DNA of 64,000 nucleotides. Source: Ornithinibacillus bavariensis. Its GTDB lineage: Bacteria > Bacillota > Bacilli > Bacillales > Amphibacillaceae. The translations under genes were made by a program, and so were the position numbers. Each line of letters opens with the position of its first letter. Within the stretch, counting starts at the first letter, position 1. Positions 1 through 64,000 of the stretch are shown piece after piece. The stretch is from positions 930,001 through 994,000 of the forward strand of contig NZ_BORP01000001.1 of the NCBI RefSeq assembly GCF_018333235.1, written 5' to 3'. Under the pieces are notes generated by a model. It saw nothing but the letters and a program-made list of their open reading frames with translations, did no database searches and had not been told where the DNA came from.

Positions 1-45
1 AAATCAGTTGATACTATGCAAAAGAACATCAGCAGGAGGGTCTTG

Positions 46-1371
46 ATGAATACGAAAATATTATTTCTAGTTATTTTTTGTTTTATGTTACTATTTCCAA
101 CGATTTCCCATGCACAAGTGATTCATGAAGTGAGACCAGGCGATAGTCTATATAAAATTTCTAAACAATACCGTGTTAATAAGGATGAGCTCGCAAAATT
201 AAATGGCATAGCCAGAGATATTCAATTAGTACTTGGCCAGTCTCTATTAATTCCTAGTTCAACTTATGTAGTCCAGCCAGGAGATAGTATTTGGGAAATA
301 GCATACCGTCATGCCATTAGTGAAGAAAAATTAATCAACCACAATAAATTAAAGAGCCGAGTCATTATCCCAGGGCAAAAATTAAAAATACCTAGACAGT
401 CCAAAATGGATCTTTGGACTGGTACGTACTTTGTTCCAAAAGATAAAAATACAAATGCATGGATGCTTAATAATTATAAAAGTACACTTACCAGTGTTTT
501 CTTATTTGAGTATCATTCCGATGATCAAGGTAATATTATTGGAATAGCGGAAAACGAAGCACATAAAATGGCTTGGAATCAAAACATGACCCCATATGCT
601 ACACTATCCAATCTGAGCGAAAAGGGATTTGATCCCGAACTAACACACAAATTGATAAGTAATCCGAGTCAAAGAAAAATATTCATTAATAATATATATT
701 TGCTTCTGGACAGCCATGATTATAAAGGAGTAGTCATTGATTTTGAACAGATTAGAGCGAGGGATCGAGAAAACCTAAATCTATTTATTAAAGAACTAGC
801 TGCTAAACTGCATCCTTCAGGCATGGAAGTCTTGATGGCTGTTCCCCCAAAACAAGGAGACCAGGTCCCGTCTTACTCTATCGCTTATGATTATGAGACG
901 TTAGGTAAGTATTTGGATAGGATATTTTTAATGACATATGATTGGCATTGGCCAGGTGGTCCATCGGGCCCTATTGCTCCGATTGATAAAGTAAGAGAAA
1001 CATTAAACTATGCTGTATCCGTTGTTCCGAAGTCTAAACTAATGCTAGGTATTCCACAATATGCTTATGATTGGACAATCACAGGGGATGAAAAATTAGG
1101 TACTTCATACTCCACCCAGCATGCAATTGATTTATATACGGGTTATCAAAGTAACATAAATTATGATGAAAATGCGGGTGCCCCGTGGTTTCGATATGTT
1201 GACAAAAACGGTAAAATACATGAAGTTTGGTTTGAAGATCCTCGTAGTCTTCTCGCTAAATTCCGTTTAGTTAAGGAATACGGATTAGCTGGAATGGGAT
1301 GCTGGCATTTAGGACTCACGATGCCACAAACGGAAAAAATGTTACTGGAAGAATTTCGTATTGTTAAATAA
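46..1371 (+). CDS. Secreted LysM / glycoside hydrolase 18 enzyme (spore-cortex hydrolase type)
   Basis: The product probably cleaves peptidoglycan, most likely spore cortex, like the SleL/YaaH/YdhD family of N-acetylglucosaminidases. From the ATG at 46, residues 1-23 form a signal peptide ending SHA. Two LysM peptidoglycan-binding repeats follow (about 25-70 and 73-116; each has a PGDS motif), then a GH18 catalytic domain (about 125-440). The GH18 active strand reads VVIDFE, with D232 and the presumed acid E234. The start at 46 is preferred over an in-frame ATG at 16 because AGGAGGG at 34-40 precedes it and the signal peptide then begins at once. The length (441 residues) fits the family. YaaH itself lacks an obvious signal peptide, so the closer relatives may be YdhD or YvbX. 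It is monocistronic, with a terminator directly after it. Confidence 0.88.
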   Translation: MNTKILFLVIFCFMLLFPTISHAQVIHEVRPGDSLYKISKQYRVNKDELAKLNGIARDIQLVLGQSLLIPSSTYVVQPGDSIWEIAYRHAISEEKLINHNKLKSRVIIPGQKLKIPRQSKMDLWTGTYFVPKDKNTNAWMLNNYKSTLTSVFLFEYHSDDQGNIIGIAENEAHKMAWNQNMTPYATLSNLSEKGFDPELTHKLISNPSQRKIFINNIYLLLDSHDYKGVVIDFEQIRARDRENLNLFIKELAAKLHPSGMEVLMAVPPKQGDQVPSYSIAYDYETLGKYLDRIFLMTYDWHWPGGPSGPIAPIDKVRETLNYAVSVVPKSKLMLGIPQYAYDWTITGDEKLGTSYSTQHAIDLYTGYQSNINYDENAGAPWFRYVDKNGKIHEVWFEDPRSLLAKFRLVKEYGLAGMGCWHLGLTMPQTEKMLLEEFRIVK

Positions 1372-1412
1372 GCCTCTAAAGTAGAGGGACTGAATGATTC
1401 CTCTTCCTAATT

Positions 1413-1440
1413 AATCCTGTACTGAATGCAGGATTTTTTT
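1413..1440 (+). terminator. Rho-independent terminator of the LysM/GH18 gene
   Basis: The stem AATCCTG (1413-1419) pairs with CAGGATT (1429-1435) and is followed by a T-run. A second small hairpin (CCTCTA/TAGAGG, about 1374-1387) lies just upstream. Confidence 0.8.
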
Positions 1441-1985
1441 ATTCCTCAATTCTATTGGTTTTTTATTATTATTGCAGTGACACAATCATAGTGTTTTGTT
1501 TGAAAGTATGGCTCAAAGATGATACTTGGAATTGCTGTAGACGATATCGTCGGACTTTGCCAAGTATAGCTATTGACGGAAATAGAAAATACTGACGGGG
1601 AGATGATTTAAACAAGGTGAACATAGAAGCTTAGTCGCCATTTTTTTGTAGAAAAACGAAAGTACAAGTTGGAACTTTTTATTAATTATAAGAACTGATT
1701 CATTATATCCTTTTAATTGATTATCCTATTCGAATCCCCCTTGGAGACTGTATCCAAAGGGGGAAATAATTCAATGGTGAAAATTTCCTTGTTCTTTTAA
1801 TACAAGCGTTAAATAATCGAGAGTTGTGAGGAAAGCGTGTGAAAAAGTACCCACTAACTGTATTTTTAAAACAAGGTATGATAATATATTAAATAGATTG
1901 ATATTTCTAAATTAATAAGAAAAAATGTAATTTTACAATTAAAATTAAAATGAAGAAATATTTTATAAGGAGGGAACTTAATAAA
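1441..1985. other. Intergenic region with a nested hairpin
   Basis: No convincing gene is seen. The region holds a nested inverted repeat: ATACTTGG (1522-1529) pairs with CCAAGTAT (1560-1567), and the perfect palindrome GACGATATCGTC (1540-1551) lies inside. A second, imperfect G/C-rich hairpin (CCCCCTTGGA/TCCAAAGGGGG) lies at about 1735-1765. The right part is AT-rich and should carry the promoter of the downstream leader and methyltransferase; TATGAT at 1877-1882 is a possible -10, but no good -35 is visible. Confidence 0.4.
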
Positions 1986-2051
1986 ATGAAACGAATTAAT
2001 TACTCGATACAGTTAGTAAATCTGATGGAGTCTGTATCGAGCTTAACCTAA
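1986..2051 (+). CDS. Candidate leader peptide upstream of the methyltransferase (21 aa)
   Basis: This short open frame begins MKRINYSIQL and ends TAA at 2049-2051. It has a near-perfect ribosome binding site (AGGAGG at 1968-1973, 12 nt from the ATG), much stronger than an accidental frame would show. Its codons 6-10 and 16-19 encode the two arms of a perfect 10-bp inverted repeat. It stops 60 nt before the methyltransferase ATG, the layout of leader peptides that control erm-, cat- and cfr-type resistance genes by ribosome stalling. The function is inferred from layout alone. Confidence 0.55.
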   Translation: MKRINYSIQLVNLMESVSSLT

Positions 2052-2104
2052 ACATCTATCAGTTAACTGTATCGTCCACATTGTAAATAAAAAAGTGGAG
2101 GAAT
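2003..2104 (+). promoter_or_regulatory. Competing inverted repeats, possible translational attenuator
   Basis: Arm A (CTCGATACAG, 2003-2012) can pair perfectly with arm B (CTGTATCGAG, 2032-2041). Alternatively, A extended to 2015 can pair over 11 bp with arm C (TAACTGTATCG, 2064-2074). Directly after C, TCCAC (2075-2079) is complementary to GTGGA (2095-2099), which is part of the ribosome binding site GTGGAGG (2095-2101) of the methyltransferase. A is translated within the leader peptide, so a stalled ribosome would shift the pairing. No T-run follows, so translation control is more likely than termination. Confidence 0.5.
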
Positions 2105-2111
2105 AGTTATT

Positions 2112-2879
2112 ATGAATATCAATGCGTTTAAAAAAGAATGGACAAAATATGAAAAAGTGAAATTTAAAGGCTGGGATTTTTCTCATATAAAGGACGGCTG
2201 GGAAAATGAAACTCTCCCATGGGATTATGCTAGAATCATAAATAAATATTTGTCTTCAGATTTAGAACTACTGGATATGGGTACGGGAGGCGGAGAATTT
2301 CTTCTGTCCTTAAATCATCCTTATGATAAAACATCAGTAACAGAAGGTTGGCAACCAAATATTGAACTTTTAAAGAGAAAATTAGTTCCTTTGGGGATAA
2401 ATTTGGCTCCAATTGATGACGATGACCTAATTGATTACGATGATAATCGTTTTGATATTATTATTAATAGACATGAATCATTTAATATTAATGAAGTAAA
2501 AAGAGTATTAAGACCAAACGGTATATTCATTACTCAACAGGTTGGCGGAGAAAATGGAAACCGTTTATCAAATATGCTTATTCCAGACTTTCAACCAAGA
2601 TTTAGGAACTTAAATTTGAAAAATACACAACATGATTTAGAGGAAAGTGATTTTGAGATTATATTCGCTAATGAATACTTTCCTTACCAAAAGTTTTTTA
2701 ACATGGAATCGCTAATTTACTATGCAAAAGTTATTGAATGGGAATTTCCAGGGTTTAATGTAAATGAAAACTTTGTACAACTACTGGATGCTTATAATGA
2801 GTTAACATTAAATGGCTACGTTTTAAACTTTGAGCATCGATTTATAATAGTTGCATGTAATAACAAACCAATTTTATAA
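2112..2879 (+). CDS. Class I SAM-dependent methyltransferase
   Basis: This is a cytosolic methyltransferase of 255 residues. The SAM-binding motif I is clear (LLDMGTGGGEF, residues 53-63), preceded by a WDFSHI...LPWDYARI segment typical of a Bacillales/Actinobacteria methyltransferase group of unknown substrate. The FDIIINRHESF stretch near residue 115 fits motif IV, and EVKRVLRPNGIFITQ near 130-145 fits the post-motif loop and strand seen in small-molecule methyltransferases. The ribosome binding site GTGGAGGA lies 10 nt before the ATG. The upstream leader peptide and competing repeats suggest inducible expression, as for antibiotic-resistance methyltransferases, but nothing in the protein proves rRNA or drug methylation. 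Confidence 0.8.
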   Translation: MNINAFKKEWTKYEKVKFKGWDFSHIKDGWENETLPWDYARIINKYLSSDLELLDMGTGGGEFLLSLNHPYDKTSVTEGWQPNIELLKRKLVPLGINLAPIDDDDLIDYDDNRFDIIINRHESFNINEVKRVLRPNGIFITQQVGGENGNRLSNMLIPDFQPRFRNLNLKNTQHDLEESDFEIIFANEYFPYQKFFNMESLIYYAKVIEWEFPGFNVNENFVQLLDAYNELTLNGYVLNFEHRFIIVACNNKPIL

Positions 2880-2891
2880 AATAATTTAAAC

Positions 2892-2915
2892 CCGTTTTGA
2901 AAAAAATCAAAACGG
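2892..2915 (+). terminator. Hairpin after the methyltransferase
   Basis: CCGTTTTGA pairs with TCAAAACGG over 9 bp around a 6-nt A-rich loop. The following T-rich tract is interrupted (ATATTTAGCTTTTT), so termination may be partial. Confidence 0.6.
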
Positions 2916-3582
2916 ATATTTAGCTTTTTATCAATTCTTAATGAATAATAAGAGATGCAGGAATTATTCTATTAAACCAAATGGCTTTACACAAAACAAA
3001 ACAAAGCAATTAGTAGAAAAATGATACGATAGTTCAATTAACCGCCCATACAGTGGAGAGGTTTTCCTTTGCTTAAAGACTACTGTTAGAGTTATAAGAG
3101 AAGGGATTAAAGAACAAGATCATACAGATATAAAGGAGTATATATCTGTATGAAAAGAAAGATACCTGCTAGGTAGAAACGTCAAAGCTTTATCATTGTA
3201 TCAATCTGGTTTTAGTTAATCCTAAAAGGTTTAATAAATTGTTAAAATTAGATCTAGAAAATAGTTTAAATTACCTTTAATGAATAGAAAGAATTGCAGG
3301 GTAAACTATCACTTGTTAAACAAAAAATCATAAACTTTGATATCATACCAAAACAAAACAAAAAGCTCCTCAACCATAAGTGGGAAGAGGAGCTTTACTT
3401 TATAATTAATTGCTTCGAGATCATACGTTCTGTTCATGTGACATCTAAATTAAAGATGCCTATTGGCTAACTTTTATAATATTAGTATAAATGATTTTTA
3501 AATATAAGTCTATATTTTCCGAAAAAATTATTTTATTGTTAATTATACCTGGCCAGGAATCTCAAGTAAGAGGAGAGTTAAT
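2916..3582. other. Intergenic region with a coding-like remnant and a strong hairpin
   Basis: A frame with no start codon, open from 3025 to the TGA at 3151-3153, reads like protein (it contains NRPYSGEVFLCLKTTVRVIRE), suggesting a gene fragment. A perfect 10-bp hairpin (AAAGCTCCTC 3362-3371 / GAGGAGCTTT 3387-3396) has its T-run on the minus strand, as a minus-strand terminator, although no minus-strand gene is found to its right. CCTGGCCAGG (3548-3557), a 10-bp palindrome just before the MFS gene's ribosome binding site, could be an operator. Confidence 0.35.
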
Positions 3583-4848
3583 ATGAAATGGCTATCATGG
3601 GATATTAATTTAAAAACTAGACTTATTGGAGAAACGTTATTTAACATGTTGTTTTGGATGTATTTTCCATTTCTTACGATTTACTTTAGTGATGAATTGG
3701 GCGTGGTTGAAGCAGGTATTATGATGACTGCCCCCTCAATAATTAGTATATTTGGAGGAATGATTGGAGGTTATGTAACTGATCAATTCGGAAGACGTAA
3801 GATCATGCTAGTTGGTGCATTTATGCAGGCAGCATTTTTTGCTTTATTTGCACTTTCTTTTTCACCTTGGTTCGATTATGTAGCTTTCATTGGAATTAGC
3901 CTTGGGAAATCATTCTATAGACCAGCTAGTACTGCGATGGTAGCCGATCTTGTACCAGATGAAGAAAGGCGAAGTGTGTTTGCAACCTTTGCATCGGCTA
4001 ATAATCTTGGTGCAGTTCTTGGTCCAATTATAGGTGCGGTTTTATTTTTCCAATATCGTAGTGAGCTTTTATGGGCTTGTACAGTGGTTACATTACTTTA
4101 TTCTATTGCAATATTATACATTATTAGGGAAACAATGCCAGAGCACGAGGAAGAGGATGCAGAAAGCAAGACGTTGCTATTGCTTGTAAAGCAACAATTT
4201 GTCAATTATTGCGAAATTCTTAAAGATAGGGTGTTCTTTTTTTATATACTTGGTGGTATCTTCATAACCGTTTCAATTATGCAATTGGATCTTTATTTAG
4301 CCATATATGTTCGAAATTTTGTACCGGCTCAAGAGCTGTTTTCAATTGGGGAATGGTCAGTCGCACTAAGTAGTGAGGAAGTATTTGGGTGGATGATAGG
4401 ATTGAATGGGCTTTTATTTGTTTTATGTGTTATTCCAGTAACCAAAATGCTGGATAGCTGGAGCGATCGAAATTCACTTATACTTTCAGCTTGTTTATCT
4501 GGAATAGGCATGTTTTTAGTGGGATTTACAACAAGTGCTTGGTTACTATTTGGTATTACAGTTATATTGACAATTGGAGAGATAATACATGGTCCAGTTG
4601 TGCAAAATTTTGTCAGTAAATATGCACCTAAACATGCAAGAGGACAGTATATGGGAGCATCTGATCTTCAGTATTCTCTAGGTCGATTAATTGCTCCTTT
4701 TACCGTCATTCTCTCTGTTTCTTTATCGCCAGTTTTAATATTTGGATTTATTATGGTATGTGCTTTGATTAGTGCAATTATTTATGTTTTTGTGTTTAAG
4801 ATTTTGCCAGAGAACTATACTGCAAACAATAAAAATAGGGATTTTTAA
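3583..4848 (+). CDS. MFS transporter, probable drug or metabolite exporter
   Basis: This 421-residue protein of the major facilitator superfamily has about 12 hydrophobic segments. The loop 2-3 signature motif A is visible (GGYVTDQFGRRKIM, about residues 65-78), and TM5 contains the G/P-rich stretch NNLGAVLGPIIGAVLFF. The central cytoplasmic loop is acidic (EHEEEDAESK). This layout fits proton-driven drug:H+ antiporters, but the substrate cannot be told. AGAGGAGAG precedes the ATG. The palindrome CCTGGCCAGG at 3548-3557 upstream could bind a repressor. Nearest neighbours are not obviously co-transcribed. Confidence 0.85.
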   Translation: MKWLSWDINLKTRLIGETLFNMLFWMYFPFLTIYFSDELGVVEAGIMMTAPSIISIFGGMIGGYVTDQFGRRKIMLVGAFMQAAFFALFALSFSPWFDYVAFIGISLGKSFYRPASTAMVADLVPDEERRSVFATFASANNLGAVLGPIIGAVLFFQYRSELLWACTVVTLLYSIAILYIIRETMPEHEEEDAESKTLLLLVKQQFVNYCEILKDRVFFFYILGGIFITVSIMQLDLYLAIYVRNFVPAQELFSIGEWSVALSSEEVFGWMIGLNGLLFVLCVIPVTKMLDSWSDRNSLILSACLSGIGMFLVGFTTSAWLLFGITVILTIGEIIHGPVVQNFVSKYAPKHARGQYMGASDLQYSLGRLIAPFTVILSVSLSPVLIFGFIMVCALISAIIYVFVFKILPENYTANNKNRDF

Positions 4849-4893
4849 TTTTGAATTGTACTTATTCGGAATATAAAACGACTAAATTAATGA

Positions 4894-5173
4894 ATTAGTA
4901 CAGAGAAGGATCCTGCTAAATCAAATAGTGATTTAAAAGAGGTTAATTGGAAAGAATACGCAAACAATGAAATAAAAGAGCACATGAAGTTTTTCAGGAG
5001 TAGATGCTAAAAAAGCAGTTCTTCACACCTGTAGTATAACAGTTATTGAGATAAATGGAATGTGGAGAAACATTTATTACACCAATTGATAATAAATTCC
5101 CCAAGATTACTCTGAATAAATTAAATTTTATGATAAGGTATAGATAGAATTTGAAGAAAAGTACTTTAACTAA
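4894..5173 (+). pseudogene. Decayed gene remnant of unknown function
   Basis: Protein-like sequence can be followed only by changing frame. Frame one runs from 4894 to the TAA at 5008 (STEKDPAKSNSDLKEVNWKE...). The next frame continues from about 4997 to 5089 (GVDAKKAVLHTCSITVIEIN). The third continues with PIDNKFPKITLNKLNF and ends EFEEKYFN with an in-frame stop shortly before the end. At least two frameshifts and one nonsense codon are needed, and no start codon is seen. The family is not recognised; a small extracytoplasmic protein is possible. Confidence 0.5.
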
Positions 5174-5238
5174 CGACTAGATAATTGTATAAAGAAGATT
5201 GAAATGAAATTTGTTAACAAAAAAGGGAGGTATAGCAG

Positions 5239-5469
5239 GTGGACTTATTACTTTGGATTACCATTGGTTTCATAATAATCGGATTTATTTTTTTCACTTC
5301 AATGAAAAAAGGAATGGAAAATAAGCTCGCTTTTATAACAGCAGGTATGGAAGACGAGGAAAGTTCAGCAAAAGCAAAATCCATTATTTGGTGGATGGTG
5401 AGTACTACAGCTTGGGGAATAGTGAGTATGATTCTTATTGTTTGGTGGTTTCATAATTACTTTGGATAA
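5239..5469 (+). CDS. Small two-TM membrane protein of unknown function (76 aa)
   Basis: The GTG start at 5239 follows GGGAGG (5225-5230) by 8 nt. Residues 2-21 and about 50-70 are hydrophobic and rich in Trp and Ile, so the protein should span the membrane twice with a charged middle (MENKLAFITAGMEDEESSAKAK). No family is recognised. It stands alone between a gene remnant and a signal peptidase gene, and a weak hairpin with a T-rich tail (about 5477-5512) follows it. Confidence 0.6.
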   Translation: MDLLLWITIGFIIIGFIFFTSMKKGMENKLAFITAGMEDEESSAKAKSIIWWMVSTTAWGIVSMILIVWWFHNYFG

Positions 5470-5780
5470 CTGTTTAAAAGATCCAACTGTAAAGAGGGTC
5501 GTCTTTTTCTTTGTTAAAGTTTTTTGAATATTATGGTATTATGGGATTAGGGGTTCTTCAATTAAAGTATGTTCAACCAGTAAATTCTGGTTACCCTTAT
5601 AATACGATCTGGGCAGGATAGTGAAAGTAAAACAATGGTTTTTAAAATGAATTCCCTCCTATAAGTTGATTTCTAATTTAACTATATTATTTATTTGACA
5701 CCATATAAAATTTAGACATTTTAGATTACTACTATTGAAGGGTTACAGATGAACATTGGATAAAGAGAGGTTGAGTGGGA
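5470..5780. other. Intergenic region with a short gene scrap
   Basis: The stretch near 5571-5622 reads VQPVNSGYPYNTIWAG before a stop, which looks like the C-terminal scrap of a lost membrane-protein gene. No full gene or RNA is seen. The AT-rich end should contain the promoter of the signal peptidase gene. Confidence 0.3.
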
Positions 5781-6332
5781 ATGGAAAATACAAAAGGCAA
5801 AGATGTGCTATGGGAATGGATTAAGGCACTGTTTATAGCAATTATTATAGCCTTGATAATCCGTACCTTTTTATTTACTCCTGTTGTAGTTCAAGGCTAT
5901 TCAATGGAACCTACTTTGCAAGATAAAGAACGAATGATTGTAACAAAAATAGGTGAACCTGAAAGATTTGATATCGTCGTATTCCATAAATCAGAAAGTG
6001 AAGATTACATAAAACGTGTGATTGGATTACCAGGAGACCGCATTGAGTATAAAGATGATACATTGTATATAAATGGAACACCTTACGATGAACCGTATTT
6101 AGACGAACTCAAACGAAAAGTAGAGGATGGACCTCTAACCGGTTCATTTACATTACGCGAAACTCCAATTGGCGATGATGTAGTTCCAGAAGGTCATTTG
6201 TTCGTTATGGGTGATAATAGAAGAGATAGTACAGATAGTCGTCACCTGGGGGCTATTCCAATGGAAATGGTAATAGGAACAACAAATATTGTCTATTATC
6301 CTCTTAAAGAAATAAAGATTATTAGTAAGTAG
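5781..6332 (+). CDS. lepB: Type I signal peptidase
   Basis: A membrane-anchored serine protease that removes signal peptides from secreted proteins. One N-terminal TM segment (about residues 14-34) precedes the catalytic domain. The nucleophile sits in GYSMEPTL (Ser41 from this start) and the general base in YIKRVIGLPGD (Lys78); GDNRRDSTDSRHLG is the conserved box E. This Ser/Lys pair and the 183-residue length are typical of Bacillus SipS/SipT enzymes, not the ER-type SipW. AGAGAGG at 5764-5770 is 10 nt from the ATG at 5781 but only 4 nt from an in-frame GTG at 5775, so the ATG is preferred. Confidence 0.93.
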   Translation: MENTKGKDVLWEWIKALFIAIIIALIIRTFLFTPVVVQGYSMEPTLQDKERMIVTKIGEPERFDIVVFHKSESEDYIKRVIGLPGDRIEYKDDTLYINGTPYDEPYLDELKRKVEDGPLTGSFTLRETPIGDDVVPEGHLFVMGDNRRDSTDSRHLGAIPMEMVIGTTNIVYYPLKEIKIISK

Positions 6333-6457
6333 AGTTAAACTTACATGAAAGATTATTATACCCCATATTTTTTACGAATGAGAACTTTAGTATGAAAAGG
6401 GCAATGACTTGTTGAATCAAAGAGCAGTATCCTTGCGAAACGAAGGGAGGGAAAATC

Positions 6458-6742
6458 ATGAGTAAACGAAAGATAATAGCACTGGGTAACCTTTTAATAA
6501 GTGGTTCTATTGCTCTTATGATATCTATGTTTTTTGCGGGCGGAGCCATTTCTGAAAATTACACAGACAAAACATATGTTGCACCAGAGTTTTTCATAAT
6601 TCTTGTTATCTGGGGGATTGGTGCAATATTCGTTTTGATTCAGTTTTTTAAGGATATAATACCCTATTTTGTTATTTCACTTATAATTACTTGGATTTCC
6701 ATTCCTTTAGGGATAATAATAGGTTTTTCTATGGATACGTGA
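6458..6742 (+). CDS. Small three-TM membrane protein (94 aa)
   Basis: A strong ribosome binding site (GGGAGGG, about 6444-6450) precedes the ATG. There are three hydrophobic segments (about residues 8-28, 45-63 and 68-90) with a short polar loop SENYTDKTYVAPE between the first two. No family is recognised. It lies between the signal peptidase and an acetyltransferase gene in the same direction, with 60-125 nt gaps, so it could be co-transcribed with either. Confidence 0.6.
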   Translation: MSKRKIIALGNLLISGSIALMISMFFAGGAISENYTDKTYVAPEFFIILVIWGIGAIFVLIQFFKDIIPYFVISLIITWISIPLGIIIGFSMDT

Positions 6743-6813
6743 TCAAGATAGATTAAAAGAACTTATAAAAACAGGGTATGTGAAGACAACAGTTTTTTAA
6801 AATGAGGTGTACT

Positions 6814-7281
6814 ATGTCGGAAATATGTATTAGATTAATAACTTCAGATAATTGGAGAGAAGCACTTGAACTATCCATACACGATGCACAACAAAGGTTT
6901 GTTGCATCTGTTAATCCTCCTGTTGCTATTGCTCTTGCTAAAGCATATATAAGACCAGGAGGAAAGATGGTAGAGCCTTATGGAATTTACAATCAAAATA
7001 AGATGGTAGGCTTTTTCAATCTGCATTATACACCAGATAGTAAAGATGATTATTGGCTGTTTCATTTTTTCATAGATAAAAGATTTCAAAGAAGAGGATT
7101 GGGCAGAAAAGCATTAAATGAATTAATTAGACATATTAAAAATAGCAATCCTTCTTGTAACCGTCTGAATTTAACGGTTCATCCTGAAAATGAAGCAGGA
7201 AGATTATTTTATTTGAAATATGGTTTTTCAGATGACAATAAAATGACCTTCGATGAACCCACTTTTTCCATATTGTTATAA
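6814..7281 (+). CDS. GNAT family N-acetyltransferase (polyamine acetyltransferase-like)
   Basis: A cytosolic acetyl-CoA-dependent acetyltransferase of about 155 residues. The acetyl-CoA loop is RFQRRGLGRKAL (motif A, Q/R-x-x-G-x-G/A), followed by NRLNLTVHPENEAGRLFYLKYGF, the usual motif B with its Tyr near the end. The N-terminal half (NWREALELSI...QQRFVASV) resembles BltD/PaiA-type spermine/spermidine acetyltransferases; this is an inference. The ATG at 6814 is chosen because GAGGTG lies just before it, whereas the in-frame ATG at 6802 has no site of its own. Confidence 0.78.
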   Translation: MSEICIRLITSDNWREALELSIHDAQQRFVASVNPPVAIALAKAYIRPGGKMVEPYGIYNQNKMVGFFNLHYTPDSKDDYWLFHFFIDKRFQRRGLGRKALNELIRHIKNSNPSCNRLNLTVHPENEAGRLFYLKYGFSDDNKMTFDEPTFSILL

Positions 7282-7420
7282 CAATACTTTGAAACACATA
7301 TTATTTAATTTTATTGGATTAACCAGCTAATGGTACGTAGCAGAAACAAATGACTTGGAATTAGATACTTTAGAGTGATAAGAAAAGAGAATAAGGAGCA
7401 ATTGACGACTTGCACAATAA

Positions 7421-7645
7421 TACTTTTATTCTGAAGGAGCAAATGCACACTGGGTATTTCCTTCTCAAAATATTATAGAACCTGCAAAACAAAAGGGAAC
7501 AAATATCAATCAAAATTTAACTGGAGAAAGTGCAGGTAGGTATGCTGTAAGGTTAGCTGGTTATAGCTATGTAAATGATGAAACTACAGTATTTGAAAGG
7601 TTTGAAAAGTATAAAGGGGATAGTCGCTTTTACTTAATAAAATAA
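7421..7645 (+). pseudogene. C-terminal remnant of an unknown gene
   Basis: A continuous open frame of about 74 codons has no usable start and is cut at its left by stops. It begins FYSEGANAHWVFPSQN and ends FEKYKGDSRFYLIK followed by TAA. Composition is protein-like and it ends cleanly, so it looks like the surviving 3' end of a gene whose 5' part is lost. The family is not recognised. Confidence 0.45.
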
Positions 7646-7982
7646 ACGTAATTTTTGAGTATAATTGTGCAATTCGTCAGAACAGTATCTGACTAATAAC
7701 ACTAAAATGTTGCCTATATAAGTATTCCGTATCGCCAATTCAATTCATTTTCCAGGAATTATTGCACTTTCAATCGATGCTATACGTAGACTTGCAAAAT
7801 TTTTATATCTATTATATAGTTGACGTACTATTGTATTAAAGGGTGAACTTTTTGTTAATTGTAGAATTCTAATCTAAATCAACGTAATAGCTTAATTTTG
7901 TTAAACAAACCTCCTATATAGGGGTGTTATTTGTTATGAAAAAAAGCAAGATTAGAATTAGTTAGCTTCGTATAAACATTTG
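7646..7982 (+). other. Upstream region of the polyamine gene, with a possible mini-ORF
   Basis: This AT-rich stretch has a short frame at 7936-7965 coding MKKSKIRIS and a stop 17 nt before a strong terminator. AGGGGTG lies about 9 nt before its ATG. Such a mini-ORF plus terminator in front of a biosynthetic gene may be an attenuator, or just the end of an unseen transcript. No confident promoter is visible. Confidence 0.35.
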
Positions 7983-8011
7983 GCGCGACTAATTTTAGTC
8001 GCGCTTTTTTC
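7983..8011 (+). terminator. Strong terminator ahead of the bpsA-speD fusion
   Basis: GCGCGACTAA (7983-7992) pairs with TTAGTCGCGC (7995-8004), followed by six T residues. There is no complete gene upstream in this direction after the acetyltransferase 700 nt away, so it may act as an intrinsic attenuator in the leader of the downstream gene. Confidence 0.8.
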
Positions 8012-8072
8012 TATTCGTTGATCTAGACAATTTTAATTTTTTACTTATTAAAATTGAGAGGACGAATCTACA

Positions 8073-9578
8073 ATGCAAAAACAATTACAACAAATTACAG
8101 CTGATATGCAGCTTGAAGAAAATTACTACACATTAGAAAAAGCTCTACTTGATTTATATTTCCATAAAAATTGCACAACTAAATCTTTAGCTCATACGAC
8201 AGGCTTACCAATACCAATCGTTTCAGCAATGAAGAAAGAATTCGCAAAGCGAGGATGGGGCAAACATAGCTTAACGAAAAAGGGTCAGCTTGCTATCTCG
8301 CAATATTTTCAACTCTTAGGTGCTGATACTAAACTCTACCTTCAATTAACGACTGATGATGCATTTCGTACGGAATGGATTACACAAAATATAAGCGAAT
8401 TAAGCACGATTTATGACGCTAGACCTACAGCTGATGTAGCAATTGATCAATCAAAATGTACAGTTGAGACAGCCATAAAACGTGCATTGCTCGCACTAGA
8501 CTATACGATGCTACTCAATAAGGGAATTTTGTGTTTAGGCGATGATGATTTCATCAGTATTGCACTAGCGTTTTTACTAAAGAAAATCGCTCCTCATTCC
8601 ACAACTAAAATTGTTGTGTTAGATATTGATAGGCGAATTTTATATACGATTAACAAAATAGCTGAGGACTATGAGCTTCCGATTAAAACAGATTATTATA
8701 ACGTTCAGGAGCCTTTGCCTAAAAAATACGCCCATCAGTTTGATTGCGTATACACAGATACCCCGTATACCTTGATTGGCTCACAGCTTTTTTTATCTCG
8801 TGCAATTAACGCACTAAAGCCAGAAGCAATGCGGCATGTATTTTTTTCCTACGCTAAGCGAAGCTACCAAAAGCAGTCGCAAATACAGCAAAGCTTATGT
8901 GCTATGGGTTTTGTTATTGACAGTATTAAATACGATATAAACACCTATGAAGGTTCACAAATTTTAGGCGCCAAAAGTCAATTATTCGTATTACAAACAA
9001 CAGAGCAAATGATTCCCTATATTACTAATCAGCGTAAATTTACGCAACCAATTTACACAGGAGAAATTGAACGGAAATCTGTGGTTTATCAGTGTACCCA
9101 TTGTCAGCACTCAATTACTGTCGGCGTTGGACATCAATACACCACTATTGCTCAGCTTCAATCCAGTGGTTGCCCGAGTTGTAAAAATAATAAGTTTTCA
9201 CAAATTAAGAGAACAGTAGATAAGACACAATCCCAGCATACATTAGGACATCAAATTTTATTAGAGTTGCATGATTGCGATGTTGAATTACTCAATGACG
9301 TGCAACAAATTAAATCGATTATGTGTCAAGCTGCCCTTAAAGCAAAGGCAACGATTGTGACCGAACACTTCCATCATTTTTCACCTTACGGGGTTAGCGG
9401 TGTAGTCATTATTCAAGAATCACATTTAACGATTCATACGTGGCCAGAGTACGGTTATACGGCAATAGATGTTTTCACTTGTAACAGTAAATTAGCTCTA
9501 CAAGAGGCTGTTCAATTTATTACTGCGCAATTTAATGCAGGAATTGCCACACAGCATTACGTGCATCGGGGTAAATAG
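8073..9578 (+). CDS. Fusion of branched-chain polyamine synthase (BpsA-like) and S-adenosylmethionine decarboxylase (SpeD)
   Basis: A predicted two-enzyme polyamine protein of 501 residues. Residues 1-80 look like the winged-helix N-domain of BpsA. Residues about 125-310 form an aminopropyltransferase fold with the BpsA signatures [11 protein letters not shown] (GDDD at 156-159), the nucleotide-binding strand VVLDID (181-186) and TDTPYT (228-233, where known BpsA proteins have TDPPxT). A zinc-ribbon-like segment follows (C341/C344 and C367/C370). Residues 385-501 are a complete class 1 bacterial SpeD: self-cleavage to the pyruvoyl enzyme is expected between E449 and S450 in the motif [14 protein letters not shown], with H455 and C470 also conserved. 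SpeD decarboxylates AdoMet and BpsA transfers its aminopropyl group to spermidine, giving N4-branched polyamines. Fusion of donor synthesis and use in one chain is unusual. GAGAGGA precedes the ATG. Confidence 0.85.
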
Positions 9579-9615
9579 AAAAAATGGAGGGGCTGTCCTA
9601 TAAGCCCTTAAAATG

Positions 9616-9655
9616 AAACAGGAGAAGAAAAACAAGTTTTTTTCTTTTCCTGTTT
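9616..9655 (+). terminator. Terminator of the bpsA-speD fusion gene
   Basis: A long A/T-rich stem with one mismatch: AAACAGGAGAAGAAAAA pairs with a T-run followed by CTTTTCCTGTTT. Confidence 0.7.
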
Positions 9656-9810
9656 TCGATTAAAACTATAACAGTTCTATTTGGTGTCGTAACTTTAGAG
9701 TTGTGACATTGCTTATAATATATCTAATTTGGATGTGTAATGTGATGTGATACACTTAAACTAACGGGTTCTTTACTAAATTATTTAAAAAATAAAGAAA
9801 GGAGAATTAC

Positions 9811-9951
9811 ATGAAAAGCTTTAGTGAAGCCGAAATTGAAAAATAATTAAAATATACTTATGAGAATGTTATCCCACTTGAAGAAGTATTGGGTAATTGT
9901 TTTACATGTGGTGAACTTCTTAGTGAAGTAGAGTTGCCTGAAGGTCTTTAA
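9811..9951 (+). pseudogene. Small CxxC protein gene with an early stop
   Basis: An ATG with a good ribosome binding site (AAAGGAGA) starts a frame that reads MKSFSEAEIEK, then TAA at 9844-9846. The same frame continues without interruption (LKYTYENVIPLEEVLG, NCFTCGELLSEVELPEGL) to a second TAA at 9949. The intact product would have about 46 residues with one CxxC motif. One base change explains the interruption, so this is probably a recent pseudogene or a sequencing error. The family is not known. Confidence 0.5.
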
Positions 9952-10210
9952 TGTACAAGGCAAAGTAAAAACAAAATTCACAGAAAAACCTAAAAAAAGG
10001 TAGGTGTAAGTATTATTGTGAGATTCGTTAGCAATATGTATATACGCCTTGATGACTTTGGTATTTGTTTTATCTAGTTTACATAATATATCTTATAGGA
10101 ACTTACAATGGAATCAATATTATTAATCTCATAATTAAAGTTTACTCCTGATATTGAGACGGAAACAAAAAACGCTATAAAATATTTTTAATTTTATAGC
10201 GCTGAAATTA
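9952..10210. other. Intergenic region between convergent genes
   Basis: No gene is seen. The last part contains an inverted repeat (TATAAAATATTT...AATTTTATAGCG, about 10170-10202) that could serve as the citrate synthase terminator on the minus strand. Confidence 0.3.
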
Positions 10211-11281
10211 TTATTTTCCTATATACATAGCATTTGGTCTAAAAATAGTATTATTACTCATTTGTTCGATTGCATGTGCACACCAACCAACTATTCTACT
10301 TGAGCTAAAAATCGCTGTAAATAACATTGGATTAATATTTAATGCTTTCATAATCGCTGCTGCATAATATTCTACATTGGTATATAGATTTTGGTTTGGT
10401 TTAACTTCTTTTAATATCTCTATTGTTTTTAGTTCCGTTTCAAATGCTAATTCAACCCATTCTGGTAATTGATCAAGTTGTGAAATTGTGTATTTTAATG
10501 CTTCAGCTCGTGGATCGATTGTTTTATATACTCTGTGACCAAATCCCATAATTCGCTCTTTGTTTCTTAATTTTTTGTGAATTATTTCACATATATTATC
10601 TTTTGTTTCAATTTCTTCCAATAGTTCAATCACTCCAGATGGTGCGCCGCCATGTAATGGGCCTTTCATGGTTCCAATTGCACTAGTAATTGCGGATACT
10701 AAATCACTTTCTGTTGAAATTGTCACCCTTGCTGCAAATGTAGATGCATTTAAACCGTGTTCCATTGTCAATATTAGGTAAGTTTCTAGTATTTTTGCGT
10801 GAATATGGTTTGTCTCTTCATTTAGCATATAAATTAAATTCTCCACATGATTTAATGATTTATCAGGTTTCAAAAATGGTAGATGGTTCATTCTACGATA
10901 CTGGTAGGATATAATTGTAGGAATGACTGCAATTAGCCTTAACGCAGATTCTTCTATTTCAACACCATGCTTTATGTGATGAGACGAAATGAGTGTTCTC
11001 AGTACATCCATGATTTCCATATCAATCGGTAGTTCAAGAAGGATTCTCTCCATATAATCTGGAAGAGAGCGATAATCCTTTAATTTTGATTCAAACTCCT
11101 CTTTTGTAATTGGGTCAGGAAATTCCTCGTATAAAAGAAAATATGCAACTTCCTCAAAAGAGTAACCTTCTACTAATTGTTGAATTTCCTTACCACGATA
11201 GCTTAATCGACCTTGGTCTCCATCAATGTTACTCAGCTTTGTTTGTACTGCTGTAACATTTTTTAATCCTGGTTGAAACAT
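10211..11281 (-). CDS. citA: Citrate synthase (minor, CitA type)
   Basis: It condenses oxaloacetate and acetyl-CoA to citrate, the entry step of the TCA cycle. The 356-residue length, the motif GPLHGGAP with its catalytic His, and GHRVYKTIDPRAEAL with the second conserved His are diagnostic of the bacterial type I citrate synthase/2-methylcitrate synthase group. The divergently transcribed LysR regulator 110 nt away matches the citA-citR arrangement of B. subtilis, where CitR represses citA; this is the main reason for calling it citA and not citZ. Methylcitrate synthase cannot be fully excluded. The ATG at 11281 is preferred over the in-frame GTG at 11290 because GGGAG lies 8 nt before it. 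Confidence 0.85.
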   Translation of the reverse strand: MFQPGLKNVTAVQTKLSNIDGDQGRLSYRGKEIQQLVEGYSFEEVAYFLLYEEFPDPITKEEFESKLKDYRSLPDYMERILLELPIDMEIMDVLRTLISSHHIKHGVEIEESALRLIAVIPTIISYQYRRMNHLPFLKPDKSLNHVENLIYMLNEETNHIHAKILETYLILTMEHGLNASTFAARVTISTESDLVSAITSAIGTMKGPLHGGAPSGVIELLEEIETKDNICEIIHKKLRNKERIMGFGHRVYKTIDPRAEALKYTISQLDQLPEWVELAFETELKTIEILKEVKPNQNLYTNVEYYAAAIMKALNINPMLFTAIFSSSRIVGWCAHAIEQMSNNTIFRPNAMYIGK

Positions 11282-11391
11282 TTTGACCACTCCCTCTTCC
11301 CTTTGCTTACATTATAATAAAGTAAAAACATTATTAAAATTTAATATTTTTTAATATAATAATAAATAATTCTTATTAATTGAGGTGCTAG
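11282..11391. promoter_or_regulatory. Divergent citA/citR promoter region
   Basis: This 110-nt AT-rich region separates the two starts and must hold both promoters and the LysR-type operator. A run of ATTATTAAAATTTAATA/TTTTTTAATATAATAATAA dyads is centred near 11345. The exact T-N11-A site cannot be assigned by eye. Confidence 0.55.
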
Positions 11392-12270
11392 ATGGATATT
11401 AAGAATCTAAAAACATTTATCCTTGCAGCAGAATATGAAAATTATCGTCAGGTGGCTGAAAAATTATATTTAACACAGCCAGCAATTACCTTTCAAATAA
11501 AGCAGTTAGAGAAAGAATTGGGTGGACAATTATTTCATAAAGATGGTAGAAATATTGTTTTAACGGAGTTTGGTAGAATGTTTTATCACGAGGCTTCAGA
11601 GATTATCTCGCAATTTGAAAAAAGTCTTCACAGAATGAATCAATTTAAACAAGGGTATCATAAGCTACTTCGAATTGCTATTTCACCATTACTTGCCGAT
11701 ACAATTTTACCTACTATTTTGCATAAATATATGGCCACACACCCGAATGTTGAATTTACTATTCAAGTGATGGAATCAAGGCTAATTTCACAGCAAATAG
11801 AAAATGGTGATGTTGATGTAGGGCTATCAAGCCTACCAGGGTCTAGTCTTATTAAAACAATTCAATTTCATGAGGAAAATGTTGTTTTAGTAATGCGTCA
11901 TGACGGGTACGATGCTGAATCTGGCCCTATTTTAGATGGCTTGGGAATATTAGAAGAACATATATTGTTTACCGATAACCATCCTTACTACTGGGGAAAG
12001 CTAAAAGAACAACTCCTTTTAAAGATTCCCTCCCTTCGAATGATGAAAGTCAATCAAACGTACGTTACAAAACGATTTGTACTGGAAGGTATGGGGGTTA
12101 GCTTTCTCCCTCTATCAAGTATTAATAAGGAGATAATTGAAGGTAGATTATTAGAAATACCTGTTCACTTTATTGAAACGCCTCGAGCTGGCATGTATTT
12201 TTTATATAAAAACAACCATCAATTTGATCCGGAGCTAATGAATTTTATCGCTTCCTTCCACTTTAGCTAG
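11392..12270 (+). CDS. citR: LysR-family transcriptional regulator (CitR-like)
   Basis: A cytosolic DNA-binding regulator of 292 residues. Residues 1-60 form the LysR winged helix-turn-helix (MDIKNLKTFILAAEYENYRQ, then AEKLYLTQPAITFQIKQLEK), and residues about 90-290 a periplasmic-binding-protein-like effector domain. The divergent citrate synthase gene suggests it is the CitR repressor, though other LysR roles are possible. GAGGTG lies 5 nt before the ATG. Confidence 0.75.
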   Translation: MDIKNLKTFILAAEYENYRQVAEKLYLTQPAITFQIKQLEKELGGQLFHKDGRNIVLTEFGRMFYHEASEIISQFEKSLHRMNQFKQGYHKLLRIAISPLLADTILPTILHKYMATHPNVEFTIQVMESRLISQQIENGDVDVGLSSLPGSSLIKTIQFHEENVVLVMRHDGYDAESGPILDGLGILEEHILFTDNHPYYWGKLKEQLLLKIPSLRMMKVNQTYVTKRFVLEGMGVSFLPLSSINKEIIEGRLLEIPVHFIETPRAGMYFLYKNNHQFDPELMNFIASFHFS

Positions 12271-12354
12271 TTATCTTGTACAATCAAGATAAATTTTCAC
12301 AATTATAGTAAACTAAAAATAACTAAAATGATAGATTTCAGATGAGGTGTGTTC

Positions 12355-13149
12355 ATGCAAAAATATTCTCGTTATATAGGTATAGTTTTAATGCTTTTCA
12401 TCATAGCTGGCTGTACTTCAAATAAACAATCTAACATCTCTCTAGCCAATGACACATCTATTGAATTAACTATTTCAGCGGCTGTTAGTCTTAAGGAGTC
12501 CTTAGAAATTATCCAGAAGAAGTATGAAGCAGACAACCCACACGTTAAATTAAAATTTAATTATGGAAGTTCAGGTTCCCTTCAACAGCAAATATCGCAA
12601 GGTGCTCCCGTTGATCTATTTTTCTCGGCAGCTAACGATAAGTTTCAAAAACTCATCACCGAAGGCATAATTACACCGGATGACGGTACTACTCTCTTAT
12701 TCAACGAACTTGTAGTAATCACGCCAAAAGAAAATGCATATCCGATTAAAAGCTTAACTGATTTAGTACATAAGGAAATTGATCATATTTCTATCGGTAC
12801 TCCAGAGACGGTTCCAGCTGGGAAATATGCTAAGGAAGCCCTTGAAAAAAGTGGCTTGTGGAACGATTTAGAGCCTAAACTAGTATTTGCTAAAGATGTC
12901 CGCCAAGTATTATCATATGTAGAGACAGCTAATGTGGAAGCAGGTATAGTCTATAAAACAGATGCACTTATTTCTGACAAAATTGCAATCATTGATACAA
13001 TTGATTCAACTACCCACATTCCTATTGAGTATCCTGTAGGAATTGTTAAGCATTCCCAAAACTATGAAGCTGCCAAACAATTTTTAAACTATTTACAAAG
13101 TATAGAAGCAATTGAGGTCTTTGAGGAATATGGATTTATTACACAGTAG
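12355..13149 (+). CDS. modA: Molybdate ABC transporter substrate-binding lipoprotein
   Basis: The extracellular lipoprotein that captures molybdate (or tungstate) for import. A lipobox IIAGC places the lipidated Cys at about residue 20. The mature part has ModA hallmarks: LTISAAVSLKESLEII, NYGSSGSLQQQISQGAPVD (oxyanion-binding Ser residues) and GTPETVPAGKYAKEAL. The length (264) is normal. GAGGTG precedes the ATG at 12355; an in-frame GTG at 12349 overlaps that site and is less likely. modB follows with overlapping reading frames, so the two are one operon. Confidence 0.92.
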   Translation: MQKYSRYIGIVLMLFIIAGCTSNKQSNISLANDTSIELTISAAVSLKESLEIIQKKYEADNPHVKLKFNYGSSGSLQQQISQGAPVDLFFSAANDKFQKLITEGIITPDDGTTLLFNELVVITPKENAYPIKSLTDLVHKEIDHISIGTPETVPAGKYAKEALEKSGLWNDLEPKLVFAKDVRQVLSYVETANVEAGIVYKTDALISDKIAIIDTIDSTTHIPIEYPVGIVKHSQNYEAAKQFLNYLQSIEAIEVFEEYGFITQ

Positions 13150-13813
13150 CTTGTTAACCGATGAATTTTGGAGTCCTATCTGGCAGTCACTAAAAATTTC
13201 AACTGTTTCTGGCATTATCGTTATAGTGTTAGGTACATTGATAGGGAAATATTTTAGTCGAAAACAAATTAAAGGAATGTCCATTTTAGAAACTATCATT
13301 ATGCTCCCTATTGTTCTCCCCCCTACTGTTGTCGGATTTTTACTTATTGTAGTCTTTGGTAGAAACAGTTTAATGGGTAGAATAATAGAATGGATTTTTA
13401 ATCAACCGGTAATCTTTACATGGTGGGCTGCAGTCATTGCTTCTGCAATAGTTGCGTTTCCATTGATGTATCAGTCTGCAAAAGCAGCATTCCAAAGCGT
13501 AAATAGTGATATTGAAGCTGCTGCAAGGCTGGATGGAGCAAATGAATGGAGAGTGTTTCTCTTTATATCTATTCCCCTTGCTTCCAGGGTACTAATATCG
13601 GGATGTATCTTAAGCTTTGCTCGTGCTTTAGGAGAATTCGGAGCAACGTTAATGTTTGCTGGCAATATCCCTGGTAAGACACAGACTGTTCCGACAGCAA
13701 TTTATATTGCAATGGATTCAGGTAATACAAATCTTGCTTGGGCTTGGGTAATATCAATTATGGTAATATCGTTCGTCATGCTATTATTTGTTCGTTCTAG
13801 GCAATTCCAATAG
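13130..13813 (+). CDS. modB: Molybdate ABC transporter permease
   Basis: The membrane subunit of the molybdate importer, 227 residues with about five TM segments. The cytoplasmic EAA loop that docks the ATPase is clear (EAAARLDGANEWRVFLFISIP), and ALGEFGATLMFAGN is a ModB signature. The ATG at 13130 overlaps modA by 20 nt and has GAGGT 11 nt upstream; a TTG at 13112 is an alternative. No modC ATPase gene follows, as in B. subtilis, so a shared ATPase must serve it. Part of its 3' end and its terminator are duplicated about 900 nt downstream. Confidence 0.9.
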   Translation: MDLLHSSLLTDEFWSPIWQSLKISTVSGIIVIVLGTLIGKYFSRKQIKGMSILETIIMLPIVLPPTVVGFLLIVVFGRNSLMGRIIEWIFNQPVIFTWWAAVIASAIVAFPLMYQSAKAAFQSVNSDIEAAARLDGANEWRVFLFISIPLASRVLISGCILSFARALGEFGATLMFAGNIPGKTQTVPTAIYIAMDSGNTNLAWAWVISIMVISFVMLLFVRSRQFQ

Positions 13814-13912
13814 AAATTAAGTCTGCTAATGAACTATTTCTCAAAAATAGAAGAAAATAGCCTTATTTTCCATAGAAACTGGGAAATAAGGCTTTTTACA
13901 ATGTTTCATTAA
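13777..13912 (+). repeat. Direct repeat copy 1 (modB 3' end plus terminator)
   Basis: This 136-nt segment covers the last codons of modB and its terminator. It aligns with 14676-14811 with scattered substitutions. Shared blocks include ATTCCAATAGAA, TTCTCaAAAAATAGAA-type sequence, the terminator hairpin and AATGTTTCATTAA. Confidence 0.7.
13860..13897 (+). terminator. modAB terminator
   Basis: GCCTTATTTTCC (13860-13871) pairs with GGGAAATAAGGC (13881-13892), followed by TTTTT. It lies inside the repeated segment 13777-13912. Confidence 0.85.
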
Positions 13913-14089
13913 CGGCCAGTGAGGCAATTCATTATAGCCTCACTGAATTAGTTATAGAGGGTGCTGGTACAATTGGTTTCATATTATTCAAATAGTTTTA
14001 TTTTAGTAATCGCATTTTACTGGAATATTTTTTCGTTTATAGAAATAAATTATAATGAAATTTTATGGAGTCAATTAGGGAGGAATATT

Positions 14090-14537
14090 ATGAGAGACAT
14101 AAACCAATCTGAGGATATCATGGGAATCGGTCAACAAGACGTTTTCCAACCTTATGTTACAGAAGATGGTTGGACCGTAGTTACACCCGGTGCAGAGTCA
14201 GGACGTCGACAAGCACAAGGCAAGAAAGTTTATGCCTGGTCACAGGTTGAGGTTCAACTCCATTCAAAGGAGGACCTAGACGTATGCATTGCCCACTTGA
14301 AGGAGTCAGATCGTCGATTTGAAAAATCCATGGGACTGGTCGATAGCATCGTACAAGGGCAATACTGTTCGATTTGGCGTTGAATGGTATGATAAAGACT
14401 TCTTTGAAGAGCGAAAAGAGGCATATCTAAACCCTAAACATACTGTAATGTATTCTCATTTTGGTGCAACAGTTAACGATTTCGCCGTGGTTCATTACCT
14501 GACCAAAGAAGATGGAACAATTGTAAGTAAGGCATAA
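14090..14537 (+). pseudogene. Frameshifted gene of unknown function
   Basis: Frame one starts at the ATG at 14090 (ribosome binding site GGGAGGAAT) and encodes about 77 residues (including VTEDGWTVVTPGAESG and QVEVQLHSKEDLD) before leaving the conserved frame. From about 14322 the second frame continues (NPWDWSIASYKGNTVRFGVE and later HTVMYSHFGATVNDFAVVHY) to 14537. Removing one A from the five-A run at 14322-14326 joins them into one protein of about 148 residues with no signal peptide or TM segment. I do not recognise the family. The break could be a real mutation, a sequencing error or slippage. Confidence 0.6.
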
Positions 14538-14675
14538 AATATTAATTAATTCTATCTCAAAACAGACTTTTCATTTTTTCATGTAACAATATTTTTTGTT
14601 CTTTTAACTAAGACCGCTAGTGCTTCAGATGGATACTTACCTGATAAGAATTTAATAAACGGCACTTTCGCTTAT

Positions 14676-14811
14676 CATGTCATTATCTGTTCCTTCTAAG
14701 AGATTCCAATAGAATATAAGTCGGTTGATGGACTTATTCTCCAAAAATAGAAAAAAAGCCTTAATTTTCCATTTAAACCAGGAAATAAGGCTTTTTTCAA
14801 TGTTTCATTAA
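14676..14811 (+). repeat. Direct repeat copy 2 (relic of modB 3' end plus terminator)
   Basis: This diverged copy of 13777-13912 retains the relic of the last modB codons and stop (TCCTTCTAAGAGATTCCAATAG-like) and a second terminator: GCCTTAATTTTCC (14758-14770) pairing with GGAAATAAGGC (14781-14791), then six T. The surrounding 14538-14868 stretch has no other gene. Confidence 0.65.
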
Positions 14812-14868
14812 TAGCTATTTAAGCATTAATTGTAGTATAACTACTACACGACAAAAGATCCCTCAATA

Positions 14869-15852
14869 CTACATTGCCATTCCAAAGCACAACGCATCCT
14901 CTTTCATCGCCTCTGATAAATTCTTTCGTAAGTCTTTTAACCATTCTGGCTCATTGTCCCACTGATCTTGTACGGATATTTTTACTCGAGCATATCCGTA
15001 CAAATTAGCAAATCGTCTGCAAGCAGGTATTAGTGACATCATATCATCAGAGATCTCGAACTCAGTACGATATCCATCCAAAAAGTATTGTTTTTTCTGC
15101 TGATACATTTCTGGATGTACACAATCTTGTAAACTAGTAAGTGATTGCTCAATATCCATTACATACCAGTGATACATCGAATCATCAAAATCAATAATAT
15201 TACAAGATTTAGTATTCTCATCATAGAATACATTGTCATATTCAAAGTCATAATGAATCAATCCAAAGGTCTTTTTTGTCATTGGAATATCAGCAAAATA
15301 ATCTTGTAATAGCTTAGTTTCCCTCAAAGCCGATTCTTCATTTGGAAAATCAACTAGAATAGTATAAATCCAATTTAACACATCATTGTATGACCATCGT
15401 TTGTATTTACTGGGATTATACTCACTAGATAATTGATGAAGCTTCCCTAAAGCTTTTCCATAGCAGAAAATAATATCCTCGCTTAAGTCCGTTAAATTGA
15501 GTTGCTTCCCTGCTACACGTTTAAATACAGAGGCATAATATTCGCCCCATGGTGTTCGTGTTTCGACAAGCTCCTTCCCATTTTTGGATACAACCGTTTC
15601 CAAAACTCCATATTGTTTGGAACGTAGATAAGTAATAAAATCGAGTTCTGCTAAAATATTATCTCCGTTTTTCTCTGTTTTTGGAGAAAATCTTAAAAGC
15701 TGCGTCTTGCCATGGACCTGAAAAGGATAAATAGCATTTGACGATATTCTGTAGTACTTAAACATATCAAGAGACTGATTATCATATTCCCAGTTTCTTA
15801 ACAGCATTTCGGCTAAATCCACATTATTAAAGAGATATTTTAATTTCAACAT
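14869..15852 (-). CDS. Aminoglycoside phosphotransferase (APH)-family kinase
   Basis: A cytosolic small-molecule kinase of 327 residues with the APH/choline kinase fold. The catalytic loop is LIHYDFEYDNVF (H-x-D-x-x-x-x-N), followed by the metal-binding IIDFDDS; the N-lobe contains TQLLRFSP with a Val/Leu-rich ATP site. Members of this Bacillus group act on unknown amino-alcohol or spore-coat-linked substrates and are not usually resistance enzymes. A ribosome binding site GGGAG precedes the ATG. It is separated from its neighbours and appears monocistronic. Confidence 0.75.
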   Translation of the reverse strand: MLKLKYLFNNVDLAEMLLRNWEYDNQSLDMFKYYRISSNAIYPFQVHGKTQLLRFSPKTEKNGDNILAELDFITYLRSKQYGVLETVVSKNGKELVETRTPWGEYYASVFKRVAGKQLNLTDLSEDIIFCYGKALGKLHQLSSEYNPSKYKRWSYNDVLNWIYTILVDFPNEESALRETKLLQDYFADIPMTKKTFGLIHYDFEYDNVFYDENTKSCNIIDFDDSMYHWYVMDIEQSLTSLQDCVHPEMYQQKKQYFLDGYRTEFEISDDMMSLIPACRRFANLYGYARVKISVQDQWDNEPEWLKDLRKNLSEAMKEDALCFGMAM

Positions 15853-16044
15853 AAACAGACAACTCCCTATTTGCTTTTTTAATAATCAACGTTCGATGTG
15901 ATCTTTGTTACCAGCTAATAATTTTGTAACTACTAACTTACTTTGTCTGAAATAGCATACTTCCCTCCAGTTATAAATTTTAGAAGAATAACTGGAAATT
16001 TTTTTATGAGAGTCTCTTGCTCATAGGAATTTAAATAATAAAAA

Positions 16045-16075
16045 AGCCACAGGGTAAATAATATAACCCTGTGGC
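16045..16075 (-). terminator. Strong bidirectional-type hairpin terminator
   Basis: AGCCACAGGGT pairs perfectly with ACCCTGTGGCT over 11 bp, and the T-run lies on the minus strand. It lies 320 nt downstream of the uridine-kinase-like gene. The rest of 15853-16393 shows no gene. Confidence 0.75.
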
Positions 16076-16393
16076 TGATACGTTCTGTTGCAAAAAGCGG
16101 ATGCTGCCATTGCCATAAACTAATTATTTATAAATCAAAAATTAAAATAGATTCTTCCGTATGAGTGAGAGGCAATACAATTAATTTCCAAGGTTATCTT
16201 CATTAAATTAGTCATTGCTTAATCTCACTCCCTTCACAAATTATAGGAATATTATACCATTTAAACAATTCATAATTCAATAGCATATCCAGTAAAATTT
16301 ATAATTTTAATAAAAATTAGACAGTACTCTATGTATACAACTCTTGTAGAATATAAAGAAACGTTATGTATCAATATTATTCCAGTGATTTCT

Positions 16394-17038
16394 TTACACT
16401 AATATCATTTTTTCTACAATTACCTCACCATTCGCTGTCTTCACAACAACATCGAAATTTTCGTGGAAAGGATGCATAAATACATCATATTGATTTCTGC
16501 GCTCATTATGAGATTGTTTTAAATAATTTATATCCATTCCCCTGTATTTTATATCGCGAACACTTCTTCGCTCATATTCCGTATGACTATCCGTATAAAA
16601 ATATATAGTGATATCAAATATACTAGGTTTTATGAAAGCAACACTCATTCCTTCTACAATAGTTACTTTTTTCTTAGACGTAAGTAACGTACTCGCGCTC
16701 CAATGAGTTCCTATCGTATATAAATCCATTCCTTCCTTCAACATCATCACATCCCTTTCTAAGGACAGTAAATGATGGGCAGCTGGATGACATGCAGTCA
16801 TTTTATAGCGATACCTTTGATTATTATATTCATAATCTATTAAGGTATTTTTCCTAACAGCTGAATCAATAATGTATGGGTCTGTGTTAAGGTAATTTAC
16901 ATTATTTTCCCCAAATACTTCGATAAGCTTTTTTGCGAAGGTTGTTTTTCCGGATGCACCATGACCAGATATACCAATCATGATTCTATGACTAGTATTA
17001 TCCACTTTATCTACTATCTCTTTTATTAGCCTCTCCAT
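16394..17038 (-). CDS. Uridine kinase-like P-loop nucleoside kinase
   Basis: A cytosolic ATP-dependent kinase of about 214 residues. The Walker A loop is GISGHGASGKTTFAKKL near residue 20-36, and a DPYI segment (NTDPYIIDS) corresponds to the Asp that follows in uridine kinases. VTIVEGMSVAF fits the Walker-B-like strand, and YERRSVRDIKYRGMD the Arg-rich lid. The phosphorylated nucleoside cannot be inferred; it is not the housekeeping udk. The ATG at 17038 is preferred because GGAGGAATTT lies just upstream; the in-frame ATG at 17050 lacks a site. Confidence 0.75.
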   Translation of the reverse strand: MERLIKEIVDKVDNTSHRIMIGISGHGASGKTTFAKKLIEVFGENNVNYLNTDPYIIDSAVRKNTLIDYEYNNQRYRYKMTACHPAAHHLLSLERDVMMLKEGMDLYTIGTHWSASTLLTSKKKVTIVEGMSVAFIKPSIFDITIYFYTDSHTEYERRSVRDIKYRGMDINYLKQSHNERRNQYDVFMHPFHENFDVVVKTANGEVIVEKMILV

Positions 17039-17296
17039 AAATTCCTCCATTGTACCATTTATTATTTTCTTCGATATCCCTTTACCTAACCTATTAACGA
17101 CTTAACAGTTATGCCATTATAGTTAAATATAATAACAAAACCTACGATTCGTATGTAAGTAAATAAGAACATCATTTCCATTGAAGCGTTACAGTAGTTT
17201 TCTTATTGTAGCATATAATTCTAATTATTTTCACTACATAAAAATAACATGCAGAGTTCAATAAGAATATTAAAACTCTGCATGCTTCCGTTTTTC

Positions 17297-18826
17297 TTAG
17301 TCTATATTAATTTGCTCAAGGGGTCTCTTTGCAGGCCCTTCTACTACTTCACCAGTATAAGAAAATCTTGACCCATGACATGGGCAGTCCCAAGTTCTTT
17401 CACCAGAATTCCATTCTACCTCACAGCCCATATGGGTGCAGGTCGTATCTAGAGCATATACTTTATTATCCTTATCCTTATAGACACCAGCTCGTTTACC
17501 ATTGATACGTGTTATGGTTGCTTCATCTGCTGATAAATCTCTTATATTATTTTCGGTAAATTCTAGTTTACCTTTAATTAAATGCTTTGCCACATCTGCA
17601 TTAATCGATGCAAATTTACGCAGAGAAGGATCTGGCTGAAAACGTGCAGGTGTAAAAAGTTCTCCATAAGGATTATCTTGACCCATTATTTTCTCAGAAA
17701 ACATTTTGGCCGCAATGGTACCGTTTGTCATCCCCCATTTACGGAATCCTGTTGCTACATAAATATTATCTTGTTCAGATGTGATACTTCCGATATAAGG
17801 TACCTTATCTAAAGTTGTTAAATCCTGGGCTGACCAGCGATATACTATTTCTTCAATTCCTATATTGCTCTCGGCATAATCACGTAATGCTTCATAGTGC
17901 TCAATAGTCGATTTTCCTTGACCAGTTTTATGGTTATCACCAATAACTAACCATACCTCTTCCCCATTTATATTTACAGAACGAATGGAACGAGTTGGTT
18001 GTTCTGCCGTAATATACATTCCACCTGGATATTTTTTCTGGGACTTTATAGCTAACACATAGGCTCTTTCCGCATACATTCTTGTTGGATAAAAGCCTAA
18101 TCCATCATAAAAAGGATAATGTGAAGCAACTAGAACGTATTTACTTACAATTCGTTTACCATCTCTCGTAATGATAGCAGGGTGCTTATTATACTCAATA
18201 TCTACTGCCGTTGTATTTTCATAAAATTGCACACCGTTCTTGATACTTTCCTCTACTAAAGTAGTTAAGTATTTGAGTGGATGGTATTGAGCCTGGTCTT
18301 TCATAATCAAAGCCTTTTTGTATGGAACTTCTAAAGGTATATTGTCTGTTAATTCTCCTTCAATCCCTAAATCATCATAGGCTTTTTTTTCATTTTCTAA
18401 TTGCATTATGTAATCATTCGAATTAGTAAAAACAATTGCATCCTGTTTCTCATAATCACAATCAATTCCAAGATCATTTATCGTATTTTCTATAAAGCTC
18501 CTTGCAGTCATTTGTGCTTCATAATACAATTTCGCTTTTTCTTTTCCGAAATGCTGAATCAGTTCATCATAGATTAAATCATGTTGAGCCGTTATTTTTG
18601 CAGTAGTATGTCCCGTAGTACCATTAAGAATAACTCCAGCATCAATTAATGCTACCTTTTTATTCTGTTTAGAAAGTAAATACGCTGCGGTTATGCCTAC
18701 AATACCGCCTCCAACTATCCCCACATCAACTTGAATATCTTCATCTAGCTTGGAAAAATGCGGAAAATCTATGCCGTCACGCCAATAAGGCTCTGGATAT
18801 TGTGGCAATTCTTTTGATTGAGCCAT
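17297..18826 (-). CDS. yhfW: FAD-dependent oxidoreductase with C-terminal Rieske [2Fe-2S] domain (YhfW-like)
   Basis: A DAO-type flavoenzyme fused to a Rieske cluster, 509 residues, the same length as B. subtilis YhfW. The FAD site is VGIVGGGIVGITAAYLL followed by the acidic end of strand 2 (ALIDAG). The Rieske ligands are C463-x-H465 and C481-x-x-H484, with C468/C483 placed for the supporting disulfide. The substrate is unknown. TAGGAGTG precedes the ATG. It stands alone, and the IS200 element lies 116 nt upstream of its start. Confidence 0.88.
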   Translation of the reverse strand: MAQSKELPQYPEPYWRDGIDFPHFSKLDEDIQVDVGIVGGGIVGITAAYLLSKQNKKVALIDAGVILNGTTGHTTAKITAQHDLIYDELIQHFGKEKAKLYYEAQMTARSFIENTINDLGIDCDYEKQDAIVFTNSNDYIMQLENEKKAYDDLGIEGELTDNIPLEVPYKKALIMKDQAQYHPLKYLTTLVEESIKNGVQFYENTTAVDIEYNKHPAIITRDGKRIVSKYVLVASHYPFYDGLGFYPTRMYAERAYVLAIKSQKKYPGGMYITAEQPTRSIRSVNINGEEVWLVIGDNHKTGQGKSTIEHYEALRDYAESNIGIEEIVYRWSAQDLTTLDKVPYIGSITSEQDNIYVATGFRKWGMTNGTIAAKMFSEKIMGQDNPYGELFTPARFQPDPSLRKFASINADVAKHLIKGKLEFTENNIRDLSADEATITRINGKRAGVYKDKDNKVYALDTTCTHMGCEVEWNSGERTWDCPCHGSRFSYTGEVVEGPAKRPLEQINID

Positions 18827-18942
18827 TTTTCTTCACTCCTAATCCATGAATGTCATTATGCTGCTTTCCAATGTCATTTTCAGTATTTCCAATAGTTCTA
18901 GTATTTATTGACATTTCATTGATAAATCTCAGGAGAATTACT

Positions 18943-19639
18943 AATAATTATCCGCCCGTAAAACGGGCGGTTTTAGTTTCGCCCTATAAGGGCACTTTGC
19001 CAACGAGGCCCCTAAAGGGGCTTTTTGAATTGACCGTCAACCGTTTATCTTCCTATACTTCTTTAAATGGATCGACGTATTCTCGTTTACTCATATTGTC
19101 TCGCAAACGATCCTCTGATTCTTGCTCTCGAATGTATTTAGCTATTGTTTTTTCATTGAGCCCTACCGTACTTACGTAATATCCTTTAGCCCAAAAAGTT
19201 CTATTCCCATGACTATATTTTAAGTTTGCATGTCTATCATGGATCATTAAAGAACTTTTACCTTTTAGATACCCCATGAAGTACGATACTGACATCTTTG
19301 GTGGAATTTTCACTAACATATGAATGTGATCTGGCATTGCATGTGCTTCTATGATTTCTACATCTTTCATCTCACATAAACGTCTTAAAATCGCCCCGAT
19401 GTCTTTCCTTAACTTACCATATACTACTTTCCTTCTGTATTTTGGTATAAAGACTATATGATACTTACAATTCCATCGGGTGTGTGATAAACTATTGTCA
19501 CTCGACATGAGTAGATCTCCTCTCGTTTTTTAGATTTGGTTTGACGGCCATCTCTATTATACGATTGGAGATTCTTTTGTTACATCCCTAGAAGGTTTAT
19601 TTTCACACAGGCATAGCCTGTGGTTTTAAAAGCATTAAT
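18943..19639 (-). mobile_element. IS200-type insertion sequence, copy 1
   Basis: A 697-bp element with no terminal inverted repeats and one transposase gene. It is almost identical to 38306-39002 (I count three differences). The tnpA-proximal end has the hairpin CACAGGC-ATA-GCCTGTG (about 19606-19622). The distal end has the hairpins GCCCCTAAAGGGGC and CCGCCCGTAAAACGGGCGG. On the minus strand the element follows directly the T-run of the terminator of the DUF3231 gene, so TTTTT is the apparent target. Confidence 0.88.
19053..19508 (-). CDS. tnpA: IS200/IS605-family transposase TnpA
   Basis: An HUH-type single-strand DNA transposase (Y1 family) of 151 residues, the usual size. The HUH pair is in MPDHIHMLVKIPP. 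The catalytic Tyr lies in the helix that follows (around YYVSTVGLNEKTIAKYIREQ). The protein starts at an ATG with GGAGATC upstream. It differs from the second copy by one residue in SLMIHDRHA (His versus Tyr). No tnpB or omega-RNA-like partner is present. Confidence 0.93.
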   Translation of the reverse strand: MSSDNSLSHTRWNCKYHIVFIPKYRRKVVYGKLRKDIGAILRRLCEMKDVEIIEAHAMPDHIHMLVKIPPKMSVSYFMGYLKGKSSLMIHDRHANLKYSHGNRTFWAKGYYVSTVGLNEKTIAKYIREQESEDRLRDNMSKREYVDPFKEV

Positions 19640-19642
19640 AAA

Positions 19643-19666
19643 AAAACCTTGATTCAACAAGGTTTT
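19643..19666 (-). terminator. Terminator of the DUF3231 gene
   Basis: AAAACCTTG pairs with CAAGGTTTT; on the minus strand the stem is followed by seven T residues, at which IS200 copy 1 begins. Confidence 0.8.
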
Positions 19667-19724
19667 TACATTTAGTAGTTTTGTGTCATTGGTAACAAAT
19701 CTTAGCTATTGTAAGCCATCAAAA

Positions 19725-20777
19725 TTATTTTCTATCGAATGCTTTTGGTGGTGATTCCAGCCAGCCTTTATCAATTAAGATATTTGCAGCATCATCGACA
19801 AATAATCCAACGTTAATCATCGCTCTTCCATATAATGCAGCTATATCTCTTCTTCCATTTACCGCCAATGCGTTCCCAAATGACCGCATCTTTATAGAGA
19901 ACATGTCGAATTTATGATATACCATTATTTTATCCGAAAAAGGAGAATAAGTGGATGTTGTTACCAAATGGTCTATGTATGAAGGTGTTTGTAAGTTTTC
20001 AACATGAAGCTTTTCACTAAATTGCTTCACTGCCTTATCAGTCATTTCTAAGCCTCGTTTAAACAAAGCCTTTATCTTTTCGTCTTTAACGGTCTGATAA
20101 AATCCTAATAATAAAGCTTTACTTGTTGTGTTATTTTCAATGTTATCGTATAGATGAACAATCTCCATGGCATGTAGTGGTCTGACATCTCCAAACCAAC
20201 CGTTTAAGTAGTTTTGGTTTTTTATAAAATCATTTTTCTCAGGTGTTGGAATGATTGGAGGCATTACAGTGTATTTCTTGCCATATAAAATATTATTAAT
20301 TTGCCCCAAAAGGATAGATGTACATTGATTTGCATAAATGAAAAATTCTCTTATATCCTCCCTTATTACCAACGGGATTGCCACTGCATATATGCTCATA
20401 CCACCCTTAGCTACATATTTTAAATAATGTACATAAAATTCATCTTCGTACAAACGCGGGGCACCAAGATTTACATCCTCTTGAGTAAAACCTGCTGGTA
20501 TAGGGAAATTTTCATCCTCTAGAAATTTTCCAACCCTTTGCAAAAAGTCCTTACTTAATGCTAAGGCATTCTCCAATAACTTCTTAATATACTCATCCTC
20601 ACACTGTTGAAGAAAATAAGAGAGGATTTGACTTGACATACTATTTCCAACATAAGTAGTCCATAATTTACCCATTTCAATAACTGTTAAAGGTTGTGAT
20701 TCATCCTGTTCTCTTGTACTCAAACTAAGTGGTTTCATAACATGAAATGGATTTAATTCTTTATCGGCGTATTCCAT
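19725..20777 (-). CDS. DUF3231 family protein (probable spore-coat related)
   Basis: A protein of 350 residues built of two similar all-helical DUF3231 repeats (about 1-165 and 170-340; compare LTVIEMGKLWTTYVGNSMSS with DVRPLHAMEIVHLYDNIENN). The family is found in spore-formers and is linked to spore coats, with an unproved function. The start is the ATG at 20777, preceded by AGGAGG 6 nt upstream, at the expected family N-terminus MEYADKE. An open frame extends further to 20984 but does not look like the family and lacks a site. Confidence 0.78.
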   Translation of the reverse strand: MEYADKELNPFHVMKPLSLSTREQDESQPLTVIEMGKLWTTYVGNSMSSQILSYFLQQCEDEYIKKLLENALALSKDFLQRVGKFLEDENFPIPAGFTQEDVNLGAPRLYEDEFYVHYLKYVAKGGMSIYAVAIPLVIREDIREFFIYANQCTSILLGQINNILYGKKYTVMPPIIPTPEKNDFIKNQNYLNGWFGDVRPLHAMEIVHLYDNIENNTTSKALLLGFYQTVKDEKIKALFKRGLEMTDKAVKQFSEKLHVENLQTPSYIDHLVTTSTYSPFSDKIMVYHKFDMFSIKMRSFGNALAVNGRRDIAALYGRAMINVGLFVDDAANILIDKGWLESPPKAFDRK

Positions 20778-21356
20778 AAGACAACCTCCTATTCCATTCG
20801 TCACAGAATAATATGCCCGGAACAGGAAAAATTTATGAATGAGCAATCCGTACATTACGTCAATTGATAAGTCTCTTCTCAATAAAGAGGGTCTTTGAAA
20901 ATTATTTTCTTTCATAGTTTTTTCAATGATGTTCGTATCAAGAGTATTGCTAATTCGGAATGAAGTAAAGTCTATAATGAACAAACAAATGTAATAGACT
21001 AATATCTATTACATAAATATACCAATTATAGTTCATCTGACTTTATTGGTAAGGTATTTTTACTATAAACAATTACATATAAAATCTAAAATCTATAAAT
21101 AATAATTCAGACGTCCAAACAGATTAATAATCTTTACATAGTTTATAGTAGCCGTATCCTACAGCGGCATCATATGGATCACCTCCAAAAAAGCGTATGT
21201 CTTTGTACATACGCTTTTATTCATAGGGTATAAATCTATTAGACAAACATGGATTTTCTATTATTTTACACGTTTATCTACTTCATAAAATAAGTATTTA
21301 CATAATGTAATAGTGGATAGATTAGAATATCCAATTTATGAGCAGGGGGTGTTAAT
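20778..21356. other. Intergenic region with a hairpin and an uncertain 28-codon frame
   Basis: AAGCGTATGT (21191-21200) pairs with ACATACGCTT (21206-21215) followed by TTATT, a plus-strand terminator-like hairpin. On the minus strand 21210-21124 is an open frame coding MYKDIRFFGGDPYDAAVGYG and ending KLCKDY; its start lies in the hairpin and it has no clear ribosome binding site, so it may be a relic. No other gene is seen. Confidence 0.3.
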
Positions 21357-21449
21357 ATGCATGGCTCAGGAATGGGATTTGCTTTAATTGTAGTATTGTT
21401 CATTTTGCTTATCATTGTAGGTACTTCTTATACGGGAGGTGGCTATTAA
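21357..21449 (+). CDS. YjcZ-family tiny membrane protein (30 aa)
   Basis: A single-TM sporulation-type peptide: [20 protein letters not shown] followed by a short Gly-rich tail ending YTGGGY. The core [15 protein letters not shown] is the signature of the YjcZ/tiny_TM family of spore-formers, which includes SscA (spore assembly). AGCAGGGGGTG lies upstream. A second copy follows at 21526. Confidence 0.85.
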   Translation: MHGSGMGFALIVVLFILLIIVGTSYTGGGY

Positions 21450-21525
21450 TTATTTCTAATTTATAATCAATAATCCGCTTATGTAAGAAAGAACTCCAAA
21501 TCATTTTGTGGAGGTGAATGTATAT

Positions 21526-21648
21526 ATGTGGTATGGATCAGGCGGTAATTATGGTGGAGCATCATATGGTGGTGGTAGTTCCTTCGCATTAATCGTTGTA
21601 TTGTTTATTTTGCTTATTATTGTAGGAGCCTCATATTGGTCATATTGA
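21526..21648 (+). CDS. YjcZ-family tiny membrane protein (40 aa)
   Basis: A second paralogue with a longer Gly/Tyr-rich N-terminus ([19 protein letters not shown]) followed by the same TM core [15 protein letters not shown]. The ribosome binding site GGAGGTG lies 9 nt before the ATG. It is probably co-expressed with the upstream copy in the sporulating cell. Confidence 0.85.
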
Positions 21649-21663
21649 GTGAACATCCCTCTC

Positions 21664-21689
21664 AAAAGGACAGATACTTCTGTCCTTTT
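21664..21689 (+). terminator. Terminator after the YjcZ pair
   Basis: AAAAGGACAG pairs perfectly with CTGTCCTTTT, followed by GTTT. Confidence 0.8.
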
Positions 21690-21719
21690 GTTTAACCCAC
21701 AAAGAAAGGAAGTGGAAAA

Positions 21720-21914
21720 ATGAACCCAATGATGAGATATCGAGGCGAACCTGTTGAAGTAAGAATGCGTGACGGAAGGGTATATCGTGGAGTAATTGGT
21801 GGAGATCCTCCTAGAGGCGGGTTCTTTTTAATATCAGGCTTTAGAAGAAGATTTGTACCATTTGCAGCAGTTATTTTTGTCTTTTCGTTTCGCTTTAGAA
21901 GACGTATATTTTAA
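21720..21914 (+). CDS. Small Arg-rich protein, Sm-like N-terminus (64 aa)
   Basis: AGAAAGGAAGTG precedes the ATG. The N-terminal part (GEPVEVRMRDGRVYRGVIGG) resembles an Sm-like beta hairpin, and the C-terminal half is rich in Arg and Phe, ending FSFRFRRRIF. Small proteins of this pattern occur next to YjcZ-type genes in spore-formers and may be spore components; this is inference. A terminator follows (21923-21951, AAAAGCCC/GGGGCTTTT). Confidence 0.6.
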   Translation: MNPMMRYRGEPVEVRMRDGRVYRGVIGGDPPRGGFFLISGFRRRFVPFAAVIFVFSFRFRRRIF

Positions 21915-21922
21915 TCAAACTC

Positions 21923-21951
21923 AAAAGCCCTTCTCATTCGGAGGGGCTTTT
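21923..21951 (+). terminator. Terminator after the Arg-rich small protein
   Basis: AAAAGCCC-TT-CTC pairs with GAG-G-GGCTTTT around ATTCG, followed by GTT. Confidence 0.75.
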
Positions 21952-22105
21952 GTTACTCTGACCGGTTTAATAAGTGACATTAGATATAACTTTACATTAA
22001 CCCTAGTAATTTTCCTATTATTAATGTATGTCTAAGTAACTCTTATGACTTTAAATGAATAGAGTATCTTTTCAAATATGATTTCATAGAAAATATTAAA
22101 AACTA

Positions 22106-22660
22106 TTAGCTAATATAGTTTAATAAGTTTTCCACCCTCTCTTTGACTGTAATTGGTAATGGCTGATTTAGTGCTTCCCATAAAAGTTCAGGGTGACTAA
22201 CTCCTATATTTCTAAAGTAATTTTCAATAAGAATAGCTTTTTCCTGCCTTCCAGGAATCAACCAGTATAAGATATACCAATCTTCAAGTGAACAGAGTGG
22301 AATTTCTACCCCATTAATTTTTTTGTGTGCTACAACCGATTCCTTATTAAACGGCAATTTATAAATACCTTCATCATGTTCAATAGCAAACCCACCCATT
22401 ACATCTATATTAATGTTATCGATACTATATTTTGAGAAATAAACAGTTTTATATGGAGCATAATGGATCACTTCATTAGCTCTGGCAATATTAGACAATA
22501 ATTCATTTAATTGCTCAGCATTCTGTTCATCTACTAAAATATCGATGTCATTAGGCCGATCGATTAATTGATAAAAACTTAAAAGTAGAGATCCGCCCAC
22601 TCCCCAAGAAATGTTGGTTTTATTTATTTCTTTACCGATAATAGATAAAGTGTTTAACAA
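22106..22660 (-). CDS. Nucleotidyltransferase-fold protein
   Basis: A 184-residue protein with the core of a small nucleotidyltransferase. SWGVGGSLLLSFYQLIDRP gives the GGS motif and NDIDILVD the Asp pair that binds metal; a third Asp may be in NINIDVMGGF. This pattern is shared by MNT-type and aminoglycoside nucleotidyltransferases. It lacks an adjacent HEPN partner, so an antitoxin role is not supported by context. The TTG start at 22660 has AGGAGA 6-7 nt upstream. The substrate is unknown. Confidence 0.7.
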   Translation of the reverse strand: MLNTLSIIGKEINKTNISWGVGGSLLLSFYQLIDRPNDIDILVDEQNAEQLNELLSNIARANEVIHYAPYKTVYFSKYSIDNINIDVMGGFAIEHDEGIYKLPFNKESVVAHKKINGVEIPLCSLEDWYILYWLIPGRQEKAILIENYFRNIGVSHPELLWEALNQPLPITVKERVENLLNYIS

Positions 22661-22889
22661 TAAGATTCTCCTAACGTTTACTAATATTTCAGTTTTATTA
22701 CTATCTACATTTGTAAGTAATTTATGTATTGATTATTCTACGCTTCTATCCCAATTGTTTAATACCGAGTGCATGATTTCTTGAGGGTAATGCCCTTAAT
22801 ATCTTATCCACTCAAAGTAAGATTGCATTTTCCTAAAAAGTGCTGTATCAATCCATTATAACGTAATATAGTTATATAGAATCCTATTG

Positions 22890-23384
22890 CTACTGCTCTA
22901 CTTTTGTACCTGCTATTAAATCTCCCAAATGACGTTTATCTTTTCTGAATAACCCCATGTATATCAATATTAACCCAAGCAGGGTACCACTATTCATGAT
23001 GATAATCGAGGTTATCGAAAAATCATTGTACATCCCATGAATAACACCGATATGTCCTAGCTGCCAAGGTAAAAACTTGATGATATTCCTAATCAAACTT
23101 GAACTAAAATTACGGTTTTTGTAAGTCAGTTTCAGCCCGGATACTCTTTTTCCTACAGTTCCATTTTTGAAGTAATCTAAATATGAAAATACAAAGATAA
23201 TTGGTATGACTGAAGTAAATGTGGCTAGCAATTGGGTCTGCAGTTCTGTATATTCTGGGAACTCCTCTAACAAGAAGAAAATGAATCCTAGATTGATAAT
23301 TAACAATAGAAATAAGTATGCGAGTATGACTAGATAATCAACAAGTAATTCTTTTAATCTACTTTTTAATGGAATATTATTCAT
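22890..23384 (-). CDS. RDD-family membrane protein
   Basis: A 164-residue integral membrane protein with four hydrophobic segments. The RDD signature is visible in the first segment (SRLKELLVDYLVIL), and the conserved GTVGKRVSGLKL loop follows the second TM pair. RDD proteins are often proposed to transport ions or small solutes, but the role here is unknown. GAGGTG precedes the ATG. The gap 22661-22889 contains no gene. Confidence 0.78.
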   Translation of the reverse strand: MNNIPLKSRLKELLVDYLVILAYLFLLLIINLGFIFFLLEEFPEYTELQTQLLATFTSVIPIIFVFSYLDYFKNGTVGKRVSGLKLTYKNRNFSSSLIRNIIKFLPWQLGHIGVIHGMYNDFSITSIIIMNSGTLLGLILIYMGLFRKDKRHLGDLIAGTKVEQ

Positions 23385-23549
23385 GAGGCACCTCGCAATC
23401 TACTTCCAACAATAACCAGGTAGTAATCTCTTCATACTTATGGAAACTCTATGCACCTTTCGCCCAGTTCAAGAAAATTTATTATAGACTACTCATTTTG
23501 CTGTTCATATATTATACTGTATACACAAAAAGATGGGAGGTATATCTGT

Positions 23550-23966
23550 ATGAATGACAAAAAAGCCGTCTTAGATAACGGTCCTTTTTTCCATGGTACG
23601 AAAGCAGAACTAAAAATTGGCGATCTATTAGAACCACAACATTTATCAAATTATCAAGATAAAAAATCTAACTATATCTATTTTACTGCAACATTAGATG
23701 CTGCTAAATGGGGTGCCGAATTAGCAAAATCTAATTTAAAAGAAAGAATTTATATCGTAGAACCATTAGGTGACTTTGAAAATGATCCGAACCTAACAGA
23801 CAAGAAATTTCCGGGAAACCCAACACGTTCTTATCGGTCTAAATCTCCATTGAAAATAGTAGCTGAATTAGGTTCATGGGAAAGACATTCCGATGATGAA
23901 ATAAATCATATGCTTACCTCGTTAAAAGCGTTACGTGAACAAGGTAAGGCTGTAATATACGATTAG
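23550..23966 (+). CDS. arr: Rifampin ADP-ribosyltransferase
   Basis: It transfers ADP-ribose from NAD to the C23 hydroxyl of rifamycins and so inactivates them. The 138-residue length and the motifs GPFFHGTKAELKIGDLLEP (NAD-binding His-Gly-Thr), SNYIYFTATLDAAKWGAELA and PTRSYRSKSPLKIVAELG are those of the Arr family. The ATG at 23550 has GGGAGG 11 nt upstream; the open frame upstream to 23451 is not family-like. It is a single gene with its own terminator (about 23998-24040, AACCAAAAA/TTTTTGGTT), and no integron or transposase is adjacent. Confidence 0.9.
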   Translation: MNDKKAVLDNGPFFHGTKAELKIGDLLEPQHLSNYQDKKSNYIYFTATLDAAKWGAELAKSNLKERIYIVEPLGDFENDPNLTDKKFPGNPTRSYRSKSPLKIVAELGSWERHSDDEINHMLTSLKALREQGKAVIYD

Positions 23967-24240
23967 TACCTAAATATCTATTTGATAACGATGAAGGAAC
24001 CAAAAATCACTTTGCTTTTGCAACTGGTTTTTGGTTTTGCTTTTTTGTACGATACCCATAATCGTCAGCTTTACAAAATCTTGACAAATTCATTCGAACT
24101 ATACACTTTTCCAATGTCTTGTGTGCTAGCTTAGTATTTTAAAGATAGATCATAGCAAAAAAGGACCCATCATATGTAGTGGCCCTTTACTTTATTTAAA
24201 ATGCTTCTATAGCGGAATAACTGTAAATCTAATAAAGATT

Positions 24241-24732
24241 TTAAAAGCTGCGTTTCCCTGGCCAAGCTCCTTGCATTTTACTTAGGAATACGATTTGCCC
24301 AATATGATATGCGTCATGCATTGCTAAACTCTTCAGTTCAAGCACTAATGAATGATCTTCTCCTGGGACTTGTCTATACAAATCTTCATGTTCTGATTTT
24401 GCTAGGAGTTTTTCAAGTTCACGATGAACATAAACGTACTCTTGTTTCGTTTTTATCCAATTTTCTAGCGTTTCAGAAGGTAACTGAAATGTAGCATCAT
24501 TATTTTCTGCCTTTGGTTCATTCACTGTTTCACCAAGAAACCGCATCAGAAATCTCTTTTCATAGAAAAGTAAATGACAAACTATTTCCCAAATGGAATT
24601 CAATTCCTCAACCGGCTTCCAAATCGCCTGTTCAAGAGTAATATCCTCTAGTACTTTTTCCAGTGGCGGAAACCAATCTTCTTCATCTAAGCAGCTTGCC
24701 CATTGCTGTAACAAAAGTGTCTTTACATCCAT
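24241..24732 (-). CDS. DinB-family putative metal-dependent protein
   Basis: A four-helix-bundle DinB superfamily member of 163 residues. The presumed metal ligands are the His residues of IWEIVCHLLFYE and of MHDAYHIGQIVFL. GGAGGGG precedes the ATG. Such proteins include bacillithiol-dependent transferases, but this one cannot be assigned a substrate. The 24733-24978 gap has a terminator-like hairpin (AAAGGATCA/TGATCCTTT, near 24904-24932). Confidence 0.8.
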   Translation of the reverse strand: MDVKTLLLQQWASCLDEEDWFPPLEKVLEDITLEQAIWKPVEELNSIWEIVCHLLFYEKRFLMRFLGETVNEPKAENNDATFQLPSETLENWIKTKQEYVYVHRELEKLLAKSEHEDLYRQVPGEDHSLVLELKSLAMHDAYHIGQIVFLSKMQGAWPGKRSF

Positions 24733-24978
24733 TTTCTATCCCCTCCAATTTATTCCCTTTAATTGATAGTCACTTTGGTCAAAGCTTCCTTTGTGACATG
24801 TAGTTCTGAAATTCCTAACAAACATTATCCAACTACTACTCTGTTAATCGAATAACCGTCAACTAAATACTAACACAATATTCAAAACATTCACCATAAA
24901 AAATAAAGGATCATTAATTTATTGATCCTTTATTTCGATTCTGATCTTGTTAGTGAAAAACCTATCCCCCTCGGATTA

Positions 24979-25428
24979 TTAAACACCAAATTGTTTTAAA
25001 TGATGATCAAGGTGCTTATAAATTCCTTTTCCCCATTGCTCGGAAGTAAGTTTACCGAAAAAAGGATGTGGATGAGTTGTACACTTCTCTGGACCATTTT
25101 TTTGAAATTCGATAATTTTTTGTTTTAGTTTTTCCTTTTCTGTTTCAAATTCTTTTTCATCTACAATCAAAATGGTTGGGATTGTGGACATATTTTGGGC
25201 TAATTGCTTATCGTTATAAAAAATTGGTTTCACAAATGGTCCAATTAATATTCCTAGCCAACCTCTCGAAGGAAAAGCATTTCCCATTGCAATGACTTGA
25301 AAGGATGAGCAATGTGCCAGCATTTGAGCAACATCCATTTTACCCCATTGGCGTTTTGAATCTGGACTTAATTTGTTAATTCGGTCTAGAATTTCCTCTG
25401 TATGCAATTGATTAAAGATACTTTTCAT
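24979..25428 (-). CDS. DUF1569 family protein (DinB-like fold)
   Basis: A 149-residue protein with the pattern of DUF1569: RINKLSPDSKRQWGKMDVAQ followed by MLAHCSSF (metal-ligand His), then LIGPFVKPIFYND, PHPFFGKLTSEQWGKGIYKHLDHHLKQFG (a second His cluster). The fold is related to DinB, as is the neighbour at 24241-24732; function is unknown. GGGGGAAGC precedes the ATG. The two genes could derive from one cluster of bundle proteins but are 246 nt apart with a hairpin between. Confidence 0.65.
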   Translation of the reverse strand: MKSIFNQLHTEEILDRINKLSPDSKRQWGKMDVAQMLAHCSSFQVIAMGNAFPSRGWLGILIGPFVKPIFYNDKQLAQNMSTIPTILIVDEKEFETEKEKLKQKIIEFQKNGPEKCTTHPHPFFGKLTSEQWGKGIYKHLDHHLKQFGV

Positions 25429-25671
25429 GTGCTTCCCCCTTTACCAATCTTCCTCTACATCCCCACAAAATTCTATAGACTCTTTTCCACTTCTTAGATA
25501 GAAATTCCCCTTCAAAATATCACAAAAATTATAACATAATATACCAAATTTCAATTACTTTTTAAAAATATTGCATCCTTTAGCAGAATAATAAAATAGG
25601 CTCTAATTTATCAAGGTCTTATAGTAATTCTCAACTTTATGGAACAATTCTCCTATCAAAAATACCTTCCA

Positions 25672-26706
25672 TTAGTGCTTTGTACTTGTTTTTATCGAAC
25701 ATTTATAAACAGTGTCTCCAAAAGACCGAATGTCGTTGAGATAATCATATCCTTCAGATGAACCATATCGATTGAACATTCTTACTGCTACTACGTTTAC
25801 ATCTGGAATGACGAGTAGAGCTACATTTGTGTATCCGAGTAATTGATAGGAACCTTTTGGTACTTTATCGCCTATTTGGTTAAAGGAATGGTTCGTTTCT
25901 TTTACAAACCATAAAAATCCATTCTTTTGTATCGGAAGTCTCGGGTTAGGAGTCTGAATGGATGTTGCCATTTGAATGATTTCTCTAGGAATTAGCTGTT
26001 TTTCTCCCCATTTCCCTTCTTTTAAATGAAGGTAGCCCCATAAAGCAAGCTCTTTTGCAGACACATACATATTCATTCCAGAACCATCTACTACATCCGT
26101 CTCAGTCCAAAAAATGTTATCCGCATCTCGAATCGTATTTGCAATTTTTGAATGAGGCTGACTCATCTTAATCCATTCTGTCGATTGAAATCCAAGTGGT
26201 TCAATGACCTGCTCTTTTACAATATCAGCAACGGAATATCCCGTTGTTTTTTTGATAATCGTTGTTAACAACTCAATACTAGGACCTCTATATGCCCAAG
26301 ATTCACCTGGTTTGTACTCACTTACTAGTTTACCATCAGCTATTTTAAGTCCATGTGTGTGGGTTAATAAGTGACGAATGGTTACACCTTTATATGCAGG
26401 TAAATGAGAGTCTTCAACAAACCGTTGAATCGGATCATTAATGGAAAAGTATCCATGATAAATAGCGTAAGCAGCAGCAAAACCGATATAAGCCTTTCTT
26501 ACTGATGCAATGTGAAATTGAGTATCTGCTTTAACATCTCGAGAATGTTTAGCTAGCGACTGTTTACCAAAATAAGACTCTGTTACGATTTTGTCGTTAT
26601 GGATAATAAATAGAGCGGCACCACTCGCCCCCAGCTTTTCAGCACTTTCCTTTACATGAGTATGTACTTCTTCAAACAAGTTTGTATAATCTTTTTTTAA
26701 TAGCAA
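25672..26706 (-). CDS. Serine hydrolase of the beta-lactamase / class C esterase family
   Basis: A penicillin-binding-protein-like serine hydrolase (344 residues from this start). The SxxK motif is SVRK (Ser68/Lys71), the Tyr motif is in WAYRGPS, and the segment ITIRHLLTHTHGL-like (VTIRHLLTHTHG) is typical of the family. It lacks a signal peptide, so it is probably a cytosolic esterase or D-aminopeptidase-like enzyme, not a secreted beta-lactamase. AAGGAGAG fits the TTG at 26706 (9 nt); an in-frame GTG at 26715 is too close to it. A terminator hairpin lies just before this ribosome binding site. Confidence 0.78.
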   Translation of the reverse strand: MLLKKDYTNLFEEVHTHVKESAEKLGASGAALFIIHNDKIVTESYFGKQSLAKHSRDVKADTQFHIASVRKAYIGFAAAYAIYHGYFSINDPIQRFVEDSHLPAYKGVTIRHLLTHTHGLKIADGKLVSEYKPGESWAYRGPSIELLTTIIKKTTGYSVADIVKEQVIEPLGFQSTEWIKMSQPHSKIANTIRDADNIFWTETDVVDGSGMNMYVSAKELALWGYLHLKEGKWGEKQLIPREIIQMATSIQTPNPRLPIQKNGFLWFVKETNHSFNQIGDKVPKGSYQLLGYTNVALLVIPDVNVVAVRMFNRYGSSEGYDYLNDIRSFGDTVYKCSIKTSTKH

Positions 26707-26736
26707 TTTATCCACTCTCCTTTGAAAAATAAAAAA

Positions 26737-26760
26737 TGCCCCCAATATGATTGGAGGCAC
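26737..26760 (-). terminator. Terminator-like hairpin just upstream of the serine hydrolase gene
   Basis: GCCCCCAAT (26738-26746) faces ATTGGAGGC (26750-26758), with TTTTTT following on the minus strand. It lies between any promoter to the right and the gene, so it may be an attenuator. The leader also has ACATAAG/CTTATGT (about 26801-26822), and a minus-strand frame starting ATG at about 26782 (MVKNSYVAQCL...) runs through the hairpin. The rest of 26830-27308 has no gene. Confidence 0.6.
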
Positions 26761-27308
26761 TGTGCAACATAACTGTTTTTAACCATTAAGGACACCAACA
26801 TAAGCTATCTCACTTATGTCACCTGTATAACTATTGTGAGTGTAGCATACTCAAATAATTTTAGCAATACTCTATTATATTTATACAATTCAGTTACTAA
26901 TACTTCAACTTTCCCATTCCTTTCTAGAATAACCTTAGCAAAATAAGCTATAACAAGTCGTCAATTATCACACCATTGCTTAATAAATTCATTTTCTCTC
27001 ATTGTTTTTATCTATTTTCTCTTCAAGTTTTTATTCGTTGATTTTTTTCGACAAATTCAAAAAAAATCTTCTTAACCTCTATAAAAATACGGCATTATAT
27101 TTCAAAAAGATAATTACAATCCCAAGAACCAATTATTAGTGTACAACCATCGGCAGATTAATTTCTTCTTTAAATTGATATAGTTATCTGTAATATTTTA
27201 ATAGGTTTTGATGAAATAAAAGTGCTTTTGTGCTAGATAACATGTCTATTCTTGTCTAATATATCTGAATACACTATTAAGAGGTAACTGGAAAGAGAGG
27301 TGATATAA

Positions 27309-27839
27309 GTGAACAGAAGAAGTAACGATTTTACAGGTTCCGAAAGCAATGATACAGAATTTGATTTAGATGATTTTTTTGAATCAGTTACAGATTCAAA
27401 GATTCATAGGACAATAAAAAGGCATAGAGATAGTAGTCATAGTAATATGAGAGGAAGGCATAAGCCATCTTGCCAGCAGCTTGCCAATATTATTGGTGGG
27501 GAGGTAGTAACTGCAGATCCTGTCTGTGTTATTATGCGACTCAGAAATATTAGAGCAACTATTTTAGGTCGTCGCACCCGCTCCCCATTAGCTCTTCCAT
27601 TTATGTTATCCTTTGAAGATAATGGTCTAAACCTAGGTGAATCTGTAGTCCTACAAAGAGAAGTCAATCCAATGATCCATGCATTACAAAGAAGAGGAAT
27701 TATCGTGACAGCATTTCATAACCACTGGTTGTTTGAAGAACCTCGTCTAATGTATTTACATTGGGAGGATGTAAGAATGAGTCCTGCTGAATTTGCGAGG
27801 GCAAGTAGAGCAGCCGCAAGAGAAGCAAGACTTTTTTAA
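27309..27839 (+). CDS. LppY/LpqO-type DUF1259 protein
   Basis: A 176-residue protein with an acidic, low-complexity N-terminus (about 1-50), then a DUF1259 core: CQQLANIIGGEVVTADPVC, HALQRRGIIVTAFHNHWLF and EPRLMYLHWE. The HNHW and LHW motifs are the family hallmark. It has no signal peptide, unlike the mycobacterial lipoproteins of this family, and the C-terminus is Ala/Arg-rich. AGAGAGGTGATATAA precedes the GTG. Function unknown. Confidence 0.75.
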   Translation: MNRRSNDFTGSESNDTEFDLDDFFESVTDSKIHRTIKRHRDSSHSNMRGRHKPSCQQLANIIGGEVVTADPVCVIMRLRNIRATILGRRTRSPLALPFMLSFEDNGLNLGESVVLQREVNPMIHALQRRGIIVTAFHNHWLFEEPRLMYLHWEDVRMSPAEFARASRAAAREARLF

Positions 27840-27926
27840 GTAGCAAGCCAGTTGAGAAATTTTTAGTAACTGTCACAAATGGATATATCTCAGCTTAACT
27901 ATTCCTTAATTAATATTTGAAAACTC

Positions 27927-27956
27927 ATGGTTAAAGTCCCATATGACTTTAACCAT
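27927..27956. terminator. Bidirectional terminator between convergent genes
   Basis: ATGGTTAAAGTC pairs perfectly with GACTTTAACCAT over 12 bp, with T-rich sequence on the plus-strand side. Confidence 0.75.
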
Positions 27957-28092
27957 ACTTATTTTTAAATCAATTTTTAGCTACTTTTTATTTTTTATTA
28001 AATATTTTCTTTTAAGAGGATTTAGCATATGATATTACCCAATTGCTTCCTTAATGAAATACTTGGCGTATCTCACTCATTGAACCTTATAA

Positions 28093-28854
28093 CTACATAT
28101 ACCAGAGCAAAGCATATTTCATTTTCATACCTTGTTTACTTTCCTTGTTTACAACCACCCATTTATCGTTTAACTTAAACACCTCTATAACAATGTTTGT
28201 CCCATCTGCCTTTTTAAAAAGAATGTATCCCTGATTACCCTTAATAAAAGTAACAGGGGCTATTACATTTTTATAAGGATTATAAGGGGTACTTATTTCG
28301 GTAGTTAGCTCATTTTCTATGATTTCGGTTACAATATCTGAAAGAGATTTGTATTCCTTTTGTTTTTCTGATTTGAACGTCAATTGCTCGTAATTAAGTT
28401 TTTTAAAGGAATTTAAGTTTAATTTATATGTTTGTATTATATCTGAAATAACTTCCTCATAAAAATCTGTTATTTTCCTTTCCCATACATCCCCTTCATG
28501 GATGAATTTAATTACTCTAACTTTGTCCACATCGACTTCCAGTATTATTATTTCTTTACCATAAGGAGGATTATGAGCTTCATCAAAGGTATTTACTTGA
28601 ATCTTGACTGTAAAACTGAATTCACTCTCTTCTTCCCTTGATATATCGAGGATTTTTATGTCATGTAAACCATAAGACTTATGATATCCATAATAATGTT
28701 CTATGCTTCCTGATATGTACGGGTTCAATAAAGTAACCAAAGTGTCGAGCAATAATCTATTATCGATTATATTTTTTTCGGCATTAGTGCTATTTGGCTG
28801 GAAAAGCATGATCAACAACCAAATTGATAGTACAAGGAAAAACTTTCTTGTCAT
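28093..28854 (-). CDS. Secreted DUF3888-like protein
   Basis: Residues 1-25 form a signal peptide (MTRKFFLVLSIWLLIML, ending NAE). The mature part has the DUF3888 pattern: LLLDTLVTLLNPYISGSIEHYYG, then KILDISREEESEFSFTVKIQVNTF and the following PPYGKEIIILEV. It is longer (253 residues) than a single domain, with a second mixed region at the C-terminus. The ATG at 28854 has AGGTGG 5 nt upstream. A shorter paralogue lies at 59341-59754. Function unknown. Confidence 0.68.
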   Translation of the reverse strand: MTRKFFLVLSIWLLIMLFQPNSTNAEKNIIDNRLLLDTLVTLLNPYISGSIEHYYGYHKSYGLHDIKILDISREEESEFSFTVKIQVNTFDEAHNPPYGKEIIILEVDVDKVRVIKFIHEGDVWERKITDFYEEVISDIIQTYKLNLNSFKKLNYEQLTFKSEKQKEYKSLSDIVTEIIENELTTEISTPYNPYKNVIAPVTFIKGNQGYILFKKADGTNIVIEVFKLNDKWVVVNKESKQGMKMKYALLWYM

Positions 28855-29064
28855 AGCAACCACCTAAACTATTTTAGGTTTAGATTTACCCTTACAGAAA
28901 AATATAGCCTTTATTTTGATTACCAAATTCTTTCACAATTAAATACTCTTGAATTTGGCTTTGATTGCTGAATAAATATCCTCGTTAGCTTTATACCTAC
29001 TATCTAGATACTAAATTGAAAGGAAGTGCGTAGCAACGCTTATTTTACATGGAATCAATTTTGT

Positions 29065-29445
29065 TTATTTTTTACTTCCTGAACCAAAGCCAATTATATA
29101 TCCATCTAAGTCATTAATTGAAAATTCCTTCCAAACACCCCAATCAAATTCTGATAATTTAGGTTCTGAAGCGATAATTGCACCATTGGATTTAAATTCA
29201 TCATACAATGCATCAAGTTCATCGTGTGTCTTCACATAAGCGTATGTATTCCAAATGCCTTTATTGGGTCTAACATCATCTAACGCTTTTGCCTGGATTA
29301 ATTTAAACCCTAATCTAAAATCGTCCCGAACTGCCCATTGCTCATTTACTTCGCATCCTAACGCATTTTCGTAGTATTTCTTAGATTTCTCTTAATCTGA
29401 TACCAAAAGTACTGTAAGTGACTTTTCAATTTTTCCCTTTTCCAT
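29065..29445 (-). pseudogene. VOC/glyoxalase-family gene with an internal stop
   Basis: One continuous minus-strand frame of 127 codons starts at the ATG at 29445 with codon 18 changed to TAA (29392-29394). It reads MEKGKIEKSLTVLLVSD, stop, EKSKKYYENALGCEV..., then KTHDELDALYDEFKSNGAII and ends LDGYIIGFGSGSKK. This is the beta-alpha-beta-beta-beta pattern of vicinal oxygen chelate proteins. A single C-to-T change (CAA to TAA) explains the stop, so the gene died recently or the base is an error. Confidence 0.75.
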
Positions 29446-29676
29446 AATAATTTTATCTCTCCTATTTAATGCATTATTATAAATAACTCTATCCAGTGAT
29501 ATTAAAATCCTTCTTCAATAAAACTCCCTGTTTGTTCCTTAAATGCGCACCTTAACATTAACACAATATTGCAAAAATATTACCTAAAAAGGAGCGATCA
29601 TCAACGATCACCTTGTTAAAGCAAAGCATCGGTTCATAAAAAATACCTATTAAGTGAGTTAAAATCTTTCTATACT

Positions 29677-29853
29677 TTAATCTAAATTTAATAATTCCGA
29701 AATGATTTTAGCACTCCCTGGAGAAAACATAAATATAGAGAAGGCAATACATAAAATCCCTATAAATACCAAACTAATTTTTTTATTTCCACGTAGCCCC
29801 TTAAAAACTAATAATATTCCCACAAATAATATTAAGAAATACCAAAAGCCCAT
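29677..29853 (-). CDS. Small two-TM membrane protein (58 aa)
   Basis: GGGGTG lies 5-6 nt before the ATG at 29853; an upstream in-frame start at 29874 lacks a site. There are two hydrophobic helices (about 2-20 and 26-46) around a basic turn RGNKK. No family is recognised. The flanking 29446-29676 and 29875-30212 stretches show no other gene. Confidence 0.55.
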   Translation of the reverse strand: MGFWYFLILFVGILLVFKGLRGNKKISLVFIGILCIAFSIFMFSPGSAKIISELLNLD

Positions 29854-30212
29854 AATTTCACCCCGTATTAACATGACGTATCCTTAGTACTCTTGCACCA
29901 TTTAAATAAATCCTTTCAATCAAAAATGTTGTTAAATCAACGATTTTTTTCAATCCTGTTTAGGCCTATTTAACACCCTATGTGAAATTCCCTATTTCAG
30001 TTACTATATCTATATAATCTACATATATAGATATTCTATGTATATAGTGATACAAAGTAATTCCTTAAAAAATTCAACCTAATATGTGCAATTATTTAAA
30101 ATACTTATTAACTTAAACAAATAACTACATAAAAGAAAAAATTGTTCTAGATAAAAAGCTACAGCCAAGTCGAATAACCAACTGTAAACTTGAAATATTA
30201 TTATTGCAACAG

Positions 30213-30386
30213 CTAAAGAAGGACCAAAATAACAACTCTTATTAAAAATGACTTCATTAAATCCAGTATAATAAAACTTGGATTTCCATCTCTATCAATG
30301 TAATCGATCGTATAAATTATATTGTCCAATGTTCTATTTAATTTTTTTAATTCCTCTAAAGTTTGCTTCTCCGTATCTTGATCCAT
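30213..30386 (-). CDS. Small protein, acidic N-terminus and C-terminal TM (57 aa)
   Basis: MDQDTEKQTLEELKKLNRTL begins a short helical segment. It is followed by a DRDGNPSFI strand and a hydrophobic C-terminus ending RVVILVLL. AAGGA lies about 8 nt before the ATG. It follows the 37-codon frame 30502-30389 with a 2-nt gap, so the two should be translated together. Function unknown. Confidence 0.5.
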   Translation of the reverse strand: MDQDTEKQTLEELKKLNRTLDNIIYTIDYIDRDGNPSFIILDLMKSFLIRVVILVLL

Positions 30387-30388
30387 CA

Positions 30389-30502
30389 CTAATAGTCCTT
30401 CATTATAGTTCCTTTTCCATTAACCTGCTCTTTTAGTTTAATAACTGGTACAATTACTTTTCTTTGAAGTGATTCTCCTTCTGTTTCAGTAGAATAATTC
30501 AC
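30389..30502 (-). CDS. Very small ORF within the small-protein cluster (37 aa)
   Basis: The GTG start has AAGGAATAACT upstream (about 6 nt spacing). The product (VNYSTETEGESLQRKVIVPV, ending VNGKGTIMKDY) is soluble and not recognised. It fits exactly between the 71-residue membrane protein and the 57-residue protein, with 9-nt and 2-nt gaps, which supports it being real. Confidence 0.45.
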   Translation of the reverse strand: MNYSTETEGESLQRKVIVPVIKLKEQVNGKGTIMKDY

Positions 30503-30511
30503 AGTTATTCC

Positions 30512-30727
30512 TTAATCCTGTTTATTACTCAATAACGCTTCCATTTTCTTTTCTAATTCTTCAATTCTGGCATCCTGTTTGATAAGAATTGTAATTAGCA
30601 CCGCTAATACCAATGCAATAAAAATAATTAAAACCCATATATTTTCTACAATAAGACCGAAAAAGAAAAATGCAAAAATCCAACAAATAACGATACAAAC
30701 CAATAATGTACCAATAAATTCTTTCAA
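30512..30727 (-). CDS. Small two-TM protein with C-terminal coiled coil (71 aa)
   Basis: Two hydrophobic helices (about 3-27 and 30-50) are followed by IKQDARIEELEKKMEALLSN, a heptad pattern that suggests a short coiled coil in the cytoplasm. The TTG start has AGAGAGG 8 nt upstream. It is the first gene of a compact three-gene set. No family is recognised. Confidence 0.6.
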   Translation of the reverse strand: MKEFIGTLLVCIVICWIFAFFFFGLIVENIWVLIIFIALVLAVLITILIKQDARIEELEKKMEALLSNKQD

Positions 30728-31043
30728 TTATAATACCTCTCTCATATCATAAATAATGTCTTATAGAAAATTACCATTCCTATTGTAATTTCTTATTAGA
30801 CAAACCAGTCCTATTAATACTATAACTTTTACATAGAGTCGATAATATATAGGAAAACCACACCTGTATGCAATAAATTTTATATCTCACACCTACAATT
30901 CAACCGTTTTACGGATTCTTCCATTCAACGAAGTTAGAAAGGTTATGTGGCATACGCATTTAATATATCATAAGCTATTTTAGTTTTTTAGAAAAAATCT
31001 TGAAAACTATTAGCTGGTTTAGCTTTATAAACTTTCTATAACC
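30728..31043. other. Intergenic region, nothing recognised
   Basis: AT-rich, with no open frame or strong hairpin. It should contain the promoter of the small-protein cluster to its left. Confidence 0.4.
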
Positions 31044-31328
31044 TCACATTCCAGTGTTATACCAGTAGATAACCCCTACCACATAATAAATTATGACAGT
31101 AACTGGAACCACAAGGCTTAGTAAAATAAGTTTTTTCTTCACTTTATTCTCCTTTAAGGCATTTAGGTGAATTGCAACTGTAATGATAGATACTATAATC
31201 GTAGCTTCGAATAAGAATGTTGTTACTTTGTAAATTGGTTCATTGACAATAAAACTATAAATAACAGCTATTAAAATAAACACAGTTGTTAGATATGCAA
31301 AATTAGTATTAGTTATCAATTTTTTCAC
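31044..31328 (-). CDS. Small three-TM membrane protein (94 aa)
   Basis: Three hydrophobic segments (about 9-29, 36-55 and 66-88) are separated by a Lys-rich loop (LKENKVKKK). The GTG start follows AGGAGG at about 11 nt. No family is recognised. Confidence 0.55.
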   Translation of the reverse strand: MKKLITNTNFAYLTTVFILIAVIYSFIVNEPIYKVTTFLFEATIIVSIITVAIHLNALKENKVKKKLILLSLVVPVTVIIYYVVGVIYWYNTGM

Positions 31329-31417
31329 TATTTACCATCCTCCTATATAATATCAACCATTCTGAACTGTTGGTGCAATAACCTAGTTTATCTTATAAAG
31401 CCGGTGCATTCGTTGGT

Positions 31418-31879
31418 TTAAGAAGGAAAGTATTCCATAGGTTCCTTACAATGAACATAACCATTTTTCTTGTAATAATTGATTGCTTCATCACTTGGCC
31501 ATACAATTACAAATTCGTATTTATTCTCTTTAATCCATTTATTTATTGAACTTAATACGTTACTTCCTACGCCTAGACTTCTATATTCAGGAATCGTATA
31601 CACGTTGGTCATATATGCAAATGGATGAGTAATTCTACCAGGTCTTGGTACTTTATGTATTAATTCTATGTATATATGTGAAATGATTTTCCCCTTATCC
31701 TCTGCAACCCAAATAAACCACTGATTACTATTTAGTGCATTTTCTAAAAATATTTGACATTCCTTTTCAAACTCTTCATAAGACTCGTCCTTTTTGCTCT
31801 CATCAAATTCGATGGTATTATCCCATCTCATTTTTATTAACTGATGAATGTCCTTTGTCTCTGCAAATCTAATATTCAC
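31418..31879 (-). CDS. GNAT family N-acetyltransferase
   Basis: A 153-residue acetyl-CoA-dependent acetyltransferase: IRFAETKDIHQLIKMRWDN at the start, the acetyl-CoA motif YRSLGVGSNVLSSI and a late motif INYYKKNGYVHC. The GTG start overlaps a consensus site AGGAGGTG a few bases upstream. The substrate is unknown. A second GNAT gene lies just upstream in the same direction (119 nt gap). Confidence 0.8.
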   Translation of the reverse strand: MNIRFAETKDIHQLIKMRWDNTIEFDESKKDESYEEFEKECQIFLENALNSNQWFIWVAEDKGKIISHIYIELIHKVPRPGRITHPFAYMTNVYTIPEYRSLGVGSNVLSSINKWIKENKYEFVIVWPSDEAINYYKKNGYVHCKEPMEYFPS

Positions 31880-31998
31880 TTATTTCACCTCCTAAGCCAA
31901 AAAAATTTATTTCACGCTAATCAATACTGAACCTTTGGTTTAAGTATATTTCTTCAAAGCCTCTAAGAATTTAATTGCTAAAGAAAATATCTTATCTC

Positions 31999-32505
31999 TT
32001 ATATATTAAATATCACTTGAGCAATTTGTTTTTCACCATTTTTCTCAAACATCTTATATGTCTGCATTCCTATTTTTTGCGCAACCTTCTGTGATGATAT
32101 ATTTTCAAGTGTAGTGTACGAAAATATCTTGGGGTAATTCAGGACATCAAAAGCATAATCCTTACAGGCAATTGCTGCTTCTGTTGCATACCCTTTATTC
32201 CAATACTTCTTTATAATATGAAAACCAATCTCCGGTACTATTTCATTCTCTATTGCTTGCATTGTAATGCCACAGTCTCCAATAAATTTTTCCCCATCTT
32301 TTAGAATAACTGCCCACAAACCATGGTTATATTTTTTATAATTATCAATATTCCATTGAATCCATTTTTCTACCTTCTCCTCATTAAACGGCTCATTATA
32401 ATATTGCATCGATTCTGGATCCGAAAGAACTTTAGATAACTCTTGTACATCCTCCATTACTAGTTCCCTAAGATACAGTCTCTCTGTTTCTATTATTTTC
32501 TTCAT
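31999..32505 (-). CDS. RimJ/RimL-type GNAT N-acetyltransferase
   Basis: A 168-residue acetyltransferase of the group that modifies N-terminal amino groups or small molecules. ETERLYLRELVMEDVQELSK is the family N-terminus, YWNKGYATEAAIAC the acetyl-CoA loop and ENISSQKVAQKIGM the late motif. TTGGAGGA precedes the ATG. The substrate is unknown. Confidence 0.8.
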   Translation of the reverse strand: MKKIIETERLYLRELVMEDVQELSKVLSDPESMQYYNEPFNEEKVEKWIQWNIDNYKKYNHGLWAVILKDGEKFIGDCGITMQAIENEIVPEIGFHIIKKYWNKGYATEAAIACKDYAFDVLNYPKIFSYTTLENISSQKVAQKIGMQTYKMFEKNGEKQIAQVIFNI

Positions 32506-32925
32506 GTTTTCTATCCTCCAAATACCTTTTTGCCCTATTCTTGCATTAATCTGATCCGTTAGTTTAAATACATTTCTTAGAAACTATATCCTCTTGCGGG
32601 GTTTTGACTATTCGGTAAATTTAGTTTACACTAATTTTCTTATTCGTGTACTTGAAAAAGTCAAATATAATCTCACTTTTGGATTCTAAAGACTACTATT
32701 ATTTGTTTATCGAGAAAATATGAGTTAGTAAACAGTCTCTCATTTACTACTACTCTTTTTATTATTCAATGGAAATACTATGTCCAGCACTAGGTCATTC
32801 TGTATTTTATCTTTCTTGCATTTATAAGTATATCAGAATTCAAGCTTATGCTTTCAATAAATAAAATCAAGCATAAGCTTTCCATTTTGAAAACTTATGC
32901 TTGATGTCTCACACAAAAAAAAAAA
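32506..32925. other. Intergenic region with a repeated palindrome
   Basis: No gene is seen. CAAGCTTATGCTTT (about 32845) and the hairpin CAAGCATAAG/CTTATGCTTG (about 32868-32905) give three copies of the same motif in inverted orientation. The run of A at about 32915-32925 is the T-run of the ssrA terminator. Confidence 0.4.
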
Positions 32926-32947
32926 CCACCAACATATGTATTGGTGG
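32926..32947 (-). terminator. Terminator of ssrA
   Basis: CCACCAACATATGTATTGGTGG forms the stem; it reuses the CCACCA end of the tmRNA and is followed by a run of T on the minus strand. Confidence 0.8.
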
Positions 32948-33304
32948 AGACGGTGGGAGTCGAACCCACGTCCAAAGGTATCGGCACTCAGGCGTCTACA
33001 CGTGTAGTTGGCATATTATCTTTCGCTAGCTTTTCAGCCTACCAACAGGCTTCCAAATAGCTAGTCTGATTAGTTTCTACGGTCATCCTCAGACGGTGGA
33101 CGCCGTAAAAGCCCGCTCTAGTTGAGACCCTTCAATCTGCTCCACGGGCGAGAGCAGGAAGGATCAGCTAAAGACTGCTTACGCAGCTAAAGCTAAGTTA
33201 TTGTTAGTTTTGCCAGTTATATTTAGGCGATTAACGTTTTACGAGTCGTAACCTCGACGCGCAACCTGAGCTCGACCTACCCCTGTCGAATCCGTAACGC
33301 CCCC
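32942..33304 (-). ncRNA. ssrA: Transfer-messenger RNA (tmRNA)
   Basis: It acts like tRNA-Ala and mRNA to free stalled ribosomes and tag the unfinished protein for proteolysis. The 5' end GGGGGCGTTACGGATTCGAC and the 3' tRNA-like end with GGGTTCGACTCCCACC and terminal CCA are diagnostic; 5' GGGGGC pairs with GUCUCC of the acceptor (with G-U pairs). The tag frame reads GKTNNNLALAA then TAA after the resume Ala, shorter than the B. subtilis tag but keeping the ALAA end. Length 363 nt. smpB is next upstream. Confidence 0.95.
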
Positions 33305-33391
33305 ATAAAAGGAAAACGCTCGGGATAAATAATCGAGCTTAATTATTATTATTATTAAGTTTCATATCACTGACGTATCAGCGACATACTT

Positions 33392-33419
33392 ATTATATCA
33401 TATGAAACGACATTTTCAA
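33392..33419 (-). promoter_or_regulatory. ssrA promoter
   Basis: TTGAAA (33419-33414) and TATAAT (33397-33392) are separated by 16 bp on the minus strand, a near-consensus sigma-A promoter placed about 80 nt before the mature 5' end. Confidence 0.75.
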
Positions 33420-33484
33420 GACGTATAGCGTGGGATGTTTTCCCAACGTCACAATCGTTTTCCAGTTTCCTTCACAAATAATCA

Positions 33485-33519
33485 AACCATCAGCTACGTT
33501 TATACACTAGCTGATGGTT
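33485..33519 (-). terminator. smpB hairpin terminator
   Basis: AACCATCAGCTA pairs perfectly with TAGCTGATGGTT. The T-tract after it on the minus strand is short (TTTGATTATTT). Confidence 0.65.
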
Positions 33520-33524
33520 ACCTA

Positions 33525-33992
33525 TTAACGATTATAATCCTTGATGGCTCTATCAATATCTCGCTTCATTTGTTTTTTCTTTAAATCCTCACGTTTATCG
33601 TATTTCTTTTTCCCTTTACCTAAACCAAGCAATACCTTAGCAAAACCATTTTTGATATAAATTTTTAAAGGGACAAGGGCATAGCCCTCCTGTTGGGTTA
33701 GACCGATTAATTTATCAATTTGCTTGCGATGTAGTAATAATTTTCTTGTTCGTGTCGGATCATGATTGAAGCGATTCCCTTGTTCATACTCCGAAATATG
33801 CAGGTTGATTAACTGAACTTCCCCACGTTTATCTATTCTAGCATGGGAATCCTTTAAATTTACCCGTCCTGCACGAATGGATTTAATTTCTGTACCTTGC
33901 AATACGATTCCAGCTTCATATGTATCTTCAATAAAATAATCATGGGATGCTTTTTTATTTTGTGCAATTACTTTACCTTCACCTTTAGGCAT
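33525..33992 (-). CDS. smpB: tmRNA-binding protein SmpB
   Basis: It binds tmRNA and delivers it to stalled ribosomes. The 155-residue protein has [22 protein letters not shown] near the start, [12 protein letters not shown] in the OB core and a Lys-rich tail [18 protein letters not shown] that enters the mRNA channel. AGGAGGG precedes the ATG. ssrA lies directly downstream. Confidence 0.97.
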
Positions 33993-34056
33993 CTTTAGCC
34001 CTCCTAAAACTTCCGTGGATTCATTTTACCAAATAATCCTCTGTATTCCAATAAAA

Positions 34057-34085
34057 AGGTGGAACATCACGATGATATTCCACCT
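34057..34085 (-). terminator. zupT terminator
   Basis: AGGTGGAA pairs with TTCCACCT, followed on the minus strand by TTTTTATT. Confidence 0.75.
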
Positions 34086-34089
34086 CTAT

Positions 34090-34899
34090 CTATTGTAACA
34101 ATAATAGACTTAAAGCCATTAATGCCATTCCACTTATTACCCCATAGATGGACACATGGGCTTCATCAAACTTCTTTGCAGCAGGTAATAACTCATCAAG
34201 TGAGATAAATACCATAATACCAGCAACAGCAGCGAAGATAACGCCAAACATGATGTCCGACAAATATGGCATTAGAATTAGAAATGCAACTAATGCCCCA
34301 ATAGGCTCTGCAAGTCCTGACAAGAATGAAAATTTAAAGGCTTTTTTCTTATCACCTGTTGCAAAATAGATTGGTACGGAAACAGCTATTCCTTCTGGTA
34401 TATTATGAATCGCGATTGCAACAGCAATTGCAAGTCCTAGTGCCGGATCTTGAATAGCTGAAACAAAGGTTGCTATTCCTTCTGGAAAGTTATGAATCCC
34501 AATTGCTAAAGCGGTGAATACCCCCATTTTTAATAATTCAGGATTGTTAGTTATCGCACCATTGGCTTTCATATCCTCTACTTTTTTGATTTCATGAGGA
34601 TTCGAGCCTTTTGGGACAAAGCGATCGATCAAAGCAATCAAAAGCATCCCAGCAAAAAAAGAGCTAACAGTTAGCCACCTACCACCATCTTTTCCTAATT
34701 CTTGTACCAAGGAATCCTGGGCTTTAAAAAAGATATCTACCATTGAGACATAAATCATCACACCTGCTGAAAATCCAAGTGCAAAGGATAAAAATTTCGT
34801 ATTCGTTGTTTTCGTGAAAAATGCTAACAAACTACCAATACCTGTTGCCAAACCTGCAAATAATGTGAACAGAAATGCAAGCAATACGTCGTGTGACAT
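34090..34899 (-). CDS. zupT: ZIP-family divalent metal transporter ZupT
   Basis: A membrane importer of zinc and other divalent metals, 269 residues with about eight TM segments. The two metal-binding motifs are HNFPEGIATF in TM4 and HNIPEGIAVS in TM5, as in ZupT. It sits between rnr and smpB, which are adjacent in B. subtilis, and has its own terminator, so it is an insertion into that conserved block. The ribosome binding site GAGGAGAAG precedes the ATG. Confidence 0.9.
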   Translation of the reverse strand: MSHDVLLAFLFTLFAGLATGIGSLLAFFTKTTNTKFLSFALGFSAGVMIYVSMVDIFFKAQDSLVQELGKDGGRWLTVSSFFAGMLLIALIDRFVPKGSNPHEIKKVEDMKANGAITNNPELLKMGVFTALAIGIHNFPEGIATFVSAIQDPALGLAIAVAIAIHNIPEGIAVSVPIYFATGDKKKAFKFSFLSGLAEPIGALVAFLILMPYLSDIMFGVIFAAVAGIMVFISLDELLPAAKKFDEAHVSIYGVISGMALMALSLLLLQ

Positions 34900-35071
34900 G
34901 TATTCTTCTCCTCTTAATGTTGTACTAACATATCTTTTTTGACTTAGGGAAACATTTATAAGATTATATTATTCGGAGTAGCAAAAAAGTGCAATAAAAA
35001 TTTATTTAATAAAAAAGACTAATTCTGCTTACTCGACAGAATTAGTCTATACAGCTATTCATATAATGTAA

Positions 35072-37345
35072 CTATTTTCGTTTACGTGTCTTCGGCTTCT
35101 TTGATTTTTGTGAGCCTTTTACTGCTTTTCCGTTCCCTTTGCTTTTACCGTTTAGTGATCCTGATTTCTTTCCAGCTTTCCCTCGCTCAGCAGCATCGAG
35201 ATTCCGCTTCTTTCCGCCACCAACTATTTCGAAATCAATGGCATACTCATCCATATTAACACTTGTACAACGAACCTTAACCTCTTGTCCTATCCGATAA
35301 ACCTTTCCTGTACGTTCGCCAATCATCGCATAATGTCGCTCATCAAAATGATAGTAATCATCGGTTAAATAACTGACATGCACAAGTCCTTCAATCGTGT
35401 TTTCTAATTCAACAAAAAGCCCAAAGCTTGTCACCGAACTTATAACAGCAGGAAATTCTTCTCCAATTCTTTCCTGCATATATTCTGCTTTTTTCAAATC
35501 ATCTGTATCTCTTTCTGCATCAACGGCTTTCCGTTCTTGTTCGGATGAATGTCTTGCAATCTCAGGAAGCTTCTCCTTCCATGTACCAATTGTCTTACTA
35601 TCCAAGCTCTTATCAATGAGATAGGTCCGAATTAATCGATGGACAATTAAGTCTGGATAACGCCGAATTGGTGACGTAAAATGGGTATAAAATTCCGTTG
35701 CTAAGCCAAAATGTCCGACACTCTGCGGATCATATTTCGCTTGCTTCATGGAACGGAGCATTAGCTTGGATATAATCATTTCCTCTGGCTTTCCTTCTGC
35801 ATCCTCTAATACCTTTTGCAGACTTTGCGGATGGATTTCATTCGCGGTTCCTTTTACCCTGTAGCCAAGACCACCTAGAAATTCAAAGAAATGCTGTAGC
35901 TTACTTTGATCGGGGTCCTCATGGATACGATGAATAAATGGAACTTCCATCCAGTGAAAATGCTCAGCAATTGTTTCATTAGCTGCTAGCATGAATTCCT
36001 CAATTAATCGTTCGGCAACCGACCGTTCACGAATAACGACATCTGTTGCTTTACCACCTTTATCAACCAGTACCTGTGCTTCTTTAAAGTCAAAGTCAAT
36101 AGCACCACGCCCCATGCGCTTAGCACGTAGAATGGACGCAAGTTTTTCCATTTGTTCAAACATCGGAACGAGTAGTTTATATTTCTCACGAAGCTCCTCA
36201 TCCTTATCTACAAGGATACTATTGACATCACGATAAGTCATTCGTTCCGTCGTTTTTATTACACTTTGAAAAATCTCATGGTTAACTACTTTTCCTGTGG
36301 GATCAATTTCCATCTCACAGCCAAGAGTAAGCCTATCAACCTGAGGATTTAAGGAACATATTCCGTTCGATAAACGATGTGGAATCATCGGAATGACACG
36401 GTCAACTAAATAGACACTTGTCCCACGCTCAAAGGCTTCCTTATCTATCGGTGAACCTTCTGTTACATAATAACTGACATCAGCAATATAAACGCCTAGC
36501 TTATAGTTTCCATTTTCAAGCTTCTTAACACTGACTGCATCGTCTAAATCCTTTGCATCTGCCCCGTCAATTGTTACAATCACTTCATTACGCAAATCTC
36601 GGCGATTTTTTAGCTCTGATGGATCTATTTCATCAGGAGTATTTAATGCCTGCTCTAAAACCTCCGCTGAGAAATCCATCTTAATTCCATGCTTATATAT
36701 AATCGAAATAATATCAATTCCAGGGTCATTTTTATGACCAAGAATTTGAATAATTTCTCCTTCCGCACTCATACGGTTCTCTGGATATTTCGTAATCCTT
36801 GCTATAACCTTATGTCCATCGACTGCACCATTCATTTTTCCCTTTGGGATAAAAATATCATTGGGAATCCGCTTATCATCTGCAATAACAAATCCAAAAG
36901 CTCTGTTATCCTCAAATGTTCCCACTACCTCTGTGATAGCACGTTCTAAGATACGAATGACCGTACCCTCTGGTCGACTTCCAGTAATATCACGTTTTTC
37001 AATTCGCACTAATACACGGTCATTGTTCATGGCAGAAGCCAAATCAGAATGATGAATATATACATCTGTTTCAGTCTCATCATCTGGGATTAAAAAGGCA
37101 AATCCCTTTGCATGCATTTGGATTTTACCCCGGATTAAATTCATTTTTTCTGGCAATCCGAAACGATTCTTTCTCGTGCGAACAAGCTCTCCATTATGTT
37201 CTAACTCATTTAAGGCTTTCACTAATTCCTTGAACTCAACTGCATCAGTTATTTCTAATATTTCTTCTAATTCATCAACTGCCAGTGGTTTGGAATCATA
37301 TGTATTAAAAAAGTCCCGTAAACGATCTAGCATTATTTCACTCAC
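35072..37345 (-). CDS. rnr: Ribonuclease R
   Basis: A 3'-5' processive exoribonuclease that degrades structured RNA, including faulty mRNA freed by tmRNA. In order: a helix-turn-helix-like region, cold-shock/OB domains, the RNB catalytic domain with its metal-binding Asp cluster in [19 protein letters not shown], an S1 domain (about 630-710, [20 protein letters not shown]) and a Lys/Arg-rich tail ending KKPKTRKRK. The length (757) fits. The GTG start at 37345 has AGAGGGTG upstream. It is next to the esterase gene as in B. subtilis. Confidence 0.96.
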
Positions 37346-37385
37346 GAAAACACCCTCTTTCTCTTCACTAACTTTACTATTATTG

Positions 37386-38132
37386 TTAGTTTTCCCAATC
37401 TAGTGATTCTAAAAACTGAAGAATATCATCATGTAACTGTTCTTTTTCTTTATCGATTGTAATAACATGACCTGATTCCTCGTACCACTTAATTTCCTTT
37501 CGATCTGCTTCTACATTCTCATAAATATATGTAGCACTTTTCGTGTCAATCATTTTATCTAATCTTGCCTGAACAACCATTGTAGGTGTATAAATCATAT
37601 CCACATGGTTTTTAACACTGGTAATCGTTTTTCCTAATTCATGAAACATCGGGCTAGAATTTTCCATTAAGTATGAGACTTCTTTTTCAATGGTGTTTTC
37701 ATCCTTACCCTCTAATTGCTTATACTCCTTAGAAAACGCCTGGAATCCAGCGGTTAGCTGACTTTCATTGTTGAAGTACATTGGCGCACACATAGGGATT
37801 ACAGCTTTTACGTTTTCCATATATGCTAACTTCAGACTGAATACACCACCTAATGACAGGCCTGCAACAGCTATCTCATTATAGCCCAAATCCTTCAAAT
37901 ACCGGAAAGCCTTTTGGACATCTTCCCACCACTGCTCTGGTCTTGTTTGAATTAATTCCTCTGGTGGCAGTCCATGTCCGCGATAAATTGGTGCATGTGA
38001 TGTATAACCATTTCGTTCTAGGAAACGACCAAGCATACGTACATCTGCTGTATGACCTGTAAACCCATGCAATAATAAAACGGCTCTTGGGCCTCGTTCA
38101 AAAGTAAATGGCTTTGGTTGAATAACTTTCAT
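37386..38132 (-). CDS. est: Carboxylesterase of the Est30 / YvaK type
   Basis: A cytosolic alpha/beta hydrolase of 248 residues. The nucleophile is in [13 protein letters not shown] (G-x-S-x-G), the oxyanion region in [16 protein letters not shown], and the His in [10 protein letters not shown]. The closest known enzyme is Geobacillus Est30, and the position between secG and rnr matches B. subtilis yvaK. AGGAGATTTAGTGAA precedes the ATG. Confidence 0.92.
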
Positions 38133-38305
38133 TTCACTAAATCTCCTTATTTATACTATATACTGTACCCTTTATTCATTAATCTACACATGAGAAATGC
38201 ACTTCTAGGCATGTTTCGGGTTTATTTAATAATAAATGAAAACAAGGTCCACCCCTTGCCTTAATAGGAAGAAACGGTCTTACGATTTTTTTCTTTCTAT
38301 CAACC

Positions 38306-39002
38306 AATAATTATCCGCCCGTAAAACGGGCGGTTTTAGTTTCGCCCTATAAGGGCACTTTACCAACGAGGCCCCTAAAGGGGCTTTTTGAATTGACCGT
38401 CAACCGTTTATCTTCCTATACTTCTTTAAATGGATCGACGTATTCTCGTTTACTCATATTGTCTCGCAAACGATCCTCTGATTCTTGCTCTCGAATGTAT
38501 TTAGCTATTGTTTTTTCATTGAGCCCTACCGTACTTACGTAATATCCTTTAGCCCAAAAAGTTCTATTCCCATGACTATATTTTAAGTTTGCATGTCTAT
38601 CATAGATCATTAAAGAACTTTTACCTTTTAGATACCCCATGAAGTACGATACTGACATCTTTGGTGGAATTTTCACTAACATATGAATGTGATCTGGCAT
38701 TGCATGTGCTTCTATGATTTCTACATCTTTCATCTCACATAAACGTCTTAAAATCGCCCCGATGTCTTTCCTTAACTTACCATATACTACTTTCCTTCTG
38801 TATTTTGGTATAAAGACTATATGATACTTACAATTCCATCGGGTGTGTGATAAACTATTGTCACTCGACATGAGTAGATCTCCTCTCGTTTTTTAGATTT
38901 GGTTTGACGGCCATCTCTATTATACGATTGGAGATTCTTTTGTTACATCCCTAGAAGGTTTATTTTCACACAGGCAGAGCCTGTGGTTTTAAAAGCATTA
39001 AT
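38306..39002 (-). mobile_element. IS200-type insertion sequence, copy 2
   Basis: It is 697 bp long like copy 1 (18943-19639) and in the same orientation, with only a few base differences (for example AGA instead of ATA in the loop of the CACAGGC hairpin). It separates secG from the esterase gene. On the minus strand it begins at the T-run of the secG terminator, mirroring copy 1. Confidence 0.9.
38416..38871 (-). CDS. tnpA: IS200/IS605-family transposase TnpA
   Basis: A 151-residue HUH transposase identical to the copy at 19053-19508 except Tyr for His in SLMIYDRHA. The HUH motif DHIHMLV and the Tyr-bearing C-terminal helix are intact, so it may be active. No accessory gene is present. Confidence 0.93.
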   Translation of the reverse strand: MSSDNSLSHTRWNCKYHIVFIPKYRRKVVYGKLRKDIGAILRRLCEMKDVEIIEAHAMPDHIHMLVKIPPKMSVSYFMGYLKGKSSLMIYDRHANLKYSHGNRTFWAKGYYVSTVGLNEKTIAKYIREQESEDRLRDNMSKREYVDPFKEV

Positions 39003-39006
39003 AAAA

Positions 39007-39034
39007 AACCCTTATCACTAGTTGTGATAAGAGT
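39007..39034 (-). terminator. secG terminator
   Basis: AACCCTTATCAC pairs with GTGATAAGAGTT with one mismatch; six T residues follow on the minus strand, then the IS200 end. Confidence 0.75.
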
Positions 39035-39043
39035 TACTTTAAA

Positions 39044-39277
39044 CTATTGTAAAACATATGCACTTATAAAAGCTAGAATAAAGAATAATACTCCCGTAAT
39101 AATTGTCATTCTGTGTAATACTAAGTCTATTCCTCTAGCCTTTTGCTTTCCAAATAATTGTTCTGCACCACCAGAGATTGCTCCAGATAGGCCCTCACTT
39201 TTACCACTTTGTAATAGAACTAAAACAATCATAATAATTGCATCAAGCACTAGTAGAAAATTTACAAAACTAGCCAT
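39044..39277 (-). CDS. secG: Protein-export membrane protein SecG
   Basis: A small subunit of the SecYEG translocon, 77 residues with two TM segments (about 3-22 and 55-75). The signature is [25 protein letters not shown] followed by the second TM; this Gln-Ser-Gly loop is highly conserved. The ATG at 39277 gives the standard N-terminus [18 protein letters not shown] lies 13 nt upstream, a long spacing. It begins the secG-esterase-rnr-smpB-ssrA cluster. Confidence 0.95.
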
Positions 39278-39439
39278 GTTCCCATGACACCTCCTGAACA
39301 TATCGGACAGTAACTATTCCTACTTTAGCATAATTTTGAATAATTTATCAAGCTATTTTTCGAAAAAGGACCAGACAAATAGAATTTATACGCGCTATCT
39401 ATTATGATGGAAGAAATAGAAATAATAGAGGTGATTCAT

Positions 39440-40384
39440 GTGAAAGCTACCTTTTGGATGAAGTCAGTAGATGAAACAGAAATATATGTTGAAAAATGGT
39501 TTGAAGAAAGTAAGGAGCCTAAGGCCATTGTCCAAATTGCTCACGGTATGACAGAGCACATTCAACGATATCATGACTTTGTACAATTTTTAGTACGAAA
39601 TGGGATATACGTATATGGAAATGACCATAGAGGACACGGAAAAACAGGGCAAAAGCAAGAGCTAATGGGCTACTTTTCAGAAGCGGATGGATTTGAAAAA
39701 ACGACCAATGATCTACATCAAATCACCCAACTGATAAAAAAAGCGTATCCGGACAAACCTATTTTCCTTCTTGGTCATAGTATGGGATCCTTTTTATCTA
39801 GAAACTACATCCAAACATATGCCAGTGATATAGCAGGGGTCATACTATCTGGCACTGGTTATTATCCAAAGGCAACAGCTACTTTTGGAAAGCTACTAGC
39901 ATCCCGACTATCTCCAAAAAAGAAATCACCATTCATGAATAAATTAGCATTTGGGACCTTTAATCGGAAAATAATAAATCAAAAAACACCATTTGATTGG
40001 TTAACAAGAGATGATGCTGTCGTACAGGCTTATTTAGAGGATAGCTTATGTGGGTACATCCCAACAGCACGCTTTTTCTTCGATCTCATGACCGGGCTTT
40101 TATGGATTCATTCTCCAGAGCGGAACAATCAAATACGGAAGGACTTGCCGATGTTCATCATCAGTGGGGATCAAGATCCAGTAGGGAACTATGGAAAAGG
40201 TGTTTGGAAAACGGCATCCATGTACAAGTCATTAGGTATAGAGCATATCACTGTGTCTCTGATAGAGGGAGCACGTCATGAGGTTTTAAATGAAATTAAC
40301 AAAGAAGAAATCTATGAAGAAATTCTAAACTGGATAATCAAGCAAATTGCAACATATTTTTCCAGTAAAGCGGTTTCAAAATGA
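39440..40384 (+). CDS. Alpha/beta hydrolase, monoacylglycerol lipase-like
   Basis: A cytosolic serine hydrolase (Hydrolase_4 group) of 314 residues. VQIAHGMTEHIQRYHDFVQ gives the oxyanion loop, DHRGHGKTG the typical N-terminal signature, LLGHSMGSFLSR the nucleophile elbow, SGDQDPVGN the Asp, and EGARHEVLNE the His. The GTG at 39440 follows GAGGTG by 6 nt; the upstream in-frame ATG at 39404 has no site. Likely substrates are acylglycerols or lysophospholipids. Confidence 0.85.
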   Translation: MKATFWMKSVDETEIYVEKWFEESKEPKAIVQIAHGMTEHIQRYHDFVQFLVRNGIYVYGNDHRGHGKTGQKQELMGYFSEADGFEKTTNDLHQITQLIKKAYPDKPIFLLGHSMGSFLSRNYIQTYASDIAGVILSGTGYYPKATATFGKLLASRLSPKKKSPFMNKLAFGTFNRKIINQKTPFDWLTRDDAVVQAYLEDSLCGYIPTARFFFDLMTGLLWIHSPERNNQIRKDLPMFIISGDQDPVGNYGKGVWKTASMYKSLGIEHITVSLIEGARHEVLNEINKEEIYEEILNWIIKQIATYFSSKAVSK

Positions 40385-40485
40385 ACTTTTTGTTGCAAGA
40401 TGATGTATTGCTTGAATCCATACCTTTATACAGGTAACATATAGTAGATAACGTATAGATTTGTAATGAAAGGAAGTAAAAAGTC

Positions 40486-42198
40486 ATGACGAACATCCAA
40501 GGAATTGCAGCCTCATCTGGAATTGCTATTGCAAAAGCCTACCAGCTGGTTACACCAGATTTATCCTATACTGTAAAAGAAATAGATAATCCTGATAACG
40601 AAATACAGCGTCTAGAACAGGCACTTGAGGTTTCCAAACAAGAGCTCGAAAAAATAAAAGCACATACACTAAAAGAACTTGGTGAAGAGCATGCAGAAAT
40701 TTTCTCTGCGCACCTACTTGTTCTAAGTGACCCAGAGCTTATCAATCCAATTAAGGACAAAATTAATAACGATAAAACAATGGCCGAAGCTGCACTTGAA
40801 GATGTTGCTAATATGTTTATCGGTATGTTTGAAAGCATGGATAATGAATATATGCGCGAGCGTGCAGCTGATATTCGCGATGTAACAAAACGAGTAATGG
40901 CACATTTACTTGGCGTTTCTTTCCCTAACCCTGCTTTAATTGATGAAGAGGTAATAGTCATTGCAAATGATTTAACTCCTTCTGATACTGCACAGCTTAA
41001 TCGTCAATTTGTTAAAGGATTTGCGACAGACATCGGTGGACGTACTTCCCATTCAGCTATTATGGCACGTTCATTAGAAATTCCAGCAGTAGTTGGTACG
41101 AAGGAAGTAACAAAATCCGTTTCTCAAGATGAAATCGTTATTATTGATGGAATTGACGGAAACGTCGTGATTAATCCAACAGAGGAAGAACTAAACGAAT
41201 ACAAAGCAAAACAAGAAAACTTTGCAAAACAACAAGCTCTTTGGGCTCAATTAAAGGACGAGCCTACATTTACTGCTGATGGTGAACAGATTGAACTTGT
41301 CGGTAATATCGGCACTCCAAATGATGTTACAGGTGTTCTAAACAACGGTGGTGAAGGTGTTGGTCTATATCGTACAGAATTCCTATACATGGGTAAAAGT
41401 GAATTACCGTCTGAAGATGAGCAATTTGAAGCATATAAATCTGTTTTAGAGCAAATGGGAGACAAGCCTGTAGTTGTTCGTACACTGGATGTTGGTGGAG
41501 ATAAGGAGCTACCATACCTTGATTTACCAAAAGAAATGAATCCATTCCTAGGCTTCCGAGCTATCCGATTCTGCCTAGAAAATGAACATGTTTTCCGTCC
41601 ACAGCTACGAGCGCTTCTTCGTGCTAGTGTTTATGGTAACCTAAAGATAATGTTTCCAATGATTGCTACACTTGAGGAATTCCGTAAAGCAAAAGCGATT
41701 TTATTAGAAGAAAAAGAAAACCTAAAGCAAGAAGGACATTCCGTATCGGATGATATTGAAGTTGGAATTATGGTAGAAATCCCATCCACAGCTGTTATCG
41801 CGAAACAATTTGCGAAAGAGGTTGATTTCTTCAGTGTCGGAACAAATGACCTAGTTCAATATACAATGGCAGCTGACCGTATGAATGAACAAGTATCCTA
41901 TTTGTATCAACCATATCATCCAGCTATCCTAAACCTAGTAAATAATGTCATTGAGGCTGCACATAGTGAAGGAAAATGGGCTGGTATGTGTGGAGAAATG
42001 GCAGGAGATCCAATTGCTATTCCAATCCTACTTGGCTTAGGACTTGATGAATTTAGTATGAGTGCTACATCCATTCTTCCAGCTCGAACACAGCTAAAGA
42101 ATATCTCGAAGAAAGAAATGGCTTCTTATAAGGATAAATTACTTTCTATGTCCACTGCTGAAGAGGTTGTTGCATTTGTAAAAGAAAAAACAGAATAA
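40486..42198 (+). CDS. ptsI: Phosphoenolpyruvate-protein phosphotransferase (PTS Enzyme I)
   Basis: The first protein of the sugar phosphotransferase system; it takes phosphate from PEP and passes it to HPr. The 570-residue protein has the HPr-binding helical domain (about 40-140), the phosphohistidine domain with His189 in [16 protein letters not shown], and the C-terminal PEP-binding barrel ([37 protein letters not shown]). It is normally preceded by ptsH, which is absent here. A terminator follows (42210-42240). Confidence 0.96.
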
Positions 42199-42209
42199 GT
42201 AAGCTAATA

Positions 42210-42240
42210 GAAGAGCAGAAAATATTTCCCTGCTCTTCTT
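42210..42240 (+). terminator. ptsI terminator
   Basis: GAAGAGCAG pairs with CTGCTCTTC, followed by TTACTTT. Confidence 0.75.
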
Positions 42241-42253
42241 ACTTTGTGAATAA

Positions 42254-42829
42254 TTATTCTATTATCTGCATTTTATCTGTTATGGATGTCCTCCCTTTAT
42301 TCCTTGGAACCTTCTTTGGATAACCAATCTGAAGTACTGCAGCAATTTTCGATTTGTTTGCATCTAGTTCAATATCCGAATAGAATCCAGGGTCATGCAT
42401 ATAAGGAGTAATCGTCCAAAGCATTCCCACCCCAAATTCCCAAGCTGCGAGCTGAGAATTTTGTATAAATGCACAGACAGCAGCATATTCTTCTTCATAT
42501 CGGACAGGATCCTCTTCTTTTTCAAAATATATTACTGCATGGTGGGGAATACTGTGAAGAAAACTCTTCATGGAATCTATCATTTTGATTGTTTTCGGAT
42601 CATTGCTATTACGAATCATCCCAATTCGCTGATAGCTTCTGATTATTGCATGAATAAGCGTATCTTTACCATCTCTTTGATATAGCTTCATCTGCCATGG
42701 TTCTTTCATATAGTGGGTAGGTGCATAGGAACCATATGTGAAAATCTCTCTTAATAGCTCGATATCTACCTCTTTTTCTTCAAAAGTATGAATACTACGC
42801 CGTTCTTTTATTGTTCTTAGTACTGTCAT
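42254..42829 (-). CDS. Nitroreductase-family FMN protein
   Basis: A cytosolic FMN-dependent NAD(P)H oxidoreductase of 191 residues. TIKERRSIHTFEEKEVD is the FMN-binding N-terminus (R-R-S), SYAPTHYMKEPWQMKLY the second FMN region, and QIGYPKKVPRNKGR the C-terminal loop. The physiological substrate is unknown. The ATG at 42829 gives the family N-terminus; an in-frame ATG at 42850 lacks a ribosome binding site. Confidence 0.85.
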   Translation of the reverse strand: MTVLRTIKERRSIHTFEEKEVDIELLREIFTYGSYAPTHYMKEPWQMKLYQRDGKDTLIHAIIRSYQRIGMIRNSNDPKTIKMIDSMKSFLHSIPHHAVIYFEKEEDPVRYEEEYAAVCAFIQNSQLAAWEFGVGMLWTITPYMHDPGFYSDIELDANKSKIAAVLQIGYPKKVPRNKGRTSITDKMQIIE

Positions 42830-42869
42830 GTCCCCATTCCCTTTCTCCATAGTAGATTCAAAGAGTTAT

Positions 42870-43136
42870 CTACTCCCTACTGTTTAGCATTTTATAATAA
42901 ACTAGAAAGATAGCAATAAGGTTAATACTGAAAAGAATTCCACCAGTTACTACAAATTTAATCGTATTCGCCTTTATTTTAAATTCATATAAAGAAGAGT
43001 CAACATAATCATATTTTGCCAGCCAACCATCAGCAATAGAAATACCGAAGTTATCGCTGAAGCATATGAATATTAACCCAACAATTCCTAGTATTGAAAA
43101 TAAAGACATTAATCCATTAAATCTCTCCGTTTTCAT
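42870..43136 (-). CDS. Small two-TM membrane protein (88 aa)
   Basis: Hydrophobic segments at about 9-28 and 60-84 flank a polar domain of about 30 residues. AAGGAGG lies 7 nt before the ATG. No family is recognised. It lies 41 nt upstream of the nitroreductase gene in the same direction, so they may be co-transcribed. Confidence 0.6.
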   Translation of the reverse strand: MKTERFNGLMSLFSILGIVGLIFICFSDNFGISIADGWLAKYDYVDSSLYEFKIKANTIKFVVTGGILFSINLIAIFLVYYKMLNSRE

Positions 43137-43340
43137 ATTCAGCCTCCTTGTTATACCTTCTATTCTCCCTACAATCCATCAACTATATTAATAGTACCAT
43201 TCTAAATAAAGGTTAGTTATTATAAATTTTAATTTTATCTAAAATATACTTAGAATCCACCAAAAAATGACCTCCATCATGATAGTGATTGGAGAGTCAT
43301 TCTAATATCGTTTTGATAATTAGGTTTACAAGTACACTTT

Positions 43341-44312
43341 TTAAAATCGTTGTCCTGTCATTGTCGTCATGAAATTTGTAAAAAATAGTTTATAATCAAA
43401 ATCAAAGGCAATTCGGTGTTTTTTAATTTCTTTTTCCGTTTCTTTAGCAAGATTTCCAAATGAACGGATATCGGCAATGCTTTGCCCTCTTTCTGTGCCT
43501 TTCGTAGCTTGGACAACATGAACAGGATATGTTTCAAATGTGAACATATTCTCTAGATTGACAGCCATCAGCGTAAGCACGTCATGCATTGGACTTCCTT
43601 GGACATTCGGATCCCGCTTCTTATAATAGTTATAGTAATAATCAATCATTGGTTTAAAGATAGGAATACTTCCCATTCGATCAATATAATCAACCATTTC
43701 AGGTGTGACAATAGCCCGTTCGGTAACATTTAGAGGGATGATTGTCACTTTATCAAAATACGTTAACACAATCTCAGCTGCTACTGGATCACCATGGAAA
43801 TTAGCCTCCGATACAGCGGTCACATTTCCCGGAACCCAAAAGGCACCACCCATTACAATTATTTCTTTTATTTTATTCATAGTATCTGGATATAGTAGAA
43901 ACATGGTAGCAAGAGAAGTTAACCTGCCAATATTGACAATATATAGTTCCTCACCATATTGATTAATAATATCAATGATTCGAAAAAAGTTCTCAAAAGT
44001 AATACCATCCTGGATGTTTTGTGGGATAATTGGTCCAAGTCCATACTCCCCATGAATCTCTGGAAAGTATTCAACTGTCTCGGCTGTCATCGGATTTTTC
44101 GCACCTGCAATAATAGCTGTCCTCTGTGCTTCACTCGAAGAAAAAATCTGTTCCTGTAAATATTGAACGGTGGCAAGTGCCTTTTCACGTGGAATATTGC
44201 CATAATCGGTGACAATTCCAACTAAATCAATATTTTCATTAAGGTAGCCATATATTAATGCAACTATATCATCAATACCAATGTCTCCAAATAGTAATAC
44301 CTTCTTGCCCAC
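43341..44312 (-). CDS. Nucleoside hydrolase (IunH family)
   Basis: It should hydrolyse ribonucleosides to base and ribose; about 323 residues. The N-terminal calcium motif is altered: LLFGDIGIDDIVAL replaces the usual DxDxGxDD, with the first Asp missing, a form also seen in a Bacillus subfamily. GAFWVPGNVTAVSEANFHGDP and SPMHDVLTLMAV carry the other conserved Asn/Asp residues. The GTG at 44312 places the motif at the true N-terminus with GAGAGG about 10 nt upstream; an in-frame ATG at 44447 would add 45 residues not typical of the family. Confidence 0.75.
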   Translation of the reverse strand: MGKKVLLFGDIGIDDIVALIYGYLNENIDLVGIVTDYGNIPREKALATVQYLQEQIFSSSEAQRTAIIAGAKNPMTAETVEYFPEIHGEYGLGPIIPQNIQDGITFENFFRIIDIINQYGEELYIVNIGRLTSLATMFLLYPDTMNKIKEIIVMGGAFWVPGNVTAVSEANFHGDPVAAEIVLTYFDKVTIIPLNVTERAIVTPEMVDYIDRMGSIPIFKPMIDYYYNYYKKRDPNVQGSPMHDVLTLMAVNLENMFTFETYPVHVVQATKGTERGQSIADIRSFGNLAKETEKEIKKHRIAFDFDYKLFFTNFMTTMTGQRF

Positions 44313-44528
44313 ATATTTTCTTCCTCTCAGGAAATTGTTCTTTTTATAACCTATTGTTTGGAGAAATTGTCCCGTGACAATTATATTTGGGGTGGAGTTT
44401 TGCTTAAAACTCATCCTTTGTTCTTTCTTCTTAATTTCTCCAGTCATTTATTTGTATTTCCTCTTCCCTTTTTATTCTCTACAACAATTACTAAGGCATT
44501 CCTTCAAAAAGCTAAGAACTACTTTATA

Positions 44529-44574
44529 AAAAAAAAAGCACCCTAAAAATTAGATTTCTCCAACTTTTAGGGCA
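44529..44574 (-). terminator. Terminator of the glycolytic operon
   Basis: CCCTAAAA (44541-44548) pairs with TTTTAGGG (44565-44572); a long T-run follows on the minus strand. Confidence 0.85.
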
Positions 44575-44594
44575 CAGACTACTTCTATGATATC

Positions 44595-49403
<4,809 letters not shown>

Positions 49404-49527
49404 TTCGATTTACCTCCCAACATTATGTAAGCATTACTTGATAGGTTTCCCTTAAGTTACGTCCATACTCATTTTATAAAAAGCCATAAAGGAATGGAAG
49501 TAATACCTTGCGACAAACATGAGAAAA

Positions 49528-49547
49528 GGAGGAGAATTTGCTCCTCC
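49528..49547 (-). terminator. Hairpin between gapA and pgk
   Basis: GGAGGAG (49528-49534) pairs with CTCCTCC (49541-49547), with flanking AAA/TTT extending it; TTTTCTC follows on the minus strand. It may terminate part of the transcripts. Confidence 0.65.
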
Positions 49548-49572
49548 GCCTTTTCACTAATTCATCTTTATA

Positions 49573-50592
<1,020 letters not shown>

Positions 50593-50621
50593 CTAAAAAT
50601 TCTCTAATCTTAAAAATTATT

Positions 50622-51650
50622 TTAAAGGGAAGCATCCCTTAAAATCTGGTGTGCTGCTGCTTCATCCGTGATTAGCATCGTACTTTTACCATGCTTGAAG
50701 TAGGATTGGATTGCTTTTGCCTTAGATTGTCCACCAGCAACGGTAATCACATTATCCATTTTCTCTAAATCTTCTAGCTGTAAACCAACTGTACGAACCT
50801 TGTGGACCACATTACCCTCTTGATCGAAATAATACCCAAATGCTTCGCTAACCGCCTTTTTTTCTACTAAATGCTGGATAACTTCATCAGGTGTCTTTCG
50901 ACGTTTGGCCATTGTAATTGCATCACCGATACCATGTAGAACAATATCAGCATTACGTATCAACTCTAAAATCTCGATGACTGAAGGCTCTTTAATCATA
51001 TTTTGATAAGATGTTTCACTTATCGGATCTGGGACATATAGCAATCGATAATTTCCTTGTGCTTTTCGAGACATTTGTGAAGCAATCGTGTTTGCTTGAT
51101 TTTCGACCTCTTCACCAATACCACCACGGGCAGGAACAAATAAGTAGTTACTTGCCTTTTCTAATGGTGTCATGACACTTGCAATAGAGGCCATGGTTGT
51201 TCCTCCAGTTACTGCTATGGTCGAATTTCGTCGAATGATTTGCTTCAGATAGGCAACACAAGCTTTCCCCATCTCTTGCTTAATCCATTCATGCTCATCA
51301 CTATTACCTGGGACAATTACAACATTCTCTACTTGTAATGTTTCCTTAATTTCTTTTTCTAAAACACTTAGTTCTGTTATTTCATTCATTACCTGTGCTA
51401 ACTGATCGAGTAACATTTTCCCTTGTTCAGTAATAAGCATTCCCTTAGTAGTGACTTCTAATAATCCTTGTTCATGTAAAAAATCAATTTCACTTCGAAC
51501 TTGTCTTTCTGTTAATGCACTACTTTCAGCTAGCCCCCTTCTTCCTATCGGTTGATAAAGGTTCACACTGTGTAAAAGAGAATATCTAGTTCGCATTACT
51601 TCCAACAAATCAGGTATTAGTACTTTTTGCAAATCGATCAATGCCTTCAT
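50622..51650 (-). CDS. cggR: Central glycolytic genes regulator CggR
   Basis: A SorC/DeoR-family repressor (342 residues) of the gapA operon. The N-terminal winged helix includes LAESSALTERQVRSEIDFLHEQG; the C-terminal sugar-phosphate domain has PARGGIGEEVENQANTIASQ and VTVAGGQSKAKAIQSYFKHG. In B. subtilis CggR is released from DNA by fructose 1,6-bisphosphate. It is the first gene of the operon. Confidence 0.95.
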   Translation of the reverse strand: MKALIDLQKVLIPDLLEVMRTRYSLLHSVNLYQPIGRRGLAESSALTERQVRSEIDFLHEQGLLEVTTKGMLITEQGKMLLDQLAQVMNEITELSVLEKEIKETLQVENVVIVPGNSDEHEWIKQEMGKACVAYLKQIIRRNSTIAVTGGTTMASIASVMTPLEKASNYLFVPARGGIGEEVENQANTIASQMSRKAQGNYRLLYVPDPISETSYQNMIKEPSVIEILELIRNADIVLHGIGDAITMAKRRKTPDEVIQHLVEKKAVSEAFGYYFDQEGNVVHKVRTVGLQLEDLEKMDNVITVAGGQSKAKAIQSYFKHGKSTMLITDEAAAHQILRDASL

Positions 51651-51682
51651 GACATTTCTCCTTTGAATATCGGGAGCGAAAA

Positions 51683-51718
51683 TGTCCCACTGCTATAAAA
51701 TGTGTCCCACATGTCCCA
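51683..51718 (-). promoter_or_regulatory. Candidate CggR operator
   Basis: Three copies of TGGGACA on the minus strand (51718-51712, 51709-51703 and 51689-51683) lie between the promoter and cggR. Known CggR operators use CGGGAC/TGTC repeats in this position. The binding is inferred. Confidence 0.65.
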
Positions 51719-51740
51719 AAAAAAATCACATAGATGACTA

Positions 51741-51769
51741 TGTATAGTAGTATCTTACCACATTGTTAA
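51741..51769 (-). promoter_or_regulatory. Promoter of the cggR-gapA operon
   Basis: TTAACA (51769-51764) and TATACA (51746-51741) are spaced by 17 bp on the minus strand. The expected start near 51734 puts the TGGGACA repeats just downstream. Confidence 0.7.
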
Positions 51770-51790
51770 AAATATACAAAGAAAATAGCT

Positions 51791-52048
51791 CTATCTTTTT
51801 CTTATTGGAAGATTATCTTCGATCGTTCGCTGTAACGTACCATAGTCAACATGTTCACAATCAAGTTCAATGTCTTTAATAGTAATTACCGGAATTAATA
51901 AATGGTATTTTTCCAGCCAGTCATCATTCGTATATATATCTCTTTTTTCTATCTCGAATTCATAATCCTGCTGGAACATTTCTAAAAATGCCTCTGCATC
52001 ATCACAAAGTGAACAATTTTCTTTTGTATAAAAATATACTTTATCCAT
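51791..52048 (-). CDS. Glutaredoxin-family protein (DUF836-like)
   Basis: An 85-residue thioredoxin-fold protein. The redox site is YTKENCSLCDDAEAFL (C-x-x-C). A cis-Pro region is IPVITI. AGGTG lies 7 nt before the ATG at 52048; an in-frame GTG at 52057 overlaps that site. It is unlike the larger classic glutaredoxins but fits the DUF836 type. Partner unknown. Confidence 0.75.
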   Translation of the reverse strand: MDKVYFYTKENCSLCDDAEAFLEMFQQDYEFEIEKRDIYTNDDWLEKYHLLIPVITIKDIELDCEHVDYGTLQRTIEDNLPIRKR

Positions 52049-52265
52049 TTTAATCACCTACTTTAGTTATCTAGTGCTAGTATACAAAAGTAGCTCGCAC
52101 TTAAGCAATTTTGGTGGTTAGTCCTTTCCGTTATGATCTTCTTGCAATATTTGAATAATATCCCTAATATATAAGTAGAAGTTGAAATATTCAATAATTA
52201 CCTAATTGTTTAAGATATCTTGTAAATATACTAAGGTTTCAAATTGGATTAAAGGAGGAATAACA

Positions 52266-52643
52266 ATGGGTTTTCTAAGTGGAATCATGGGTAATGCATC
52301 AACAGTCAAGAAAGAGGAAGTACAAAAAGAAATTGGTGACTTACTTGCAAATGGAGAAGAAATCGATGTAGCTTTCAAATTAATAAGAGATTTAATTGTA
52401 TTTACAGATAGCAGGCTGATATTGGTGGATAAGCAAGGGCTAACCGGTAAAAAGACAGAATATCACTCGATACCATACAAAAGCATTTCCCACTTCAGTG
52501 TAGAATCCGCAGGACATTTTGACTTGGATGCTGAGTTAAAAATTTGGATTTCAGGTGCGGAGCTTCCAGCTATACAGAAGCAATTTAAAAAAGATAAAAG
52601 CATTTATGATGTTCAAAAAGTATTAGCAACTGTATGTAAATAA
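52266..52643 (+). CDS. PH-domain (YvbH-type) small protein
   Basis: A 125-residue protein with a bacterial pleckstrin-like domain. MGFLSGIMGNAS is followed by VAFKLIRDLIVFTDSRLILVDKQG, and SIPYKSISHFSVESAGHFDLDAELKIWI, the typical pattern of the family. AAAGGAGGAATAACA precedes the ATG at 52266. Function unknown; related proteins respond to cell-envelope stress, which is not shown here. Confidence 0.72.
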   Translation: MGFLSGIMGNASTVKKEEVQKEIGDLLANGEEIDVAFKLIRDLIVFTDSRLILVDKQGLTGKKTEYHSIPYKSISHFSVESAGHFDLDAELKIWISGAELPAIQKQFKKDKSIYDVQKVLATVCK

Positions 52644-53268
52644 GTACATTTATAACTTGATAATCTACAAATCATAAATTCTTAAAAAAACAAGAACAAA
52701 TGTAGAAAAAAATTTAACACTGAATTTATTTTTTACTTTTAATCAGTAACTTATGATTGAAACTAATACTCACGCCTATTTTTTATGATTTTAATATGTA
52801 ATGAAATACATGATGACAGCAAGGTAAAGTCCTTGCTGTTATTTTTTATAAAAAACTTTTGAAAACTTGTGATATGAACAGTTATTTGGTTATCTTACAA
52901 ATAACGATAATTTCCCTAACTAGAGTGAACAGCAAATTTGGGAATTTATTTCAATACATACATGATTTCCCACATGCACATAGTTTCCTTTCCTAATCCT
53001 CTACATCATGCTTTTCGTTTAACAACTACATCCTTGATTTTCCGATTAACTTTTTACATCTTTTTCTTCAAATAATACATATCGCTGTTCCCAGTCCATC
53101 CTTTTACAATCTCAGATGATATGAATTAGAAAGAACTCAATAAAATAGACATCTTTCTTCCCATAGATAATACAAAAAATATGCTAATTTAGTAGAATAT
53201 ATAACCAGCCAATATGATGACTTTTGAATACTTTAACTAATAAGTGAATAGGAAAGGAGGTGATATGG
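52644..53268. other. Intergenic region with a terminator
   Basis: GACAGCAAGG (52815-52824) pairs with CCTTGCTGTT (52831-52840), followed by ATTTTTT. The remainder is AT-rich and shows no gene. Confidence 0.5.
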
Positions 53269-53604
53269 ATGAGTAGAGTATGGAGAAACAATGATTTCGA
53301 TACTAATCCATCACGCTCCAGAAATGAAGTAGAAAATAGAGTAGAAAATGAACTAGATGCAAGGTTGGATAACGATCTCGACAATGATAATGATATTGAT
53401 GTTCGAGACAAAAATACCAATATTGCAAAAGTAATTAGAAGTGGTAACGCCCGAGTTGATCTGGATGTAAGAGTAGATAGTGAATCACGCTCAAGAGTAA
53501 GGTCAAGAGCCGAAGCGGAACAAGACCAAGATCAGGAGCAGAATCAGAGGCAGAGACAGAGAGAGAGTGAGAGGGAACGTAGGCACGAGAGGGACCGAGA
53601 CTAA
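53269..53604 (+). CDS. Low-complexity, highly charged protein, probable spore component (111 aa)
   Basis: The ATG at 53269 has the perfect site AAAGGAGGTG (8 nt). The N-terminus MSRVWRNNDFDTNPSRSRNE is followed by Asp/Asn-rich repeats (LDNDLDNDNDIDV) and then by a Gln/Arg/Glu-rich tail (EQDQDQEQNQRQRQRESERE). It has no hydrophobic core and should be disordered. Similar charged proteins sit in the spore coats of Bacillales, but the family is not recognised with certainty. A terminator separates it from the gene at 53672. Confidence 0.6.
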   Translation: MSRVWRNNDFDTNPSRSRNEVENRVENELDARLDNDLDNDNDIDVRDKNTNIAKVIRSGNARVDLDVRVDSESRSRVRSRAEAEQDQDQEQNQRQRQRESERERRHERDRD

Positions 53605-53614
53605 TTCCGCATTG

Positions 53615-53651
53615 GAAGGATATTAGCTCCGGCTAGTATCCTTCTATTTTT
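53615..53651 (+). terminator. Terminator after the charged protein
   Basis: GAAGGATATTAGC pairs with GCTAGTATCCTTC with one mismatch, followed by TATTTTT. Confidence 0.8.
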
Positions 53652-53671
53652 AAGCAAAGGAGAAGATTTGC

Positions 53672-53953
53672 ATGCATGATCGGTTTATTAAACATGAAGA
53701 TAACGCAACTGTTGGGAAAAGCGGTAATTCTGATGTCGATATCACAATAGACATTGATACAACTGCAATTGCTTATGCTATGTTATGTTCTCTTTATGCC
53801 ACTAATCGTCTAAATAGTAAAGAATTCGATTTAGCAATAAGAAAATTCGATTCTTTGATGGAGAGAAAAGAGAGAAGACCTATAAAATATAACAATGACG
53901 CGAGTTCACCAAAATTATATAATATACCGTCAAATAACCGTAGAAGAAGCTAA
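53672..53953 (+). CDS. Small acidic-helical protein, possible spore coat CotX-like (93 aa)
   Basis: The N-terminal half contains GKSGNSDVDITIDIDTTAIA, the repeat-like hydrophobic/acidic pattern seen in CotX/CotV-type proteins, followed by MLCSLYATNRLNSKEFDLAI and a basic tail ending NNRRRS. AAAGGAGAAGATTTGC precedes the ATG. The neighbouring 53269 gene supports a spore role. A hairpin follows (53959-53981, AGCGTCATTAA/TTAATGACGCT). Confidence 0.5.
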   Translation: MHDRFIKHEDNATVGKSGNSDVDITIDIDTTAIAYAMLCSLYATNRLNSKEFDLAIRKFDSLMERKERRPIKYNNDASSPKLYNIPSNNRRRS

Positions 53954-54237
53954 ACTTTAGCGTCATTAATTTAATGACGCTCGCTTCTTCTTCGTATTTT
54001 CAAACAATTCTTACCACACCTCGCTATAGCCCAAATTACATTTCTTAGGATAACTATTGTTTCTTTACTTGGTTCACCTATTTCCTTGCAATGAAGAAAT
54101 ATATTCCAACGCTCTTTTATGTATTTGAAAAAAATAGATTGCATTAATTTCTTTGCAATAATAAGTAGTAAAAGAATTAAATCCTTAAGTTTGGAAAATA
54201 TAAAGAAAATAAAAGTTCCAAAGATGAGGTATTTTAA

Positions 54238-54696
54238 ATGATACTCTCCATAGCCCTCTTACTAACTGTACTATTAACTATTCTCGCGTTTCGCACAAAA
54301 AGTCTCCATAAAATTGAAGTAATTGTACTAATAGTGTTTATCTCTAACATCGTAAATAATGTGTATAGTATGTGGGGTTTAAACCTTAACCATATAAAAA
54401 CTTCAGATAGAATGGAAGAATTTATTTCATTTGTATTAGTTTCAGCAGCAATGATGCCCGCACTCATAACTTGTATGCTTGGGATTATTTTATCCATTCG
54501 TACACTAGTTTGGAAATATTTGTTTATCATAATAAGCCCTTTTTTGCTCATTCTTATCGAATATCTTGCTGATGTCGTAGGACTAATTGAGCACTACCAA
54601 ATGTCAATATGGGACTCACTTATCGTTTGGACTTCCGTACTTCTCATTGCATATATATTTCGAAGTTTTTTCTATTCACTATTGAAGGGAGTTTAA
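54238..54696 (+). CDS. Multi-pass membrane protein of unknown function (152 aa)
   Basis: Four or five hydrophobic segments (about 2-16, 25-43, 62-87, 90-113 and 123-146). GATGAGG precedes the ATG. It forms a pair with the next gene (7 nt gap). No family is certain; the mix of Trp, Glu and Lys at the ends of the helices recalls the CBO0543 group found nearby. Confidence 0.55.
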   Translation: MILSIALLLTVLLTILAFRTKSLHKIEVIVLIVFISNIVNNVYSMWGLNLNHIKTSDRMEEFISFVLVSAAMMPALITCMLGIILSIRTLVWKYLFIIISPFLLILIEYLADVVGLIEHYQMSIWDSLIVWTSVLLIAYIFRSFFYSLLKGV

Positions 54697-54703
54697 ATAG
54701 ATT

Positions 54704-55204
54704 ATGTTATTACTTCCTATCCATTTTGATGAAAATGAGTGGTTTGTCATCATGGCTCTTTTTTTATTAACTTTAGGATTAATTATTTTTCGTAATGTTT
54801 TATCTTCAGCTGTGATTGTAGCAGTATTAATTTATTTTGCTACGATAGGAAAATGGACCGATTATGTTGTAGGTATTAAGTTTCAACATTATCTTGCTTT
54901 AGATACGTTCAAGCAAGATTTATTTGACTGGTTATGTCTGGAAATAGCATACCCGTTAATTGGTTATTTTTTTGTGAATTTCTTAGCTAGTTGGAAGTTA
55001 AAAGGTATGTTTACCATTCTCTATATATTTCTATGGTCAATTTTACTAGTTTTCTCGGAATGGATTGCTTCATTATTCAACGTATTTATTTATATTAGAT
55101 GGAATTTGCTATATTCCTTTATTGTTTATTTTTCTGTGCTATCGTTATGTATTCTCTATCTAAAATTAATCCAGCGAGTTTATTGTAGTTCTTTACAGAA
55201 ATAG
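54704..55204 (+). CDS. Multi-pass membrane protein, CBO0543-like (166 aa)
   Basis: Five hydrophobic segments. The N-terminus MLLLPIHFDENEWFVIMALF and the later GYFFVNFLASWKLKGMFTIL resemble the CBO0543 family of Bacillales and Clostridia, whose function is unknown. GAAGGGAG lies upstream of the ATG. It lies immediately after the 54238 gene, so the two should be co-transcribed. Other members of this type lie at 58059 and 58624. Confidence 0.55.
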   Translation: MLLLPIHFDENEWFVIMALFLLTLGLIIFRNVLSSAVIVAVLIYFATIGKWTDYVVGIKFQHYLALDTFKQDLFDWLCLEIAYPLIGYFFVNFLASWKLKGMFTILYIFLWSILLVFSEWIASLFNVFIYIRWNLLYSFIVYFSVLSLCILYLKLIQRVYCSSLQK

Positions 55205-55761
55205 CCTGTAGTTTTAACCTAATCTACATAGATAATTTTTAATCATAGGTTTATTCCTTTAAGGATAATAAACTAGAAAAGCTGGGTAGCTACTAGTGAT
55301 TTTACTTACTTGCATTAATAAAATTAATTTAAATGGAATAGGGTACATAAATTTTACAAGAAGTAAATGAGCAAGTGGTTTTCAGTGAGCCTGACATTTC
55401 TAGAATAAACAGCACTCTAAAGTTGCCATTAATTTAACAGAATTTCGATATTGGAGGTCCTCTTTTATTTAAAACTCTTCTCCTACTCCAAACTCATCCC
55501 ACTTACCTTTGCCCTGATATGTATTACTTTGTTTCTCCTTGTTCCTACAAAAAGGTTATTTAAGCATTACCTTAAAAGGCATTAACATAGACATAAAAGG
55601 AGTGTTTCTCTGCACTTTCTAAGAGGAAAAAGTACCGCATCGAGGGCGATTCAATAATTCATATATATTTTAATTGCTTCTTTCATTTTTAATGAAAGCT
55701 TATAAACCCTTACTTTTATGTCAATTATTTTAATAAAGAATAAACAAAGGAGTTTTCTATT
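55205..55761. other. Intergenic region, nothing recognised
   Basis: AT-rich with no clear open frame, hairpin or RNA gene. It should contain the promoter of the DUF2243 gene near its right end. Confidence 0.4.
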
Positions 55762-56190
55762 ATGCGTTCAACGTTTGTAGGATCTTTCCTTCTAGGAATT
55801 GGAACAATCGGAATGATGGACGGTATTGTTTTCCACCAAATTTTACAATGGCATAGTATTTATATGCACACGAATAGGTTTAACCAAATAGTCAGTGATG
55901 GCTTGTTTCATTTAATTGTTACAATTGTTATTTTTATTGGTGCAGTTATCTTATGGAAAAGCGATCCATCAGATTCAAAAAATAATAACTTTACCTTTTT
56001 AAGTGGATTATTTCTTGGTGCAGGTATATTTAATTTTATAGAAGGTATCTTAAACCACCATATTCTACAAATACACCATGTGAAACCAGGTCCAAATCAA
56101 TTTTTATACGACATTCTATTTGACGTCACTGGGATTATTATAATTATTATTGGACTGCTTTTTATGAAAATCAGTTCAGCAAAAGGCTAA
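55762..56190 (+). CDS. DUF2243 membrane protein
   Basis: A 142-residue membrane protein with four TM segments. Its two halves show the DUF2243 repeat motif: GTIGMMDGIVFHQILQWHSI in the first and GIFNFIEGILNHHILQIHHV in the second, with conserved His residues that may bind metal or heme. AAAGGAGTTTTC precedes the ATG. It stands alone. Confidence 0.85.
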   Translation: MRSTFVGSFLLGIGTIGMMDGIVFHQILQWHSIYMHTNRFNQIVSDGLFHLIVTIVIFIGAVILWKSDPSDSKNNNFTFLSGLFLGAGIFNFIEGILNHHILQIHHVKPGPNQFLYDILFDVTGIIIIIIGLLFMKISSAKG

Positions 56191-56735
56191 ATATAAAGCA
56201 TATACCACTAAGATATTAAAAGTGTTCATGTCTAATTTGATCTAGAAAATGAATCAGTCTGATTGATTTACTAAAATTACTACTGAATACTAACGATTTT
56301 TTGGTAGATGAATAATGATCCTCAAATTAGTTCGAATTCCAAAAAGGTAAAAATGCAATTTTTTAAATCCTAACTATAAAGGTAGCTTTTAGTCTATCTG
56401 TACATGCAGACCTAAGAAGAAAAAATCAATCACTTAAAAATCTTTTAATATATTTCTTTTTCTTTTTCTAAGACTACTTCTCTATTCATCTACTACTATC
56501 GTCTTTATTATACGAAACACCTTTATTTACAAATTGGGAAAGTTCACCTCTAAAACTCCATAAAAACTTTTCTAATTTTTCCTAAAGTAGAAAAGCTCCA
56601 GAACCTATTACCTCAGACGAGGCTTTACTTAATTTCATACGATTATGATAATGTTCTTAAATAAATATAGGGGGAAACTTTATACATATTTGTTCGTATT
56701 AATAGATAAGGATAGTTTAAATTGGGGGGATTATT
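56191..56735. other. Intergenic region, nothing certain
   Basis: AT-rich. A weak inverted repeat AAAGCTCC...GAGGCTTT (about 56592-56628) may be a terminator. No gene is seen. Confidence 0.35.
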
Positions 56736-57050
56736 GTGTCTATACCATATGAAATTATCATTTTATCACTTATAGTAGGACTTATTGTTTCTTTAATTTT
56801 TTCGTTAATTTTCAAGAACAAAGAAAAGAAAGATAGTGGGTTTGTATTTTTTTACGATAGATTGACATATAGAAGGAAAATGATTCGAACCCTATGGTTG
56901 TTTCCAGTGCTAGTTATTTTAATTTTCGCTATAAACTTATTGGCTAGTTTCGATTTTAAGGAAACTCTTATTGTTTCAGTTTTCTTCTTAATTCTTTTTC
57001 TAATACAATTCTTTTATAACTACACAAGGTGGAAAAAACATGAAAAGTAA
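56736..57050 (+). CDS. Small three-TM membrane protein (104 aa)
   Basis: Hydrophobic segments lie at about 6-26, 51-70 and 77-93, with a basic loop (FKNKEKKDSGF). The GTG start has GGGGGGA upstream. No family is recognised. It lies just before the tRNA-like scar at 57121. Confidence 0.5.
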   Translation: MSIPYEIIILSLIVGLIVSLIFSLIFKNKEKKDSGFVFFYDRLTYRRKMIRTLWLFPVLVILIFAINLLASFDFKETLIVSVFFLILFLIQFFYNYTRWKKHEK

Positions 57051-57120
57051 GACCTGCATAAGCATAATAATATTCCTTTCCTTTGCATTAATAAGTAATA
57101 ATTATAGCGGTTTAAAATGT

Positions 57121-57185
57121 GGTGAAATCGGCTCGATTGGTTTCCGGTACCAGGTTTGTCGGGGGTTCGAATCCCTTTGGGCGCG
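57121..57185 (+). other. tRNA-like fragment, possible attachment-site scar
   Basis: The T-arm and acceptor-like end GGGGGTTCGAATCCCTTTGG followed by GCGCG (57161-57185) look like the 3' part of a tRNA gene, but no matching 5' half or anticodon arm is found. The preceding GGTGAAATCGG resembles a D-arm without the usual spacing. This is the pattern left by integration and loss of a mobile element at a tRNA 3' end. The sequence right of it is noncoding and partly decayed. Confidence 0.4.
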
Positions 57186-57820
57186 TATTTGAAGTCAAAT
57201 GTTGCAAGGGTTTGAGTGAATCTCATTCCCTTGCTATTTTTATGGAATTCTAACCAAATTCTAACCATCGGGTTCTGAAATAAACCTATTAATTTCAGAA
57301 GGAAGTCAAGATTTAATCCACACCGTGTTGGGCGTACTTATATATAATCCAGCAGGATTTTTGCTACCCTTGTCGAAATATGTAGATAGAGGGTGATTTA
57401 AAAAGGGCTATTGAATAACAAAATTGTCTTTTTATCGGTTGTCAATTGAATTTTTAATTATTTACTATACCATCGGAAACTACAACCTATATAAACAGGT
57501 ACTTCAATTAAAGTTATCATAATGTGTTTAACTGTGGTTTTGCAAAAAAATCTGTAGTCTATTGCTATTTTTGGTATAGGTTAATGGATGTTAAAACTTA
57601 ATGGATTGCTAACAAAATTACAAACGAAATTGCTAACACGATTTGAAAAGAACTAACATTTATTCGTAGATTAATAGATACAAATCTTTAGTTAATCAAG
57701 GAAAGTTTCCAGATTTTTATTGAAATACAGATAAAAAGATCGCTTTGCTTTAAAAACTTTCCTCATTTTCTACAGATCCATTTTGGTACACTATAAAAAA
57801 ACTGAAATGGAGTGATATAA
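57186..57820. other. Noncoding AT-rich stretch right of the tRNA-like fragment
   Basis: No gene is seen. A repeated ATTCTAACCAAATTCTAACC occurs at about 57246-57266, and AGCAAGGG/CCCTTGCT inverted arms lie at about 57206-57236. Such sequence is common next to element ends, but no integrase remains. Confidence 0.35.
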
Positions 57821-57960
57821 ATGAGTTATGGAGACGATGTCCTATTAGATAAATTATTAAATCCTTTCATCGACCGGGACAAGGTTGGTATGATAAAAAA
57901 CCGGAAGAAGAAAAGGAAGATAAGAATGTGACCCTAGAGTTTACTCCGGAATGGGATTAA
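57821..57960 (+). pseudogene. Frameshifted small gene of unknown function
   Basis: An ATG with GGAGTGAT upstream starts MSYGDDVLLDKLLNPFIDRD. After about codon 21 the protein-like frame changes, continuing WYDKKPEEEKEDKNVTLEFT and ending PEWD before TAA at 57958. A one-base frameshift near 57885 joins the two. The intact product would be about 46 residues and acidic. The family is not known. Confidence 0.45.
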
Positions 57961-58058
57961 GAAATTGGATTTGAACAAGATTACCCTTCTTGTGGAAGCA
58001 GGAGGGGGATTCTTCTAGAAGAATACGTTCAATTCTAAAGATGGATTTCTATACCAGG

Positions 58059-58595
58059 CTATTCATAATGCTGCTTAAGCTTATATATTACACCCTTAAA
58101 TACCACTGCTATAATGATATAAGGGATAAACGAATAGATATGTTTCCAATGGTATAGTACGTATACTTGTAACCATACCAATAATGGTTCCAAAATAAAT
58201 GAAAAAATAAACGCTTGAATTATGACAGCGATTATAAAGGATTTCCATGTATTAAAATATTGATAAATAATCATATAAATTATTGGCATAAGTATTGTAT
58301 CAATTTCAATAACTATAGATAGTGGTGTTAACGTATGTTTGTATTGCCATAACATCAGGAAAACCCCTGTTATATCTGCAATTACTGCTGTAAATGCAAC
58401 CATAAATCCGTATGTAGTAATCTCAAAAATTCTCTTCTTGTCTAATATAATCAACCATACAAAAAGGAAAACTAAGGTTGTGAACAATAGAATCCACCAT
58501 CTGAAAGTAAATAAGGTATCATTTAACCAATGTTCCAATTGTATATTATTAAACTGCCTTGTTATCTTGACAACCTCTTCCCAACTTTCCTTCAT
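58059..58595 (-). CDS. CBO0543-family membrane protein (178 aa)
   Basis: Five hydrophobic segments follow a soluble N-terminus (MKESWEEVVKITRQFNNIQL). FTFRWWILLFTTLVFLFVWL, then LDKKRIFEITTYGF, match the CBO0543 pattern. TAGGAGGACTAAT precedes the ATG. It follows the paralogous 58624 gene by 28 nt in the same direction, so they form an operon of similar membrane proteins. Function unknown. Confidence 0.7.
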   Translation of the reverse strand: MKESWEEVVKITRQFNNIQLEHWLNDTLFTFRWWILLFTTLVFLFVWLIILDKKRIFEITTYGFMVAFTAVIADITGVFLMLWQYKHTLTPLSIVIEIDTILMPIIYMIIYQYFNTWKSFIIAVIIQAFIFSFILEPLLVWLQVYVLYHWKHIYSFIPYIIIAVVFKGVIYKLKQHYE

Positions 58596-58623
58596 ATTAG
58601 TCCTCCTAAGTTAGTATTAATGT

Positions 58624-59070
58624 TCACTTATTTGATACCCACCTATGATGGAGGTAGAACATACCGAATAATATCCAATCTGCTAGATATGATAACCCTA
58701 TATTCCACCATAATCTATGTTCAATAAACCCGATATACAGATAAATAAGTTCAATTACAATAGAAAAAGCAGTCCAATAAAATATATACCTAATAATTGA
58801 TAAGTTCGTTTGTTTTTTCGGTAATGAGTGTAGGAAAAAGTAAATAACTACAAAATATATTCCAAATCCATTTAATATCTGAATGAAAAAGATTTCTAGC
58901 TTTGTTCCCGGATAGTACCATAAAGGATAAATCAATATCAGTAAATCTGTAATAAATGAATAGATTATTCCTAAGTATATAGTGCTTAAAAACAAAGGAA
59001 GTTTCTTCTTGTTAGAAAAAGAAAAAAACGCCAACCAACTTACTATAAATGTTATTGTTCCAGTGAACAT
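58624..59070 (-). CDS. CBO0543-family membrane protein (148 aa)
   Basis: Five hydrophobic segments; FSNKKKLPLFLSTIYLGIIY, DLLILIYPLWYYPGTKLEIF and YLADWILFGMFYLHHRW fit the family, in particular the LYPLWYY motif. AAGGAGAAATATCA precedes the ATG. It is the first gene of a two-gene operon. Function unknown. Confidence 0.72.
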   Translation of the reverse strand: MFTGTITFIVSWLAFFSFSNKKKLPLFLSTIYLGIIYSFITDLLILIYPLWYYPGTKLEIFFIQILNGFGIYFVVIYFFLHSLPKKQTNLSIIRYIFYWTAFSIVIELIYLYIGFIEHRLWWNIGLSYLADWILFGMFYLHHRWVSNK

Positions 59071-59340
59071 TGATATTTCTCCTTCTACTGATAATCCTGC
59101 ACATTTTGTATAGTTTAATAATATCTTTTTATAAATCCATGAAAATATACTTTGTGTTGAACTTGCTGGATTAGCCTATATTTTATTTTTACACATAAAA
59201 TAAACCCGCAAAGATTCGGTTCTGATACGACATTCTGCTCTTCCTTTGTAGATAATCACATGATAGTAAAGTGAAAGTGCCAATAATTTTATTTTTATAG
59301 GGAAAAATATAATGGAAAACAGCTTATAGGAGTTACTATC

Positions 59341-59754
59341 GTGAGTAGAGTAATTATTTCATTTGCAGCTTTACTACTGTTTAGTTTAAATAACTTGGTT
59401 GATGCTACCACAGAGGAAATTAAACCCTTTGCGGAAGACTGGTATGTGACAACAGAAGATATTATTTGGGATATCATATTTCCTGCTATTGATAAAAAGG
59501 TCATAGAAGAATATGGAGGACAAGAGGATTCTGGCTTCGGCTGGCAGAAACAGAGAATAGTTAAGATTGTTTATAACAATAACCATTCGTATGATATATC
59601 CATAAAAATTCAAGTTCCTACTTTCGAAAATAGCCCATTTGCATATTCAGAGGATCTTGTAAAAGTAAGGATATATCCATCTTGTGATAGTCCTAAAATC
59701 GCGTGTGATAATAATTTTAATGTAGAAGTATTAGACTATAAACATTTGAAGTAA
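59341..59754 (+). CDS. Secreted DUF3888-like protein (137 aa)
   Basis: Residues 1-22 form a signal peptide (MSRVIISFAALLLFSLNNLV, ending DA). The mature part contains IIWDIIFPAIDKKVIEEYGG and KIVYNNNHSYDISIKIQVPTF, which matches the pattern of the larger protein at 28093-28854. The GTG start has TAGGAG about 8 nt upstream. Function unknown. Confidence 0.65.
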   Translation: MSRVIISFAALLLFSLNNLVDATTEEIKPFAEDWYVTTEDIIWDIIFPAIDKKVIEEYGGQEDSGFGWQKQRIVKIVYNNNHSYDISIKIQVPTFENSPFAYSEDLVKVRIYPSCDSPKIACDNNFNVEVLDYKHLK

Positions 59755-59798
59755 AGTAACAAACCCTATATACTATAAAAGTCCTCCTGCTTGGAGGG

Positions 59799-60119
59799 CT
59801 AATCTATCTTTACATCAATTATATTAATAAAATCAATTTTAGTTCCGTCTTTCAGTAACAAACATTTATTCATTGTATCAATCTTAGTAAGTTTACCTCT
59901 GACTTGCTTATAATCATTGTCACTATAGTATTTAATAATAACAGACAGGTCATCATGAATAGCGAGCTGCAGCTTCATATTTATTTCTTCGATCTGTTGT
60001 TCGTCAAGATTTGGCCTATCCTTGTATTCCTGCTGTTTCCACACTCTCCTTAGTAGTTCTTGATGCTCTGGAAGCATCATAGCCGTCCATTTAATACTAC
60101 CACGATCATTCACATCCAT
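59799..60119 (-). CDS. YolD-like protein
   Basis: A 106-residue YolD-like protein. The family signature is NDRGSIKWTAMMLPEHQELLRRVWKQQ near the N-terminus, followed by a beta-rich domain. YolD-like proteins are usually next to Y-family (UmuC/UvrX) translesion DNA polymerase genes in Bacillales. The ATG at 60119 gives the standard start; an in-frame ATG at 60170 is family-atypical. The upstream WYL-like gene and LexA boxes place it in an SOS operon. Confidence 0.85.
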   Translation of the reverse strand: MDVNDRGSIKWTAMMLPEHQELLRRVWKQQEYKDRPNLDEQQIEEINMKLQLAIHDDLSVIIKYYSDNDYKQVRGKLTKIDTMNKCLLLKDGTKIDFINIIDVKID

Positions 60120-60120
60120 A

Positions 60121-60336
60121 TTATGCTCCCACTCTCTTTCTGTTTGGTCCTGCTGAAAGGATATTCTCAAGTTTGAAGGTTCTTACCTTCTTACGCCAAT
60201 AGCAAAAAGCTACTATGGTATTGCCATTCATGCTGATAACACGAATAAACCGCTGAGTAACATTGTTATTATTATCAATGTAAAAGATGACAATTTTCTC
60301 TTTGTTATCAATAGATTGTTGGAATAATCCTTTCAT
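60121..60336 (-). CDS. WYL-like small protein (71 aa)
   Basis: A 71-residue protein with a shortened WYL-like pattern: KEKIVIFYIDNNNNVTQRFI, then NTIVAFCYWRKKVRTFKLEN. It is the usual companion of YolD in Bacillus SOS operons. Its stop overlaps the long form of the YolD frame, so the two are translated together. No strong ribosome binding site is seen before its ATG. Confidence 0.7.
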   Translation of the reverse strand: MKGLFQQSIDNKEKIVIFYIDNNNNVTQRFIRVISMNGNTIVAFCYWRKKVRTFKLENILSAGPNRKRVGA

Positions 60337-60353
60337 ATTTAGACCAACTTATA

Positions 60354-60400
60354 GAACACTTGTTCGCATTTATTATATAAGAACATTAGTTCGTTTTCAA
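60354..60400 (-). promoter_or_regulatory. SOS promoter with two LexA boxes
   Basis: TTGAAA (60400-60395) and TATAAT (60377-60372) have a 17-bp spacer on the minus strand. A LexA/DinR box GAACATTAGTTC (60381-60392) fills the spacer, and a second, GAACACTTGTTC (60354-60365), covers the expected start. Both match the Bacillus GAAC-N4-GTTC core. Confidence 0.88.
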
Positions 60401-60551
60401 GTGGTAAAATTTTACAGGAACATACAGAGATTCTTTAAATATTTAAGGGGATAAAGATAGTGAATTAGGCAGGAAATGCAGAATATAAACTCATGTTGTA
60501 CGAAGCCTTTTAGTGCTATTTTTTTATGCTTTGAATCTTAATTAGTCCAAA

Positions 60552-60580
60552 AAATAAACCCATGTAAGATGGGTTTATTT
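60552..60580 (-). terminator. Terminator of the 60575-62038 cassette
   Basis: AAATAAACCCAT pairs perfectly with ATGGGTTTATTT over 12 bp. It overlaps the last codons of the 82-residue membrane protein gene; a mixed A/T tract follows on the minus strand. Confidence 0.75.
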
Positions 60581-60823
60581 AAAGGGCGAATTCTCAAGAG
60601 GTAATTCATAAACATCTTCATTACTATTTACTTCATTACCTTCTGAATTACCAAAAAAGATTAAAAGTGAAACTAAAATGAAAATAAAATTCATAAATAT
60701 AAACATCAATGTCGCTGCTGACCATATGGAACTAATGGTATTATAAAAACCATTAGATACTTCGCCGTTTTCTAATAAAACCTGATACAAAATAGTAACA
60801 ACTACTGTAATGAATCCTACCAA
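60575..60823 (-). CDS. Small two-TM membrane protein (82 aa)
   Basis: Two hydrophobic segments (about 2-16 and 37-58) and an acidic tail (EGNEVNSNEDVYELPLE). The TTG start has no clear ribosome binding site and lies 14 nt after the upstream stop, so it probably depends on translational coupling. It ends the cassette. Function unknown. Confidence 0.5.
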   Translation of the reverse strand: MVGFITVVVTILYQVLLENGEVSNGFYNTISSIWSAATLMFIFMNFIFILVSLLIFFGNSEGNEVNSNEDVYELPLENSPFK

Positions 60824-60837
60824 TAAGGTTAAACAAA

Positions 60838-61101
60838 CTAAGATAATAAATTCCTTTTTTCTTCTTTTTCTTGGATAATCTCTCTAATTACTTTATTATT
60901 AAAAATCGATGCAATAACACTTAAACATGCCCCGTAAAAACCTAGGCTAATACTAGTACTAGAGAATAATAGTACTCCATCCAAAGCTTTATCAAAACCT
61001 TTAAAAGAATAAAAAGAGGTAAAATTGAAAACTAGCGCGCCTAATAAGATTGAAACTATAGAAGCTACAATGATAAAGACATATGAAAACCTACACTTCA
61101 C
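60838..61101 (-). CDS. Small two-TM membrane protein (87 aa)
   Basis: Two hydrophobic segments (about 6-30 and 43-67), then a charged tail (IREIIQEKEEKRNLLS). The GTG start follows the upstream stop by 4 nt with AAGGGCG upstream. Together with the next gene it resembles a pair of small membrane proteins; an immunity role is possible but unproved. Confidence 0.5.
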   Translation of the reverse strand: MKCRFSYVFIIVASIVSILLGALVFNFTSFYSFKGFDKALDGVLLFSSTSISLGFYGACLSVIASIFNNKVIREIIQEKEEKRNLLS

Positions 61102-61105
61102 TTTA

Positions 61106-61300
61106 TCACGCCCTTAACACTTTATTTTTGAAACCTCCATTTTCTATATCATATCTTTTTACCATTTTATAAAATGCAGTAATCAGATTTAGCTGCCTAT
61201 CTGTTCTAAAATCAAACTCTATAAACGTTTGAAGCTTATGGTCAATTAAATCGATGGGTTCTACAACACTATTCTCATTTTCTTTTGCCCGAATTTGCAA
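61106..61300 (-). CDS. Small soluble protein (64 aa)
   Basis: A mixed charged protein (NENSVVEPIDLIDHKLQTFI, FDFRTDRQLNLITAFYKMVK). The TTG start has no clear site. The frame is open further up to an ATT at 61324 that overlaps the previous stop (ATTGA), so it may originally have started MIDDPEVLKLQ at an ATGA overlap; the coupling is intact but the codon has changed. Function unknown. Confidence 0.45.
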   Translation of the reverse strand: MQIRAKENENSVVEPIDLIDHKLQTFIEFDFRTDRQLNLITAFYKMVKRYDIENGGFKNKVLRA

Positions 61301-61319
61301 CTTTAATACTTCGGGATCG

Positions 61320-62038
61320 TCAATAAAATTTTTCTAGTATGCTCTTTGCAAAATCCTCATCAATTTTTGCATTCCTAGGAGTATCTAAATTGAATGTTAT
61401 TTCAACTGTCCCAACACCACCCGCAACACCACTTTTACTACGTAACTTTTCTACAAGACCATTCGCCTTTAATCCAGCCACCTTAACATGGAGCTTGCGA
61501 TAAGCACTTTGGTTAAATGTCCTTTTTTTGGCCAGTTCGTCAGAAACGATAGCTAAATTAAATTCATCGTTAAAATCGTGATGATAGTCACTAATTATTG
61601 TTCTTAAGAATGATTCAATTCCAGATGGGCCAAGTGAACTTCTATTTCTTTGAATCATAAAAATATGATGATGTGGATCATATAAAACATTAACATCAAT
61701 ACCAATATACTCGTCGTCTTGCAGATCTAGTGCTTCTGACTCTCCATGTAGTGTGGTTCGATTTGGTACCTGATAATCAAGTCTTTCGAAAACTAAATGG
61801 TAATACCTCATTTCAATGTCGACAGATACATCTGCCAATCTTGCTGGTTCATCATTGTACCTGTATATAAGTTTATATTCTTTTGGACCAATACCCTTAC
61901 TGATCCGTACCCTAGCTTTTATGTATTCGCTCCTAATATCCTCTAGAATATGGAAAAAAGTAAATAACCTTACGTCCCCTGTATGTGTATTTATTAGTGG
62001 TCAAAAAAATTAAAACCTACTTTTTTATTCTTTGCCAA
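61320..62038 (-). pseudogene. DUF6731-like gene with a frameshift near the 5' end
   Basis: The long frame (61320-61838 and further up to about 62000 without a start codon) reads GDVRLFTFFHILEDIRSEYI, KARVRISKGIGPKEYKLIYR, and continues NDEPARLADVSVDIE...YQVPNRTTLHGE. A TTG at 62038 with GGGGGG 8 nt upstream starts AKNKKVGFNFFDH in another frame and then stops. Restoring one base near 62000 would give MAKNKKVGFNFFDPLINTHTG joined to the rest, about 239 residues. The protein may be a DUF6731 type (moderate certainty) or a similar phage-defence-island protein. If the frameshift is real, only a truncated product is made. Confidence 0.55.
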
Positions 62039-62394
62039 ATTATATTCCCCCCTGTATAGAATATTTACCAGTCGACAAAGAGGGACTATTTTCCAGCTTT
62101 TTTGTAAAAGCGCTTACAAAAGAAACGTATGTTTCTATGTTATCATTATAAATATCTCCTGTATATACTTATAGGAAAAATTATTTAAAAAGCCCTAACT
62201 GCTTACGCAGCCGGGGGTTATTTGTTTGCAAAGGAATCATGCAGATTCTTATCCAAACAAAGTTTCTTTTTGATATGTTTTTCAAGGAGAAAAGCATATC
62301 AACACTAATTTTGTTAAATTATGTCGAATTATTAAAAATATATTGTTTTTTTAAAAAAACATTGTATATTTATAATGGAAAGGAGAGGATATTC
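62039..62394 (+). other. Upstream region of the amidase gene with a cre-like site
   Basis: TAAAAGCGCTTACA (62105-62118) differs from the CcpA cre consensus TGWAARCGYTWNCW at one position and could allow carbon-catabolite control of the amidase gene. No gene is seen. A short hairpin (ACTGCTTACGCAGCCGG, about 62198-62214) lies further down. Confidence 0.35.
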
Positions 62395-63408
62395 TTGAAA
62401 AAATATACAATTTTTATTAGTTTCTTCAGTTTAATACTATTCTTTGGATTCATGAGCAACGATGTAATGGCTGAAAAAAAAGCTCGCAATGATTATACGT
62501 TTGGCGAAATAGAGCAAATGCTAGTGAAATATCTGGACAATAATGGATACCATTTAGAAATTGGAACTCCAGAGTTTACTGATTTTGTTAATAAACAGAT
62601 GCTTTATGATGCTGACCAAAAACTAGCAAATTTATCGGAATATCATTTGTTTGTTGCTTACTTTGCCGAGTATCTTCATCGATTAACTTTATTTGAAACT
62701 GAACTAATGTCAGAATATGATTCATTTACTTACAGCACAGATTTATCGAACACAGATAAAACTATCTTAGAAATCTCAGGTGAAAAATTTAGTATGTCTA
62801 ATTTAAAAGACATTACTCTCGGTGAGATGGAGGAAGAAATTTTACAAGAAGAAAACGAGTTAGCAAAGTTACAAGAAATTAAACAACTTAATCCTGAATT
62901 AATGGCTGTAAATACAATTAATATTACAAAAGCAAGAGCATATGCAACAAAGTTTTATAACTCCTTTAATGGACTTTACCCGAAATATAGTGCCGATTGT
63001 ACTAACTTTGTATCACAAATCCTTGAGGCTGGCGGAAAGAAACAAGTTAGCCCAGGTACAGTAACTACTTTAGTTTATGATACCAAATATTGGTTTGTTC
63101 AGAAGAGATATTCAGATGCTGTATGGACTAGAAGTACTTCATGGACTGTAGTTGAAGATTTATATAAACACTTATATCGAAATCATGCTACTTACACAAG
63201 TACAAGTAAGAAAAACATTGTTGCCCAAGCTAAAACTGGTGATGTAATACAATTTAAAAAGCCAGGTGCACAGAGATTTAGCCATTCAATGTGGGTATAT
63301 ACAAAATATGATGGTGATATAGCTTTATCGGGGCACTCTGATCCCGCCTTAACTAAAAGATTAACTTATATAACCAGTTTTACTACGTTTCGCATTATTA
63401 AAATGTAA
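62395..63408 (+). CDS. Secreted amidase-domain protein (amidase_6)
   Basis: A 337-residue exported protein. Residues 1-26 form a signal peptide (ending VMA). Residues about 30-175 form a helical, charged region. The C-terminal amidase_6 domain starts at ITKARAYATKFYNSFNGLYP; the catalytic Cys is C202 in YSADCTNFVSQIL, and the His is in SHSMWVYTKY. GHSDP is a further signature. Such domains are thought to act on peptidoglycan or to be inactive. The TTG at 62395 has AAAGGAGAGG 7-8 nt upstream; the longer frame to 62239 is not signal-peptide-like. Confidence 0.8.
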   Translation: MKKYTIFISFFSLILFFGFMSNDVMAEKKARNDYTFGEIEQMLVKYLDNNGYHLEIGTPEFTDFVNKQMLYDADQKLANLSEYHLFVAYFAEYLHRLTLFETELMSEYDSFTYSTDLSNTDKTILEISGEKFSMSNLKDITLGEMEEEILQEENELAKLQEIKQLNPELMAVNTINITKARAYATKFYNSFNGLYPKYSADCTNFVSQILEAGGKKQVSPGTVTTLVYDTKYWFVQKRYSDAVWTRSTSWTVVEDLYKHLYRNHATYTSTSKKNIVAQAKTGDVIQFKKPGAQRFSHSMWVYTKYDGDIALSGHSDPALTKRLTYITSFTTFRIIKM

Positions 63409-63656
63409 AATTCCTCAATATTTTACATTTAATATCAAGCTTAATCCTCTTACGACCTTTCTATAGATTCGTAATAGTTAGGTCGTAATGCTTATTTAAT
63501 GTATCACATTAATTAGCAACAATGTTAAAAATTTTGAATTTTGAAATCCCTAACCATTCTCCTTCCAAATTTGGGACTTATCAATTTATTCTCTTTGTTG
63601 AATCAGTCTACGATAACTAACATTATTAATTCTATCTACAGAAAGAAGTGTGGGAA

Positions 63657-64000
63657 TTGAAAAAAAAGATTAGATGGAAATATACATTATTAGCAGCTCT
63701 TATAGGGCTTGGTATTCTTTACTATCTTATATCACTATTTTATTACGAACAAGCAGAGGATCTATATGATTTTCCAGTTCCCTTTACTGCAAAACTTATA
63801 AAAGAAGATGAGCATGGGATAAGTTATTATTGGTCTAGAGCATCCGAAGAAAATGGCATACCCTTTTCTTATGAAATGGTTCTCAAATCTAATGGATGGG
63901 AAAAGGTTAAACGTGAAGGAGCATCGGTTCTTTACAGAAAAGGTAGTCACGAAATAGATTTGACTTCAACTACTAATCATTTATATATTATTAAAATAAA
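63657..64000 (+). CDS. Partial CDS, single-pass membrane protein (cut by the window end)
   Basis: An open frame runs from the TTG at 63657 to the end of the window (114 codons, no stop). MKKKIRWKYTLLAALIGLGI begins an N-terminal anchor (about 8-27), then YEQAEDLYDFPVPFTAKLIK and an extracytoplasmic beta-rich part. A weak site GGGAA precedes the TTG. It is not the secreted amidase's domain; the family is not recognised from this fragment. Confidence 0.5.
   Translation, partial: MKKKIRWKYTLLAALIGLGILYYLISLFYYEQAEDLYDFPVPFTAKLIKEDEHGISYYWSRASEENGIPFSYEMVLKSNGWEKVKREGASVLYRKGSHEIDLTSTTNHLYIIKI

Follow-up and report, generated by a model that had tools for sequence, protein, structure and literature searches.

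We found in the window (the whole stretch of 64,000 nt of Ornithinibacillus bavariensis DNA that was analysed) a gene that joins a domain of the branched-polyamine synthase family (BpsA) to a complete S-adenosylmethionine (AdoMet) decarboxylase (SpeD) in a single 501-residue chain, preceded by a conserved leader with the parts of a transcription attenuator. On balance, we think it probable that the gene encodes an inducible bifunctional enzyme that makes and uses decarboxylated AdoMet (dcAdoMet), that it is under the control of a ribosome-mediated attenuator as part of a ribosome-stress response, and that gene and leader have been transferred together. The leader, which was not mentioned in the preliminary description of this DNA, points to ribosome stalling as the control through its likeness to known attenuators. 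The features are listed in Table 1.

Table 1. Features of the bpsA-speD fusion gene and its leader, in window coordinates
Feature	Position	Strand	Details
Conserved 5′ leader	7790..8072	+	283 nt; 88–93% identical before the fusion in 12 other genomes; flanks beyond differ
Promoter-like TTGCAA-17-TATAGT	7792..7820	+	9/12 consensus matches; at the 5′ edge of the conserved unit
Shine-Dalgarno-like AAAGGGTGA of the uORF	7838..7846	+	Invariant in 13/13 leaders
uORF TTG TTA ATT GTA GAA TTC TAA	7852..7872	+	MLIVEF-stop; TTG start; from the sequence
Segment A, overlapping the uORF end	7865..7875	+	Complementary to segment B over 11 bp without mismatch
Putative RNA polymerase pause hairpin	7909..7925	+	Folding; hairpin before TTNTTT in 13/13 fused-type leaders
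TTATTT	7927..7932	+	Match to NusG pause motif TTNTTT, which is in 13/13 fused-type leaders
Segment B	7949..7962	+	Pairs with A (anti-antiterminator) or with 7988–8000 (antiterminator); folding with and without uORF block
Intrinsic terminator hairpin, then T run	7982..8005	+	10 pairs, 6 G-C
bpsA-speD fusion gene	8073..9578	+	ATG start, 501 aa; Pfam, NCBIfam, PDB, AlphaFold2, Foldseek
N-terminal winged-helix-like part	8073..8399	+	Residues 1–109; mostly helical in AlphaFold2 model; aligns to Tk-BpsA N-terminal part
BpsA_C domain	8400..8966	+	Residues 110–298, GDDD 156–159, TDTPYT 228–233; Pfam, profile alignment
Zinc-ribbon-like linker	9093..9182	+	C341xxC344...C367xxC370; four Cys in all aligned rows
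SpeD class 1b domain	9240..9572	+	Residues 390–500; Pfam, NCBIfam, PDB, Foldseek; S442, S450, H455, C470 present
SpeD processing site E449/S450	9417–9422	+	Aligned to 3iwb chain ends

Both halves of the protein were recognised above threshold. BpsA_C (PF01861) matched residues 110–298 (E 6e-42, 143.9 bits against a cut-off of 27), AdoMet_dc (PF02675) matched residues 395–500 far above its cut-off (E 6e-38), and TIGR03330, the NCBIfam equivalog of the Bacillus subtilis-type SpeD, matched residues 390–500 with 130 bits (cut-off 75.65). The preliminary description had read the chain as a BpsA-SpeD fusion from these signatures, and its BpsA assignment withstood a profile search that it could have failed. 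In the PDB search, Thermotoga maritima SpeD (1tlu) matched residues 390–482, Thermus BpsA (6j27) residues 116–294, and the BpsA of Thermococcus kodakarensis (Tk-BpsA, 5xnc) residues 67–292; a profile built from eight N-terminal parts aligned to Tk-BpsA over profile positions 1–300, including the N terminus. Structure prediction agreed with the profiles for both domains: an AlphaFold2 model based on 34 aligned rows (pLDDT 86.5, pTM 0.68) had as its top Foldseek matches BpsA structures (E 1e-19) and the related 2qm3, followed by SpeD structures, with T. maritima SpeD reaching a target TM of 0.91 over 112 columns. Ten other genomes (loci L034–L043) have the same 501-aa ORF, which excludes an assembly artefact.

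The two processed chains of SpeD 3iwb matched fusion residues 390–449 and 451–483, which places the processing site at E449/S450, where the preliminary description had put it in a SpeD that is indeed complete. S442, E449, S450, H455, and C470 are all present; we take them to correspond to S55, E62, S63, H68, and C83 of T. maritima SpeD, presumably in their roles as well. The C-terminal SpeD would be expected to process itself at this site and to make dcAdoMet, and the N-terminal domain would transfer the aminopropyl group, with a polyamine as the most likely amine acceptor. Self-cleavage leaving the BpsA part on the SpeD beta chain had been called mechanistically odd. The two chains of a processed SpeD remain associated. 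Given this association and the Ca. Pelagibacter fusions of AdoMet decarboxylase (AdoMetDC) and aminopropyltransferase, described as functional in parts of PMC11107197, we see nothing odd in the arrangement. In those fusions, too, donor synthesis and use lie in one chain, but the AdoMetDC is N-terminal and the transferase is of the spermidine/spermine-synthase type (PMC11107197, in part); the term BpsA does not occur in the main text of that paper. The whole domain of the class 1b SpeD TM0655 of T. maritima is shared with the fusion, including the processing site and S442, S450, H455, and C470, and the fusion differs from it by the N-terminal BpsA. With both domains in a single chain, donor synthesis would be coupled to donor use, as the preliminary description proposed; judged from the sequence, it is very likely that the fusion both synthesises dcAdoMet and transfers the aminopropyl group, and with the predicted enzyme a single natural chain would lead from AdoMet to an aminopropylated product.

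Between the domains, cysteines 341, 344, 367, and 370 are kept in all 89 rows of the bpsA alignment (87 distinct, the window included; L104 duplicates L007 and L110 duplicates L008). The earlier label of a zinc-ribbon-like linker is thus sound as regards the cysteines, while zinc binding is weakly suggested by profile matches below cut-off. The fusion has the fold, the N-terminal part, and the DQ, GDDD, and TD motifs in common with the BpsAs of T. kodakarensis and Thermus thermophilus (EC 2.5.1.128, N4-bis(aminopropyl)spermidine synthase), and differs from them by its fused SpeD and by a host that is not a known thermophile. GDDD, which positions dcAdoMet, lies at G156–D159 and is found in 89/89 rows, a count that reflects in part the selection of the 80 scanned loci by a GDDD or TD[PT]P motif. 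A further difference lies at the site where Tk-BpsA has TDPPET and Thermus BpsA has TDPVEG: TD[PT]PYT is present in every one of the 89 rows (DPPYT in 76; DTPYT in 13, among them the window), so that the DPPE/DPVE of the two characterised BpsAs is replaced by DxPY throughout. In addition, the BpsA part ends in the four-cysteine, zinc-ribbon-like region in place of the flexible acidic C-terminal cluster that carries the aminopropyl group in Tk-BpsA (PMC12979288, in part); no acidic cluster was seen by eye in residues 293–395, and other carriers are possible. Because of the DxPY motif and the replaced carrier region, BpsA activity cannot be assumed, though spermidine may still be the acceptor. 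A branched polyamine would be a likely product. The stronger statement of the preliminary description, that the enzyme branches spermidine, lacks support as worded, given DxPY and a host in which our searches found no SpeE, NspC, or over-cut-off agmatinase.

These searches covered a host genome that is 96.7% complete. They revealed no SpeD besides the fusion and no match to NspC, and the best agmatinase match had 142 bits (cut-off 174). The sole PF01564 match (23.6 bits), a short protein with 21 bits against a speE cut-off of 249.55, was rejected as a SpeE. Nine of ten genomes of the same genus have both SpeD and SpeE, which would be understandable if the fusion were a housekeeping replacement, that is, the host's spermidine (or other linear polyamine) synthase in place of lost speD and speE; the same could be said of the five of 12 fused-gene genomes that lack SpeE and any other SpeD. 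The searches gave no SpeE in the fused-gene type strain of Siminovitchia terrae, for example. The remaining seven, however, retain SpeE and a separate SpeD (in G163 the SpeD is a 46-bit match only), and hence the enzyme is neither a constant companion of the classical pathway nor a constant substitute for it. As the domain belongs to the BpsA and not the SpeE family, as the host is also without NspC and an over-cut-off agmatinase, and as an inducible-looking attenuator would be odd for such a gene, we regard a housekeeping role as unlikely. Either the host imports the acceptor or makes it by a route that escaped detection, or the acceptor is not a polyamine. In the reading that we prefer, an inducible enzyme of the ribosome-stress response, the acceptor polyamine would be taken up from outside, and in other hosts SpeE or NspC would supply it.

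DPPY is motif IV of base amino-methyltransferases. The presence of DxPY in all rows, a below-cut-off Pfam match to N6-adenineMlase, a Foldseek hit on METTL5, an rRNA methyltransferase (target TM 0.72, one of many methyltransferase hits), the winged-helix-like and zinc-ribbon-like parts, the erm-like control described below, and the lack of a detectable spermidine route in the host together raise a different idea: on ribosome stalling, a DPPY-type BpsA relative with nucleic-acid-binding-like parts might aminopropylate an rRNA base or a bound antibiotic, as a new form of ribosome protection beside a MutS2-like splitting factor. If so, the use of dcAdoMet would extend beyond polyamine synthesis to the modification of macromolecules. 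We consider this a long shot: the best fold matches in Foldseek are BpsA structures, some with polyamine bound, and to our knowledge no dcAdoMet-dependent base modification has been described.

A scan of 84,980 species genomes gave 195 encoding places, the best 80 of which were analysed. Among these 80 were the ten intact 501-aa fusions and two interrupted ones, both in Lysinibacillus (L045 near the N terminus, L044 near the domain junction); the 12 window-type relatives come from Siminovitchia, Cytobacillus, Neobacillus, Bacillus, Sporosarcina, and Lysinibacillus. The two interruptions could reflect either decay or sequencing error. Three more distant fusions (L059, L071, and L084) were also among the best 80 of 195, and in the other 65 a separate speD lies directly downstream in ten and is not adjacent in the rest. 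In the host's family, a comparison of fused and split forms over 159 genomes found the fusion in the host only (none in the other 158) and a split BpsA-like gene in seven others, including Pseudogracilibacillus auburnensis (L104) and Lentibacillus populi (L110); in three of the seven, speD is directly downstream. Separate enzymes had been described as known from thermophiles; they exist but are not confined there, since BpsA homologues are common in Paenibacillus, Brevibacillus, Tissierella, and other Bacillota among the best 80 of 195 places. A distant BpsA-SpeD fusion also lies amid bacterial-looking genes on a human-gut contig filed as 'Bacteriophage sp.' (L033, MT839461.1), which may be bacterial DNA under a wrong label.

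The fused state requires two changes on a tree of 84 BpsA parts, and the window falls there in a compact clade of 12 (11 fused plus L044) with 100/100 support and a long stem. Mean dN/dS over the window and the ten intact copies is 0.17; the fusion gene is under purifying selection, and positive or relaxed selection, suspected at one point from similar amino acid and nucleotide identities, was ruled out by this value. Pairwise dS among the copies is 0.08–0.66. Nucleotide homology among them begins at window positions 7732–7792 and ends at 9583–9656, i.e., it reaches 280–342 nt upstream of the start codon and 5–78 nt past the stop codon of the window's gene. The only neighbour family common to the window and its 12 relatives was a 24% LysR match, some of the flanks being short. 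From the unrelated neighbourhoods, the bounded homology, and the dS range, we infer repeated transfer of the gene with its leader, which would move between genomes as a unit and spread in this way among Bacillaceae-type genomes. No conserved operon was found around the fusion; only L034 and L037 have flanks in common. Upstream on the same strand, the window has a GNAT acetyltransferase gene (6802–7281) with weak RimI and PaiA matches, which at 21 bits to PaiA was rejected as a polyamine acetyltransferase. Downstream, at 10211–13813, a citrate-synthase-family gene is divergent from a LysR-like regulator, followed by ModA/ModB-like genes (the last three recognised by eye).

The conserved unit begins with the 5′ leader, whose mean column identity over 13 sequences is 89%. 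Promoter-like matches are no more frequent in the leader than in shuffled sequences. The uORF has six codons and the same end point in ten of 13 leaders (MLIVEF, MSIVAF, or MLNVEF), and three relatives (L039, L040, and L042) have the shorter MLL-stop. A hairpin followed by TTNTTT is present in 13/13 fused-type leaders with 13 different stem-loop sequences, where hairpins occur in about 11% of shuffled sequence. The leader has the parts of uORF/NusG-type attenuators: a uORF with a Shine-Dalgarno sequence, an overlapping anti-antiterminator, and a terminator. A riboswitch was considered and rejected, as no Rfam family reached its gathering score on the leader and the layout of uORF, pause site, and terminator fits attenuation better. 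Across window positions 7600–9800, Rfam gave 12 permissive matches, none at the gathering score, and 11 related loci gave three gathering matches, none at a bpsA leader. Covariation in fused-type leaders, whose sequences are too similar for it, was limited to two compensated pairs of 75; in a set of bpsA- and MutS2-type leaders (set A3), three of 14 pairs were compensated. A second leader-like match, at G164:C32:87432, was rejected as a functional leader and is a relic: at about 1033–1095 of L168 (G164:C32:86400–91000), a decayed, partial fused-type leader that has lost the uORF start precedes a gene that by eye is GNAT-like. The relic lies in the Lysinibacillus genome that contains L039; an intact copy is present elsewhere in it.

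In the mechanism we propose, segment A pairs with B by default and the terminator forms; a ribosome stalled on the uORF would cover A, leaving B to pair with the arm of the terminator and the gene to be transcribed. Equilibrium folding with ViennaRNA gave the window's terminator a probability of 0.98 when the RNA was free and 0.00 with a ribosome footprint over the uORF stop, compared with 0.96 with a control block elsewhere. The switch was predicted in eight of the 11 scorable fused-type leaders (13 in total). The equilibrium calculation gave none in L034 (0.92), L035 (0.99), and L041 (0.88), and L040 and L042 were unscored, the script having found no terminator. Control-block means over the scored fused-type leaders were 0.73–1.0; in three of the switching leaders (L036, L038, and L043), the terminator probability also fell, to 0.08–0.40, with some control blocks. 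Stalling-dependent attenuation is likely for the fused type, and the switch is predicted for this type only: it appeared in none of 34 leaders with a formed terminator in set A3 (39 bpsA- and MutS2-type leaders, 35 scored) and in none of the 11 scored among 13 MutS2 leaders of fused-gene genomes. Such leaders may rely on kinetics or on some other mechanism, and their parallel with the window leader is one of layout. The hairpin-TTNTTT element is likewise weaker outside the fused type, being present in 21/33 leaders of set A3 and in 2/13 MutS2 leaders of fused-gene genomes.

Similarly built leaders precede split bpsA genes and a second kind of gene. By regular expression, a seven-codon uORF lies directly before the bpsA-like gene in 46 of 89 upstream regions (44 of 87 distinct), encoding M-x-x-x-V-[LFV]-N-stop in 46/46, with Ser second in 39; segment A consists of the four codons at its end (GTTCTTAACTAA and variants), and ten A-B base pairs are almost unchanged over 39 aligned leaders. 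At nine more loci, a mutS2-like gene directly precedes bpsA, and the uORF precedes mutS2 in 9/9. Including the 13 fused-type leaders, uORF leaders total 68/89 (66/87 distinct); the expression found none in 21/89 upstream regions, of which L098 and L112 show a variant. The pattern ATG-N9-GTTCTTAACTAA was present in 162 of 296 genomes around a Paenibacillus, some of the matches being the B side of the same element, and a reversed control pattern gave 12 listed matches in the same 296 genomes. Among 30 loci listed for the pattern, 24 lie before a MutS2-like gene, four before bpsA, one before an RT-like ORF, and one before nothing recognisable. The order leader, mutS2-like gene, bpsA was seen in two of three Paenibacillales stretches, and the mutS2-like gene alone in the third.

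The MutS2-like protein (649–660 aa) scored 587–601 bits to TIGR01069 (cut-off 400) and is a short paralogue, matching only positions 1–511 or 1–523 of the 790-position model. The host has such a gene (a 637-codon frame) besides a full-length MutS2, with an upstream uORF (GTG...TAG, MSVVGSK-stop). The short paralogue is present in 12 of 13 fused-gene genomes (absent in G162), and 12 of 13 MutS2-type upstream regions of these genomes gave a match to a uORF. In B. subtilis, MutS2 splits ribosomes that have stalled, and deletion mutants are hypersensitive to chloramphenicol, tetracycline, and erythromycin (PMC10897456, in part). Split bpsA genes and a short MutS2-like gene, which at some loci form one operon, have leaders of like construction, and this suggests that the enzyme is part of the cell's reaction to ribosome stalling; a role in ribosome stress would best explain both these leaders and the MutS2-like operon. 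The stimulus could be, for example, a translation-blocking antibiotic, and ribosomes could gain stability or protection from a highly charged polyamine; published excerpts report that in Thermus ribosome stability needs long and branched polyamines.

One further reading is that the gene serves thermophile-like branched-polyamine synthesis and that its leader senses a polyamine or related metabolite, as SpeFL or the AMD1 uORF do. Membership in the BpsA family by sequence and fold is in keeping with this, as is a uORF that ends at the regulatory segment, in the manner of the stop-codon-stalling sensors SpeFL and TnaC (PMC10314930, in part). It is, however, hard to reconcile with a similarly built leader before a gene outside polyamine metabolism, the MutS2-like one, and with a modelled stall that turns the gene on, as would suit shortage or stress and not product feedback; furthermore, the relatives are mostly not thermophiles by name. 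We therefore hold metabolite sensing to be distinctly improbable.

The closest known parallels of the leader are in antibiotic-resistance and ribosome-rescue genes. As described in parts of PMC9226507, the vmlR leader of B. subtilis comprises a uORF, an RNA switch with an anti-antiterminator, a pause hairpin with TTNTTT, and a terminator, all as in the window leader; uORF, RNA switch, and terminator also recur in excerpted descriptions of the tlrB (yxjB) leader of B. subtilis and the msrD leader, the latter with a peptide, MYLIFM, on which ribosomes stall at the stop codon. The likeness is one of layout: the window-type leader precedes a polyamine-type enzyme and, in similar form, a MutS2-like gene, and its uORF peptides are MLIVEF and MxxxVLN. 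Likewise, the uORFC-6-1 motif of Bacillales places a uORF leader before a ribosome-rescue gene, but that gene is hflX and the peptide has an Arg-Leu-Arg motif (PMC8632094, in part). Among open-licence titles and starts of abstracts, a scope that makes absence weak evidence, no BpsA-SpeD fusion, bpsA attenuator, or MutS2 uORF was found, and the word 'fusion' occurs nowhere in the main text of a branched-polyamine review. Branched polyamines are usually treated as a heat adaptation; a mobile-looking fusion in Bacillus-like genomes, with a leader resembling those of inducible resistance genes and with relatives linked to a MutS2-like ribosome factor, would tie polyamine branching to translation stress and would be a candidate for unrecognised intrinsic tolerance in environmental Bacillota, with antibiotic-inducible transcription as its prediction.

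Some other features were observed around the related loci. In L062, L087, L088, and others, a second long terminator-like hairpin (GGGCAGAAGATGGAC..GTTCATTTTCTGCCC and variants) follows the first upstream of bpsA. In Paenibacillus fonticola (L082:8971–11293), a MutS2-like gene without the seven-codon uORF lies directly before speD, roughly 1.8 kb downstream of a bpsA gene with the uORF leader. Near other bpsA loci there are a c-di-GMP-II riboswitch (L060:5428–5511) and cobalamin riboswitches (L062:8711–8912 and L054:9443–9622).
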